Under the pieces are notes generated by a model. That model did not search any database, was not told where the DNA came from, and saw only the letters and a program-made list of their open reading frames with translations. DNA of 64,000 bases from positions 1 to 64,000 of the forward strand of contig JACTVC010000037.1 in NCBI GenBank assembly GCA_018417955.1, given 5' to 3'. Origin of the DNA: Laccaria trichodermophora (taxonomy: Eukaryota > Basidiomycota > Agaricomycetes > Agaricales > Hydnangiaceae). Of this stretch, positions 1 through 64,000 are shown piece after piece. The translations under genes were made by a program, and so were the position numbers. Position 1 is the first letter of the stretch, and each line of letters starts with the position of its first letter.

Positions 1-590
1 CACTACAACCACCAACTGTAGACGCGGAGAAGCAAGGACTGCAGTTCAGTCCTGCGAATTTGGCGGTCCAGAGCTGGATACATAATATTCGGGATTTGTA
101 TGAGACGTCTGAGCGGTTAGCACTTTCCTTGTCTTTATTTTTTGTTTTGTTTCGTTGATGTAGAGATGGGTTGTAGGCCGGAGATTGTACGTCATCGGAA
201 AGAACAACCACGCATGGAGTTGCCTCATTTACATTGTCGTACGTTTGTCGAGCACCCGTTTTCGTGGACAAGTACTGAGATTTATTTTGTTTAGCTGCGT
301 TCCGCGCTCTAGTGGAAGAAAATGTCAAGGCAAACGTGAAGAGGATCAGTGATTCAGCGTTGATTCGACATGTGAGTCACTTCCTTTTCCCATTGTTGTG
401 TTCTTCGCGGACTTATAAAAGTAATCAACGGCACTACGCACATGATCAAGGCGCAATGTACATCCATGGCTGGGTGTACGACGTGGAGAGCGGAGAGGTG
501 TCTGATTTGGGCGTCTCCGCTGGTCCGCCTGGGAAGGAGGTTCTGCCCACGCCGTTTCCTTTGGTCGCTTCATCGACATTTGGAAAATAG
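1..590 (+). CDS. beta-carbonic anhydrase, 3' part (5' end outside window)
   Basis: Three coding pieces on the + strand resemble the C-terminal half of fungal beta-carbonic anhydrases (zinc enzymes interconverting CO2 and bicarbonate). The first, up to about base 115, contains the W-I-H-N-I-R-D-L helix. The second (about 301-370) has LVEENVKANVKRISDSALI. The third (about 422-590) has YIHGWVYDVESGEV then DLGVSAGPPGKE and ends at a TGG/AAA/TAG stop at 588-590. The zinc-binding Cys/His residues would lie upstream of the window, so activity cannot be judged. Odd: simple GT-AG joins at both visible introns (after about 115 and after 371) leave the phase off by one nucleotide, so either the splice sites differ from my choice or this copy is damaged like its neighbours. 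The family call is an inference from conserved motifs. Confidence 0.68.
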
Positions 591-1079
591 GTGTAACCAG
601 TAAATTTGGGCAGTATAGCGATCCGTTTGTAATGGAAGGATTTTCATAGGCTCACTTTTTTGTGTTTATGATCAAGTTTGCTCGGCTATATGTCCTCTAC
701 TAATGAATTCACGGTGTTCACGGTACCAATCCTTCTTGACAGACCGGTAGACTTCTGTGGTTATGTGCTTACTTTCCGGCTGCCAATGGCGTTGGGTAAT
801 TGATAGTGCGTCGACGGGTGAGTGTCGAACCTCAGAAGAGAGGGTCTGGCCACGTTCAAGCCACGTTTGGCAGGAGCTTCCAAGTTAAGTAGAGGTAGGC
901 ACGCATGGGACTACAAGTTTACGTCGAGCAACTGGATGGCGTCCAGTGCAGAGCATGGGAGACTGAGCCTAACAATATTCAAATTGAACTACTAGGGGCC
1001 GTGGTTCCCTAATAAAAATATAGGCACGTCGTCTACGAGAACCTCTTCAAAGGTGCGTCTTGAGCTTGAAGCTTGACCT
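591..1079. other. intergenic, no gene seen
   Basis: No open frame with recognisable motifs lies between the carbonic anhydrase stop and the eS10 relic. It presumably holds the 3' UTR of the former. Confidence 0.5.
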
Positions 1080-1561
1080 CTCAATGCCTTTCCGGCTTCT
1101 AAAACCTCCTTGTGAATATAGAGGGTGTCTTAGTTGCGAAATAATACTTCAACGCGCCAAAGCACGAAGAGCTCGATGTTCCCAATCTCCAGGTCATCAA
1201 GGCTCTACGAGTTTGACCTCCCGGGGTTACGTCAAGACCCAATTCTCGTGGCAGTAGTACTACTACGTTCTCACCCCTGAGTGGAGTATCTCCGCGAATG
1301 GTGCGTTTTCTCTTTGCAATGACTTGTGCCCTTTCAATGCCCATGTCTCCAGGCCTCACCTCTTCGCCGAAATTGTGCCCGCTACTCACAAAAAAGGCTG
1401 CACGTCCCCCACGCCCCGCCACTGTTCGCCCTGGAGGAGGAGAGGGTGCCTACCGTGCTCCCCGTGGCGACCGCGATGACCATCGTAAGACGGAGGGTGG
1501 TGACCCTGATAACTACAGGCCCCAATTCGCTGGTGTTGGAAAATGCCGACCCAGGGTTTAA
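1080..1561 (+). pseudogene. RPS10: decayed 40S ribosomal protein eS10 (RPS10) copy
   Basis: In three frames the + strand spells a fungal eS10 from about residue 17 to its end: EGVLVAK, then YFNAPKHEELDVPNLQVIKA, then SLTSRGYVKTQFSWQ, YYYVLTPE, VEYLREW, EIVPATHKKAARPPRPAT and the Gly/Arg-rich tail ending RPQFAGVG. Lesions: an in-frame TAA after LVAK (about 1141), a frame change before SLTSRG, a TAG (1255-1257) where the family has Trp before YYY, and a further shift after LTPE. The intron with GTGCGT donor (about 1299) and CTCCAG acceptor (about 1352) is still present between REW and HL, so this is a decayed genomic duplicate and not a retrocopy. No start region is recognisable. The native protein is a small-subunit component, so a working copy must exist elsewhere. 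Confidence 0.87.
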
Positions 1562-2282
1562 AGGGCGTGGTCATGAGTCCTATTATGACGAAAAACTTGT
1601 AGTATGGCCATACATCTTTGATCGTATGCCTCCCATCTTTATATCAGCTTTTTTACAACCTCTATCGCTCTTCATGTTTCAGGTTAACGTATGGACATGT
1701 GAATGCACGCTGGGAGAGTTTTCAGCTTCTGGGTGAATCCATGACTCCGCCGTTTTCCCCGTTCAACCTCAACGTTCGGATCATGAAACCTTCCCGAAGC
1801 ATCCACCACCTCCGTCCTCATATAAATTTACCATTCGTCTTGTGCCGTTCATGTAATCATGAAAATTTCCCGCCAAGGTTCTGCTCATCTCTCGAACAAA
1901 ATCATTTTGTTATTTTACAATATGAGCCTTTGAAAGCTAGCAAATCGTATGGACCTGAGCTTCCCCGCCTAAAACCACGTTCACTTCTTCTCCGTTCTCT
2001 TCACTAATACCAATGTTCATTTCGTACTCTATTCCCAGAGTCCAGAGTCCATAAGCTAGCCTGAGCCATTAAAATATTCTCCAGCTCTCCTTCGCGCTTC
2101 AGCCGGAGATCCAAAGGGGTTGGTTCCCCTTCGGTCCCTCAGGCCTCCGCCCTTGTCTCGTAGTTACCGTTCGGTATGGTGGGTGGCTCTATTTTTCGTT
2201 TTTTTTTTTTCCATGGTTTATAAGCAATTGATATCAATTCTTCCGTCTATAGGGATTATTATGCTCGTCGAAGTAAGGAAAA
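1562..2282. other. intergenic, unassigned open frames only
   Basis: Short frames occur here, but none has a motif I recognise. Poly-T runs near 2200 probably belong to the 3' flank of the H+-ATPase gene, which ends at 2283 on the other strand. Confidence 0.4.
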
Positions 2283-5200
2283 CTATACAGGGGCCGTCCC
2301 ACCAGTCCTACTCGGGTTCCTCGCGAGCGCCTGGCCAACTCTCTGGGCTTGAATAGAGCTGAATCGGTGCAGTTCCTCAGTTTTCATCGAGATCTTTCCG
2401 CCAAAGCCCACTTTACGTGCCGCACGCTTGATGAACGACACACGATTCAAGTAGAACGATTCGTGGATGGACGCGGCGCGCGATTGGGTGTGGGTGAGTG
2501 GGACGCCGGTGGCAGCCACTTCTTGGGCAATGCGCTCACGACGCTTGCGGATAGCCTTGATAACTGTGGCTTTCATTCCAAATTTAACCCAGTCCAGAGG
2601 GATGAACCAGATGATATTCTATATATACGATATGTTAGAATAAGGTTGACGCGTGACTGGAAAAAAGATACCCACCCAGATCCAAACAATACCGATCCAA
2701 CCACCAGAGAGAGCTTTGATCTTAGTGAAGCCCATGTCACCGTACGCAGCAATGATGGACGAGATGAGTTGGGCAAAGCAGAAAGCGCCCATGAGTGCTG
2801 TAGAGGGCCGCTCCATGAAGAAGAAGCCGTGCGAACGGGTGACGAAAATGAGGGCTTGTGAGATGATAGCAACTTGGAGGTAGACAATCATGTGCAGCTT
2901 CGGGTCGTTGTGCGAGACAGGAGGTGCGGTGTCGAGGGAGACGCCGAACTTGTCTTGGATGAAGTTGGTCTCGATTATGATGCAGACGAGGGCAATGCTA
3001 GTGTTCGAAATGTCAGCCGTGAAATTATAAGTTGGGTACAACGAACTTACGTGGACGCAGTGAGGTAAATACCATAAGCAAAAGCGTATGAAAAAATCTC
3101 AACCAAATCCCAACTATCCGGCGTCAGAGAAGGGAGCACACGATCAACCGAAAGTGTCATGATAGTCCCATCATTGAGGAGTGCAATGATCAGAATCATA
3201 AACGGCGGGAAGTTGAACTTGTACACAAATGACAGGATGGCGAAACACACAACGATACGGATGGTGACGGCGCACGCGTAGATCGAGTAGTTCCTCATAC
3301 GTTGGAAGATAATACGGGATTGGCGGATGGCGTGGACGATGGTGGAAAGACCCGGTTCAGTGAGCACGATATCAGCAGCACCACGAGCAGCATCCGTTGC
3401 ACCTTCCACAGCGATACCGACATTGGCACGAGACAGAGCAGGGGCGTCGTTGGCACCATCACCCGTCATCGCGCACAAATGCCCAAGCCCTTGTAACCGC
3501 TTGACAATCTCGTACTTGTGCTCAGGGAACACACCAGCGAACCCATCAGCATTCATAATCATCTCATCAAGGTTGCTGAACTTGCTTCCAGGGGCAGGGC
3601 CGTCCTTCAACACCTTCGCAGGATACATGTGGTCTCCCAAGCCAAGACGGCGGCCGGTTTCTTTGGCGATAGCAAGTTGATCACCAGTGACCATTTTGAC
3701 GCGAACACCAAGAGCCAGTGCATCATCAATGGTTTGCTTGGTATCACCACGGGGAGGATCAAAGATAGCCAGGAGACCAATCAGCTCAAACCCGTTACCC
3801 TCAGCCTCATGATCATCACCGTCCAATTCCTCGTAAGCGACAGCCAGGTCACGGAGACCGCGGATAGCAAAGTCTTCTACGTCCTTCTCCAACCTCTCCT
3901 CCAGCTCCTTGGTCTTGTTGCGCGTGCAAAGTTCGATGCTGATGGCCGTCATACCCTTGGTGACACGCTTAAGTTTGCCTGTCGACTCTTCACGGTATGT
4001 GATCTCGGTACGCTTATCGACGGGGTTGAACGGCTTGAAGTCGAGCAGTTTGATTCCGGCACGAGCATGGGCTGTATCTCCGAGCGCTTGAACGACGGAT
4101 GTGTCAATGGCGTCCTGATTCTCCACACGCGAGGCGTAAGCGGCAAGGAGTATAACATCCTCCGCGGAGAAGGGGCCGTATGTCTGGATAGTGTTGCGGT
4201 CGATGGTGAGCTTGTTGGTAGTCAAAGTTCCGGTCTTATCAGAGCACAGGATAGTAACACCAGCCAACTCTTCAATGGCGGTGATGCGTGTAACAATGGC
4301 CTTGTACTTGGCTAATTGCTGAGCGCCGACGGCGAGGGTGACTGGGAGGACGGTGGGCATGGCAATGGGGATGCCACCGATGAGAAGAACGAGGATGTTG
4401 TGGAGACCATCGCGGTATCTGTACCTGAAGCCAGCGTACAAGACAAAGATTTCCGCAATGACGAAGACACCGATGGTGACAAGACAGAAGGGTCCAATTT
4501 GAGCCAAAATCTTCTGCAAGTGACCAGTGGTGTCATCCTGGCCTACGAGCGAGGCAGCACGACCAAAGAAGGTGTTGGGGCCAGTGGAGATAACCACTCC
4601 CTCAGCTTCACCCTGCTTGCACGTGGATCCCCTGAAAAAAAAGACATCAGACGCTGAACAATGTGCTCCGAAAACATTATAGACTCACGAAAAGCACTGG
4701 TCGCCCGTTTTCTTGGACTGAGGCAGTGACTCGCCCGTCAAAGCGGCCTGATCAATAGAAACATTGATGGCCTCCGTCAGACGACAATCGGCTGGGACGA
4801 TATCACCGATTTTGAATGACACCATATCCCCAGGAACGAGAATGGACGACTCGATTTCTGACCATTGGCCGTCGCGTCTAAACTTGGCTTTAGGTGCCAA
4901 GGAGTCCATAAGAACCTTGACGGCATTACCAGCGTTACGTTCTTCGTAGAAACCAAGGGCAGAGTTGATGAATAGTAGGAGAACGATACCGACGAAATCA
5001 GGCCAGTCAGGGGGCTTGCCCTGACCGTTTGAAAGTACGATAGCGACGAGCGCGGCGGCTTCCATCACCCATGACAGGGGGTTCCACATAAAACTCAAGA
5101 ACTAAGCAGAATTAATCAGAAACGCATGCCTAGAGAAACTAAAAGACTAACTTGAAGGAATGGATTCTATTCCTCAGATTCCAGTTTGTTGAGGCCAAAT

Positions 5201-5581
5201 AGCTCGAGTTGTCGTTGAGCCTCCTCTTGGTTCAACCCCTCCACAGTACACTGCAAGAGCTTGAAGACATCGTCGATAACGATAGTCTCCAAGTTAACTT
5301 TCTCCTTGTCGTACAAATCCTCTGCCTTTAGTTCGATATGTAGGGAGGCACGTTCGTATGAGCCAAGGAAGATTAAACACATTGAAGACGTACCGTGGAC
5401 ATATCGACCTTGGCGTCTATACGCGCGTCAGAACCGCATAGAACAAGTTGAATAAAATCAACGAATCACGAGTTGCTTTCTCGTCGTCATGGCCAAAATC
5501 CTTACACTGCCTCTTTTTTCTCTCTGGGTCCTCGATGGCGTCGGTAGCATCACCCTGAGAATCGTTTGCGACGGCGCTCAT
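2283..5581 (-). CDS. PMA1: plasma-membrane H+-ATPase (P3A type), interrupted by an in-frame TAG
   Basis: Proton-pumping P-type ATPase of the fungal plasma membrane. The ATG at 5581 opens [20 protein letters not shown]. Seven exons follow: 5581-5506, 5416-5394, 5325-5152, 5101-4689, 4631-3051, 2997-2676 and 2618-2283. They sum to 2925 nt, a whole number of codons (974 residues), the usual size. Landmarks are all present: TGES actuator loop, CSDKTGTLT phosphorylation site, KGMT nucleotide site, [14 protein letters not shown] hinge, the membrane segments, and a regulatory tail ending [12 protein letters not shown]. Every intron is GT-AG and in phase. The one serious lesion is codon 86, TAG at 5169-5167, in the linker before the first membrane segment, which would leave an 85-residue product. 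Two conserved-looking positions also differ from what I remember of the family: Pro after MPTVL and Gly after DPPR. Either a recent pseudogene, a sequence error or recoding. Confidence 0.9.
5167..5169 (-). other. in-frame TAG stop in the H+-ATPase reading frame
   Basis: On the minus strand the codons read GAG GAA TAG AAT CCA TTC CTT CAA, then the donor GTTAGT. No GT lies upstream within the exon that could splice the TAG out and keep frame. Relatives carry a variable polar residue here, so a CAG-to-TAG transition is the simplest origin. Confidence 0.85.
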
Positions 5582-7336
5582 GGTGGCTAAATCACTTCCA
5601 GGAAGAAGATTGCGACCAGGGGAATGAGGGATAGAGATGTTTGACCTTATTATGTAGTTCCCGACCTATCCATGAGAGATTTGCGAGGCCGCAGAGGAAC
5701 CGACTCGGAGATTCCAATCTGTTATGATAGCAGAAATACATACCAGATTTCATCGCTTTTCTGAGGAATATATGCGTTGCGTTTACCTCGGTGCCTCGCT
5801 CGTTCCGGGTGTCGACGACATCTCAAGGGCAACCAAAGCGCCATGAGGGAAAAACGCCAGTCGCACCCGTTGGCGGAAAGCACGATCGGGGTGGATGATG
5901 ATGATGTCCTGATGATAATGCATATCTACTCCGGGAGCCTTTGCCAAACATGACCAAGCAGTGTGTTTCTCTTCTCCATCAAACAAAAATTCGAGGCGAT
6001 CAAGGTCGTTGAGGGTTACATATTCGCGTTCGTCCGTGCACGAGGAGGTGATCAATTGCCGATCACGACCTGAACATGTTCTCAACTCCAACTCGGCTCA
6101 AAACCCCTGCCATCCTCGCGTGCATCAGATGATTGGCTAAATTTGAAGCTCGAGAGCTCAGCGCTCAGCGCCAGCTGCAACAGTGCAAGTGACAGAGAAG
6201 GTGCGCAGTGTTGAAAGTGTGGTGGGTTGGCCGCTCTGCTGGCGGAGGGACCTCATCGTACGTGGTTTTTTCTATGGAACTGCTCCAATGTTGAAGATTC
6301 TACAGCTCGACAGCAGGTTTTTTCTTAGCTTGAGGGTTAACCCAAGCTGATCAGCTGGTGGTGGAGAGAACCCGCTCTTAGAGTCGATTGGACCGATGGG
6401 GTTTCCTCGTTCTCTCGCATTGACACAGTGATAGATGGGTCCTGCACGTCGACCACTCGTTCATCTGCCCTCCTACTCAACCTCCAGCCTCCGCGCTCAA
6501 AGGTGTAAAATCTCTATCTGGAACACACACCCGCATCCTACATTCCTCCCAACAACTGTCCCCCGATAATTGTTGTAATCCTGCGCTCCCACTCATGCCC
6601 AGCCTCATTCCGCCTCTATCTCTCATCCCACGTCGCCCAAGCACCCGAGCTCCTTCATCCACCCATTCAAGGGGTGTCCGCCCCCCTGATGCTCTCCCAT
6701 CTCTCGGCTCTCAATCACCCAGCGCGTGGTTCGTATATGACATCACGGTGGCCGCAGCGGCTGAATACGCCTCGCATGTCTCTGCGAATTGTCTGAGCTT
6801 TGACATCTCTGCGCTCAGCACAACGTTGGGTTGTTCAATCCATATACTCACGTAGCTGTTTAACGACGCAGATGACCATCACACGTACCACCTTACCCGA
6901 CCACCTAACACACATCACGACACTTGCACTCATAAAAATGAACAACGCACCTCGACCCACTCATACCGCTCTCTACGCAGCGGTGGAAACAAGACGCCGT
7001 ATGAATCTTTACACGCCATGATGAGCTGCGGAGCTGAACCATTTTGACGCATCTATAGGGAGGGCAGGGGTAAGGAAAAACGCAGGAGGGGGAGGTGGAA
7101 CTTCAAAAGTGGAGCTGCGCCAAGATGGGGATGCCGATGATGAAGAAAACGTTTGTAACCCTAGAGTTGAGTCCGGAGACGAATTTGATTGTTCATCCTT
7201 TCGTTCAAGTTGATGATTCAACGGGCTGTTGAGTTGGTGGGTTCTCCCTTCCTGTGACGATGACGTCTCGCTGACTTGAATAAAGGCCCAATCGCAGGGC
7301 CAATGACCCAATACCTCCCACATCCCCTCACCGACA
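5582..7336. other. intergenic, promoter side of the H+-ATPase; no firm gene
   Basis: This contains the 5' flank of the minus-strand H+-ATPase. A minus-strand frame of about 100 codons (6091-5783) has ordinary amino-acid composition but no motif I recognise. C/T-rich stretches lie around 6470-6720. Confidence 0.4.
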
Positions 7337-8470
7337 GCATGTTTCTCAACTCCAGGTGGTGACTAAGCTCACGAAGGACACTTTATCCGGCACGGCATTG
7401 CAAGAGATCAACTTCTGGTTGAGCCTTGAGAGGGCGTTGGAGGGCATAGAGGCACAGTTGAGGAGCGAGGAGGTGGGATAGGCCTGTACAAAGGCATCTT
7501 ACGCGCAGTGGAAGGCCTCTCGACATGCTCATATACCTTTGAAGCGTTCTCAGAGTTACAAGGTAAGGTTCAGGCTGCCGTACGTACCCCCTTCCCCCCC
7601 TTATCACCACAAGGCTGACAGATCACGCACAGACCGACCGCCTGAACCTGGAAGGATACGCGAACCTCGAACACTGGGTTACCGGGGCGGATTGAGGGGA
7701 TCCTTCTTCAGAGACTGACCCATATCGTCCAGGTGTGGTGTACCGAGTTCGATAGGGTTGAGATACCCGACGATTTTACCAGTTAGGGATGTTGCGAGTA
7801 AGAGGATAATCAAGCGGATGAAGGAGGAAAAGGTACGTTTCTCATTCTCCTTTTGTTGCGAGCAAGGACTGATGATTGCTGGGGGTAGTTCATGGAAGGA
7901 CATATGACGCTGAAGCATATCGTTCACGAGATCAGGATATAGAACTGGGTCATCTTTTTGAACCCGCCTATAGGGTATGCGAGGTCTTCGTGGATTAGGC
8001 AGTGGCATGATTAGCCCGGTGTGTACTCTTCCTTGCTTGGGTTTGAAATTAAAGCTGAGCATGTCGGACAAGCGTTATCTGCAGATTGAGGAGAATCCAG
8101 AGTTCTCGGCACGAGATTGGGCTGCAGATGGAGGAAGCGACAGAGGAGACATACACGTCATTGGTACGTCGAGGTTGTTCTGGGTGCATAGACTTGTTCT
8201 GACGTCCCTTTTAGTTGACCCGTTTCACTGACAACGCTCTCGATAGCCCCTTCGCCCTAATCGAACATAAAGTCCAACAACGCAAAGACTACGTCGGCAA
8301 ATGGCTCCGATTCCAGTCCCTCCGGGATCTTGAGGTGAAATACGTGTTCAACTGCCTCGGGTACTCACTCGCGAACCGGCAGCTGCTCTTCAAGGAAATC
8401 AAGAAAGTGCGGTTTTTCGTTTGATACCCAGAAATTGTTTGGGGTGTGCGTTCTCGATGAATGTGCCATA
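7337..8470 (+). pseudogene. DYN1: dynein heavy chain fragment, heavily decayed
   Basis: The + strand retains islands of the N-terminal tail of cytoplasmic dynein heavy chain (a >4000-residue microtubule motor). In order: QVVTKLTKDTLSGTALQEIN with FWLSLERALEGIEAQLRSEEV (about 7353-7478), VEGLSTCSYTFEAFSELQGKV (about 7510-7570), RLNLEGYANLEHWV (about 7640-7680), RIEGILLQRLTHIVQVWCTE with FDRVEIPDDF (about 7688-7785), KHIVHEIRI and NWVIFLNPPI (about 7910-7975), and LTRFTDNALDSPFALIEHKV with QQRKDYVGKW through KEIKKV (about 8215-8410). A last trace, FDTQKLFGVCVLDE, lies near 8430. Lesions: TAG at 7479-7481, an internal deletion after RSEEV of a few hundred residues, a frameshift with TGA near 7690, and a TAG in the HEIRI island near 7940. 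There is no ATP-motor region, so it cannot make a working motor. Confidence 0.87.
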
Positions 8471-10389
8471 TCGAACGCAAGATTCGTCCTTTGGAGTAGG
8501 AAACCACAGGCAAAGGAGGGAGACCTTTGAAATACAAACATTCGCGTCCCGATCGTCTCCGAACCCATACACACGCCTCAAGAGTGCTCACCCCGCCCCA
8601 AGCCTTCACCTTCACCTTTTCCCGTCTGCCTAGCTATCCCCTTCACGGACCTTCATCGACCGAATGCTCTCCCCCGTCGCCCTGCCGCACTAAACCCTGT
8701 ACACGTCATCCTCGCGTCCTTGCAATATGAGCCTGCATAGTCCGCGAACAATATGCGTGGATAGTCGCTGAGGATGTCGGATTGGTTCAAAAGCCTCCAT
8801 CCATCCATGAACGTAGCAGTTGCAGCTTCTTAGGTTCATCAATGCCACGTCATTGTCGTCTTTGGAACGGGGATGGGAATTACCCCAAAACCCTTCTAGT
8901 GATCCGCCTGTGATCCGCCTTGGGAGCCTTGGAAGAGGGTAAACGTAGCCGGGGGACGTAGATGGTGGACGTGCGAGCTACGCATAGGCTGTTGATAAAC
9001 TGGGGGTTTAAAGCGTCGCGAGAAAGACGGCTACTGCAACGAAGGGATTGAGATGGAAGGAGCAGATTCTCCGATGGAAAATTGAGCGTACCAGGTTATT
9101 CAGCCGAGCCTTCTTCTCGAGACTCAAAAGCTCTTGCCGTCGACGTTTTCCACGAAAGATGGGTCTATATTCCTGGTGTCTTTGAAGAGAAGTGACGCCG
9201 CCGCTGATAGAGTCCAAGGTGAAGATGCAACGTGGGGAACGATAGACAATAGGCAGTTGCGAGCTTATCAGCAAAGGCACCAGTTCGTATGATTCGTATG
9301 ATTCGGTGCACGTGGCTCAGGAATCAAGTGGCTGTGCTTATGAACTCTACCACAACCACAATTTTGTCGGAGCCTTGAAAGTTTACATCCAAGTCGATAA
9401 CTCGGTCAATATGCCGGATTTATTGTGTAAATATGTGAAGGCCCCGAAGGAGAAAGGATGTACTTTCGTTGCTGCATGCGCATCCGCAACGGTCACTCAT
9501 CGTGCAGCGGTGTGCCCTTCCGACCGAAAATTCGGTCTGACGGCTATACCAGGGTGTGTGATTTACTAGGCATGCTTCGGGTGATTGGAATATTTTCATT
9601 GGCAGCACATCAGTTGAATTACAGCTGTTAAAATCTCCACTGCCAGTGCTGAAGGGTTTCATTGTACACAACCTGGGCGATGACCTCAACGGAAAGTAAT
9701 TCTGCTGCTAATCAATCTCTTTTGTTCAATTGTCCATCTTTTCAGGTCGACGCAGTGCTTGAGAGCATAGAAGTTGGGATCGACGATGTAGCCGTATCGG
9801 AAATGCTCGTGCTTTGCCTACGAACTCGAAGTCAGTGATAAAGAAGAATCTCGATACCAACGAACAGCCTATGTCCAAGTGATGCTAGAGGTCCTCTCAA
9901 CCAAGTAAGGAGGTTGGTCGATGATTGCGTGATAGATTTTCTGTGCAGTAAAGACGGTTGGTTTAGCTTGACGCGGTTCGATCTATTGACGGCGGTTCCT
10001 CGGTGATTAGGTCTCTTCCATACCCCGGACTCGGAAGACCTACCGCAGCAGTGGCTATAAAGTGGGCGAAAGCGATAAGAATTGACTTGAGATGCATGTC
10101 TCTGGGGTTTGCAGGTAGTGGCCGCCCGTGTGACTTGTCATATAACTTACGGAGAAACATATAGGTTGCGCGATCCTCGGCCATCTTATCCCAGAGGCCA
10201 TTTTGCCTTGTCAAGCGCAGAAAGATACCGTCGCCATCAATTACGGGGGCTGCTAGGAGCTGCCCCTTCGAAAAAAATTGATGTCGCCTGGGTAAAATGG
10301 TAGTTTGAATTTGTGCTTTACCTCCTTGTTCAACCGAGCCTGAATAACTTCCACGCGTTAGTGCACTTCTCAGATGGTCTCCTAGCACG
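8471..10389. other. intergenic with unassigned frames
   Basis: No recognisable gene. A + frame of about 87 codons at 9306-9569 (VHVAQESSGCAYEL...) has balanced composition but no motif I know. The area may contain further dynein-derived DNA that has decayed beyond recognition. Confidence 0.35.
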
Positions 10390-11385
10390 CACCCTGTTTT
10401 TTGGCTCGTGCTGGATAAGCCGAACTTCAGTTCTTCGGTTGACAACAATCAACTGTCTCTTATAACGCCTACGAAGAATGTGGAGGGTTGTCCGTAATGA
10501 CGTCTGAGGCCACTGGACTTTAAGGCAATAGCCATCCCGACTCCTCAAGTGCCCCGACAACGAGCAAAAAAGGCTCATTCACTTCAGGCGCAACTGTCGG
10601 ATCTCGAACTGCCTTAAGCGACGTTTTCTCCTTCTTGAGCTATCCTTCCGAGTCAGCGCAAAGCTCAAAGGATATAGGGAACCATCTCAGGGGATATACG
10701 ATGCCATCGACGTCTCGAGTCTGCACCCGGCTATTCGACTTTTCGAAGCAACCTTTGTCTAGAACGTATCGGGCCGACCTCAAAAGCTCGAAAAATTTGT
10801 CGAATCTCAAAATAATTGTCAGGACGCTATCGCACGTTCACGGGAAAAGAAATTTCTGGATTAACCCACTCATAATATTCCTTCCCCGCAATCTTGTGTT
10901 TCTGGCACACCCTGGAAAAGCCGAACTCCCGTTATTCAGTCAACAACAATCAAACGTATCTTCAGGTATTAAAAGAATCCGGATAACGTCTACGAAGGAG
11001 GTGGAGGATTGCCCGTAATCACGCCTGGGGCCACTGGATTTTGAGGCAATAACCATCCTGATCCCTTTGAGTGCCCTGACAACGAGCAAAAAAGGCTCAT
11101 TCGCTTTAGGCTCGACTGTCGGATCCCGAATTACTCTAATCGAGGTGTTACTTTCTTGGGCTATTCTTCTGAGTCAGTGCAAAGCTTAATGGAAATAAGA
11201 AGTCCCAAGAGATATACGGAGTCTGCACCCAGCTATTCGACTTTTCGAAGCAACCTTTGTCTAGAATGTATCGGGCCGGCCTCAAAAGCTCGGAAATTTT
11301 GTCCACGTTCACGGGAAAAGAAATTTCTGGATTGAGCCACTCAACTATCTCCGGTAAGATTAATGCTGTAGTATTCCTCCCTCGC
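10390..11385 (+). repeat. tandem duplication of about 0.5 kb (two diverged copies)
   Basis: Copy A (about 10390-10885) and copy B (about 10900-11385) share the same order of blocks: CGAGCAAAAAAGGCTCATTC at 10561 and 11083, CTATTCGACTTTTCGAAGCA near 10731 and 11232, then GTTCACGGGAAAAGAAATTT near 10837 and 11306. Spacing drifts from 522 to about 470 because of indels. Both copies contain many short indels and stops in all frames, so no protein is implied. The pair sits 0.3-1.3 kb upstream of the laccase start. Confidence 0.8.
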
Positions 11386-11404
11386 GGTCTTGTGTTCTGA
11401 CATG

Positions 11405-11504
11405 TTGCTTCTCAGGCAGGGGATATTTTCTCCGTCACAAGGCACGGTGGGGAATTGCTTCTCAGGTAGGGGATATTCTCTCCGTCATAAGGCACGGTGG
11501 GGAA
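11405..11504 (+). repeat. 50-bp direct tandem repeat, two units
   Basis: Unit 1 is 11405-11454 and unit 2 is 11455-11504. Both begin TTGCTTCTCAGG and end CACGGTGGGGAA, with only four substitutions between them. They lie about 220 bp upstream of the laccase start, within its likely promoter. Confidence 0.93.
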
Positions 11505-11675
11505 TAAGTGACACAGTAATGACTTCGCTTTTTTTTTTTTGGCGAACTTCTCCAGGCACCACAGCAAAAATATTACCTGCTGTCTGTTCAAAACGGCTAA
11601 CGTTGGCGAAATCGCTTCTTGATATGATGATTAATAACGGCCTTTGGGGATCAACATGGTCCACCTATCGAGCAT

Positions 11676-11681
11676 TATAAA
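11676..11681 (+). promoter_or_regulatory. TATA box of the laccase gene
   Basis: TATAAA in the context GCATTATAAAGG lies 47 bp before the laccase ATG, a plausible TATA distance for a fungal gene with a short 5' leader. Confidence 0.55.
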
Positions 11682-11727
11682 GGCCGATGAGAGTTTGTAA
11701 ATTTTGCATTTTCCCCCGCAAGAAAAA

Positions 11728-13988
11728 ATGCTTGTATCCGCTCTCTTCACCGTCACTCTTTTACAGACAGTTAGTGCGTCGATAGGACCGAAAGCGAACG
11801 TCCATATCGTCAACAATTACATACAACCAGATGGCTTCAATCGCTCGTACGTCCTCCAGTACCTTTCGTAAATGTTTGTAACATTCCATTTTTTGCTACT
11901 TCACAGCGCCGTTCTTGCCGGTACCTCATCGACGGTTGGGACATTCCCCGGACCTCTTATTGTTGGCACCAAGGTTGGACATTTTCTTCCCCGGTGAACC
12001 TCGAGTTAACGTTAATCCTCAGGGTAGCACATTCTTCTTGAATGTAGCCGATCACCTGACCGACACGACGATGTTGAGAAGCACTAGCATCGTAAGCTTG
12101 CTATATCTTTAGCCCTCTCATTTTATTAAACCGATGTTTTCTTAATCTATAGCATTGGCACGGCATGTTCCAGCATGGCTCCAGCTGGGCAGACGGTCCA
12201 GTTGGAGTGACGCAGTGTCCCATCGCCCCTGGCAACTCATTTTTATACCAGTTCTCTGTTCCTGATCAGGCCGGAACCTTTTGGTACCATTCCCACCATT
12301 GTACGTTGACCGTCAGCCTGATGTTCTGCCATAACTCATCCTCACATTCTCGTTTCAGCCACGCAATATTGCGACGGCTTGAGAGGCGCTTTGGTGGTTT
12401 ACGATCCTTATGACCCATACAGGCATTTGTTCGTATTTTGTCCAAAATCGGCTGTTTCTTGCATCTACTAACTTTCGCCTATAGGTATGATTTCGATAAT
12501 GGTAATGGCGCTGTCAATTTCGGGAAATACTTGCTAATTATTCTGAACCAGAATCAACTGTCATCACACTCGCGGACTGGTAAGAATTTCCGTGCCGAGT
12601 CGCCATTTCTAAAATTAAAATTAAAGGTACCATACCCCCGCCCCATCCGCCGGCCTCGTTCCTACAGCAGACTCGACATTGATCAACGGGAAGGGTCGTT
12701 ATTCTGGCGGACCTACTTCTTCCCTTTCGACCATCAGCGTTCAGCACGGCGCGCGCTACCGCTTCCGCTTAGTCTCGATTTCTTGCGACCCCAACTTTAC
12801 TTTCTCCATTGACGGACATAACATGGCATGTTTCACATTTCTTTCTTCTGGACTGCTCCGTTAATAATAAGACAGACCATCATCGAAGTCGACGGCATCA
12901 ACGTTCAACCGACAACTGTGGACTCCATTCAGATCTTCGCTGGGCAGAGATATTCTTTCATTTTGACGGCTAATCGGCCAGTTGCTAACTACTGGGTACG
13001 TGCACGACCTAATCTCGGGACGCAAGGCTTCTCCGGGGGAGTCAACTCGGCCATTCTCCGCTATTCCGGTGCTCCTAACTCGGATCCTACGACAAATCAA
13101 ACTACCAGCGTCATTCCCATGCTTGAAACCAACCTCCACCCGTTGACGAACCCAGGCGCTCCAGGAAAGCGAGTTGCTGGAGGTGCTGATGTCAATATCA
13201 ACTTGAATATCGCGCTTAACTTCACGGAATTCTTATTCACTGTGAACGGGGCGACTTTTCAACCACCTACAGTACCCGTTCTTTTACAGATCCTAAGTGG
13301 CGCCAAGACCGCACAGGATTTGTTGCCTACTGGAAGTGTATATACCCTTCCTCGCAATAAGGTTGTTGAACTTTCACTGCCTGGAGGCGCGGCCGGAAGT
13401 CCCGTACGTGCTCACTTGGTCATCTTTTTGAAAATTAAAATAATATTCAATCAACGATTTCCTAGCATCCCATTCATTTACACGGAGTACGTTTGTGTTT
13501 TCTCGGGAATGCTTACTGATCAGCGCAACTTCAACAAAAATAGACTGCCTTTGACGTTGTGCGTAGTGCGGGAAATTCAACTTACAATTATGTAAACCCT
13601 GTCCGTCGGGATGTGGTCAGTATAGGAGGAGCTGGAGACAACGTCACCATTCGTTTTACTACGGACAATCCGGGCCCATGGATTTTGCATTGGTGAGAGC
13701 GCTTTGTTTTCCTATTGATCATGAGCTCAAATTTATTCAGCCACATCGACTGGCATCTCAACCTGTATGTCTTTCGATGACTCCCTTGTCAATGGCTTTC
13801 ACCGATAATACTTTCCAGCGGATTGGCGGTCGTGTTCGCTCAAGACGTTCCATCGATCGCTACTAGCACCCACCCTAGTATGTTCCTTTCGTGTCTAGAC
13901 CTCTTGTTTCTGATTATATTTTTACACAGCCACATGGGATAAACTGTGCCCCACCTACGACGCTCTTCCCACTGAATCCTTCACATAA
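11728..13988 (+). CDS. laccase (secreted multicopper oxidase)
   Basis: Oxidises phenolic substrates with reduction of O2 to water; secreted. The ATG at 11728 gives a signal peptide ([18 protein letters not shown]) before [13 protein letters not shown]. Fourteen exons: 11728-11846, 11907-11973, 12023-12091, 12153-12300, 12359-12428, 12485-12501, 12552-12579, 12627-12825, 12876-13403, 13466-13486, 13544-13692, 13741-13764, 13819-13877 and 13930-13988. They total 1557 nt, in frame, 518 residues, the normal length. All copper motifs are present: L1 [16 protein letters not shown]2 WYHSHH, L3 HPIHLHG, L4 [14 protein letters not shown]. The residue ten after the T1 Cys is Leu, as in Eggert class 2 laccases. 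L3 is unusual: Ile for Phe, and Thr where most fungal laccases have the non-ligand His after HLHG. The intron 12826-12875 starts with GC instead of GT. No lesion was found, unlike most neighbours. Confidence 0.96.
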
Positions 13989-14604
13989 TTATACAACCAC
14001 TATCCTTGAAAACTGTCCTTAAAACTTGTATCGGACTTGAAGGACAATCTGGCAACAATCTGGGAATATTTTTTACTTACGGTGTATTTACCAACTCTTT
14101 TCCCTCGTTTTGTATATATGATGTATCAGACGCGTCGCAGTAGAGAAAGGACAACCTACTAATGTTTTTGCAATATGTAGGAATACTAAGACTCGGACAA
14201 CAGTAAGAGGTAGTACCGTGACATACCTACATACATCATACGCGTGGCCTCATTTATATATGAAGCGAGTAAAGCGCGATTTTTTTGTCTCGAGATTTAG
14301 CATTTTATTTATTATTATATCTATGATTCGATTGGCAACATGTCAATGCGCAGTACCTTGTTTGGCCTTGTGAGTTTTACCGTACCTTACGTGATCATGA
14401 CTTGCGCATTTTTTGATTCTTAATCCATTCCTGGAATGCGTTAGACGACATCCTTGGAACCTTTACACGCACATTTCACCTTGGAATTTAACTAAGGACA
14501 TATTCCAAGAGCGGATCTGACTCATACTCAAAGAGCGAACCTTGGTAGCACCGCTTCGACCTCCTCCAAAGGGCTCTGTCTCGGGTTTTCTCTACTTTGT
14601 CGCT

Positions 14605-17600
14605 ATGTCTTCTCGTTCTCGATGGGGCACACTGCTCTCACTGCTTGTATTGTCGCCCGTTCTCATTGGTCCGCCGTGGTTGGCTTACAGGCGACATCGC
14701 TGTAAGTGCAAACTTCTTGATAGGAACTGCCAACTTATACGCACCTAGATCTGCCTGCAGCTTTGACTGGGCTGTAAGTATACTTTTGAGCACGTTCTTT
14801 CTGGTCCCAAGCTGACGGTTGTAGATCGAATCCTATAACGGGCCTTCCTCATATCTCAGAAGTGCGAATCCTCGGCGTTATGAAGCATCTATCAGAAGAC
14901 ATTGGTTATCGGACTGTAGGCACCTCGGAACATGCCCTGGCGGACAAATACATGGTTGCGCAAGCGGAAGAGGTCAAGAAGAACTGTGAGAAACTAGTAG
15001 CGGAAGTGGAAGGAAGCTGGAATGTGAGGTGTGGTGACGGGAAGGAAGTGGGAGCCACAGGTGTGTATAATGATGCATCTCAATCTTCTTTTGCTTAACC
15101 CCTTCTTCCAAGATTTGATATGATGGGCAAACGTCTCTACAAAACCTACGTTAATCTCACCAACACCGTTGTCAGAGTCTCAGACAGCACGCTAGAGGGC
15201 AAGGAGCACGCGGTGCTTGTCAACTCCCATTTGGACAGCACATTGCCAAGCCAGGCGCTGCGGATGACGCCATTTCAGTTGGTATAATGTTATAGTGCAT
15301 GTGCGTTCTCATTGAGACGCCTACCTGGAGCCCAAAACATGCGTTCATTTTCCGTGAGATAACCACTTCTATATTTACATCAACGTTCTGACGTGCTGAA
15401 ATCTCCTAGTCTTCAACCATGCCGAAGAATCCCTGCAGGACGGGTCACAGTTATACTCTACCCAACATCCTACTGTTCCAACGTGAGCCGTTTGACGTGT
15501 TTTAATTCTTATTCATTAACCTCCGTAACGTACGCGCCGCCAATAGTCTTGAGACTGCTGGTACAACTGACCGCGAGCTCCCCTTCCAAGCCACATCAGA
15601 AGAAATGATCAAGGCCTACTGCCACGTCCCAAGGTACCCAATTCAGCTTACCAACCTCCAAGACGCTCTGACGATCAATCTAACAGACCATATGGAACAA
15701 CTTTTGCGAATGATATCTTCAGCTCGGCAATCATCCTTCCAAAGTGCGTTCGTTTATACCTTGAGCCTTGAGCGAGGTGTATTCCTCTTCCTATCGGCAT
15801 CAAGGTCTCACCATCTTTAGCACTGATTTCTGGCAGTTCGAAACCTACTTGAATGTTACCGGTCTTGATGTAAGCCATCTTGACTTCTCTATGGGACTGC
15901 TAGTCCATGGATTCGTATAGACGGCTGTAATCGGAAATAGTTATCTGTACCACATGCGGAAGGATCTCGTGGAGAACATCGAGGTAAGGTCTTCAATCTG
16001 AATATCTTTTAGCGCCAAACCTTGTTTCCCAGCATATGGCTGAAAACGTGCTTGCACTGCTTACGTACCTCTCAGCTCTGGGCTCACCTCTGCCATCGCT
16101 CAACAAAGGTTACGCACCTGAATCCACAGTGTACTTTGCGCACATTGGAGGCCTGTTCTTTATGTACACCTTCACTACCGCCAAGATCCTCTACACCTTC
16201 CTTTCCGCCGCTTCACTCATTCTCGTGCGAGTGACTTTTGTCGATCCCGCGCCTGCGTTGAAGAGGGCTGGGGGGTTCTTCCAAGAACAGAGGAAGGGGA
16301 TGATCGCGGTCGTCGCTGGGCTGGTTGGTCGGTCCCAAACCTCATTGCTTTGGTGATGACCTTCGTGTTGAAGAAGGGGTTGAGCTGGTTTAGCAACCCT
16401 TTGGCCCTATACGGACCAGCGTCTTTGTTGGGTGACTTCTTCAGTCATCCTCACCGTCTTTGATCAAGACCTACGAGAGAACGTAGGTGCACTCCTCTCA
16501 CGGACAAGTCCACGAAAAAACGGTGTTCACGTCCTTACTCCTCATGCAATCGGGCCAAGTGCAGCTTCTCCAAGTCGGCTCCGCGTCCACTGTGTTTTTC
16601 CTCTGTGCTCTCCCGCTTTTCGTCGTCCTTCTCATCCAACCCCTTCTTCTCTGGGAATACCAAGGCTATTTCCCTGGCCACGTATTTCCTCGGAAAGATT
16701 TGCCCCTTGCTCACCTGAGGTTCTTTGCTCACGATTTCTACGATCGAGGTTTTTGTGCCTTTGGTAGCTGTGTCTCTTTTATCTTTACACCTTTTATTCA
16801 CCATGCTTGTGATAGATGGGTCGCGTTGGCGCTCAAGTCCCAACAGACAACATCGCCTCACTCGTCAGCGGTCTCGGCGCGCAGTCCCTCCCCTTGATAA
16901 TGCCGGGCGCCGGGCGCTCTTGCGTGGGGTATTGTTACTGAGCATGACGACGTTTGCGCTGATTGGTATGATCGCCATGAGGACACCGTTTGACGAGATG
17001 CACCAGAAGAGGTTGTTTGTTTTGCATTTGGGGAATGTACGTTTTTGTTTTGGAATGGAACTTAATGCTTATAATGGTGGTTTTGGTGGTTAGATCACCT
17101 CACAGGAGCGACACCTGCACCTTGCAGCGGCGGATGGCGCACCGGGTTTTGAGCTTCTCGTGCAATACATCGTGAATGACTCTGGAGCGACGGACGTCGC
17201 GCCTACCCCTGTTCATCGTGAATGGATGTCGCGCTTACCCCTGTTGTGATGGATGGCTATAACTCTGATTGGGACTCGCTGTACCCATTCTCTACTGTGA
17301 GCTTTGGCCTGAATCTGCTTTTCTGCAGCAGCTGATACCCTTGTAGTTCTTGACCCCTTACAAGGTCCCGCTGGCCGTGGAGTCGGGATACGTATCTCTT
17401 TGGGTTAAGGAGAAGGCGTTTGTAGTGTGCCTTAATGATGTCAAGGACTTGATTGCTGCGACGCGGAGCTTGACTATCAAGGTTGACCATGCAGGTCTTA
17501 TTTGGACAAGTACGTTTCCTTTTTTCGCCCGATTTCTACGCACATCGACTTAATTGAAACCCTCGTCAGCCATCGCCTTTGACGCTCACGTTCTCAAGTG

Positions 17601-17863
17601 GAGTCTGGACGACAGTGCCCGGCATCACGTCAAGGAGGCGTCGTTCTACGGGACTGATACCTACCCCTTTGACATGGTTATCAAGCTGACGGAAGATGGC
17701 CCTGAGCTCAGCGTCAACTTTACTGGGATGCAGGAGAAGGGAATGTGGCCTGGTAAGAAGGATGCGGTTGTTTTAGGAGCTTGATTCTTGGTTGGAGGTG
17801 AAGACGGGGGGAGCAGTGGATGCGCTTTTGATGGGATCCATAGCGGGGAGTGTGGTTGTGTAG
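14605..17863 (+). pseudogene. PFF1: M28-family vacuolar membrane protease (PFF1-like), frameshifted
   Basis: The relic follows the layout of the fungal vacuolar membrane M28 protease, a multi-pass zinc peptidase. The ATG at 14605 gives a short cytosolic piece and first membrane segment. The peptidase domain follows (LSEDIGYRTVGTSEHALADK about 14886-14945; KEHAVLVNSHLDST near 15205, the metal-binding HxD). Then come membrane segments (THIGGLFFMYTFTTAKILYTF region, about 16030-17100) and the lumenal C-terminal region (about 17100-17863, ending ELDSWLEVKTGG... before TAG at 17861). Lesions: a one-base deletion just before PGAADDA (about 15251), a TAG at 15293-15295 where the family has Glu, a frame change near 16330, damage to further membrane segments between 16430 and 16900, and a final shift near 17770. 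Introns are recognisable. It cannot encode one continuous enzyme unless several sequence errors are assumed. Confidence 0.86.
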
Positions 17864-17997
17864 AAGAAAACGCGAAGAAGGATAACCAAATTCGCGGCCA
17901 GGTCCTGTGGAACTGAAATCGTCATACCAATTTTTGGATGTTGTGGAGTTTACTATCATTATGTATACAATTTACCAACTCATGCATTTGCCTTGCT

Positions 17998-18685
17998 CTA
18001 CTTCTTCATTTCCTTGAACAGCTTCGCCAAGGTCTTGCTAGACTCGGAAACTTCATCCATGAGGTCCCCCATCGCCTCCTGTATTTCCTCCGCCACCTTT
18101 TCCGCCTGTTCCTGCGTCATATCATCCATCTTCTGCGCCATCTCCAACAACTCTCCCAGTTCCTCCGGAGCCTGCTCTTGCAATTCATGCAAGCGCTTCG
18201 TTATCTCTTCTTAATCCTCTGGAACCTTTCCACGCATCGACCCCAATATCTCCTCCAGCACCTTCGTTGTCTCCGGCTGCTCTTCAACAGCACCCTCTTT
18301 TTCTTCCCCCTCTGACTGCGTCAGGGCTTCAGCTTCCCCGATATAATGGTCCAACAGCGCCTCGGTCGGTGCGGGGGTATATTCCGAATACTTCTCTCCC
18401 AAGATAGGTATGATCGTATCACCATGGGCCAAAATCCTTTGCACAACCCTATCGCCTTCAGGATCCGGCCTCAGCTTGACCAAATTCATCCCACCACTAA
18501 AATCACGCAAAAGCTGCACCATCCTCTTCCACGGCCGCCAATAAGCACGGCGATACCCCCTGGGAATTATCCGCCCACAGAAAGTCGACGCTGCAAACGG
18601 CTGGTGTCTGTTCGAGCGTCCGTTTAGTGAGCGCAACAACAGGAGAAGTGCCTGCAAAAAAAACCAAGAGGAGGCTGAAAAGCAT
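17998..18685 (-). pseudogene. unrecognised secretory/acidic coiled-coil gene with in-frame TAA
   Basis: I do not recognise the family. The minus strand from an ATG at 18685 gives a clear signal peptide (MLFSLLLVFFAGTSPVVAL) and a Cys-bearing segment ending NSQGVSPCLLAA near 18530. Another frame continues with GGMNLVKLRPDPEGDRVVQR, then ILGEKYSEYTPAPTEALLDHY and an acidic stretch. This ends at TAA 18213-18211 (GKVPED-stop), yet the same frame resumes EEITKRLHELQEQAP and runs as an acidic Glu/Met-rich coiled coil to KLFKEMKK and a stop at 17998. Continuity of composition across the TAA suggests a Leu TTA to TAA change. Joining the signal-peptide exon to the second frame needs a very short intron near 18530, so these may be two fragments. 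Confidence 0.45.
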
Positions 18686-19620
18686 CGATATTCTTGACGT
18701 GAGGTCGCGAGGGCGACTTGTGCTGGGGGGTGATGGGAGTCCCAAGTCAACATAGAAGCTAGGGCGATCAATGATAGCAATCCTACCACGCAACAGAAAG
18801 ATTTAGATCCCTCCAAATTGTCGTTGTGGTCAGCTACCGTGACGTGATTTAAGCGTATGTTGACTGTGGCCTACTCGTCGTACACCTTTGAGAGAAGTGA
18901 GATTCCCTTATCGTGGAGAAAGGGGAAGAACCGGAGGCGCCGTAGAAGACGAGCAGCCGAAGACAAGAAGCTCTTTGCATGGAGAGCGCTGAACTCGTAA
19001 CCCGTGGGGTTAGAATGATACCAGATGGGGACACGATGGTCTCCTGCAAAGGATTGGGCAGAGAATCGATAAGGTGGGAGAGGGCAGAAGAGCGCGAGAG
19101 AACTAAATTGAACGGCTATATAGTTTACACAGAGAGATGCAATGGAACACGGAATCAGATGTTTCCATAACCTTAGAAACAGACGCACATAAACTTACTT
19201 GAGGCCGGCCTTCACTAGTCTCCAAACCAAGGCAACGTAATCCGTGAAATCAGACAAGAAGTAATCCTGCAACCCCGAAGCGGTCTAGGAACAAATGGAA
19301 AAGCTTGAAAGCGACGATGTGGGATACGGACGAAACCTTGAAGGAATGATGATGTCAGAAGAATGCGGAGAAGCGAGGCCAAATGAGGATACTCTGGAAC
19401 CAGATGCCACCAGCTGGTTGCCAGCTGGGATTTGACGCGACCTGAAAAAAATTCGGAATCCAGAGCCATAGCAGGCCCCTAGGCGTCCGTCGTCTTTGCC
19501 AACGTGGTAGCCTAAGCAGGATAGAATTGCCGAGGATTGAGAAAGGATGACCGGCGAAGAGGAACTTGGCCAGATGCGCTACCGCAAACAAGTTACAAGT
19601 AGTGTTGCCGAAGTTCAGTC
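18686..19620 (-). other. possible decayed gene pieces, minus strand
   Basis: Two minus-strand stretches look protein-like but belong to no family I can name. One, near 19270-19200, reads LQDYFLSDFTDYVALVWRLV and runs into a GTAAGT donor. The other, near 19050-18890, reads RLLRRLRFFPFLHDKGISLL and ends SKVYDE-stop. They could be consecutive exons of one gene. The evidence is composition and plausible splice signals only. Confidence 0.25.
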
Positions 19621-19770
19621 CCGAACCGAAGGTTCGGACCAAACTGTCAGTTCAGTTACAGTTCTGGTTCCTGTTCGGGGTGGTGGTGTCGGTTCCAGTC
19701 CACGGTTCGGCCCTTTTCGAAAGTTCTGAGAACTGAGTTCGGACCCGTTTGAACTGAACTGAACACACGA
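19610..19770. repeat. GGTTC/GAACC-rich imperfect simple-sequence tract
   Basis: Words such as GTTCGG, GGTTCC, AGTTCAG and GAACTGAACTGAAC recur within about 160 bp. This gives a low-complexity tract that can partly pair with itself. Confidence 0.6.
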
Positions 19771-19938
19771 TTTTTTTCGTTAAGAATTGGCTGAAAGACG
19801 TTGAACAAGAGTTGCGTTGGCGAGTGTTTTCGAAATTTCTGTTTCTTTCCTAGTCAAATTTGTTGACAGACGCAAGACAGACGTTGTAAACAGCGAGCAC
19901 GGAGTAACGTGACCTTTTCTTTCACCACCACATCGATA

Positions 19939-20364
19939 GATGCCAACATCGTCACCCAATCGACTGGGGCGCTGTACATGAAGCTGCCAGCGTTGGTGCT
20001 TCCAATACGCAGCACGATGATGGTCATGACCTATGCCTCAGAGCTGAGCGCTGATGGTGCACAACCACGGTAAGTTTTCACGGAACGTCTCATTCCATTG
20101 TCAACAACTTACCACTCTCAGGCTATGTCCTAGACCTGGAGGTTGACAACGCTACACGTTTCAAACCACTCGTTATTGAGGGAACACGGGTGCATAGTCG
20201 GGCAGGTGGTGTAGAGAGGGAGCAAGGAGATGTGGAATGGAAGGGTACGTGTATCCTCATTACTGTTTGTCGTGAACTTCATCTACATTTTCCTAGGTCA
20301 TCCTCGTTACCGACTTCTCCAAAAAGTAGTAAATTGTGAAAATGAACGTACCTGCCACCTGTAG
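19939..20364 (+). CDS. unrecognised gene fragment, at least three exons
   Basis: Reading from about 19939 gives DANIVTQSTGALYMKLPALV and on to SELSADG. A donor GTGCAC near 20061 and acceptor CTCTCAG near 20127 join it in phase to YVLDLEVDNATRFKPLVIEG and GDVEWKG. A second intron (GTACGTG to TTTCCTAG) leads to HPRYRLLQK and a TAG at 20362-20364. Composition and in-phase splicing support a real exon series, but no start is clear and I do not recognise the family. Confidence 0.35.
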
Positions 20365-21107
20365 CCTACGCCTCTTCGCGAAATTTGACCTTGCTTCCGA
20401 GTGACTCTACAGCGAGAGGGACAAAAACGACTTCGTCAACCTATCATCGTAATTCGGCCGAAAGGGAGGGCGTTCCCTTTCCTACTTTGCTTTGTTGATT
20501 GGGGAGACGACAGCCACACAAAGGTCAACAACCGACGGTGAACACTGAACCAACACTGAACTTGAATCTGTGCAAGCTAGATGTTTTATGTACATAGATT
20601 GAATCCTTATTGAATGCTTTGAATGTGTGGTTAGAACACCACACACAATCGGCGGACCGGGATTATCCGATTACGGCCCATGAAAGATCAGGGATAGCGA
20701 GGCTTTGGCGAGGCTGATCCGGGGCCTCGCAAAATGAACGTCAGGGCTCTTGAGCTTTGCCTCTGAAATCCGCGACTGGCGCGAAAGTAGATAAAAGTAG
20801 ATAGGTCCAGAAACTCAACAGAAATTATGATTAAATTTTGATCGAGGGTTCACCGAAAACGTTTCTCCGCTCGCGATTTCGTAGCTCTCTTTTTATAGGC
20901 GATAACTTGGTTAAGCTGAGTTGCGATCTCATCTGGACCACTGCCATCAAACTGCACGGAAATCACCATCAGGCTATCGGTTGGATAGATGGTCACCGGT
21001 CAGCTCCCGGTTTCCCGGAAGAAGTTCGTAAGTTAGTATACATATGTAGCATCATTTGGAACTCTTTTACACTGTCGCCACTCTACCCCACTCCCTCAGA
21101 AACAACC

Positions 21108-22403
21108 ATGTACACTCCCACCATTCTGGCGCTTCGAGGTGAGCTGATTTCTATTGCTTCGATATCTCCAAGCTACATCCCAATCCCAGTCACCAACTTC
21201 GTTCTCACCTTTATTGGTGTCCTTGCAACCTGCTTTCGGCTATGGCGTCGAAAGACCACAACTTATATTTGGTGGGATGACATATGGGCCGCGCTGGCGA
21301 TGATCCTCGGGATTATTTTCATGACCTCTTTCGAGCTCTTCCTTCAAAATCAGAGTAAGCGTTTCTATGTCCTCACTAACCGCGGCCGCTGTCATATGTG
21401 AATGCTGATTTGATTTGTTCCTTCAGCTTCTCACATTCTTGCAACTAAAACAATTATTTATTACCTGTCAGGCCTTTTCCCTGGCATCAAGGACTTCCGA
21501 TTAACTTGCATTCGATCAGTGTTGCCCAGTCTTACATTGCTGTGAATGGGTGAGATCCACCCACACTGCTACTCCATTCCATCTGTTGTAACTGCTTCTA
21601 TCTAGAGCTGCCAGAATTTCAATTCTTTTTATCGTGATCCGCATCTCCGTGGGAAGAGTGCGGTATATTCTCAAGTGGATCGCAGCGATTTTCATTCTAA
21701 CATGGTTTATTCTTACCGCACAATTGCTCTGGACGTGCGAGGGGAAAAACGCGGATTGGGGGCTAAGCCATTTGATTTGCGCAGTGCCCTTGAGAGTTGC
21801 GATCGTACAGTTGACCAGTGAGTTTCAACATCATGGATTTATGATGAGTTATTTTATTCTTTTACAGCCGATGTATTGAGCGACTTCATCTTAATTGTAA
21901 CGCCCCTCCGTCATGTCTGGAAAATAAAGTTATCAAGGTCACAAAAAATCCGCATTATAACGATTTTCTCCAGCACGATAGCTATGACAATTGTCAGTGT
22001 CAATCATGCGTATTGGCTGATAGTAGACGGTGGCGGGTTATCTGAGGCCCTGGCGGCAGTCATCCAGGTGTGTATAGGATTGCCTCTTCGCGTCCTTTTT
22101 GCTGACCTTCAACTCGATAAGAATTCCGTTAGTCTGCTTGTTTGCAATTTCAGCGTCATAATCGCCTTCATCTTCCAAATCGCGGCGGAAGATGCAAGGG
22201 ACTCTTACCATGTAGAAGCTGGGACCCTGTCTCTCCGGTGTAAGGTGCCTATCGGTGTGCCTTCAGGGACAGGTGTGCGTATTGAGCGGACCGAAGTGAT
22301 AACTTTGGACAGCCTTGGTTCATTGCACGGGAATACGACAAAAATCGGTCAACCTTTTGAGATGGATAGGAAGAATTTTTTGATCGAACAGGACTGCACA
22401 TGA
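21108..22403 (+). CDS. seven-transmembrane rhodopsin-like integral membrane protein
   Basis: The ATG at 21108 (ACAACCATGT) opens a polytopic protein of the fungal integral membrane/rhodopsin-like group. The first exon has a membrane segment (ITNFVLTFIGVLAT-like) then a CFRLWRRKTTTYIWWDDIWA loop of the type FRxxRR...WWDD typical of that group. Introns I place: GTAAGC (about 21355) to TTCAG; GTCAGGCC (about 21468) to GATCAG, which restores the frame into VAQSYIAVNGAARISI; GTGAGATCC (about 21551) to TCTAG; and GTGAGTTTC to TTTACAG before TDVLSDFILIVTPLRHVWK. A 54-nt segment starting GTGTGTATAGG (about 22070) is a multiple of three and could be spliced or kept. Later segments include FSVIIAFIFQI. 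The hydrophilic tail ends at TGA/TAG 22401-22403. Ligand and function are unknown. Confidence 0.72.
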
Positions 22404-23371
22404 TGCACATTAAATATCTGGAAAAATGCTCCTTTAGTTTTTGATGTACTATTTCACGTAGAAATGACGCTCGAACCACGTAATCATGGAACTGTAGATG
22501 CGACACTGGTACGTGTTTTAAAAAAAATGAGATCGGGCCCCGAAGCAGGTCCTGTAGATGTCGGGGAGCGATGTCGAAGCTGTCTCAAATCGAGGATCTC
22601 TATAGCGTAAGAAAGCAGCTCGAAAGAGTTCCTTTCTCTCATCTTGAATGGCACATGAAAGATTGTTAGCCAAGGCTTTTTCACCACGATACGCTTGGAT
22701 GTACATGCCATTCTGTGTCAAATTTCGATAACCCTCAGCCGGCAAAGCACCTAGAACCGCGCCAACGTTCCCTTAACACGCAAACCATAATAGCGCTCTG
22801 CTGCAAGTCGGGTCCCCATGAAGTTATGTTGTCCAATGGGACGGACCATCATCTACAGATTACTTTTTGCAACTCCAGAAAGATATGGGATCAAAAACGA
22901 AGAGAGCGTGGCGTCCCAGGGGCGGGTGTGAAGCCCAGCGAAGATAGGATGCATGATTCAAGACCTTTATGGGGTCCAGGGTATAGGATATGCGAGTTGA
23001 ACATCACGAGAGACCCAGAGGAGGTGAGATCGGAAAAAGATACGGTTGTCGAAGAACTTAGATGTTGAAGCGCTAACGACAGCAGTGATAGCAATGGAAA
23101 ATGTCAGTAATCGACGAGGAGGATCTCAACGTTGATACTCACCAAGAAGCATATTCATCAATAACGTCACGCCCCTGAAGTCCAACAGAGAGACGCGTCG
23201 AGGGTCGCTAGGTCCCTCGCTAAACCATACCAACGACACTTCAAGCTCAGTATTCGTCACGCTTCGCAGCTGGACGAGCGCGAGCGAGGCCGAGAAGAGA
23301 TTGGTGACAGGCCGCCTTATCGATCGCGAGCATGCCATGGAGCGACGGGAAATGAAAAAAGCAAGTTTCAG
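22404..23371. other. no assigned gene upstream of the bZIP exon
   Basis: Several short frames occur on both strands without recognisable motifs. A + frame of about 117 codons (22715-23068) is open but featureless. Upstream exons of the bZIP gene, if it is real, should lie here. Confidence 0.35.
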
Positions 23372-23613
23372 AGAAACGTCGTAGAAATACCGCTGCCAGT
23401 GCGCGGTTCAGGTCGAAGAAGAAAGAGAGGGAGGCCGCTCTTGATGATCAGGTCAAAGAGCTGGAAACGAGGGTCAACGAACTTGAGCGGGAGTGTGAAG
23501 AATTACGTAGAGCAAATGATTGGTTGAAGGGACTTATCGTCGGCGTTGCTGACGCTTCTGAAGGATCAGTGGTTCCAGCCCCTTACGGGAACGAGATGAC
23601 ACAGAGATCCTAA
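23372..23613 (+). CDS. bZIP transcription factor, terminal exon (CYS3/MetR/ZIP-like)
   Basis: After a good acceptor (AAGTTTCAG) at 23371, the frame reads KRRRNTAASARFRSKKKERE, the basic region with the N-x7-R signature. A leucine zipper follows (ALDDQVKELETRVNELEREC, then EELRRANDWLKGLI), and the protein ends after MTQRS at TAA 23611-23613. The basic region matches the fungal sulfur-regulator type (CYS3/MetR/Met4), in which the bZIP lies at the C terminus, as here. The frame is closed by a TGA just upstream of the acceptor, so at least one upstream exon is required. I could not find one with confidence. It may be a relic or a gene whose 5' exons are short. Confidence 0.68.
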
Positions 23614-26600
23614 CGATCCCATCCACTCGTAGGGAGGGTGCGGGTCAAGGTGAGAAGGAGAGTTTGTAGTAATATGAATCAAATCCCCGGCGCCCAAAAA
23701 AAAAAATTCCTACGTGATTCGCCATACCCTCACTGACGCCGAGATAGGTAGGGTCAAATGTTTCCGGATTGGAGAAGGCTCGACGAAGAGAATTGTTGGT
23801 CGAAAATGTTTGAGCCATAGCAACCACGGTCACCGTCAAACGCGATGACGGGATACCTAACGGGCGTTCAGCCTGGATATGCTATAGCATCAAGTGGTGG
23901 ATTGGAGAATAAATTCCACGAAATATCCTCGCAATTTTAGGCCTAGAAGATAGAATATACACCATCGAGAGTATGCAAGGAGTACGATGTAGTTTCCACA
24001 GGACGACTGTTCAGGAATCCCGAGCCTGGTCACGAGAAAGGTAGTTGTAGCCGCGTGGGATACTGTAAGTGACAGTCGGTTCAGAAGGTCCATTGAAATC
24101 CTCATACCATGGTCAGCTAAAGAGTTGAACGTCTCTAGCAATACTGCCTACCCCACGAGGCTTTAGGCTTCGGAATGTTATTCCGAGGGTCAAAACTTGG
24201 AACAAAATGTCCAACTGCCAAGGATCCTGCAATAAGTACCGTCAAGGCGTTAGCAAAGAGGGGTCGTTCAGGTGAGGAACAGCAAGAGGAGGTGCTCTTA
24301 AACTCCAACCATCAAAGGCGTCTTTGAATGTCGGTATGGCTTTGGACTTTGAAAGGAGGTAGACATGAAACACAATACCTCGCGGCTGGTTAGACACTGC
24401 CATTGAGCCAATAATTCTGGGACTGACCATCGGAATATACAACTGCATGGAGGCCTTTATTCCCCTCCTCTCAATCTAAAATACTGCGATGAGATCAAGA
24501 AATCATCCAAAGAAAAGATGACGGACAAGCAGTGATTCAAGGTATGACCATCAGTACAAGCAGCACTAACGTAGTCGGTTAACCGAGCTCCTGCAGGTGG
24601 TTTTTATGTAAGGCTACCAATGTATGTGAGGGACGACTAAAAAGACGACTGTTCAATTTCAGCACGACCTGCACGAGTAATTTCTCTGGAATGGAAAAGC
24701 TAGACGCGGAAACGAGGTAAGAACACGATCGACGGCGTGGAAAAGCAACCCACCAATCTCTACAGGGCTTATACTAAGTTCCAAACTCTCGACGTCTCGC
24801 AGTAGTCTTGGTCTATGCACGATCCGGCGCCGTATAGAGCGAGAACGCCTCCTCAAGGCCAATCAGTTAAGTTTTGACAGCCTAGAGGAGGTCGAGTTAC
24901 TCGATGATACCAGGATCCCCACCGTTATTTCACGCATTCCTTGCAACGTCAGCGCACACGCCCCTTGTTCTACTTCTCTTCACGGAAAATCCTGCCGCCG
25001 CTGTCGTTTTTAAGGCACGAGACGACTTCATCGACGCTGAGGAACTCCAAGCGTTTCCCTCATTGGGTCTGTGACGGGCTCGACGACTCTAGACGACTGA
25101 AATCCGTATCTGTGATAACGCGGAGAGTATAAGCTGGCCACTTGCCGGAAGAAATTGTCGACAGTTACAGTGGTAAGCTTTTGTCGACTGGTCTCGAAGG
25201 TTTTCGAGTGCAACCCGTTACAATCAGGAGGTCGTGAGCACCGAAGGTGGCTGGTTATACATGGAATGTTGAGCACTTTGAAACTTGAAGAGGTACTGAT
25301 CCCAACATGATGTCTAGTGGTTACTTCCGGTGGCGAATCAGCCGAATTCCCTGCTTAGACACGCTGCCAGACATCAGTTCTCTGAGCGTGCATACCGATT
25401 ACTGACCTTCAGTCGTCCTCATCAGCTTCTGACCCTCCTCAGAGCTCAGTACAGCTAGCCTCTGTTACAGCGACTCTCGTCGTCGTTGCCTCAGCGCCAC
25501 AGCCATGGCAGCAGTCTCGCCACTGTCATCCTTGGATGTAGGGATGTGAAGTCGTGGATATGAGTGTGGTGCTGTGTCGTCCGTTGGTCGTCCGGGAGCT
25601 GGAATAGTGAGGTACGTAACTCTGGAAGACGTCAACAGAGTGAACCAACTCACTATTGCTAGTTCCCCTCCTCTCCACCGCTCATTTGGAAACGGGAACA
25701 GGTCCGTCAACACGTCGTTCAGCATGCTGAGCGTTGAGATTAAGTGACAGAATGTCTTCGGTGGAGTTGCGAGAGCTTATCCAACGACGCTGGCAAATCC
25801 GATAAAAACCGGAGCATATAATACTGTGACGAGACCCGTTACTCGCGGCAGGGCGTATTCAGAGGAGAAAAGCTGATCGGGAAGGCGGGAGCGAAGCTGG
25901 AAGATGCAGAGACTACTATGCATTCCCCAAACCTGTGCCAGGCGGAAGAAATGCTTTCTTAGTCTATCAGCACAGAGAGATCATTCCCAGTGAAAATGAA
26001 GGAAAACCAAACCGAACCATACTGAGCTAATTATAAGCAACACATCGTCATCGATCCAAATCGAGCTGGACCCTTCTCGCGCTCGACACGATTGAAGGAA
26101 ATCCATCCCCACTACTCGTCAAATTCCTCTGCAACAGTATGAAACCCCATGAGTCCTGTTGTGTAGACGCACTCCTGAGAAATTTGCCCGACGAATGTGC
26201 TCCGTTGCGCACGCCGCAAACCGACTCCCCAACCCCACACCAAATCACAACACGTGCATGCCTCAGCACTTTTTCTTTATTACTCCCATCTCGCTCCAAC
26301 CTGCCGCAGCCTCTCCGTCGCCCTCCTCTTCCCCACCACATTACTATCTCGCGCCGTCTCCATGATACTTCCACCAAACGATCTCCCGGCCAGCCGGCGT
26401 TGGTCACCTCTCTGGCTTCAGTCGCTCTAAGATGTAGACTCTCGCATCGTTAAGGGAGAAGACCACAGGTCGTCGATGGGTATTTCGACGGTTGTATGCG
26501 GTCTTCCATGTGACGGCATTTGTGCTAGGATCTAGTAAGAACCCCCTTTGCATTGGTGAAGAATCTAAGTTGATTATATGCGACGTACGTGCGCCGTTCA

Positions 26601-28395
26601 GTCACAGGGCTATGCACGCTTGGTGGTCTTTGGTTTACAGTACACATCTCGGGTAAAGACAGTTGTTTTTAAAAGGTAGGGACCCTCATTCTGTTTAATT
26701 CTTTGGTGTATGCTGACTATATGCGTCGAAATTTAGCTTCAGCGCCCCGCCTTGCAACACATGCAGTCAAGTCGAAGGAGAAGTATGAGGGGAAGGCATC
26801 TGAAGCTGAGATTTCTGAGATATGGGAGAAAGTGAGTCCGTCATTCTGGGGCATACGCGGTTTGCTCACTCCACATTCCATCCAACACCTTCTCGGTAAT
26901 CAGACCTCTGATTAAGTGACGAAAGCCACGGCAAGAAATCATCTCATGCGAAGACGGCACGAGAAATTTGAGAACAAGGCAGACAAGGCCACGAGAAATG
27001 GTACGTATGTTTTCGGATTCTCGGAAGCATGATGACTGACGTTATAACAAAGCGGCATAACGACCAGTCGTTTCTGCTAGCTGGCATTGGCACCTGCAAA
27101 TGTGGTTCGTGAAGTGTAACGTTGTTGATTTTTTCGTTGTCAGCGCTGTTTATTTTTATTTCCAGAATTCTTTACTTTACGACGTCCCTTCAACATGACA
27201 AATTCATTATTGCCGCCGCCTCAAATCGCGCTTGAGAATTTCAGCAATAGCGCTGGAGAAAGACAAGAAAGGAATGGGAAGTAACATAGGCGGGTTGGTG
27301 CCGGGACCAAAAAATAAACAGTACGTTCCATCATTTCGAACGATATTTTCTCATAACTCCGGTTTACGTAGCAGCACGCATCGTACTTGGTCCTTAAGCA
27401 AGGTCCGTTTTCTCATCAACACTCCTCGCTCTCTGGTCGCCTCGCTCAGGCCGGTGACTGTTTTAGTATGTCACTTCAACTGCTCACACTTAAATTTCTC
27501 ACTGACTGTGTTTTTCAAGCACCTGACATGTCGTAGAACCCAAGTAGAACCCGCGTCTTGTGGCAAGTCGTCTTTTTTTTGCCTTTTCTGTTCTTTTCTG
27601 ACTTGGCGGTTTCAGTTGCGCCGTTCAATTTGGCTCGCTTAGATCTCCGGCGCACTCTATGCCGCTCCTCGCCATTCTCAGTCACTTTTGCTCAACGGCC
27701 AAGTCTTGGAACGGATTCTCAAGGTCTCGGTTTTGCTCGATTCCATTCAATATGCTCAGACACTTCGTTTCTGTCTGGATCGATGTGGTTTGGTCGCATT
27801 GTCCACCATCAGTTTGCTCTCGCTAGATTAGATTTGGTTTCGGTTAGATAGCTCTCGATGTAGCTGGGTTTGAAATCTAGCCAGACTTGTAAAAGTCTCT
27901 ATCGTCGAACCACATCTAAATCATTAGATTTGACTCGACGTGGTTCGACCCCCTTAGCCCTCATTTTCACTGGGGATCATTGTTGAACGTTGAACGTTGA
28001 GGTGTGTAATTCCAAACTCCGACCCGGAGCTCGCGCCGAATTTTGAAGACTAAATAGGTATAAGTAGTAGTGCAATAAGTAGTAGCGCAACCGTGCAGTC
28101 TGCGTCTTTGAAACGAATTATTGAAGCATATTCTCTTCTTTTATATGAGATATAATTTTTTCATCAAAATCGTCCACCACTCCAACTTTCGAAGCACACT
28201 TCACGCTGATTCATATTCAGGCTCCGCTCCAATGTATCCAGAACCCTGTAGAAAAATGAGCTGTCACATATGCGGACAGGGATGCAAGACTTGCCACCTT
28301 TATATCCGAACCTTTTTCCATATCGTTCCCAGAATCCGTGGCGAACTCTTTCTGTGTATCGATCTTGATTGAGATATTCTGCTGCTGCTCGAACA
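23614..28395. other. long gene-poor stretch
   Basis: No firm gene in nearly 5 kb. Candidate bits only: a + segment near 26740-26830 reading RLATHAVKSKEKYEGKASEA and EISEIWEKV before a GTGAGT donor, with a possible next exon near 26930-27000; and a C/A-rich tract at 26200-26400. Around 27984 the heptamer GTTGAAC/G is repeated three times. Nothing else is supported. Confidence 0.35.
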
Positions 28396-30348
28396 TTACA
28401 TAAATAGGAAGCAGACTTGACTCAAGACGACGAAACCTACTCGACTAGATGAAATCTTTCCGGTGTTGCTCTGTCCCAACGCGTTCAATGATAAATTATT
28501 TCCACTGGTGCCTTCAATGCCGTCGGAGAGTTCACGAATCTTCTTCCGCGCATTGAGTGTTGCGAGCAGAGAGTTTGTGTAGACTATATTTGGTATTGAT
28601 GAATTAATAAATTGTCCGCAGCGAGAAGAGAAGGCAAATCTTACGGCGTCCTATGCAGAAGAAAAAGGCGATATAAATAAAGGTCGTCGGCCACGCGAGG
28701 ATCTGGTGATGAATGCTTATCATTACATTATATATTATAAGACTAAGAAAGAAAACTTACCGAAACGAGGGAAGCTAAGGCACAAAGGCTGTATGAAATT
28801 TATGAGACTGCTTCACAAATGAATTTGGCGACGTGGGCCTACCTGGTGAGAAGTCCGGTATTGACGGAGAAGACTATCTGCGCAATGTTCATTCAAGCCA
28901 AGACAAAGGAGAGAATAAGCACATACGAGTTTAGTAATGATCGTATCCGATCTGGGTGAGACAGTAGGTCCATGCCAAGAGGGTAACGGCAAATTTGACA
29001 ATACCTGTGGAAACCAGTGCGAGAGCGGTGTAATATTGTGCACAATGAGGCGGCGATGACGATGTCGCCCGCCGCTGCTAGAGCGTTGGTTGCGAGCGAG
29101 AGTCCCTATTCATGATCATTGGCAGAGAAATTGATGTTAGAGAAATATGAAGTCTAACGATTACTCTTCACCTTCAGGTGAGCGAGTTGAGCGAAGGTTT
29201 CAAATCGTAGCCTATGTTTGCTAGTTACTACAATTGAGGCAGGTCGGGAGGTGGGTCACTTACGATATGATCGTATAAGCTAATTGAGTCAATCAAGTCA
29301 GTAATTTTACAAGAGAATAGAGCATTGCTGAGAACCTAAGCTGACTCCTGTTGCGCAATTGGGTAAAATGGCACTTAAGATGAGCAACTGATGATGACGA
29401 ACCAAACCCCCCGAAGATAAGTAAAACCTGTGCCACTGTTAGCCGCAGTCCACGGTTCAAAAATAAGCACATACAATGATGACTATGAGCCACACTTTTC
29501 GATCGCTCACTGTAAATTTAATGAGATTTAATAGTAAAAAAATTACAGTCAAAGGAAACTGACATCGCCAGATACGCGTTGCAAGGAAGCTATAACGTAA
29601 CAGAAGTCAATAAAAAGGAAGTTTAGAACGGGAGGGTAGAGGCTCGCCATTGCACCATGAGCGTGCTGAGTCCCTACCAGCAAACTGCAATTCAATTCGC
29701 CCACAAGTTCAAATAAATGGGAGACACACGTTAAATAAGACCTCAACCAACAGTGTTCTATATTCAAAGGTCAACGAGTGAGTATGGGAGACAGAAGCAT
29801 CATCGCGTACCGAACTAGCTCGCCAAGAAAAGACACATTGCCCCAGTTCGTGATGGTATACGTGTAAACTGCGGGGAATTGTCAACTAATCATGCGGCGA
29901 TAAAGTCGGGATAATTCTACCGGTGTGAGCGATGAGACCTTGGTGTATGGTGTCCGTAAGCATCACAGCCCCAACCTATGCAGAACCATCACTTCAAAGG
30001 AGAAGTAAATTTCAACGTTGATATTTACCAGGGCTTTCAGATGCCACCGATCGCTTTGGTGGGTAAAGTAGTACCAAGCTTGAATACAAGAAACTGAAAC
30101 AATCCCGTCAGAACTTTGTGAAACAGCGAAGGGAAAAAGGGATTCAGACCCCCAAAAAGGCTGTTGAGCATTCAGCAGAACGGTTATAAATGGATACCAT
30201 AGACACTTACCATCCAGAAACGACAACCCCGATATAAGCTGCACCCAAACTGTGTTGAGAGAGAGATCAGACGTCTTGATATTATTAGCTTGATTGGTAC
30301 GCACGTATTGTTGAGCACGATTTGTGATAACGGAGCGGAGTCAGCCAT
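28396..30348 (-). CDS. DUF6534-like membrane protein (basidiomycete family)
   Basis: The ATG at 30348 gives MADSAPLSQIVLNNT; an intron GTGCGT-CACAG leads to LGAAYIGVVVSG. An 11-nt exon (30160-30150) then restores the frame to CLFGVSCIQAWYYFTHQSDR. Further exons give VGAVMLTDTIHQGLIAHT, VYTYTITNWGNVSFLGEL, LLVEVLFN, FLATRIWRLSDRKVWLIVII, VAQVLLIFGGF, SDTIITKL, IVFSVNTGLLTS and TFIYIAFFFCIGRLYTNSLL, then ATLNARKKIRELSDG and a tail ending VCFLFM and TAA at 28398-28396. The motif order (LGA, YYF, D..HQ, LLVEVLFN, SDT, N.GLLTS, NSLLATLNAR) is that of the DUF6534 membrane proteins of mushrooms, whose role is unknown. About 7 membrane segments are expected. I could not fix two middle exon borders (29.2-29.7 kb), so completeness is likely but unproven. 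Confidence 0.78.
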
Positions 30349-31762
30349 ATCAACAACTTGAGCTTGAACGCTGAGGGAACGCGATCGAACCGAACGGAAG
30401 AATGCTGGGGAATTGAGCTTGAGCTTTTATATTTTCGGCCGCATGGTGGTTCTTGGGAGATTTCACCCACTCAGGTGCGGTGTGATCTGGATGATGCCAT
30501 CAAGGGAGATATGAGTATCTCGGATAGAGCCGAGAACCACTGAAGTACTGATCTTTCACCGTTTCACAACAAGTTTGCTTAGGATAAGAACCTCTACTCT
30601 GACGAAAGGATAGGGACTCTGGATTTGAAACCTTTTCACATGCACTTTGTTCAGTGCGAAATTTTGTGGCCTGCAACTAAAAAGGTACGGTACCTATTCG
30701 ACCCTTCAGGTTTCAGGGTTCGCTCTTGTGACTCAATCTGTCCGGTGGTTTTGGCCAACCACTTATGTGCATAACTATATTCTCAGAAACCTGAACGACG
30801 CATCAGTTCCCCAAAAAATCGATGGCCCTGCGTCCGGCATATTTTTGAGCTAAAGAAGTGATGATCGCAACTCGCTTATTTGCAATTTCTTTGGACGTAT
30901 CGAATGATTCAAGTGAAAATCTTAAACTTTGCGGCAATAACACTATTACGGGGAGAACTGCGCGTTGCTCTGCCTCAGATCTACAATACAACAACTAGAC
31001 AGACGGACGGACGTATCGGCAGGATTTGTCTTGGCCCGCCAAATTCCAGAGTTTTTCGGGGCCGCCACGTTTGTCTTTCCATGTTTAAGGGGCCCTTTGA
31101 AATAAACATGGGTAATGATGCATGCTTCCAGCCAATCAAGCATGGAGACGTAGCTTGACTTTGTTGGTCAATGTCAGTCAATTAAATTCTATCTAGGGCC
31201 GGTTTTCAAATTCGGCGAATTCGACGATCATCGAGGTCTCATTCAAAAATTTAAAAACTTGAGAACCTGACTTATCCTGCAGGTTGTTTCGGAGAGGCAG
31301 ACTCATCTTGGCATCCGGCCGGCGTCTTTCGCTGATGTACCTTCAATGATGATTTTGCATTCGATGTTTCCAGTCGGACCTTTATTTTTATTTTGAAAAG
31401 AATGGGACAAACGTTCGGAACGATCAGTCCCTTCAGGCCTTCAAGATATTGTATTAGGGCACAACTTCGTCAAGGTCTCCGTGGAGTGATTTTTACAGTA
31501 AGCTAACATCATCCAGGCGTGCGAGGAATCGCTCAAGGGAAGATCAAGGGGGAGGAAGCGTATCAAGGGCCAACATAAAATCACGCACCACCATTTCACG
31601 TTGATAGCGCACTTTGGAATGCTAAAGCGGTGATTCGCACCATCAATCAATTTTTGTCCCGTATATCTCTTGAAGACTTGAACGCCACGAATTTCAATGT
31701 ATGGGAATATGTCCCCCTCTGTTTTGTTGTTTGTTTCGCATAGCTGTAGCCTTTCTACATGC
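30349..31762. other. intergenic, nothing recognised
   Basis: Short frames only. This includes the 5' flank of the DUF6534-like gene. Confidence 0.4.
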
Positions 31763-32972
31763 TATGATATGGCAACAGGGAGTGACCAGCTTCATTTTCG
31801 CGGCAAACACCGTTGTTTGTCCACCTGCCGAGTTGCGTGACGGACATAACTATTACAAAATACTATTTTCCCACAATAGTTACCTTCGTAAAATGTTGAG
31901 CACTTCCTGAAAACAACATGGTAAGTACACAATCTCCTGTCTATTTGCTTTTTAAATTTGTTTGTTAGCTTTCTATTATGATACTTCTTCTAAATTGTTC
32001 TCTACCAACACTGTCCAGCCACATTATGCTGTTCAAAAAATTAGTCAAAAAGAAATTTGAAATTCTTTTTCAGCCACTGTGCAAAGTTGAAGAATGGTTA
32101 AGAAAACTTCAGTGGTTAAGACTGAAGAAAGTAATTTGATTCTCTTCACCACAAATCTGCAGCACTCCTCATGCTGAATAAAACAGCAAAAAAAGCTACT
32201 TTTAAACTAAAATGCCTTCAGTATCATTGAAATTCTGGGGGGTAAGTTATTGTAAGTCCTGTAATAATTACAAGCACTCAAAAGGGAATAAATCTTCTAG
32301 TACATTTGCAAATCACTGCTTTTCCCAGGTGTTATACTTTGAATGAGGTATTTTTTACTTTGCAAATATGGAGAGTAAAGACATGACTGCAATGGAGAAT
32401 CAGCATCAGCAAGAAAGGTCATTCAGCAGCTCATCAATTAATTTGTGGAATACAAGAAAATATGTAGAGTGAACATCCTAGTGGGAGTTTAAAACATATA
32501 CCCATAGTCCTTAAACTTGCAGTAAGGATATTCAAAAGATTTTCTCAGCTACCTTACCCACCATTCTGAAAATTTTCAAAGTTTTCAGATGGAACCATGA
32601 GATGAAACAAATTCCAATACATTTTTTACTAATCCTTTGACCTGGATTGAACCTCTTATAATTGGATAAATTGCAACAGATTGAAAGCTGGGTAACATTG
32701 GTAAAAAAACAATTCAGAAGGTTAAATACCATGATACAGAGCTGACAAACAAATTTCCAAACTAAATAGGCAGGAAATTGTGTACTCATCATCACTGATG
32801 CACTCTCAGAGCTGTTGTTTTCAGTGAATGCTTGACATTTACGAGCCACGAGTAGGTTATCGTGGGAAAACAGTATTTTGTAATAATTATATGCGGCAGC
32901 AACTCGGCAAGTGGACAAATAACGGTGTTTGCCGAGAAAATGAAGCTGGTCACTCCCTGTTGCCATACTATG
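31763..32972. mobile_element. foldback-like element: inverted arms of ~155 bp around an AT-rich core
   Basis: The left arm (about 31763-31918) and right arm (about 32814-32972) are inverted copies. Both contain GGCAACAGGGAGTGACCAGC, then TTCATTTTC, GGCAAACACCGTT, TGTCCAC, TGCCGAGTTG and TATTACAAAATACT, ending at GAAAACAAC. By eye they are about 80% identical with small indels. The core of about 0.9 kb is clearly AT-richer than its surroundings and has no long open frame. The structure fits a non-autonomous inverted-repeat element or an insertion flanked by a duplicated sequence. I did not find a convincing target-site duplication. Confidence 0.6.
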
Positions 32973-35900
32973 AGAACTCCACTACTCACACTTCTGATTC
33001 TATAGTTAAGCTTTTGTAACTTAACCAGAGCCCAGCCATCAATGGCTCTGCCAAAAAAAAAAAGGGCTGAGTTGACTGCTTTTTGCAAACAGAGGTGCCC
33101 AAACAACGCCTTACAACTCTCCAGCTTACATAAGTCGAGCATCAAGTTTCCGATTGATTGCCGATTGAGCGACAGCTGTACAGTGTTGGTAAGGATACTG
33201 CGCACGTCTAACATGTACACCTTCAGAACTGAAGGCCCTTCAAGCAAATCATCCGGGGCACTGGCCAGAGACGCCGTCTTCTATCTCTTTGATATCTCTT
33301 ACTCAAAATATTTCCAAAATATTTTATTACCATGCGAGCTAGAGTCAATAATCAGTTAAACCGGTCAAGCGATCCACTTTAGTGTCACACAATACATAAT
33401 TGTTCATTCATTCAAGAAAGGAATCAGGATGGTTAAAGATTTTGAATCGGGCTATTCAGTTGGAGGTTCCGCCATAGCCCACAGTAGAAGCCCAAAAACC
33501 TTCCGGCGTAATGGTCCGAAAAGCATCGTTGTCACTGTGGTCCAGACTCCAGTGGCGAACCTTTTTGTTTTCCCCATCATAGAAAAGAGGGAGGTTGTGG
33601 GATCTGAGGAGATAAAACCTGTAAAAAAAAAACGTGCTTCGCTCACCCTCGTTCACCACTCAAATTGGTTCGTCAAACGGTGAGCGTTCAGATCAAGAAT
33701 TTGATTATCGATCCCAGGGAGGAAAGAGGCCCCATTTACATAAAGAAAACGCGTCAATTCCACGTGTCCACCTAGCCGGATAGCTCCCGAACAGACTGTC
33801 GCCGAATTTGCACTTTATGTAAATTATAATTATATTATAATGACGATATGTTTTCCGCTATCGAAGCGCCACAACGCCACTCTTGTATCTCACCGGTGAT
33901 GCACAATCAATTGCTGTAAGAAACAGCGGGAAGATAGGCAACCCAAGATAAACCAGATGAGGAAACCTACAATCACAATATTATTCTGTACAGAAGTTCG
34001 AAGCCGCTTGAGTCTTGACGTTTCAGCGCTCAGCATTGCTATCAGATTCCCTGCATAGCTAGCTGGTCGCGTCTCTACGATCCGTCGTTCAAACCCTTAA
34101 AATGTCAATTTGCGACGCAGAAAATCGACTTCTGGTGTCATCTGGATGAGGGTCTTTGATGTTGCGTCCCTCAAACGTCAACGGCAGAAATGCTCTCACT
34201 GTCGCTTGTTTAACTGAAGATAGACCGCCAGAAAATAATAAACGCTCATAAAAACGTATCACAACCGTCACTCTTCTCCAGTGATGATGAGGGCAGCTAT
34301 TACTTCGATGGAGAATACATCGAGTTTTTTTTTGGCGCTCCACTTATCCCCACCTCGATCGCAAGCGGTTGCACTCTTCTTCACGATGAACAAACTCAAG
34401 TTTCTTCTGAATTTGAAACCTAAAATAGCTCAAGTTCGTTGCAAGGCAGTCTCGTGTCAGCACACGAAGATACCGCACTGCATGTATCCACTGTTGCGAA
34501 GTTTATTCATTGGAGCAGGAATTCGTGCCAAGTCTGGACTGTTTAAATAATTCAACAATGCGTACGTTGGTTGGTTGCCACCCTGCTGGACCTATGTACC
34601 TCGCAAAATGAAGGGGGGAAGTCACTTAAAATAAAGAACCCATCTTGAATCACTAAAGGATCATTGCAACTTCCCCGCCCCCACCCCAACGCTTGCAATA
34701 GTGACAGGCAACCCCGTAGCCCAAGGCCCGAAGGTGCCAAAAAATCAAATTGAGCCTACAGACTCCACAACGCCTAGAACACGAGTTCAAGATCGGACAA
34801 AGCCGGACGGAGGTAAGGAATACCCCAGCAGGGTCTTTGGGGTTGTAAAAGGTGCGAGAAAGTCCGATATACCGGGTGGCGGATGAGGACGTGGGTGACT
34901 ATCGACTTGTCTGTGATCCTTTTGCGGCCCGAGATTCCCTTTCTACCTGCATCAGGAAAACTACACAAGTGCTCAGCAGGTTCAAGTAAGCCACCTCCCT
35001 GTCCAGGCAGGATAATCGTAACGACTTATGGATTCTTGAGTAACAGTTTGAGTCCTTGCATCATGAAAGCGGGTAAGTCTTTGCCGTGTCACGGAAGGAA
35101 CCTTTCCCTTACCTCGCCCCCGCAATGTGCTGCAATATTAAACGGTAATCGCCATTATCCGATCTCATCTAAGCATTTAGCGTTGTAGAAACCCCAGTCG
35201 AGTTATCCGTGAGGTTCGAGTCATGAGGCTTCATGGGGTGCTTTACGATGAATGGCATAGATGTCAGTAGTTCATGGGATGAAATCGTCGTGTCCAGCTG
35301 ACACGATCTGCAAATTTTGAAACTGGAAGGACCCGCCTCCTCCCCTCCCATTTTTGTTACACACCACACAACTCCGCGATGCCGCGCGACCCTACGTGGA
35401 ATTCGAATTCTGGATACGTGTATTAAGGATAATAGGTATATCCGCTTCTGCCCTGGATATTGAAGTTTGAAACGATCCGAACACGTTACTGTGGGGACGG
35501 AACAAGAAGTCCAGGAGACACGCGATGAGGACCGAAGAGGACGAATATTAGTAAGGCAGCATTTCCAGAGCCACACCGCCTGTAGTTGGGAGGAGAGCGA
35601 AATGCTTTTTATTCTGCTTAGGACGTTTCGTCCTAGAACATCACCATGAATACGTAGGACAATAGATCAAGGCACCTGGAGAGGAAAGGGCCAGGGGAAG
35701 TATCAGATAACGATTCGTGTGAGTGGGCATATTCGGCACTGAAAGAAGTATTGTAGAACGCGGCGGTGACAAGTTCGAATTTGGATGACAGATAGGACAC
35801 GAGGTTGTCAGGGTCATCCCAAGGCGCTGACACCTAGAAAAAATAAGCGCCAATTTTTTTCCAAAGCATAAATTGAACAAGGGAAAGGCAAATAGGATAT

Positions 35901-38602
35901 CGACTTCTCTTCAATAGACAAGCTCTCCAATTTAAAGTGACGAACAGACCAACCAAGACACGGCGGAAACGAAGGTAGTGAACCAGAAGTGAATCGTCAG
36001 TGAACACATGACCCAGTTTGCGAGACGATCATCGGAACATAGATGGATATGGTATTCCTCCGTGTGAGCTGGCTATCAAGACTCAGGGCAGAAAATAGCA
36101 TGGTGGGGTGGCGTTTTTGGAATGCATTGAGTGGAGGGAATTAGACGATGGATTCAAGAGAGCGTCTAGATTCCACCGAAAAGTAACGTGAGGGGCTTGA
36201 GCAGCGATGTAAGACAGAGCTCAACGAGGTTGTTCACCGGGTTGATGCGCCAAAGAGGAGGAGTGAGAAAGCCTCGCTACTGCAGCGAACCTCTGGTGAA
36301 TGCATTAGCAGGTAAACGCAACTTGAGAGTTTAAAGTTGAAGGATCAAAGGGTCCCCATGAAATAAATAAATAAATGCGGATGACGGACCGGAGAAAAAA
36401 GGGAGGAAAAACGTGAACTAGCAGTCCCAGTCCTCGTTGAGAGATAAGCTGACCATTGACAAGCAAGCGGTGAAAGCTCTGGATCTAGACAAACGACAAA
36501 TTCGATTCGAACACATGATATCCCTCAGTCGGCATGTAAACGTCATCAACGATCAGTATTGAGTATTGATCTTGCTTCATTACACAGATAGGGAGGTGAG
36601 CTTGAATGAAATTGTTCAGTCAGGGTAGAAGGCAGTCTGCGAGATGAGGTTTACTTGGTCGTCTGGTCTTCAATCTTTGAACCAAAGGAAGTGAACCTGG
36701 GGGATAAATACTTGAGCCTATTGAAGTAGATGGGTATGATGGGCAGGTGGTTACCAGGCGTCATTCCTCTAAGGACTGGTACCTGCAGGGAAACCGCATT
36801 TCAGCTGACTTCATTAAAATGAAAGAACGACGCACCTCAGATGGAGGGCGACGAAGGTAATTTCAAGACAACTTTGAGGTTAAAGCCAAGAACAAAAGAA
36901 AGAAAAAGAGGCTAACTCACAACATTCCATAATTCTCACCAGTTGTTGATCACAATTAACTGACAGTGGAATGAAAAACCGAACCTATTTGTCCTGAACA
37001 CATGATCGACCATAAATGAGCTCGATTCAATATTGGAGACTGCAGGGCGAGAGGAAAACGAACCTGAGATTGGTAGCGCCTATAAATTTGAAGGATGTCA
37101 ACGGAGGCCGGCGAGGTCATCCCGGACATGTAAGATCCCTGTTCAAGTCATAATGCAGTTGGGTTCACTAGGTTACAATGGAATGAGAGACGCACGGCGG
37201 ATGGAATAACCTTGAGAATTGACCTGAGGGCTAGAAAAATTAGCAAGCTATTTTCTGGGAAAAAGATGCTGAGTCAATGATACTCCATACCATTAATTTA
37301 ACAATGAATAGAAAAAACGAGCGTAATTGTCTTGACAACCTTGAGAAATGAATACTGAAATGAATGCAGGGCGGCTGGCCAATGGAGACTTAAACGAGGC
37401 GCTGAGGAGAGGTTGCATTATTGTCGGCCGGTGAAAAATGCCGTTAACCGTTAAAGCCTGACCTGAAGCGCCCAAACTTTGAGGCAAATATGCACTCGTT
37501 TTCTGAGTTATTTTTATGTCAGAAAGAGAGCTGATAGGCAAACTCGCCGTCCTACAGATAATGAAAAACTCGCATTTTGACACATGACGCATCTTGAGAT
37601 TCAGGTATTCCACACCAGACGGAGACGTGGCGGCCACCAAGGGCGTGTCGGTGGATAAGAGCCAAACGAACCCGCGACGGAGGAGGATTGCGTGCTGAAA
37701 AAGGTATTCCTCCACCACCTGAGAGGATTCACGGGGTGTGGGGTAGTGACGTCCAAGGGGCGTTTACCTCGCGGTTTGGGGGTGGGGTGGGCGTCTGAGT
37801 CACGTTGAGGGAGTCGGATCGCAATGTTGGGCTCTATACGAGGAGCTCAAAGTCTGAGAATGGGTGTGGAGTCTCGAAACGATGAAAGGTGGAGAAGGAA
37901 GGAACTTGGTCTTGAGAATGGAAAAGTGAATTCGCCGTGAATGGAGAGACCCTGTGTACTTACCAAGCACTACTTAACGTTTAGTCAACTGAATGAATGA
38001 CGCCACCAGGACGTGGGGTGGCATGTGAACGACACAACGTCGAAATTGGTTCAAACTTTCCTGGAGTGGTGACGTCTGATTCAATCCAATTCGAAAGTCA
38101 GCTTTGGACTTGAACATGTCTCATCGTAAGACCTCGTAAAACCTGCATTGCCATGTGTGAGCGTCTGTGACGGTTACTTGACAATTGTCCTCGTTGTGCT
38201 TGAGCAGAGTTTAGATGTGAATGGTGGGGAGCAAAGCGGATCAGACAGATTGAGTTGCTGTGATACAATCAAGGGAAGAGAAAGCGTCCGAGTCGGCCTC
38301 GGGGCGCACGAAATAAATCGAAACGGGACCGGACAGCAACAAACACGAGGATCGTGGTTGTCACGCGTGAATGGCACATGTTCACATGGCGCTGACAACC
38401 AGGCACGGACCTCGTGCGAGCTGGATTTCCAGAAGGGGGAAATGAGCTACGACTCAGTGCGTTCACTTCACTTAGGTTGTTGTGTTTTGATACCGACGAT
38501 CTTGCGAATATTCACCGGGCTGTTCTGGATCGATAATCGTGAAAGAAGAAGGCATATGATGGAGTGACAAGACACTTGTCTTTTGCTCTTCCTTCTCTGC
38601 CA
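32973..38602. other. long stretch without a firm gene
   Basis: No recognisable gene in 5.6 kb. Minus-strand segments look partly exon-like: one at about 35838-35633 follows a TTTTTTCTAG acceptor and reads SAPWDDPDNLVSYLSSKFEL, ending MVMF-stop; another open frame lies at 37718-37293. I could not connect them. A short AAAT microsatellite lies near 36362-36377. Confidence 0.35.
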
Positions 38603-41600
38603 ATGGTAACCAGCGCTAGCAGTGACCTTTACTCGCCTTTCCAGCAACAGACTATGCCAAACGAAGACAATCCCCCGTCAAGCGAAGACGGCTCTGGTGT
38701 ACACTCACCAGTCCTGTTCTCCACTTCATACACCGGAGACAGTAATTCATGTATGTCCAATCCGCCCTAATCCTTTCTCGCTTGTTATTCATCCGTCAAT
38801 AAAGTCCGCTATCAGCATGATTCCACCCCGAATCTCCACCTTCCATACAATCCGACCACCTATCCGCCCACCCATCAACAGAGCCCGCTCCTCGATAGTG
38901 TTCTTGAACCACCAAGCGCCCATAGACACCCCACGTCGGCCTTTAACAACAACTTTGCACCGCGCTTCTCTGGGTCCCCTGTCGACTTTCGACATACGGC
39001 ACCAGCATCATATCCACGACAACCACCCATCGAGGCAGATCATAACCACGTTACGCCACTCGTCCTCCCCGCAGCGGAACGTACTGTACCTTCATCAGCC
39101 AGTCCCGTGGCAAGTACATCCAAATCCAGCCCGGTGGCCACCACCACCCCATCCAACACCACCGGCGCAGAGCATCGAAAAGAAATCTCGACAACGGTCA
39201 TCGCTTGCCGTCAATGGTACGTCTTCTTCTTCCTTCTTCAAGATACTCGTCCTACCAATCCCCATTTATTCAGCCGCAGCCGTAAAATCAGATGCGACTC
39301 AACGCGTCCCGTGTGCAACAACTGTGTCCGCAGATCAAACGAGTGCGAGTATGACGCGGTGCCAAAACGTAGAGGCCCCGATAAACGCCCCGGAACCCGT
39401 CAGCGCTCATGTAAGAAACGACCTTCAGACGGAAGTGTACCTCCTCCACCAAAGAGGAAAAGAGTAACATCAGGAGGGGCCACTCCCCCTCCACAGGTAT
39501 CACAGGTTGACCTTGCGCCTACGAGGGTGAAAGAGAACTTTGGCGATGCAAGCTCGAAAAGGCTTTCTGCCAGCCTTCCCTTGTCGAGATATCATCTGGA
39601 GCATCACCATCATAATCATCATGTGCAATCGTCTGATTTACGAGACCGCGGAGCACATTTTAAGGTATTGTCGGGCTTTTTTTTCATTCTGTACCGTATC
39701 GCTGATGCTTCTTTTCATAGCACGAGGTACCTTTATCTCCAGCGTACCGTCGTCCTACACACCACCAGCATCCGTCCTCGTCCGCCTCTCCTCCGTACAT
39801 GTATGACCAAGGCCATCATCATCCGTACATCAAACCTCCCTCTTCGTTTCCGCGCCAACTTGATGTGAACACCTTTCAGTCCCCAGCAGTGGATCAAGGA
39901 CATGGACATCGTTTGTCCCCGCCTGATCAAGGATATCAGAAGGGTGAGAATGAGCAGAGGGCGTGGTGGGAACATATATTGAAAACGCACACGCACGTTC
40001 TCCCCTTTCGCTTTCATTGTCAAGGTAGCTGATTAGATCATTCATTATGCAGGATTAAAAGTATCATTTCTGAGATAACCTTCTTGTAAGCCCGTACCGT
40101 ATCATTCTATACCAATCAAAATAATTAATAACGAAACTAGGATCGAAAACACATCTCCGCACCTCTCATTCATCCCCTCCGCGTACCTATTCTCCCAGCT
40201 CCAAAACGAAGGTGCTCCTCATCCGCCGTCAGTGCAGCCGGCGTTTATATTAGCTGCTTTGGCAACTTCGAAACTTATCAAGTCGAGCTCGGTGGAGGAG
40301 GGTGCGGAGGGGAAGAGGGCGGCGTTGGTTTTGCGTGCGGATGCGGGAAGGGCGTTGGATGATGCGTGGAGAGGGGGGTGGGTGGATGTTGGGTTGGTTG
40401 AGACTGCTGCTGTGGGTGTTCTTCTTTTTTTCTTGTCATTTCTTGCGGTCTTGAGTCGTTCTCTTCTACATTTTCTCTTCGATGATCTGCTTTTTCATTC
40501 TCACTGTTTCTCTGTTCATTCCCATCTGCCCCGATTTTTGTAACGCCTTTTAATTCTGGCAGACTGACCGCCTTAACACAGATCTTAGCCCTCTTTGAAT
40601 CCTGTGCCCATCCGGAACACACGCCTGACCGCTTCGCCCGCTCGCTAGTAACACTCGACGAACTGATTCGATCGTTATCACTAACGAGTATTGATGCGCA
40701 TGATCGGGACGTGGTGCGCTTTCCGCCAGGCCAGGTCCCTGTTGTTTTATTTGATGGGGGCGGTGAAGAGGGCGAGAGAAAATGTTCATGTGTTGGGTTT
40801 GCTGATAATTCTCATATGCGGACTGGCGGTGCCGCAGGTGGCGATTCCCATAACGTTGGCGAGGATCCCCATTCTGTCAACGGTGCTGGTGCTGGCGACT
40901 CGCTGACAAATTCCACGTGTTCGCCCACGCTTCCTTGGGACCCCGCGTGGACCGCGAGAGAGATCAGAGATGAAGGGATACGCAGGCTCTGCTGGGGAGC
41001 TTTGGTCCTCGTGACGGGGTTCAGTGCGCAATGCGCTGCGTTCAATAAGGACATGCCGAATTTCTATTTGATGAATCCTGCAAATGTACGTCTTCCCTTT
41101 ATCCCCTCGCCTCATATCCATCGCTTTCTAGCTCAATTCCTTTCAACTATATCCTGACACTAACTGCATCAACGACAGTACGCCCTTCTGTTCCCGGGCG
41201 AAATATTTGACCGTGTATCTAGGCCCCACACCTCCAGCTCCAACTCCCTCTGCCCAAAAGAGAGCGTTTGGGCGTTGTACTGCCGTTCATTGTTACTGTG
41301 GAGCTTCTGCACCCGATGCGATACGAAGAACCTCCGCACACGGGACGACTGCTCCCGCGATGCTGCGGGGAGCTTCTGCACCCGAGATGATGTCTTGGTT
41401 GATGAAGAGCAAAAGGCGGAGGATATTCAGGAGACGTGGGTTGAGGCGCAGGCGATTGAGGATGCGCTAGATGGGCACGAGTGTGGGTTGGAGGTAGGGG
41501 TTGTGTATATGTGTCGAGAGATTATTTCGAAGTGCGTACTTTTTTTCTGCTCCTTCATTCACTTTCAATTGGGCTGATGATTTTTTTGCTCGACTTTGAT

Positions 41601-42299
41601 AGCACGCGCATGAAAGTTACTCAAGATTTACGCCGGTTCGTACCGACTTGCATCCCGTGCGTTTTCCTCCCAACGTTGAAACCACGGTTTGATTTAGCAT
41701 GCATGGTCTGGATAGCGGCCCCAAGAACACCCCAGGCCCCCTCTTTAAGCGAAAGCAGGCGGAGGAATGGTGTAAGCGCTTTTTCCCTCCCTTATGCCTT
41801 TGTTAAAAAAAACTTTTCGTGTACAGTGTTTTATCAGGACCAAGTCATACGGCGCGTTACGGCTACGATCCACCAACTGAATACTCCTGAGGGATATCAG
41901 CTGACTCGACGTCCATTTCGCGTTACGTGGTTCTTGAACCAGCTTGCTATGTGAGTCCTCTTGTTTGATTTTGCTCCCTTCACATTGCTAAAATTAGGTC
42001 GTATTACCAGATGCCTTATGTTATGGAGAAACGATCGATCGCTCGACGACGCGCTCAAGCTTGCGAAATCCATCTTGCAAATTGTAGATGTGATGAATGC
42101 GTTGTGGGATTGTCCAGGTAGGTTTTGTCTCTCTGAGGTGATGTAGGGCGTTCAGTTTTGTGTTTGAACAGCCAATCAGCAGCACAGCGACGCGCTCCGC
42201 CAACGATTAACGGAAGCGTGTAGGATCACTGGTACTGAACCGCCTCTCCCAGCTAATTATTCAGTTCCTTCTTTCGTTCGTCCTTCGGGTTCGGGTTGA
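38603..42299 (+). CDS. Zn(II)2Cys6 fungal transcription factor
   Basis: Fungal zinc-cluster regulator. The ATG at 38603 opens MVTSASSDLYSPFQQQTMPN. A disordered Ser/Pro/His-rich N region follows. The zinc cluster spans an intron (GTACGTCTTC to TTATTCAG, about 39219-39274): ACRQ-C then RSRKIRCDSTRPVCNNCVRR and SNEC, giving C-x2-C-x6-C-x6-C-x2-C-x6-C. A basic linker follows (KRRGPDKRPGTRQRS), then a His-rich patch (LEHHHHNHH). The downstream region has the general look of the fungal TF middle homology: FIPSAYLFSQLQNEGAPHPP, ALDDAWRGGWVDVGLVETAA, LDELIRSLSLTSIDAHDRDV, IRRLCWGALVLVTGFSAQCA, then FPGEIFDRV and later exons to a TGA at 42297-42299 (tail SVPSFVRPSGSG). I estimate 9-10 exons. No lesion was noticed. 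Targets unknown. Confidence 0.85.
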
Positions 42300-43839
42300 T
42301 GTTGGGCTTTATGTGATATTCACGTTCGATTTTGGTTTTTTTGGATCTTTGATTTTTGGCTTTTTGGCCCTTCCTCACGAACAACTATATATGCCCTTGT
42401 GAGTTCTATGTTCTCCGCGATACTTCGCACCATAGCATCAAATCGCTTCCTACATACATGCATTTGCTTATCCTATCGCGACGCTCACCGCGAGTATCGA
42501 TTAACTTACCCCTCTCCGTTCATTCTTGCGTGCGGTGTTCATACTTCTGTATGAATGAACTGCACGAGCCCATGGCGGACGTGAGCTCAATGTCCTATGA
42601 TCGATCGGTCCTCGATCGTTCAGTCTGCCTTGACCCGGGTGTACAGGTAAGTTCACCCTTATAGTACCTTACAGTTCGAGTTCGTGGTTACAAATCACTA
42701 TGTATAAATTCGATACTCATTATTATTGTAGATGAACACATTCATAATTAAAATGAACCAATGACTCATCCCTATTCACATGGAGTGAGGATTAGGATCG
42801 GAACTGCGGTCCGCGCTGAGTTAGTACCAATTTCCGCCTGTATCTACTGTAACCTCTTTGATTCATTAGCTTTCTATTGTGCGGCAAAATATGACTTGTC
42901 GAACAGAGTTGCGAGCTTGAATCGATTAACCCAGACAGGAAGCAAATTTGAAAAACTCTGCTGCTCTAGTACCGCAACAGCCTTATCCACGGGCACGTTC
43001 TCTGTTATAGATAGGAAAATCTTCGGCTTGTAATGTTACGCGGGCGCTCAAGCGCTCAATCCCCACAAAGCGATCGCCGCAACAATTTATAGGGTTTGCT
43101 GGGCTTGCAAACCGCGTCCGAATTCCGATACATGTGGGATTTTTTGGTAGATTCGTATTCGACATGTCCAAATGTTGATTTCCTGCCTTGTTATAGTCAA
43201 TTTGTTGAGACCATAAGCGCTCATACCGTAGCAGGACCTGCGTGGGGTAGTTAGAACTCAACTGACTTTGACATATCGAGTCGAGCGACGAGAAAGCATA
43301 CTTTCTCATAGAAAGCTTTGCAATCTATTTATAACTTTGTATCGTATTACCGGCAAATTCCTTTCGTGACGGAAGGGCACCTTCCTTAGCGCTTAGCGTC
43401 CAAAGCTTTCGCAATTTACCGGAGTGAAGAGGAACTTCTTTTTACTTCTCCACAGGGCCCAGATATCGAGATTTAATGCTCTGAGCACAAGGTAAACGGT
43501 AGTTTCCAGACCTAAATTCAATGACGCTGTGAATTCGAGTACATGCGGACGCGTAGCACACCCCATTGGCAGCCCAAGCATAAGCATAAGAATCGTCCAG
43601 AACAAGGGGAGTGTGGGGGGTTCATTGCCGAGTTCAGGTGTAGCATTGGTAACTGGGGCGTAATTTACAGTACATATCTGCATCACGAACAAATTACGAA
43701 CCCGCATGGCTCAGTAACGATGATGACCTGCATGGTGAAATAGGCCAGAAAACGGCACCCAAACCCTTTCTAGAACCGGGCACATCTATCTACTCAAGAA
43801 TTTGCGGCCAGCGAAATTGCAGACGCTGAAGAACCCAAC
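42300..43839. other. intergenic, no gene recognised
   Basis: This lies between the 3' ends of the Zn2Cys6 gene and the convergent amidohydrolase gene. A minus frame at 43707-43393 is hydrophobic but has no clear motif. Confidence 0.4.
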
Positions 43840-46665
43840 TCAGAGGCTCCCAAAAGCAGCGGCTCCGTCCAAAATCGTCGCCAACACCTTCGTCTCCATA
43901 ATCTCTTCCGCACTCACTTCCATGATATCCCGGTCTAGCACCACGAAATCTGCCCTCTTGCCCACCTCCAGTGAGCCTAAGGTGCCTTCCGTGAAGGATG
44001 CGTAGGCTGGGTCGATGGTCATGCCGCGGAGAGCTTCGAGTCGGGTGAGACGCTGTTCAGGGAACCTGGAGGTGACGTAAACACTCGAGTTTTTTTTCGA
44101 GAAAAGCGAAGAGATGAAAAAGAGAAGAGGACTTACCAGCCCCCTTTTCCGTGAGGTGATTTGCCATCAAAAGACACCCTTGTAATGGCGGCGTAGAATC
44201 CTGCGAGGGGGTTAACGCCCTCGACGGGAAAGTCGGAGCCGAGGGTGATGCGTGCGCCGTTGTCGAGGAGACTGCGGAATGCGTAGAGGCCTTTTACTCG
44301 TTCTGGGCCCTGGTTTATTGTTTATGGGTATAAGTGACCGTATTTTGTGAAGAACAAGTGTGTAGGTGGTGATAAGGGCATGCGGGGAGCACGGGGGTAA
44401 TGGGAAGGGGGGTAATAAAAATGAAGAGCGGATGATCGTGATAGGGAAGAGGGATACGTAATAAGGAAGGAACAAGTGACGAGAATAAAAGAAGGGTGTG
44501 TGCGACTTACGAGGCGGGGTTCCGCGAACCACATATCACTTATTCTATTTGATTTCCGTCAGCATAACATTTGGACAGGCGGGAGATAGCCGTGAGGACT
44601 CACACATGTGTTGGCTGGATGCTAGCAATGACTATAAAGTGAAATTGTAGTATCAATCAGCGCGCACTCAAAATGCTCATCAAGCAATGCACCTCCAAGC
44701 CTTCCAAGACGCGCCATATCCTCCTTTGTCATGATTTGCGCATGCTCAAGCCGTGGTCTGAGAGCAGAAAAGTTTGCTTTTTTAAAAGCTTCCTCGAACG
44801 CATCTAAAACAACACCGTTGGCGCGGTCGCCAATCGCGTGGACGTTCTAAGGGGAAGGTAAATGTTATATGTATCGAAAAAGGGCGCACGTACCACTTGC
44901 CAACCATCCTTGAGGAACTGGGGGATAACTTCGTGAAACACATGATCAGGAAGACGCATTTGGCCACTGGTAGATGGATTATCCGCGTAAGGTTCATATA
45001 ACTAATGATTATAATTAATTAATAAGAGTGAAACAGGCCGTGGAGAAGGGGGTGAAACGTACAGCCGCACCACCAGTCCTCAGCGCACCTAAATCCAGAA
45101 AACTAAGCAGATGATTCAATGGAGTGATGCAAAATAGTCCTACCATCCGCAAAGATCTTGACGCTCCTCGCTGTCAGCCTATCATCCGGCGTTCCAACAA
45201 GAGGTGTTATCTGATTTCCCCAATACGGGCCGTTCTCATCAAAGTAAGTCATCCCATAGATTCGTATCTTGAAAAAATCAGCTCGTGATTATCTTATCCT
45301 GACCAAAAGGATGAACTAACTTACAGGCAAGGGTCCCAACGCGGTTTGTCTTGCGGTTTAAGAGTTCGAAGTGGGAAAATAGTTCAAGAAAAAGGTAGGG
45401 AAGAGCCTAAATCAGTAAGGCTGTGCGAACACGAGGCCGGGGAGATGCAGCGTACCGTCGGAAGAAAGCCAGGGAATCAGGCTTGAATCCTGCGTCGTGT
45501 AGGGACGTGAGACCATGTTGGAGACTGTGGTCCACTGTGGTTTTGAAGCGGCGATAGAGGTCGTCGTCGGTGAGAATCGGGTGTTTGATAAGTTCTTGAG
45601 CATTGTCCATGAATACACCTAATAAACCCCTCCATGCATGAGCATAAGCGGAAGCGAATATCAAATAATTACCTGTTGGCTCCCCATTCTCGTCACGCAA
45701 GATAACACCGCCTTCAACCGAATCGGGGAAGGGTGCATTTGCGTCCAGGGTAGCTCGCGATACCCAGATGGCGTGACCATCACGACTTTGAAGTATGATG
45801 GGGCGGCCCTTGATGAGAGGATAAGCGTCTAAATCACGCTACATGTCGATGTTCACGTCAGATCACTACGGAGCAGGAACACGCGTTACGCCTCACCCAA
45901 GTTGGCATCTTCTCAACATCCCAGGACGCATGGTCCCATCCCCATCCTTCGATGATATGCGTGGGGTCGGATTCGAGATCCGGATGTGCTTTGATGTAGT
46001 CCGAAACGAAGGACGCAGTTTCTGGGCGGAAAGGTTGAGTGTTTGTTAAGGGGATGGCAAGGATGGGAAGATGCCTTTGGCGTTTTTCCCCAGAGAAAGA
46101 GGGATTTGACGGCTGGCACCGTATTCGAGGATGTGGCAATGCGAATCTGTGTAGGACGTTGGCAAGGGAAGGGGTACTAGGCGGGGGACGAACCACTGAG
46201 GCCGGGGACAACGATAGTGCCTGGGGCGAGATGGCGAACAGTGAACGATTTTCCACCTGATTTCTTCCATCTCTCACGGATATCATCTGAGGGGTCCGGA
46301 TGAATAAACACCACAAGCATAGGAAGGGGGAACAACGCACGGAGAGAACCGATATCGCTAACATAACGGCCCTCCACCAACATACAGTCAACTTGCGTGT
46401 TTTGCTTGTCTACCGTAAAGATTCCTTTCCTCTTGCCAGCACAGACAGCATACGTCCCAGAGATGTTAGAATCATCACGTGGCGAGAAATAGGCGAGGGT
46501 GGACAGAGCCACTATAGCGCATAGGAGCTTAAAGCCCCAGTTGAGTGGTGGTTTTGAGGGTGTAGTAGGCGCTTGCCTTTTGAGAAGCGGCGCTGATTCA
46601 GAGGGTGCGTCTTTCTCCTTGGCAGCTTCCGGAGGAGTTATAGGTCTGTGGTGAAGATTAGACAT
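43840..46665 (-). CDS. membrane-anchored amidohydrolase-3 family metal-dependent hydrolase
   Basis: Zinc-type amidohydrolase of the YtcJ/amidohydrolase-3 group; substrate unknown. The ATG at 46665 gives a cytosolic N terminus (MSNLHHRPITPPEAAKEKD), one membrane segment (LLCAIVALSTLAYF, residues about 47-60) and a lumenal/extracellular enzyme, so a type II topology is inferred. Intron 1 (GTGCGTTG to CCCTCAG, about 46338-46288) joins GSL to HDDIRERW. Metal motifs: DSHCHILEYGAS (HxH), NVHAIGDRANG and LGSDFPVEGVNPLAGFY. Other exons carry EGWGWDHASWDVEKMP, HSLQHGLTSLHDAGFKPDS, YGMTYFDENGPYWGNQI and RLEHAQIMTKEDMARLG. The C terminus reads EGTLGSLEVGKRADFVVLDR to AFGSL and a stop at 43840. All pieces join through GT-AG introns without a visible lesion. 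Its 5' end is duplicated at 47.9-48.4 kb. Confidence 0.88.
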
Positions 46666-46869
46666 GGAGCTGACTTTGACAAGCTGCAAGAGAGTGAGAA
46701 AGAGCTCTTAAAGGCTCTGCGGGCGACAGGCGTGAGGCTGGAAGAACCAATTTTTGAGGGCATCACTGCATAGCCTCGACGGTTGAGTTTGTGGGCGTCT
46801 ATTTCACATCGGCACGCGCCGGCGTTTCCACCCGCATGTTTGTTTACCGTAAGGAACCAAAGCCATAAA

Positions 46870-47890
46870 CCAGTCCTGTCGATGAAATGAACACACCGAC
46901 TGGGCTCAAGTTCATCGATACTGCTGATCAAGCAAAAGGAATAAGAATTCCGGAAGCCCTAAGTCATTTTTCAAATTCGAGCGTTCAAAGCTTCGCCCTT
47001 GGCGCCTCAATCTCCATTCCCACAGAATTTAATTAATATTGAGAAGTATAGCTCCTCTACGTAATAAACAATAAGGGATATTGTTATGATGGCGATATGT
47101 AACTACGATAGGTAAAGAATGTGTTTTATGAGACGGATGAAGAGAACCTTGCGAGAGAGATTGGAGAGAGAATATGAGATGTTTGGGGACCCCAACTTAG
47201 ATTTGGTAAGTTTGCAAATGATCTTAGATGATTGGTAGTATTCCTCCGTAGACGCCATTTCAACTGGTAAATTGTGACTCTCGTATATTTGCCATTGACG
47301 TCGCACGAATTGTCTAGATCGTCTTGGTTAATAGACCACGGGAGCGAAAACCGGCATACAATTGTAAGGGATAACAGGCGCAGACGGAGGCTCAATGTTG
47401 CGGCTGGTCATTTGAATAGTCGGCTGTCGCACATTCGGCATCGGCATGGGTATGATACTGCTACACCGACGTCGCCTTGGTTGATAAAACGTATCCGCAG
47501 CAGGGTAAAACGCAGAAGCAGAGGTAACAGGTGCCGAATCTGGAGGACACGTATTAACATCGAAAATCGTTGCCTGTCGCATATTTGGCATGGGCATCTT
47601 CGGGACGAGGCTGGTATATCGACGCCGTCTAGATTGTCCTCGTTGGTAAGATGGATCGGCAGAAGGACCAGAAACGGGCGGAGGAGCTGGAGTACTGTAA
47701 CACAAAGGCGCAGTGTGACCGTATCCAGACGCACGCGAAGCATAATCTGAACCCAAAGATGCCTCAGCAGGACCAATCACCAGCCTCTTAATCGTTTTCT
47801 TCTTCTTTCTTCGCGTCGACACCATGTCATAGCTATAACTCGAATAGCTTGTCCGGTCTTCACTGAAATCTCTCTTCACAGAAGCATATG
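46870..47890 (-). repeat. duplicated block T1: cyclin tail plus 3' flank
   Basis: This block matches 52500-53510 (block T2) in coding tail and 3' flank. Shared words include CACACCGACTGGG, AGTATAGCTCCTCTACGTAA, GGTAAAGAATGTGTTT and, inside coding, ATTGTAAGGGATAACAGG. Differences are scattered substitutions and small indels. Confidence 0.85.
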
Positions 47891-48230
47891 AAGGTACAGC
47901 GGGGAAGAACGCACGGAGAGAACCGGTATCTCTAACATAAGGGCCCTCCACTAAGATACAGTTAACTTGCGTGTTTTGCTCGTCAACCGTAAAGATTCCC
48001 TTCCTCTTTCCAGCACAGACAGCGTACGTCCCAGAATCATCACGTGGCGAGAAATAGGCGAGGGTGGACAGAGCCACTATAGCGTATAGGAGTTTAACGC
48101 CCCAGCTGAGTGGTGGTTTTGAGGGTGCACTAGGCGCTTGCCTTTTGAGAAGCGGCGCTGACTCGGAGGCTGGGTCTTTCTCCTTGGCAGCTTCCGGAGG
48201 AGTTATGGGTCTGTGGTGAAGAACAGACAT
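47328..48230 (-). CDS. chimeric gene: amidohydrolase signal-anchor fused to cyclin C-terminal tail
   Basis: A continuous 300-residue frame from ATG 48230 to TAA 47328. Residues 1 to about 105 copy exon 1 of the neighbouring amidohydrolase (MSVLHHRPITPPEAAKEKDP..., membrane segment about 44-60, ending DTGSLR). Residues about 106-117 (AFFPAVPSYASV) are a read-through of the former intron 1, whose GTGCGTTCTTCCCC start is still visible. From about residue 118 (VKRDFSEDRTS, near 47880) the protein is the C-terminal tail of the cyclin at 52.9-54.1 kb, to the shared end MPVFAPV..Y. The tail is disordered, basic and proline-rich, with two copies of MPMPNxRQxTI. It lacks both the catalytic domain and the cyclin box. 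With type II topology the tail would be lumenal. The frame has no stop or frameshift. Whether it is expressed is unknown. Confidence 0.8.
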   Translation of the reverse strand: MSVLHHRPITPPEAAKEKDPASESAPLLKRQAPSAPSKPPLSWGVKLLYAIVALSTLAYFSPRDDSGTYAVCAGKRKGIFTVDEQNTQVNCILVEGPYVRDTGSLRAFFPAVPSYASVKRDFSEDRTSYSSYSYDMVSTRRKKKKTIKRLVIGPAEASLGSDYASRASGYGHTAPLCYSTPAPPPVSGPSADPSYQRGQSRRRRYTSLVPKMPMPNMRQATIFDVNTCPPDSAPVTSASAFYPAADTFYQPRRRRCSSIIPMPMPNVRQPTIQMTSRNIEPPSAPVIPYNCMPVFAPVVY

Positions 48231-48420
48231 GTAGCTGAATTTGACAAGCTGCAAGAGGGTAAGAAAGAGCTCTTAAAGGCTCTGTGGACGACAGGCGTGT
48301 TGACTGTGCATAGCCTCGAAACAATTTGTCGGCGTTCAGTGGGCGTCTATCCCCACATCGGCATCCGCCGGTGTTTCCTACCACGTGATAAAATTCAGTC
48401 CGCTTCATCATACTACGCCA
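47880..48420 (-). repeat. duplicated block A2: 5' end and promoter of the amidohydrolase
   Basis: Homologous to 46290-46865 (block A1). It covers exon 1, the leader (AGAAAGAGCTCTTAAAGGCT in both, + strand) and the upstream region with GCGTCTAT and CATCGGCA..CGCCGG.GTTTCC. The encoded first ~105 residues differ at roughly one in seven positions. Confidence 0.85.
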
Positions 48421-49261
48421 TCACAGTGACACTGATCAAGCAAAAAGAAGAAGAATCGTCCAAGAACCTGGCTGGGCCCTGCTGGGCCTTGTCGTTAGGC
48501 GTACCCGGGCCGTTACTAGATATGGTTTTGTTTGTACTGGTGGCGAGCTTCTTCCAAGTTCTTCCCGCCATGCTGGAGAGAGAGATGGCGAGGATGAATG
48601 TTGTCGACGGAAACAGTCTTCCGCCAGCTTCGTTTTTGTAAGGTGATCGTCTTCTACTTTTATGCATCAGAATCAGTCTCTCGGAAGCATTTCCCATTGA
48701 CACTGACGGACGCACTCACGTAGCCTGCATCACCGCTATTCAACTTTTTAGAGTGGGTGAGTCCCTTGGACTAGTCGCTTTGACTAACTACTACCTTTGT
48801 CTTACCAGGTAAATGGGTAGCCGCCCAACCGTGCGAGCACCATACCCATCATCCGTATCATGGTGCCGCGTTGGTGCCAGTGCGGTACACTTGAAACAAA
48901 CTTGGAAGCCCCCGACGCCGATAATATTCCATTTTGGTCTTGGTCGTAGAAGTACCATGGATTTTCGTTCAAGTTCGCCCTACCTTTTTCCGTCTATTGC
49001 TCTTGCTTGCCTTGTATTCCTCACCTCCGATCCGGTTGCCCGAATTACCTCCTTCACCTCCCGGATTCGTCTACTACGCTCGTCTTTGAAACTACTTAAC
49101 GCCATTCCTTTTAATCACTCTCTTTGCTCCACCTACCCATCAACTCCCCTCCGGACTCGTCTACTACGCTCGTCTTTGAAGCTACTTAACGCCATTCCTT
49201 TTAATCACTCTCTTTAATCCACCCATACATCAACTCCCCTCCATCCCAACGAAGAAAAAAA
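48421..49261 (+). promoter_or_regulatory. 5' flank of SKN1-like copy 1
   Basis: No gene of its own. It aligns with 58095-59035 upstream of copy 2: GATCAAGCAAAAAGAAGAAG at the start, GGGCCTTGTCGTTAGGCGTA, GCCATGCTGGAGAGAGA, CTTCTACTTTT.TGCATCAG and a pyrimidine-rich stretch before the start codon. A 50-60 bp unit with CGTCTACTACGCTCGTCTTT is tandemly repeated at about 49070-49215 in this copy only. Confidence 0.6.
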
Positions 49262-52182
49262 ATGACCTTCGACCAACCCCCACCCGAATACCACCACTCC
49301 TGGACAGCCTTGTCTTTCCCCCCTTCACCAAAGCCAGCACCAAAATCAACCGCCCAACCAGAACTCCAGACCCACCCATCGGCCCCCCGGCATAGTTCAC
49401 ATTCGCACAGCACTTTGCCTACGGTACGTTCCCTCTTTCCAGAATTAAACAAATACATGAATAGTGAATTGTACAGGACGACTCACCATACTCTTACGCG
49501 TCTACTCAATCCCCAACTAGAACACCTCCAAGTTTCCTCTCCGAAAAGGTAGTCCCTTCTAACTCTCTAAACCTGTCCTTCCTTCCTGACTCTCCTCAAA
49601 CAGTTCGCCCTCTCCCCCGATGTTCATACATGGGGCACAAACCTCTTCCCTCATATCCACGAACCGGACGACTACCTCCATACACCCGATCCTGACGACT
49701 TAGACTCCAAGCGCACCACGGATTTTTTTTCAGTTAGGGGGATGGTGAATGTGGGGGGTATGTTCGCTACGTGTGTTGGGTTGTTGACGTTGTTGTACGT
49801 CCTCTTCTCTTTTTTTTCCCTTCTCTTCCCTCGCCCTCTTCTCCTCCCTTCACTTTTCTCTTTCCCCTTCGTCGAGGGCATACAATGCAAGTGCTGAAAT
49901 TCTGAGTACCCGTATAGTCTTATATATCCCATCTCAACGCACTTTACTTCCCACCAACAAAGGAAGTTCGGGGGGTTCAATTTGGGTGGGATCAATGCGT
50001 CTGGGCAGGTACGTTCTCTCTTCTCTCTTCTCTCCCCTAGCCTCACTTAACCAATTACATAACATGTCAGGTCCCAAGCATGCCGGGGAACTGGGGCCTA
50101 ATCGATTTAGACACGCCTCTAAACCTACACACAAAAGCATCCTACCACGATCCCTCACAAACACTCCAGCTCGTGTTCAGCGATGAATTCAATACCGACG
50201 GGAGGTCTTTTTATCCGGGGGACGATCCGTATTGGGAGGCTGAGGATTTACATTATTGGCAGGTACGGCGTCCTACGCGTTACCTTGTCACTTATCCTTT
50301 GTATCTCGCCATAACTGACCGTATCATCTCTGACAGACGGGCAACTTGGAATGGAACGACCCCGCCGCAATAACCACAGCCAACGGTTCCCTCCTCATCA
50401 CACTCTCGGAACAACAAACCCACGGACTAGACTTCCAAGGCGGGCTCATCTCAACATGGAACAAGTTCTGCTTCACCGGTGGTCTATTGGAGACCTCCGT
50501 CCAGCTGCCGGGCGCGAACAACATCGTGGGGCTGTGGCCTGCTGTATGGGCTCTAGGAAATTTAGGTACGCAATCTTTTTTTTTGGGGGGGGGGTTCATC
50601 CGAGTTATACGGGTTGACATCAATTAATTTAGGACGAGCAGGGTATGGTGCAACCTTGGAAGGCCTGGTACGTCCCCCCTGCCCTCCCTCTTCCTCTTTC
50701 TTCTATCAACCCCCGGCCCTCTTTTGCAGTGGCCATACAGCTACGACGCCTGCGACGTCGGCACAGCCCCCAACCAAACACACAACGGGCTCCCCCTAGC
50801 AGCGTTGACAAGCGGCGACCAGAAATACAACGGGTCTTTATCATACCTCCCCGGACAGAGGCTTTCGCGGTGCACGTGCTCAGGCGAGTCTCACCCCGGC
50901 CCGATGCATCGTGATGGGACGTTTGTGGGGAGGTCGGCGCCTGAGATTGACGTTTTTGAAGCTACGGTGAGTGTGGTCGTTTTTATTGGTTCTTGATCAA
51001 ACTTGAATTATTTGTAGGTCTTGGGTACGCCATTGGTGGGGAAGGTAACTCAATCAAGTCAATGGGCTGTAAGCTCCTCCTTTATCCCATTACCAGTATA
51101 TTATTAACGAGGAATGGTGTGTATAGCCGTTTAATGATGGGTACGGGTGGGCGAGCACTTCTCAGAACATGATCATCCCGAACACGACTGGAACTGAACT
51201 GAACTCCTATGTTGGAGGAGTAACGCAGCAGAGTACGTCTGGGCTTACGATTACCGGTGGGTTTTTACTTCTTGGCTTCGGGGTAATGTTTGTTTGATAT
51301 TGTGTGGTGCGTAGATCAGGGATGCTACGAGTTGGAAGATGGTTGTTTTTCTACGTATGGGTTTGAGTACAAGCCAGGTCCGCACTTTCCTTCTCTACCC
51401 GTTTTCGGGCTCTCATTTAACGAAAAGAAATTCGCAGGGTTCGATTCTGCGGTTCGCATCATCCCCTCATCAATCATTTATCCGATATTAACTTCGTTCC
51501 TGGACTGGATAGTACATAACCTGGATATCCAACTCGACCGTATCATGGACCATAATGGCCGCTGGTATGGACGCAGACACAACCGTTGAGATATCCGCGC
51601 GTCCTGTACCTCAAGAGCCCATGGTGCGCACAATCTCACGACTGAGCCCACCTCACCTCACTTCAATTTCCCCTGCAGTACCTGGTAGCAAACCTGGGAC
51701 TATCAAATAGCTTCGGCGACGTTGACTTGGAGCACCTCACATTCCCGACTACGATGCGGATTGACTGGATACGGGTGTACCAACCCACCAACGCCATCAA
51801 TATAGGATGTGATCCAGTGAATTTTCCTACGGAGACGTATATCAACGAGTGTGTTCTTTTTTTTCTTTCTTTTTTTCCCGTTTTCTTCGCTGAGTCTGCT
51901 TGAATTTTCTATCTCTTTGATTCTGCTTAGACTTTTTTTGAGTCTACTTAGACGTTCTTTGAGGCTGCTTTAACTCTCTCCCAGTCTGCTTCGGATTCAG
52001 AATTACTGTTCTTCTATACTTCCCCTTTTCCTTTGCTTCTCGCCAATATGATCTGTCTCGATTATTTTTAACGGTCTTGGTTCGATAGGTACATCGCAGC
52101 ATACACAAATCCGAATCTTACGACGTGGCGAGATGACTACAAGCAGCCGTGGCCGAAGAATAGTTTCGTCGATGCGTGTTAA
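49262..52182 (+). CDS. SKN1: SKN1/KRE6-like GH16 beta-glucan synthesis protein, copy 1
   Basis: Type II membrane GH16-fold protein needed for beta-1,6-glucan assembly in fungal walls. The ATG at 49262 (AAAAAAATGACC) gives MTFDQPPPEYHHSWTA. A cytosolic low-complexity region follows, then DDSPYSYASTQSPTRTPPSF, ALSPDVHTWGTNLFPHIHEP and a membrane segment (MVNVGGMFATCVGLL). After an intron ending GTATAG comes LIYPISTHF and KFGGFNLGGINASGQ. GH16 core: LIDLDTP, LVFSDEFNTDGRSFYPGDDP, YWEAEDLHYWQ, LITLSEQQTHGLDFQGG, WNKFCFTGGLLETSVQLPG, CDVGTAPNQTHNG and the acidic catalytic-type motif APEIDVFEAT. A 14-nt exon (51438-51451) encodes the middle of KPGFDSAYITW. The end is KQPWPKNSFVDAC and TAA at 52180-52182. 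About 15-16 exons, no lesion found. Near-identical to copy 2. Confidence 0.92.
51845..52088 (+). repeat. degenerate GAGTCTGCTT minisatellite in last intron of copy 1
   Basis: The last intron carries about six imperfect units of the type GAGTCTGCTT followed by A/T-rich filler, spaced about 23-30 bp. The same array lies in the last intron of copy 2 (about 61645-61870). Confidence 0.7.
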
Positions 52183-52938
52183 GGGCTTTAGCTAGACCTT
52201 TTTGCACGGATACTAGATCGGGAGGCCTTGTATTGATTGGAGTGCGGGTCATCGTTTAATTTATTCGTATTATCGTGTAGGAACACTCTGGTTGTTCATG
52301 TCTTGCATGTTTTATTGGATGTCCGCAGGGCCCATTAAAGTAACTTTTTCCCCCCCCAAATTAACATGAGCGTCGGATAGACCCTGTGATAAGTTCAACA
52401 GTTGTGCCATCATGGTATTTATCTAAAAGAGACAGGATGTTTAATTTTAAAATACATATTGTAATGGGAAATACAAGATAACCGTAATTCATAAATCAGT
52501 CGATGTCGATGAAATGCACACACCGACTGGGTATAAGTTCATCTATACTACTGATTCAGCAAATAAAAGAAGAATTCTAGAAGCCTAGGTCTACGTTTTC
52601 ATACGGCGTTTGTCAACTTCTTACATTCAATCTCCATTCCAACAGAACTTAATTAATGATAAGGAGTATAGCTCCTCTACGTAAACAATAAGGAATGTTA
52701 TTGTGATGACAACATAGTAAGTACGATAGGTAAAGAATGTGTTTGTTCTGCCAAAGGTAGCCTTGCGGAAGAGAAGATGAGATGATTGAGGACCCCGGGG
52801 CCCGAAAGGTTGTTAGGTTCGCAAATCGTCATAAACGGTTGATAGCAATCCTCCGTAGACGCCATTTCAACTGATAAACTATGGCTCTCGTAGTATATTT
52901 GCTATTGAAGTCGCGCGAATATGGCGGGATCGTCTTGA
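52183..52938. other. 3' flanks of SKN1 copy 1 and of cyclin 1 (convergent)
   Basis: 52183 to about 52345 aligns with the flank after SKN1 copy 2 (GGGCTTTAGCT, TTTTTGCACGGATACTAGAT, CGGGAGGCCTTGTATTGATT, ATGTCCGCA). From about 52500 it aligns with block T1 near 46870. Confidence 0.7.
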
Positions 52939-54059
52939 TTAGTAGACTGGCACGGGAGCGAAAACAGGCATAGAATTGTAAGGGATAACAGGTGCAGACG
53001 GAGGCTCAATGTTGCGGCTGGTTATTTGAATAGTCGGCTGTCGCACATTCGGCATCGGCATAGGTATGACACTGTTACACCGACGTCGCCTTGGTTGATA
53101 GAACGTATCCTCAGCAGAGTAAAACGTAGAAGCAGGGGTGACAGACGTAGAATCGGGAGGACAAGTCTTAAGAAAAGGAATCGTTGCCTGTCGTATATTT
53201 GGTATGGGCATCTTTTGGACGAGCCTGGTATATCGATGTCGTCCAGATTGTCCTGGTTGGCAAGATGGATCGGCAGAAGGACCAGAAACTGGCGGAGGAG
53301 CTGGAGTACTGTAACGCAAAGGCGCAGTGTGGCCGTATCCAGACGCACGCGAAGCATAATCTGAGCCCAAAGGTGCCTCAGCAAGAACAAGCACTAGCCT
53401 CTTGATCGTTTTCTTCTTCTTTTTTCCTCGCGGCGACACCATGTCATAGCTGTAACTGGGGTAGCTTGTCCGGTCTTCACTGAAATCTCTCTTCACAGCC
53501 TCCTCGAACACCTTCAGCATAGGCCCAAAAATTGCCAGCTTAAAGCCTAAATAATCGCACATCTGCCGTTCCATCTCATTAATCAGTTTATGCGTGAACT
53601 GATTGCGCGAAACAGTAACCCAAGCGTTGTTTTTGTATGTGCTATCGTTGAGGATCTTCGTTGCGAGCATTAGGGTCGTTATGAAGAGCTGTTCTCCGCC
53701 CATTCCGTTTGCCTGTGGATTATATTTTGGAGACGCCGGAGAAGGATCAGGGAGGAGTATGTCACAGAGGTGTGGACTTGACTTCGGTATAGAGCGTAGG
53801 CGATAAATCTGGGAAGACTCTGCTGTCTGTGTGATCTCCGGAGGAGTGAGAAGAGACTCCGAATGAAGCGGTCGCAGAGACGGGCGATGGGCTCGAATCC
53901 ATAGTATGGCGCTGATATGGAGAGTTCGCGGGGAATGGTGACGTAGTACTGTGGGGGTGCATAGGTGGTGACAGCGCTGGCCCAGCGGAAATAGTAGTGA
54001 TTGTAGTGGTAAGCAATCATTCGACTGTCGTAAGCTGTCGTTATGTGCGTGCAATACAT
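52939..54059 (-). pseudogene. PHO80/PCL-type cyclin 1, frameshifted in the cyclin box
   Basis: Cyclin partner family of Pho85-like kinases. The ATG at 54059 gives MYCTHITTAYDSRM, then YFRWASAVTTYAPPQYY, APYYGFEPIARLCDRFIRSL and FIAYALYRSQVHTSVTYSSL-ILLRRLQ. At about 53720-53728 one base is missing relative to cyclin 2 (CTC CAA AA TAT). The protein continues in the next frame with NPQANGMGGEQLFITTLMLA, TKILNDSTYKNNAWVTVSRN, QFTHKLINEMERQMCDYLGF and KLAIF, then the basic tail (VKRDFSEDRTS, KKKKKTIKRL, MPIPNIRQATI, MPMPNVRQPTI) to 52939. As written the frame-A product ends shortly after the shift. The other frame is open upstream to 54174, giving a misleading 411-codon ORF. Alternatives are a sequence error or a very recent pseudogene; the rest looks conserved. 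Confidence 0.78.
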
Positions 54060-55382
54060 GTTGAAGAGAGGATGGTAGTAAATTAGGGCAATGAGAGGGG
54101 AAATGAGATGCAGGAGCGGAGGGAGATCTTATAAGAGGCCAGGGGGTGGACACCATGTTGTTCCGCATTGACAATAGCTCTCTGTGGGTCCCAGCAACCT
54201 TTTTGTGGACACTCGACGTTCAAAGCTAACTCTCCACAGCAAGGTGTGCAACCGTCACGCGTCACTTGATATCGACAAAGGTAAGTATTATTCTGAGGGG
54301 TCGAAGGCATGACTCGTTTGTGGATTATTTCAAATGTTGGCATCAATCGGAATCAGACAACTTGACGTGCATGATCAGCGGCAAAATTCAGCACCAATCA
54401 ACCAGTATTTAGAATGATGGTCAAGAACCTGGCATGGTGCAGATTGGGTCTGCGTCATATCGAGTGAAGAAGGGAATGGTGGATTCTTCGGGGAAATGTC
54501 GGATAGTGGCTTCGGTTGGGTATCGGGGCTACCGGCAATGGTTGCCAGTGGACCAACAGTGGACAAGGACAAGACAAGGACAATACGAGTAAACAAAAGC
54601 GGTATGTCTTTCAAAGTGTTTGGGCACAGGAAAGTTTTGGGAAAGTTACCATGCAGTACCGTGCGACCAACGTGCGACTGCCCTGGGTGTTACGCTGCTG
54701 TGCACGATTGGGCCATGTTAGTGCACGGGAGTAACTTGGCCAGTAAATGTGAGGCTAGCGCCAGGTAGAATCAAGTAAAAACAAGTTTGAGATCCTTATA
54801 TTGTAACTCATCAATGTGGACTGGATGCTGGGGATGGTTATGTCATGGGTAGTATATAACGGAAGTTCAGTTCTTTGAGTTTTTAGCCATCCATGTTGCC
54901 TTTTACACCATCTGACAATTTTCGTGGGGGTGGCTAAAGATACCGTGACTAGGATTGTTCTTACACCTCAATAACATAAAATCGGAACTAGAGCGTAGTT
55001 ATAGAAAGGAGTGCTAGAGTGAACAGACATCAAGAAAATTTGACAATAAAAAGTAGAAATCAGGAGCTGTACCATTCTATCCCCTTCATTTGCAATCTGT
55101 CACATCGATATGCGTGAGTCCAAATTGTGAGCTAACATGTTGACAAGTTTTCCAAAGGTCTACCACTCACGTGCTTTCCTGGGGGGGCACACCTAGCACA
55201 AAATTAACCTGCCCAAAGGTACAGTAAGCATGGTGTGAGCAAGAGTCAGCTAAATAATAGTAGTTATCGTGACACGGTCTATAAAGATATGTAAGATTGC
55301 AGTAAGAGTGTTCAAGTTTGTTGTGTAACAAAGCCGAGAAAGAAAAAAAAAGAGGGTAGATGTGACCAGACAAAGAGCGACT
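54060..55382. other. intergenic between the two cyclin genes
   Basis: This contains the promoter side of cyclin 1 and the 3' flank of cyclin 2. No gene recognised; short frames at 54375-54770 on both strands overlap and have no motif. Confidence 0.4.
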
Positions 55383-56198
55383 TCAAGTGGGTAGAGTCCT
55401 CGGTCGAACAAGCCACCCGTTAGGTCGACTCGGAAGCGACAGAGGCGAAGGGAGAGCAGCGGGATAGTGCGCAGAAACGTAAGGGCCACGAGGGGGTACG
55501 TGACTAGACCCGAAAGGGGGCGCAGCCGGAGGGACCATGTTCGCAGGAGCAGACCGCCCTTGTTTCGCCTTCCGTTCCAGGAACCTCTGAGGCGAGTAAC
55601 TTGGGTAGCTCATCCTATCTTCACCAAAATCCCGCTTAATCACCTCCTCAAACTCATGCAACTCCTCACAAAAAATGGCCAGCTTATAATTCATACGCTG
55701 ACACATTTCCCTCTCCATCTGATTAATAAGCCGATGCGAGAATTGGTTCTGCGAGACGGCAACCCAAGAACTATTCGCATACGGCGTGTCGACTAACACC
55801 TTCGCAGCGATCATCATCGCGCTAATGAACAGCTTCCGTCCAGAATCCCCATTCGCCTCGGGATATTGCGTTTTGAAGCGGTGGAGGAGCAGAAGGGCGG
55901 CATATGTCACTTGGGGTTGTAGTTTGGTCCGATGTAATGAGTAGGCGATGAATTGGGATAAGCTCTGGTGCATCGGTTCGCTTGTACATTTGAAGAGACT
56001 CCGTATGAAACTCGCGCAGAGGCGGGAGGGGGATTCGTACCCGTAGTAGGGCGCTTCTGAGAAAGAGGGTTGGGGAGGGATCATTGAGGGGAATAGAAGG
56101 AAGGCTTGTGGGGGCGCGTAGGTGTGCGCACCGGAAGCCCAGCGAAAGTAGGAATGTTGGTAGTGCTGACTGAGCGGCGCTATGCTAGCCATGTACAT
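55383..56198 (-). CDS. PHO80/PCL-type cyclin 2
   Basis: Single-exon gene of 271 residues from ATG 56198 (a second in-frame ATG is at 56192) to a stop at 55383. The N terminus reads MYMASIAPLSQHYQHSYFRW. Cyclin box: EAPYYGYESPSRLCASFIRS, SLSQFIAYSLHRTKLQPQVT-YAALLLLHRF, YPEANGDSGRKLFISAMMIA, AKVLVDTPYANSSWVAVSQN, QFSHRLINQMEREMCQRMNY and KLAIFCEELHEFEEVIKRDF, with GEDRMSYPSYSPQ shared with cyclin 1. The tail after that is unrelated in detail: basic/proline-rich and shorter. PHO80/PCL cyclins bind a Pho85-type CDK and control phosphate, glycogen or cell-cycle responses; which applies here cannot be told. Intact, and a useful reference for the cyclin 1 frameshift. Confidence 0.85.
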   Translation of the reverse strand: MYMASIAPLSQHYQHSYFRWASGAHTYAPPQAFLLFPSMIPPQPSFSEAPYYGYESPSRLCASFIRSLFKCTSEPMHQSLSQFIAYSLHRTKLQPQVTYAALLLLHRFKTQYPEANGDSGRKLFISAMMIAAKVLVDTPYANSSWVAVSQNQFSHRLINQMEREMCQRMNYKLAIFCEELHEFEEVIKRDFGEDRMSYPSYSPQRFLERKAKQGRSAPANMVPPAAPPFGSSHVPPRGPYVSAHYPAALPSPLSLPSRPNGWLVRPRTLPT

Positions 56199-59035
56199 GT
56201 CGGGGAGAGAATTACTGGATAGTTGATTATTGGTGGAGACAAAGAGTGAAGGTGGGGAGTTTATAAGGAACGCAGGTGGGTGGCCTCTGCGCTTGACAAT
56301 GCTGTAAATTCTGCGGGCCCACAGGCCACAGCGGCCCCGTTTGTGGCCCTTTGTGCGCAGAGTGCCTTGCCTCAGCCTTCGTCGACAAAAGCCCATGAGG
56401 TTTTTAATTGTCAATTAAGAAAACGCTGGGTTCATGAGGTTGCAGTGGCTTGTCGATTGGAAAGTACACAGTGGCGAGGTAAGCGCCCATGGCAAGGGCG
56501 GTCCCGCCGGTGATGTGGTTACGACACAAACAATCATTCAAGTTGGAATTTTTGTTCATGAAGGTAAGAAGGTCATTTACCTTGAGTTTGAGCCCGAGCG
56601 AATGAGTCACATTTTGCATGATTCGAGAGTTGTCAGTTGAACGTTGAACTTTCAGGTTGGATGTGTCGCGCACGTGATGCGAATCATGCGATACGGAGTT
56701 TGAAATTTCACCTTGCCTCCCAAGTGCTACTCTCCTCGTCGTCCACCAAACCACCGGGTCTCATAGATACCCTCCAGGACCGGGAAGTACACCTACTATC
56801 TTATTACGAGATGGAACTCGAACGTGCTTCAGTAAAACGATGATGAGAAGAACGAATAGTTCTCCGGGATGAATGCTTGCCAACGAACCCGTCACGCCCT
56901 GTATTGTTTTCGCGCAGCAATCCATTTTTATGTTTGTCAAATTCCGCAAGGCCTCTGACAATCCAGTGGAACGACGTTGGCGAAGAGATGCGGGCAACGG
57001 ATTGGGGCGCCAAATCGCAGAGATTTTTGTTGGGTTTCTGAGCTGGCGAGTCCGTCATTTTCAGACTTCCTTTACCAAATCACAATTGACAAGTCGCGTT
57101 GTGTTTCAAGTAGATCTCAAATCTACGGTAGGTGCACTTTCAGGCCTTCAGTGAGTTGCGCTTACAGTACAATAACCTGACCTAGTGCGCCTGAATCATT
57201 CATACTAAAACACTGCTTCGACTTCAACGTGTATTCATCTACGTACTGTTACTCCGTCGCGTAGGGGGAAGCGCGTGGAAATTTCGCCGCTGGGACAGGA
57301 AACATGCTCATTTTATTGAGGGGATCAAGAGAACCAGTTCAACAGCACAGGACTGTACTTCCACTGGCGGCCTCGGAAAGAGGGTATTTGGGCAAATGTT
57401 GACGTCTGCAAGGGATATTGTTCGTGAGTTGGTTCGTCCTGATCCCGCGGCTGGGTTTGCTGACAGCGTTGGTATTTATCAGTCTGCGGCGATGCTAATG
57501 AGTGGCGGACTTGCTAGGCGCCCGTACACGAAGATCGTGGGGGTTATCTTTTAAGGGGACATAATTTATCAGGTTGGGGTTGAAAGTGAGGTATGTATGT
57601 ATACCGTTTACCTTCTGAAACGCTGAAGCGGAAATGTCCAGCCCGAGGCGTGGCCAGGCTTTGTAAATCCTGGCTTAGGTTGGCCCGCGGCTTTCACGCC
57701 GGGCAGTCACGTCGATATCATTCCTGCCACTCCGCGTCCCTACCCACCCATCTCACCCCATTCCCGCTATACTACCTCACTCTCTCTACTTGTTGCAAGG
57801 CAGGACCATCACCTGACATATCTCCTCAAACGCCGTGCAGCGCATTCTGACCGCTTCTGACCTCTCCATGCCAACGCTCATGAGTAGTGAAATGGAATAA
57901 ACAGGACCTTCGCAACAGACGCAACTCCGCATATGCTTTTGTTTTTTCTCAGAGTTTCGGCTAACGTCACGGTGATTTGGATGACTGTTGCGGCGACCGG
58001 GGGAATGCTTTTTGGATTGGATGAGAGTTTGAGGTTGAGTGAGTTGTCAACAAGCGGCAAGTAGTGACCAGTTGACCGGTGGATGATTGTACCGACTACT
58101 ACTGATCAAGCAAAAAGAAGAAGAATTCTGGAAGCCCTCGCCAAGAACCTCCGAGTCTGGGCCTTGTCGTTAGGCGTACCGTTGCTAGGGAGGAATTTGG
58201 CCTTGTCTGTATCGGTCCCGCCATGCTGGAGAGAGATGGCGTGCCAGATGAATGTTGTCAACTACCTATGTATACCCACTGCGCACGGTATACTTATGTG
58301 TAAGAAGTGTTATCGACTCACTACCAGTCTCTCGTAGGAGGAAGCTCGGCTTAGTGCATTCTTGACGACGGCAGGCGACCAATTGATATTTCCTTTATAA
58401 CTCTGACGTCGATATACTCCAGCTTGCAAATATGGTATGCGCTTAAAGCGTTTAAACTCTACTTCAATATTATGCTAATCAGCTTCTACTTTTCTGCATC
58501 AGAATCAGTCTCTCGGATGCATTTTTCATTGACATTCACGGCCCGGGACGCACTCACGTAGCAACGAAAGTGCGCTGCATCACCGCTATAGACCGTTATT
58601 CAACTTTTTCGAGTGGGTGGGTCCCTTGGATTAGTCGCTTTGACTTACTACTACCTATATCTTACCAGGCAAGCCCAAATGGGTACCCGCCGAATCGTGC
58701 GAGCACCATACCCATCATCAGTAATCATGGTGCTGCGAAGTTGGTGCTGCGGTACACTTGAAACAAACTTGAAAGCCCCCGATGCCGATAATATTCCATG
58801 AATCTTGATCTTGGTCGTAGTACCATGGATTTCCGTTCAAGTTTGCCCAAACGTTTTCCGTTTGTTGCTCTTGCTTGCCTTGAATTACTTACCTCCTCCC
58901 GTTGCCCGAATTACCTCTTTCACCTCACGGACTCGTCTACCGCTCGTCTCCCAAATTACTTGACGCCATTCCTTTTACTCACTCTCTTTACTCCGCCCAT
59001 CCATCACCTCCCCTCCATCCCAACGAAGAAAAAAA
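56199..59035. other. promoter of cyclin 2, unassigned sequence, then 5' flank of SKN1 copy 2
   Basis: No firm gene. A + frame around 57390-57555 reads QMLTSARDIVRELVRPDPAA and continues to KIVGVIF-stop without a recognisable start. From about 58095 the sequence is homologous to the 5' flank of SKN1 copy 1 (48430-49261), with indels. Confidence 0.45.
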
Positions 59036-62000
59036 ATGTCCTTCAACCAACGCCCACCCGAATACTACCACTCCTGGACAGCCTCATCTTTCCCCCCCTC
59101 ATCAAAGCCATCACTAAAATCAACCCTCCAACTAGCACTCCAGACCCACCCCTCGGCCCCCCGGCATATTTCACATTCGCGTAGCACTTTGCCTAGGGTA
59201 CGTTCCCTCTTTCCAAAATTAAACAAATGGTAATGGATAATGAATTGAACAGGACGACTCACCATACTCTTACGTGTCTTCTCAATCCCCAACTAGAACA
59301 CCTTCAAGCTTCCTCTCCGAAAAGGTACTCCCTTCTAACACCTTAAACCTGCCCTTCCTTCCTGACTCTCCTCAAACAGTTTACCCTCTCCCCCGATCCT
59401 CAGACATGGGGCACAAACCTCTTCCCTCACATCCGCGAACCAGACGACTACCTCCATACACCCGATCCTCACCACCTAGACTCCAAGCGCACCACGGATT
59501 TTTTTTCAGTTAGGGCTATGGTGAATGTGGGGGGTATGTTCGCTACGTGTGTTGCGTTGTTGGCGTTGTTGTACGTCCTCTTCTCTCGCTTTTTTTCTTT
59601 CTCCTCCCTCGCCCTCTTCCCCTCCCCTCACTTTTCTTTTTCCCTTTGCCGAGGGAACACAATCCAGGTGCTAAAATTTTGTGTACCCGCATAGTCTCAT
59701 ATATCCCATCTCGATGCACTTTACCATCCACCAACAAGGGAAGTTCGGGGGGTTCAATTTGGGTGGGATCAATGCGTCTGGGCAGGTACGTTCTCTCTTC
59801 TCTCTCCTCTCGCCCCTGGCCTCACTTAACCTTCACACAACTGAATAACCTGCAAGGTCCCAAGCATGCCGGGGAACTGGGGCCTGATCGATTTAGACAC
59901 GCCTCCAGACCTATACACCAAACCATCCTACCACGATCCCTCACAAACACTCCAGCTCGTGTTCAGCGACGAATTCAATACCGACGGGAGGTCTTTTTAT
60001 CCGGGGGATGATCCGTATTGGGAGGCTGAGGATTTACATTATTGGCAGGTACGGCCGTCCTACGCGTTACCTTGTCACTTATCCTTTGTATCCTGCCGTA
60101 ACTGACCGTAACATCTCCGACAGACGAAAAACTTAGAATGGAACGACCCCGCCGCAATAACCACATCCAATGGCTCCCTCCTCATCACACTCTCGGAACA
60201 ACAAACCCACGGACTAGACTTCCAAGGTGGGTTCCTTTCAACATGGAACAAGTTCTGCTTTACCGGTGGGCTATTGGAGACTTCCGTCCAGCTGCCGGGC
60301 GCGAACAACATCGTGGGGCTGTGGCCTGCTATATGGGCTTTAGGGAATTTAGGTACGCAGTTTTTTCTGGGGGGGTTCATCCGAGTTATATGGATTGACA
60401 TCAATTAATTTAGGACGAGCAGGGTATGGTGCGACCTTGGAAGGCCTGGTACGTCCCCCTGCCCTCCCTCTTCCTTTTTCTTCTATCAACCTCTGGCCCT
60501 CTGTTGTAGTGGCCTTACAACTACGACGCCTGCGACGTCGGCACAGCCCCCAACCAAACACTCAACGGGCTCCCCCTAGCAGCGCTCACAAGCGGCGACC
60601 AGAAATACTTCAACGGGTCTTTATCATACCTCCCCGGACAGAGGCTTTCGCGGTGCACGTGCTCAGGCGAGTCTCACCCCGGCCCGACGCATCGTGATGG
60701 GACGTTTGTGGGGAGGTCGGCGCCTGAGATTGACGTTTTTGAAGCTACGGTGAGTGTGGTCGTTTTTGTTGTTCTTGATCAAACTTGAATTATTCGCTCG
60801 GATTTGTAGGTCTTGGGTACGCCATTGGTGGGGAAAGTATCTCAATCGAGTCAATGGGCTGTAAGCTCCTCCTTTGTTCCTCCCATTACCAGTATATTAC
60901 TGACGAGGAGTGGTATGTACAGCCGTTTAATAACGGGTACGCGTGGGCGAACACTTCTCAGAACATGATCATCCCGAACACGACTGGAACTGAACTGAAC
61001 ACCTATGTTGGAGGGGTGACGCAGCAGAGTACGTCAGGGCTTACGATTACCGGTGGGTTTTTACTTCTTGGCTTCGGGGTAATGTTTGTTTAATATTGCG
61101 AGGTGGGTAGATCAGGGATGCTACGAATTGGAAGATGGTTGTTTTTCTAAGTATGGGTTTGAGTACAAACCAGGTCCGCAGTTTCCTCCTCTACCCGTTT
61201 TTGGGCTCTCATTTAACGAAAAGAAATTCGCAGGGTTCGATTCTGCGGTTCGCATCATTCCCTCATCAATCATTTATCCGATAATAACTTCGCTCCTGGA
61301 CTGGATAGTACATAACCTGGATATCCAACTCGACCGTATCATGGACCATAATGGCCGCTGGTATGGACGCAGACACATCCGTTGAGATATCCGCGCGTCC
61401 TGTATCTGAAGAGCCCATGGTGTGCACCATCTCACGACTGAGCCCACTTCACCTCACTTCAATTTCCCCTGCAGTACCTAATAGCAAACCTGGGACTATC
61501 AAATGGCTTCGGCACTGTTGACTTAGAGCACCTCACATTCCCGACTACGATGCGGATTGACTGGATACGGGTGTACCAACCCACCAACGCCATCAATGTT
61601 GGATGCGATCCAGAGAATTTTCCTACGGAGGCGTATATCAACCAGTGTGTTCTTTTTTTTCTTTCTTTTCTTCCAGAGTCTGCTTGAATTTTCTATTTCT
61701 TTGAGTCTGCTTAGACTTTTTTTGAGTCTACTTCGACGTTCTTTGAGGCTGTTTAACTCTCTCCCAGTCTGCTTCGGATTCAGAATTACTGTTCCTCTAT
61801 ACCTCCCCTTTTCCTTTGCTTCTCGCCAATGCTCTGTCTCTGGATTGTTTTTAACGGTCTTGGTTTGATAGGTACATCAAAGCATACACAAATCCGAACC
61901 TTACGACGTGGCGAGATGACTACAAGCAACCGTGGCCGAAGAATAGTTTCGTCGACGCGTGCTGAGGGCTTTAGCTGGAGCTTTTTGCACGGATACTAGA

Positions 62001-62170
62001 TCGGGAGGCCTTGTATTGATTGATTGGAGTGCGGGTAATCGTACTATAATTTTGTTTGTATTATCGTTGAGGATGGGAGGATTAGAATTCGAATCCAATG
62101 TAAAGCACTTTGATTGTTCAAACGTTCATGCCTCTTTATTGAATGTCCGCAAAAAGGGCCCACCGAAGTA
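58095..62170 (+). repeat. segmental duplicate of 48430-52345 (SKN1 unit 2)
   Basis: The homology starts in the 5' flank (GATCAAGCAAAAAGAAGAAG at about 58102), covers all exons and introns of the SKN1-like gene and ends about 200 bp past its stop. Introns are nearly as similar as exons, which argues for a young duplication or gene conversion. Confidence 0.92.
59036..61965 (+). CDS. SKN1: SKN1/KRE6-like GH16 beta-glucan synthesis protein, copy 2
   Basis: Same architecture as copy 1. The ATG at 59036 gives MSFNQRPPEYYHSWTA, then DDSPYSYVSSQSPTRTPSSF, TLSPDPQTWGTNLFPHIREP and a membrane segment (MVNVGGMFATCVALLAL). After the intron ending GCATAG comes LIYPISMHF and GKFGGFNLGGINASGQ. The GH16 core includes LVFSDEFNTDGRSFYPGDDP, WNKFCFTGGLLETSVQLPG, CDVGTAPNQTLNG and APEIDVFEAT. 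The 14-nt exon is 61234-61247. The end is KQPWPKNSFVDAC and TGA at 61963-61965. Differences from copy 1 are mostly single residues (for example DQKYFNGSL against DQKYNGSL, and VSQSSQWA against VTQSSQWA), including a one-codon indel. Intron positions are identical. No lesion found. Confidence 0.92.
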
Positions 62171-62729
62171 AGTATGTACCTCAATAAAATTTGAGAGTCC
62201 GCGTCATGCGCATGGCAAAACCATGAGGCAAAGGTTCTGACCGCCTCGTCGGGAGGGGCAACTGTTGCTCACTGGGTTTGGGATGCGATCAAGGCCATTT
62301 GCATTCACTAAAGTCGCCACATACGAGGTTCCGGTGGTGTGGGATTAGTGGTGACCTCGTGGTTTCGAGAGTTCAGAAACCTGCAGTGGGGCCCATAATG
62401 CATCTTGTTGATAAGCTTTTAGATGTCGGTGTCCAATATCAAATAATTCTGGTCATTTAAATCATGTTGGAGTATGCGACGAAGCTACGAAACACGTACC
62501 AACCACTTGTGGCGAGTCCATCACTCCGCAAGCAACCGTTCGCGTGTAACAAATGAGTTGCTCGAATAATGTACAAATGCCATAATGCAGAAATCCATAG
62601 TGCCCGAAAGAAATATGAGGATATAATTTAGGAAAATTTATGCAACGGACATGTAGACAACACAACTTAGTTGGGTTATCCTCGATGAGCGCTGAAGCAA
62701 TGGGCCGCTCCAAGTTGAAACAACTTCGC
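61966..62729. other. 3' flank of SKN1 copy 2 and intergenic
   Basis: The first ~200 bp match the flank of copy 1; beyond about 62170 the sequence is unique. No gene recognised. Confidence 0.5.
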
Positions 62730-63314
62730 CTATTGCGGAGGTGGAGGTTCGGAATCGGTTCCGAGTTGGTCCCTTCTCCTTAGGCGTTTTTGAAGGTGCA
62801 AAGTATTGCCTTCGAGGCCGCCATCAAATTCCGGAGCTGACACAGAGGGCCGCTTCTTGGACGTAGGCGAAGACAAAGGAATAGATTCGCCGATAGGAAT
62901 AAGGCCAGGATTTGATCCATAAGACGATAATTCCAATAGTGCAGCAACGGCCGCATCCGATGGGCGGAAATCTTCATTGCGGTGAGCTGGTGGGGAAGGT
63001 GCTCCCTCCGGCACATAACTGCAGCGTTGGTATAGGGGTAAGAAGGTGGTGCAAAATGAAATGTAGCAAAAGACGCACTCTTCCTCGTCTAGTTGACGCT
63101 TAAGTACGTAACACCGAGTTTCAAGTTCATCTCGCTCTCGGGAAAGGCTTGAGGCCTTATCCCGAAGTATTCGGGCAAAGTCAAGGAGGTGGAGGATGGC
63201 TTCGCCATGTAGCTCAGCGCGTCGACGCCACATCGCGCATTGCGTGCGGAGGTTACGGTTTTCAGCTCTGAGGCGTGCAAGCTCATCCTCAGAAGTAGGG
63301 ATTGTGTTAGACAT
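62730..63314 (-). CDS. small coiled-coil protein of unknown function
   Basis: Family not recognised. The ATG at 63314 gives MSNTIPTSEDELARLRAENR and a long coiled coil (NLRTQCAMWRRRAELHGEAI, ARILRDKASSLSRERDELET). This is followed by a Ser/Pro-rich region (PEGAPSPPAHRNEDF, PTSKKRPSVSAPEF) and a basic patch (LHLQKRLRRRDQ), ending SEPPPPQ at 62730. A 60-nt GTGCGT...CTGCAG intron near 63083-63024 is likely, since its removal joins DEEE to DYVPEGAPS. Being a multiple of three and open, it may also be retained. The Arg/Glu-rich start loosely recalls a bZIP partner, but no basic DNA-binding signature is present. Confidence 0.62.
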   Translation of the reverse strand: MSNTIPTSEDELARLRAENRNLRTQCAMWRRRAELHGEAILHLLDFARILRDKASSLSRERDELETRCYVLKRQLDEEECVFCYISFCTTFLPLYQRCSYVPEGAPSPPAHRNEDFRPSDAAVAALLELSSYGSNPGLIPIGESIPLSSPTSKKRPSVSAPEFDGGLEGNTLHLQKRLRRRDQLGTDSEPPPPQ

Positions 63315-64000
63315 CGAGCTAGATGAGTCGCTTTTGGAAGAATTGATGAAGACCCTGCGGATGATTGGATTTATGTGAAGTCGGAGTTGCTGTGGGATGA
63401 GAGCTATCGACGCCGATCCAATTAGCCGATTATGATGCAAAAAACAATGACGTTGACAGACCAACAGAATACAGCGAGCGGCAGACCGGACAGGGGTGAA
63501 ACTGAGTGGGCGGTTTTACAGCCCGCACTGTTTTAAAAATGCATTCACTGCAAAAAATATGCCCTTGAATGGTTTATATATAAGAAAAATATGCGTTGAT
63601 CGCAAGAATGTTACGTACTGCATGGAAGAGAAATGGGTGTCTTCAAGTCGTCGATGCAGATGTTACACGAGGCCATGATGGGAGGCATCTGAGATATTCC
63701 CATATTCATGAGGAAAGAAGAATCGTCTTTGAGTACCATGGCGGTGGAGGAATCGACCCTATCACTCATCGGCACACTCATCCTCTTGGACAGTGAGAGT
63801 TAATGGATCGAAAAAAAGTTCGACGGGAAGAATCTCGGTTCCCTCTAGAGTCTATCCTGAGGTGTTTAGGAGCGGCTCTCACTCTAGGACTGTCGCGTTT
63901 GGTCCGAACTGTTCCTGGAGGGAGCATGACTCGCGGTATCAGGATGTGACAGCCATTCTACCACCCTGCGTAGTTTGATTCTTGAACAACTCTTATGTCG
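63315..64000. other. window end, nothing recognised
   Basis: 5' flank of the coiled-coil gene and short frames without motifs. An exon of a gene continuing beyond the window cannot be excluded. Confidence 0.35.

What the first reader, a model, noticed from the sequence alone, without database searches (positions are those of the whole stretch)
47328..48230. A new open gene built by joining an amidohydrolase 5' end to a cyclin tail
Seen: residues 1 to about 105 match exon 1 of the amidohydrolase at 43.8-46.7 kb, and residues from about 118 match the C-terminal tail of cyclin 1. The ~12 residues between are a read-through of amidohydrolase intron 1 (GTGCGTTCTTCCCC still visible). Frame is kept over 300 codons with no stop, while both parents and the promoter copy are in the same window. 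Inference: a duplication brought a ready promoter, start codon and membrane anchor to a domain-less tail, a textbook-style but here directly visible case of gene birth by exon shuffling with intron-to-exon conversion.
Basis: partly seen in the sequence, partly recalled or inferred. Interest (0 to 1): 0.86.

Follow-up and report, generated by a model that had tools for sequence, protein, structure and literature searches.

The report
Chimeric gene at duplication junction
In a fungal genome, likely that of a mushroom relative, a 300-codon open reading frame joins a copy of the start of an enzyme gene to a copy of the tail of a neighbouring cyclin gene, most likely because a short stretch of DNA was duplicated head to tail; this is a known route to new genes, and whether this one makes a protein is untested.

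Summary
On the minus strand, 47,328-48,230 is one 300-aa ORF: residues 1-105 copy exon 1 of the neighbouring amidohydrolase (AH), 106-117 are AH intron-1 sequence read through, and 118-300 copy the C-terminal tail of cyclin 1. AH upstream sequence and cyclin 3' flank were copied too. The order AH | cyclin-tail copy | AH-5' copy | ... | cyclin 1, all one orientation, is what a head-to-tail tandem duplication from AH intron 1 to mid-cyclin leaves at its junction, a known way to make chimeric genes (Drosophila, PMC5460883).

The old intron donor is intact and a plausible 52-nt intron remains; splicing it would give about 133 aa, so intron-to-exon conversion is unproven. Pairwise dN/dS is 0.48-0.60; the chimera branch alone is not clearly below neutral. 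Frame retention is the best sign of constraint (neutral survival 0.2-8%). None of 6 database hits carries both halves. No RNA or protein data were available.

The parts
47328..48230 (-). chimeric ORF, 300 aa
47916..48230 (-). residues 1-105: copy of AH exon 1 (parent 46341-46665), with a hydrophobic segment at about residues 41-60
   Evidence: hydropathy; low-confidence helix 43-60
47880..47915 (-). residues 106-117: AH intron-1 remnant read through; donor GTGCGT at 47909-47914 intact
   Evidence: P0006
47879..47881 (.). duplication junction (AH intron 1 / cyclin-1 coding sequence)
   Evidence: blastn ends; alignment
47863..47914 (-). candidate 52-nt GT-AG intron; splicing would shift the frame and leave about 133 aa
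47328..47881 (-). residues 118-300: copy of the cyclin-1 C-terminal tail (parent 52939-53498), stop codon TAA in both
46864..47327 (-). copied cyclin-1 3' flank (parent 52490-52938)
48231..48395 (-). copied AH leader and upstream region (parent 46666-46835)
43840..46665 (-). parent 1: amidohydrolase, 15-exon model, 613 aa, open throughout
   Evidence: Pfam on the relative P0007
52939..54059 (-). parent 2: cyclin 1 (Cyclin_N), one-base frameshift near 53724-53727
48431..52282 (+). SKN1/KRE6-like gene copy A and its upstream region, present in only one of the two duplicate units

Best explanation
The ORF joins a copy of amidohydrolase exon 1 and part of its intron 1 to a copy of the cyclin-1 tail, and was most likely created at the junction of a short head-to-tail tandem duplication running from amidohydrolase intron 1 to mid-cyclin; it is predicted to be transcribed from the copied amidohydrolase upstream region and, if the old intron donor is ignored, would be translated as a 300-aa protein. 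Shown: the copied pieces, their order and orientation, the junction, and the open frame. Inferred: a single tandem duplication in this lineage, followed by arrival of the SKN1/KRE6-like gene in one unit (or its loss from the other). Inferred: weak selection for the frame, with individual residues evolving fast. Predicted: a protein with an N-terminal hydrophobic anchor that would put the disordered, Pro/Arg-rich cyclin tail on the far side of a membrane.
For: Own-genome searches find only the ORF and its two donors. blastn pairs 46312-46734 with 47879-48299 and 46864-47881 with 52490-53498, all in one orientation, the layout of a tandem-duplication junction. Both outer flanks were copied with the ORF. 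Across the ORF, chimera and parents differ by indels of 9, 3 and 3 nt, with no net frame change and no stop; one further stretch (TIPFLKT to TIFDVNT) reads as a pair of compensating short indels under two of three gap settings and as substitutions under the third. The 3' flank has 14-19 indels in about 435 aligned bases, only 4-5 of them multiples of 3. Neutral simulation keeps such an ORF in 0.2-8% of runs over 9 settings. Gene conversion shows no clear sign: synonymous divergence is 0.13-0.16 against 0.14-0.20 in the flanks, and the longest identical run is 49 where a median of 50 is expected.
Against: No RNA or protein evidence was available. Pairwise dN/dS of 0.48 (NG86, bootstrap 0.31-0.77) to 0.60 (ML) mixes chimera and parent branches. 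On the chimera branch 24 amino-acid substitutions (5 + 19; 20 without the TIFDVNT block; 2 further sites ambiguous) are not clearly fewer than neutral (P from 0.012 to 0.34 depending on assumptions), and its tail branch is the longest of the three close ones (0.119 against 0.066 for cyclin 1 and 0.037 for P0001). Four-fold sites differ by 11.6% (16 of 138), somewhat below the flanks. The intron donor is intact with a usable-looking acceptor. No relative with both halves was found (0 of 6).
Confidence: 0.55

Rival explanations
1. A non-functional duplication relic: the duplication happened as above, but the ORF has stayed open by chance and makes nothing that matters.
For: The chimera branch has near-neutral amino-acid change. 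Substitutions alone leave it open in 10-38% of neutral runs, and neutral survival with indels reaches 8% under the lowest indel rate tried. A third of possible joins would be in frame at birth. No fold is predicted with confidence (mean pLDDT 40.9, 8-row alignment) and no Pfam domain was found.
Against: No net frameshift or stop over about 300 codons although the flanks are full of indels; copied upstream and 3' regions are both present.
Confidence: 0.35
2. The chimera is transcribed but its hybrid intron (47,863-47,914) is spliced, so the product is a 133-aa truncated AH N-terminus and the cyclin tail is untranslated.
For: The donor GTGCGT is unchanged and scores 7.3 (the model was trained on 14 AH introns including the parent intron with the same donor hexamer; the parent scores 5.3 when left out). 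The acceptor TTTCAG scores 5.1, a branch-like TTCAT lies 26 nt upstream, and 52 nt is a usual length (11 of 14 AH introns are 47-61 nt).
Against: GT-AG pairs with equal or higher scores occur inside the cyclin-derived tail (for example ORF positions 497-544), in a stretch that five related cyclin ORFs keep as conserved reading; those readings may not be splice-aware, so this is a weak control. Frame retention downstream would be unexplained.
Confidence: 0.2
3. Assembly artefact joining two loci.
For: The junction could not be checked on reads, and the cyclin-1 frameshift lies in a homopolymer, where sequencing errors are common (recalled).
Against: The copies are 8-20% diverged with their own indels, so a false join would have to use sequence that exists nowhere else in the assembly.
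Confidence: 0.03
4. Variant of the best explanation: the duplicated unit was about 5.6 kb and included the SKN1/KRE6-like gene, later lost from the chimera's unit.
For: That gene lies between AH-5' and cyclin sequence in the second unit.
Against: Sequence left of that gene resembles the AH-cyclin spacer of the first unit (alignment score 64 against a shuffle maximum of 46.5), which leans to insertion, but part of that score comes from shared AH upstream sequence.
Confidence: 0.35

Closest known systems
[quoted passage not shown] PMC5460883, passages read; also PMC4503668, passages read)
   Same: A tandem duplication whose ends lie inside genes joins the 5' part of one gene to the 3' part of another.
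   Different: This case is fungal and diverged (dS about 0.13-0.16), with an intron remnant read as coding sequence. No expression data exist here, whereas 24 of the 76 fly chimeras showed raised expression over at least half of the duplicated exonic sequence.
FfSpdsSr, a natural fused gene of Flammulina filiformis and other basidiomycetes (PMC10051792, abstract and outline read)
   Same: A chimeric gene in a basidiomycete.
   Different: There two enzyme genes are fused and the chimera is reported across basidiomycetes; here two gene fragments without a Pfam domain are joined and the joined form was seen in one genome only.
Quetzalcoatl of Drosophila (search listing only; details recalled)
   Same: Recalled as a chimera of parts of neighbouring genes made by tandem duplication.
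   Different: Recalled as having population-genetic evidence of selection; none exists here.

Membership tests
Chimeric gene born at a tandem-duplication junction | 5' part of one gene joined to 3' part of a same-orientation neighbour, both donors retained, order as expected for a head-to-tail duplication | tested here: met
   the cyclin donor is present but frameshifted
Chimeric gene born at a tandem-duplication junction | Duplication covers the continuous interval between the two breakpoints | tested here: inconclusive
   AH upstream sequence and cyclin 3' flank are in both units, but a roughly 4-kb gene region lies in only one of them
Chimeric gene born at a tandem-duplication junction | Transcript across the junction | not testable with these tools
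   no RNA data for this strain
Functional protein-coding gene | Purifying selection on the chimera's own branch | tested here: inconclusive
   pair dN/dS 0.48-0.60, one-sided P 0.037 for the pair; chimera branch P 0.012-0.34; frame survival 0.2-8%
Functional protein-coding gene | Presence of the joined form in relatives | tested here: not met
   0 of 6 hits among 4,603 candidates carry both halves: residues 1-117 match only P0006, residues 118-300 match only P0001-P0005; expected for a lineage-specific birth, and sampling is limited
Amidohydrolase family (Amidohydro_3) | catalytic amidohydrolase domain | tested here: not met
   Pfam: 0 families in the ORF; the domain starts at residue 127 in the AH relative P0007, beyond the copied exon 1
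Cyclin family (Cyclin_N) | cyclin box | tested here: not met
   Pfam: 0 families in the ORF; in P0001 the box is residues 80-174 and the copied tail starts at 188

The most novel reading that the evidence does not exclude
A lineage-specific fungal gene in which one 1.6-kb tandem duplication gave the tail of a cyclin a promoter, a start codon and a membrane anchor, and in which a former intron is now coding and kept in frame by selection, so that a former cell-cycle tail now works inside a membrane compartment.
Probability: 0.25. Interest if true: 0.55.

Novelty: new member of a known kind. Interest (0 to 1): 0.36.

Why it matters
If expressed, it is a clean natural case of gene birth in a fungus, with both donors, the copied upstream region and the junction all in one place, after enough divergence to ask whether selection keeps the frame. 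It also poses a simple test: does a leftover splice donor stay silent when its intron is cut in half?

Tried and rejected
Retrocopy origin was rejected, because intron sequence and both flanks were copied. Gene conversion as the reason for the open frame was disfavoured, because synonymous and flank divergence are similar and identical runs are of expected length. Chance similarity was rejected. Pfam on the ORF gave nothing. AlphaFold with 8 rows gave mean pLDDT 40.9 with 274 of 300 residues below 50, so no fold search was run. Protein trees favour the chimera as sister to the window's own cyclin 1 but do not exclude the alternatives (AU 0.74, 0.35, 0.06). The AH-half tree was unresolved. Splice-site scoring with 14 AH introns could not decide splicing. 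The compensating-indel reading of TIFDVNT depends on gap penalties (2 of 3 settings). A search with P0001 gave 6 hits including itself and no named organism. Organism: not identified; the 15 named AH relatives of the 16 hits are all Agaricomycetes (class recalled) at 33-50% identity.

Literature searches. Among the listed papers were Drosophila and rice chimeric genes and one basidiomycete fusion. I saw no report of this AH-cyclin fusion there, but no search named these two families together.

Full report
What is there. The minus-strand ORF 47,328-48,230 is open for 300 codons. Searched against the window's own 59-Mb, 77-contig assembly, it matches itself and two neighbours only, with DNA and with protein. 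Those neighbours are exon 1 and the start of intron 1 of an amidohydrolase (AH) at 43,840-46,665, and the last 560 bases of a cyclin at 52,939-54,059. blastn of the window against itself pairs 46,312-46,734 with 47,879-48,299 (88.6%) and 46,864-47,881 with 52,490-53,498 (82%, including the 3' flank). The two matches meet at 47,879-47,881. Residues 1-105 are AH exon 1, 106-117 are AH intron-1 sequence, and 118-300 are the cyclin tail.

The intron is real. The AH model has 15 exons and 613 aa without an internal stop. A relative, P0007, is 609 aa and reads straight across the exon 1 / exon 2 border where the spliced model does (GSLHDIRERWKK), and its contig is at most 2,095 nt, so it is probably a cDNA. 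A second relative, P0006, is an unspliced reading with PPVPSYA where the chimera has PAVPSYA, and it matches chimera residues 1-116 at 85%. The chimera's linker is therefore most likely older AH intron sequence; the window's own AH has a 7-base gap there.

How it arose. All donor pieces keep one orientation, and the order is AH, cyclin-tail copy, AH-5' copy, SKN1/KRE6-like gene A (opposite strand), cyclin 1. A head-to-tail duplication from AH intron 1 to mid-cyclin produces this junction and leaves both donors in place. This is inferred from layout; the event itself was not seen. The SKN1/KRE6-like gene lies in one unit only, and a diverged second copy lies at 58.9-62.1 kb. Insertion into one unit is slightly favoured over loss from the other. 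An element of about 40 bp recurs at 46,919, 48,431, 52,546 and 58,097 and may have guided that rearrangement. Being in frame at birth needed little luck, since 33% of 12,960 breakpoint pairs give an open fusion.

Age. Protein states shared by the chimera and the window's own parents, but not by the relatives, point to a duplication after the split from those relatives. Examples are the tail motifs GYGH and QPTIQ against P0001-P0005, and AIV plus two to four extra residues before the APLL stretch against P0006 and P0007. Two tail sites point the other way: cyclin 1 and P0001 share S where the chimera and P0002-P0005 have P. Trees favour the lineage-specific reading without significance. The joined form is absent from the 6 database hits found among 4,603 candidates.

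Is it a gene? For: between chimera and parents there are 77 substitutions in 288 codons, no stop, and only in-frame net indels (9, 3 and 3 nt); one more stretch reads as compensating short indels under two of three gap settings. The 3' flank has 14-19 indels in about 435 aligned bases. Simulated neutral evolution keeps the ORF in 0.2-8% of runs, depending on the numbers of substitutions and indels assumed. Against: pairwise dN/dS is 0.48 (NG86), 0.56 (YN00) or 0.60 (ML) and includes the parents' constraint. Polarised changes give the chimera 24 amino-acid substitutions and two deletions, against 18 substitutions and one insertion in the parents, with 2 sites ambiguous. The chimera branch is not clearly slower than neutral (P 0.012-0.34 over the cases tried), and its tail branch is the longest of the close three.

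The donor problem. The donor of AH intron 1 is intact in the chimera. A 52-nt GT-AG candidate with usual length and scores ends in cyclin-derived sequence. Splicing it would shift the frame and end the protein at about 133 aa. GT-AG pairs with equal or higher scores also occur inside the cyclin-derived tail, which five related cyclin ORFs keep as conserved reading, although those readings may not be splice-aware. Sequence alone cannot settle this.

What it would do. The 300-aa product has no Pfam domain and no confident fold; a helix at 43-60 appears at low confidence. The AH catalytic domain and the cyclin box both lie outside the copied parts. Its N-terminal hydrophobic segment (mean hydropathy 1.43; 1.13 to 2.19 in 10 of the 17 AH relatives; 1.10 for the cyclin P0001 as a soluble yardstick) would make it a membrane-anchored protein displaying a disordered, basic, Pro-rich tail. 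That is a prediction, and the low end of the range is no better than the cyclin.

Comparison. Chimeric genes formed at tandem-duplication junctions are described in Drosophila (76 in D. yakuba, 24 of them with raised expression; PMC5460883, passages). A natural fused gene is known in basidiomycetes (PMC10051792, abstract). This is a new fungal member of a known kind, notable for the intron remnant and for having all donor pieces in view.

Noticed in passing
53724-53727 (-): Cyclin 1 has a one-base frameshift in an A run inside the cyclin box relative to P0001: either real decay of the parent or a homopolymer sequencing error.
   Followed up: partly
46022-46074 (-): AH intron 3 needs a GC-AG donor (GCATCT), yet the resulting protein reads as in the spliced relative P0007 there.
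   Followed up: partly
49145-52282 and 58920-62073 (+): Two copies of an SKN1/KRE6-like gene region, 91% identical including introns (Pfam on copy A only).
   Followed up: partly
46919, 48431, 52546, 58097: A roughly 40-bp element recurs in the 3' flanks of chimera and cyclin 1 and upstream of both SKN1/KRE6-like copies.
   Followed up: partly
47551-47567 (-): TIPFLKT of cyclin 1 is TIFDVNT in the chimera; this reads as compensating short indels under two of three gap settings and as substitutions under the third.
   Followed up: partly
49061-49240: 90-bp tandem duplication upstream of SKN1/KRE6-like copy A, 92% identical.
   Followed up: no
55383-56276 (-): A second cyclin (Cyclin_N) next to cyclin 1 with a different tail.
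   Followed up: no
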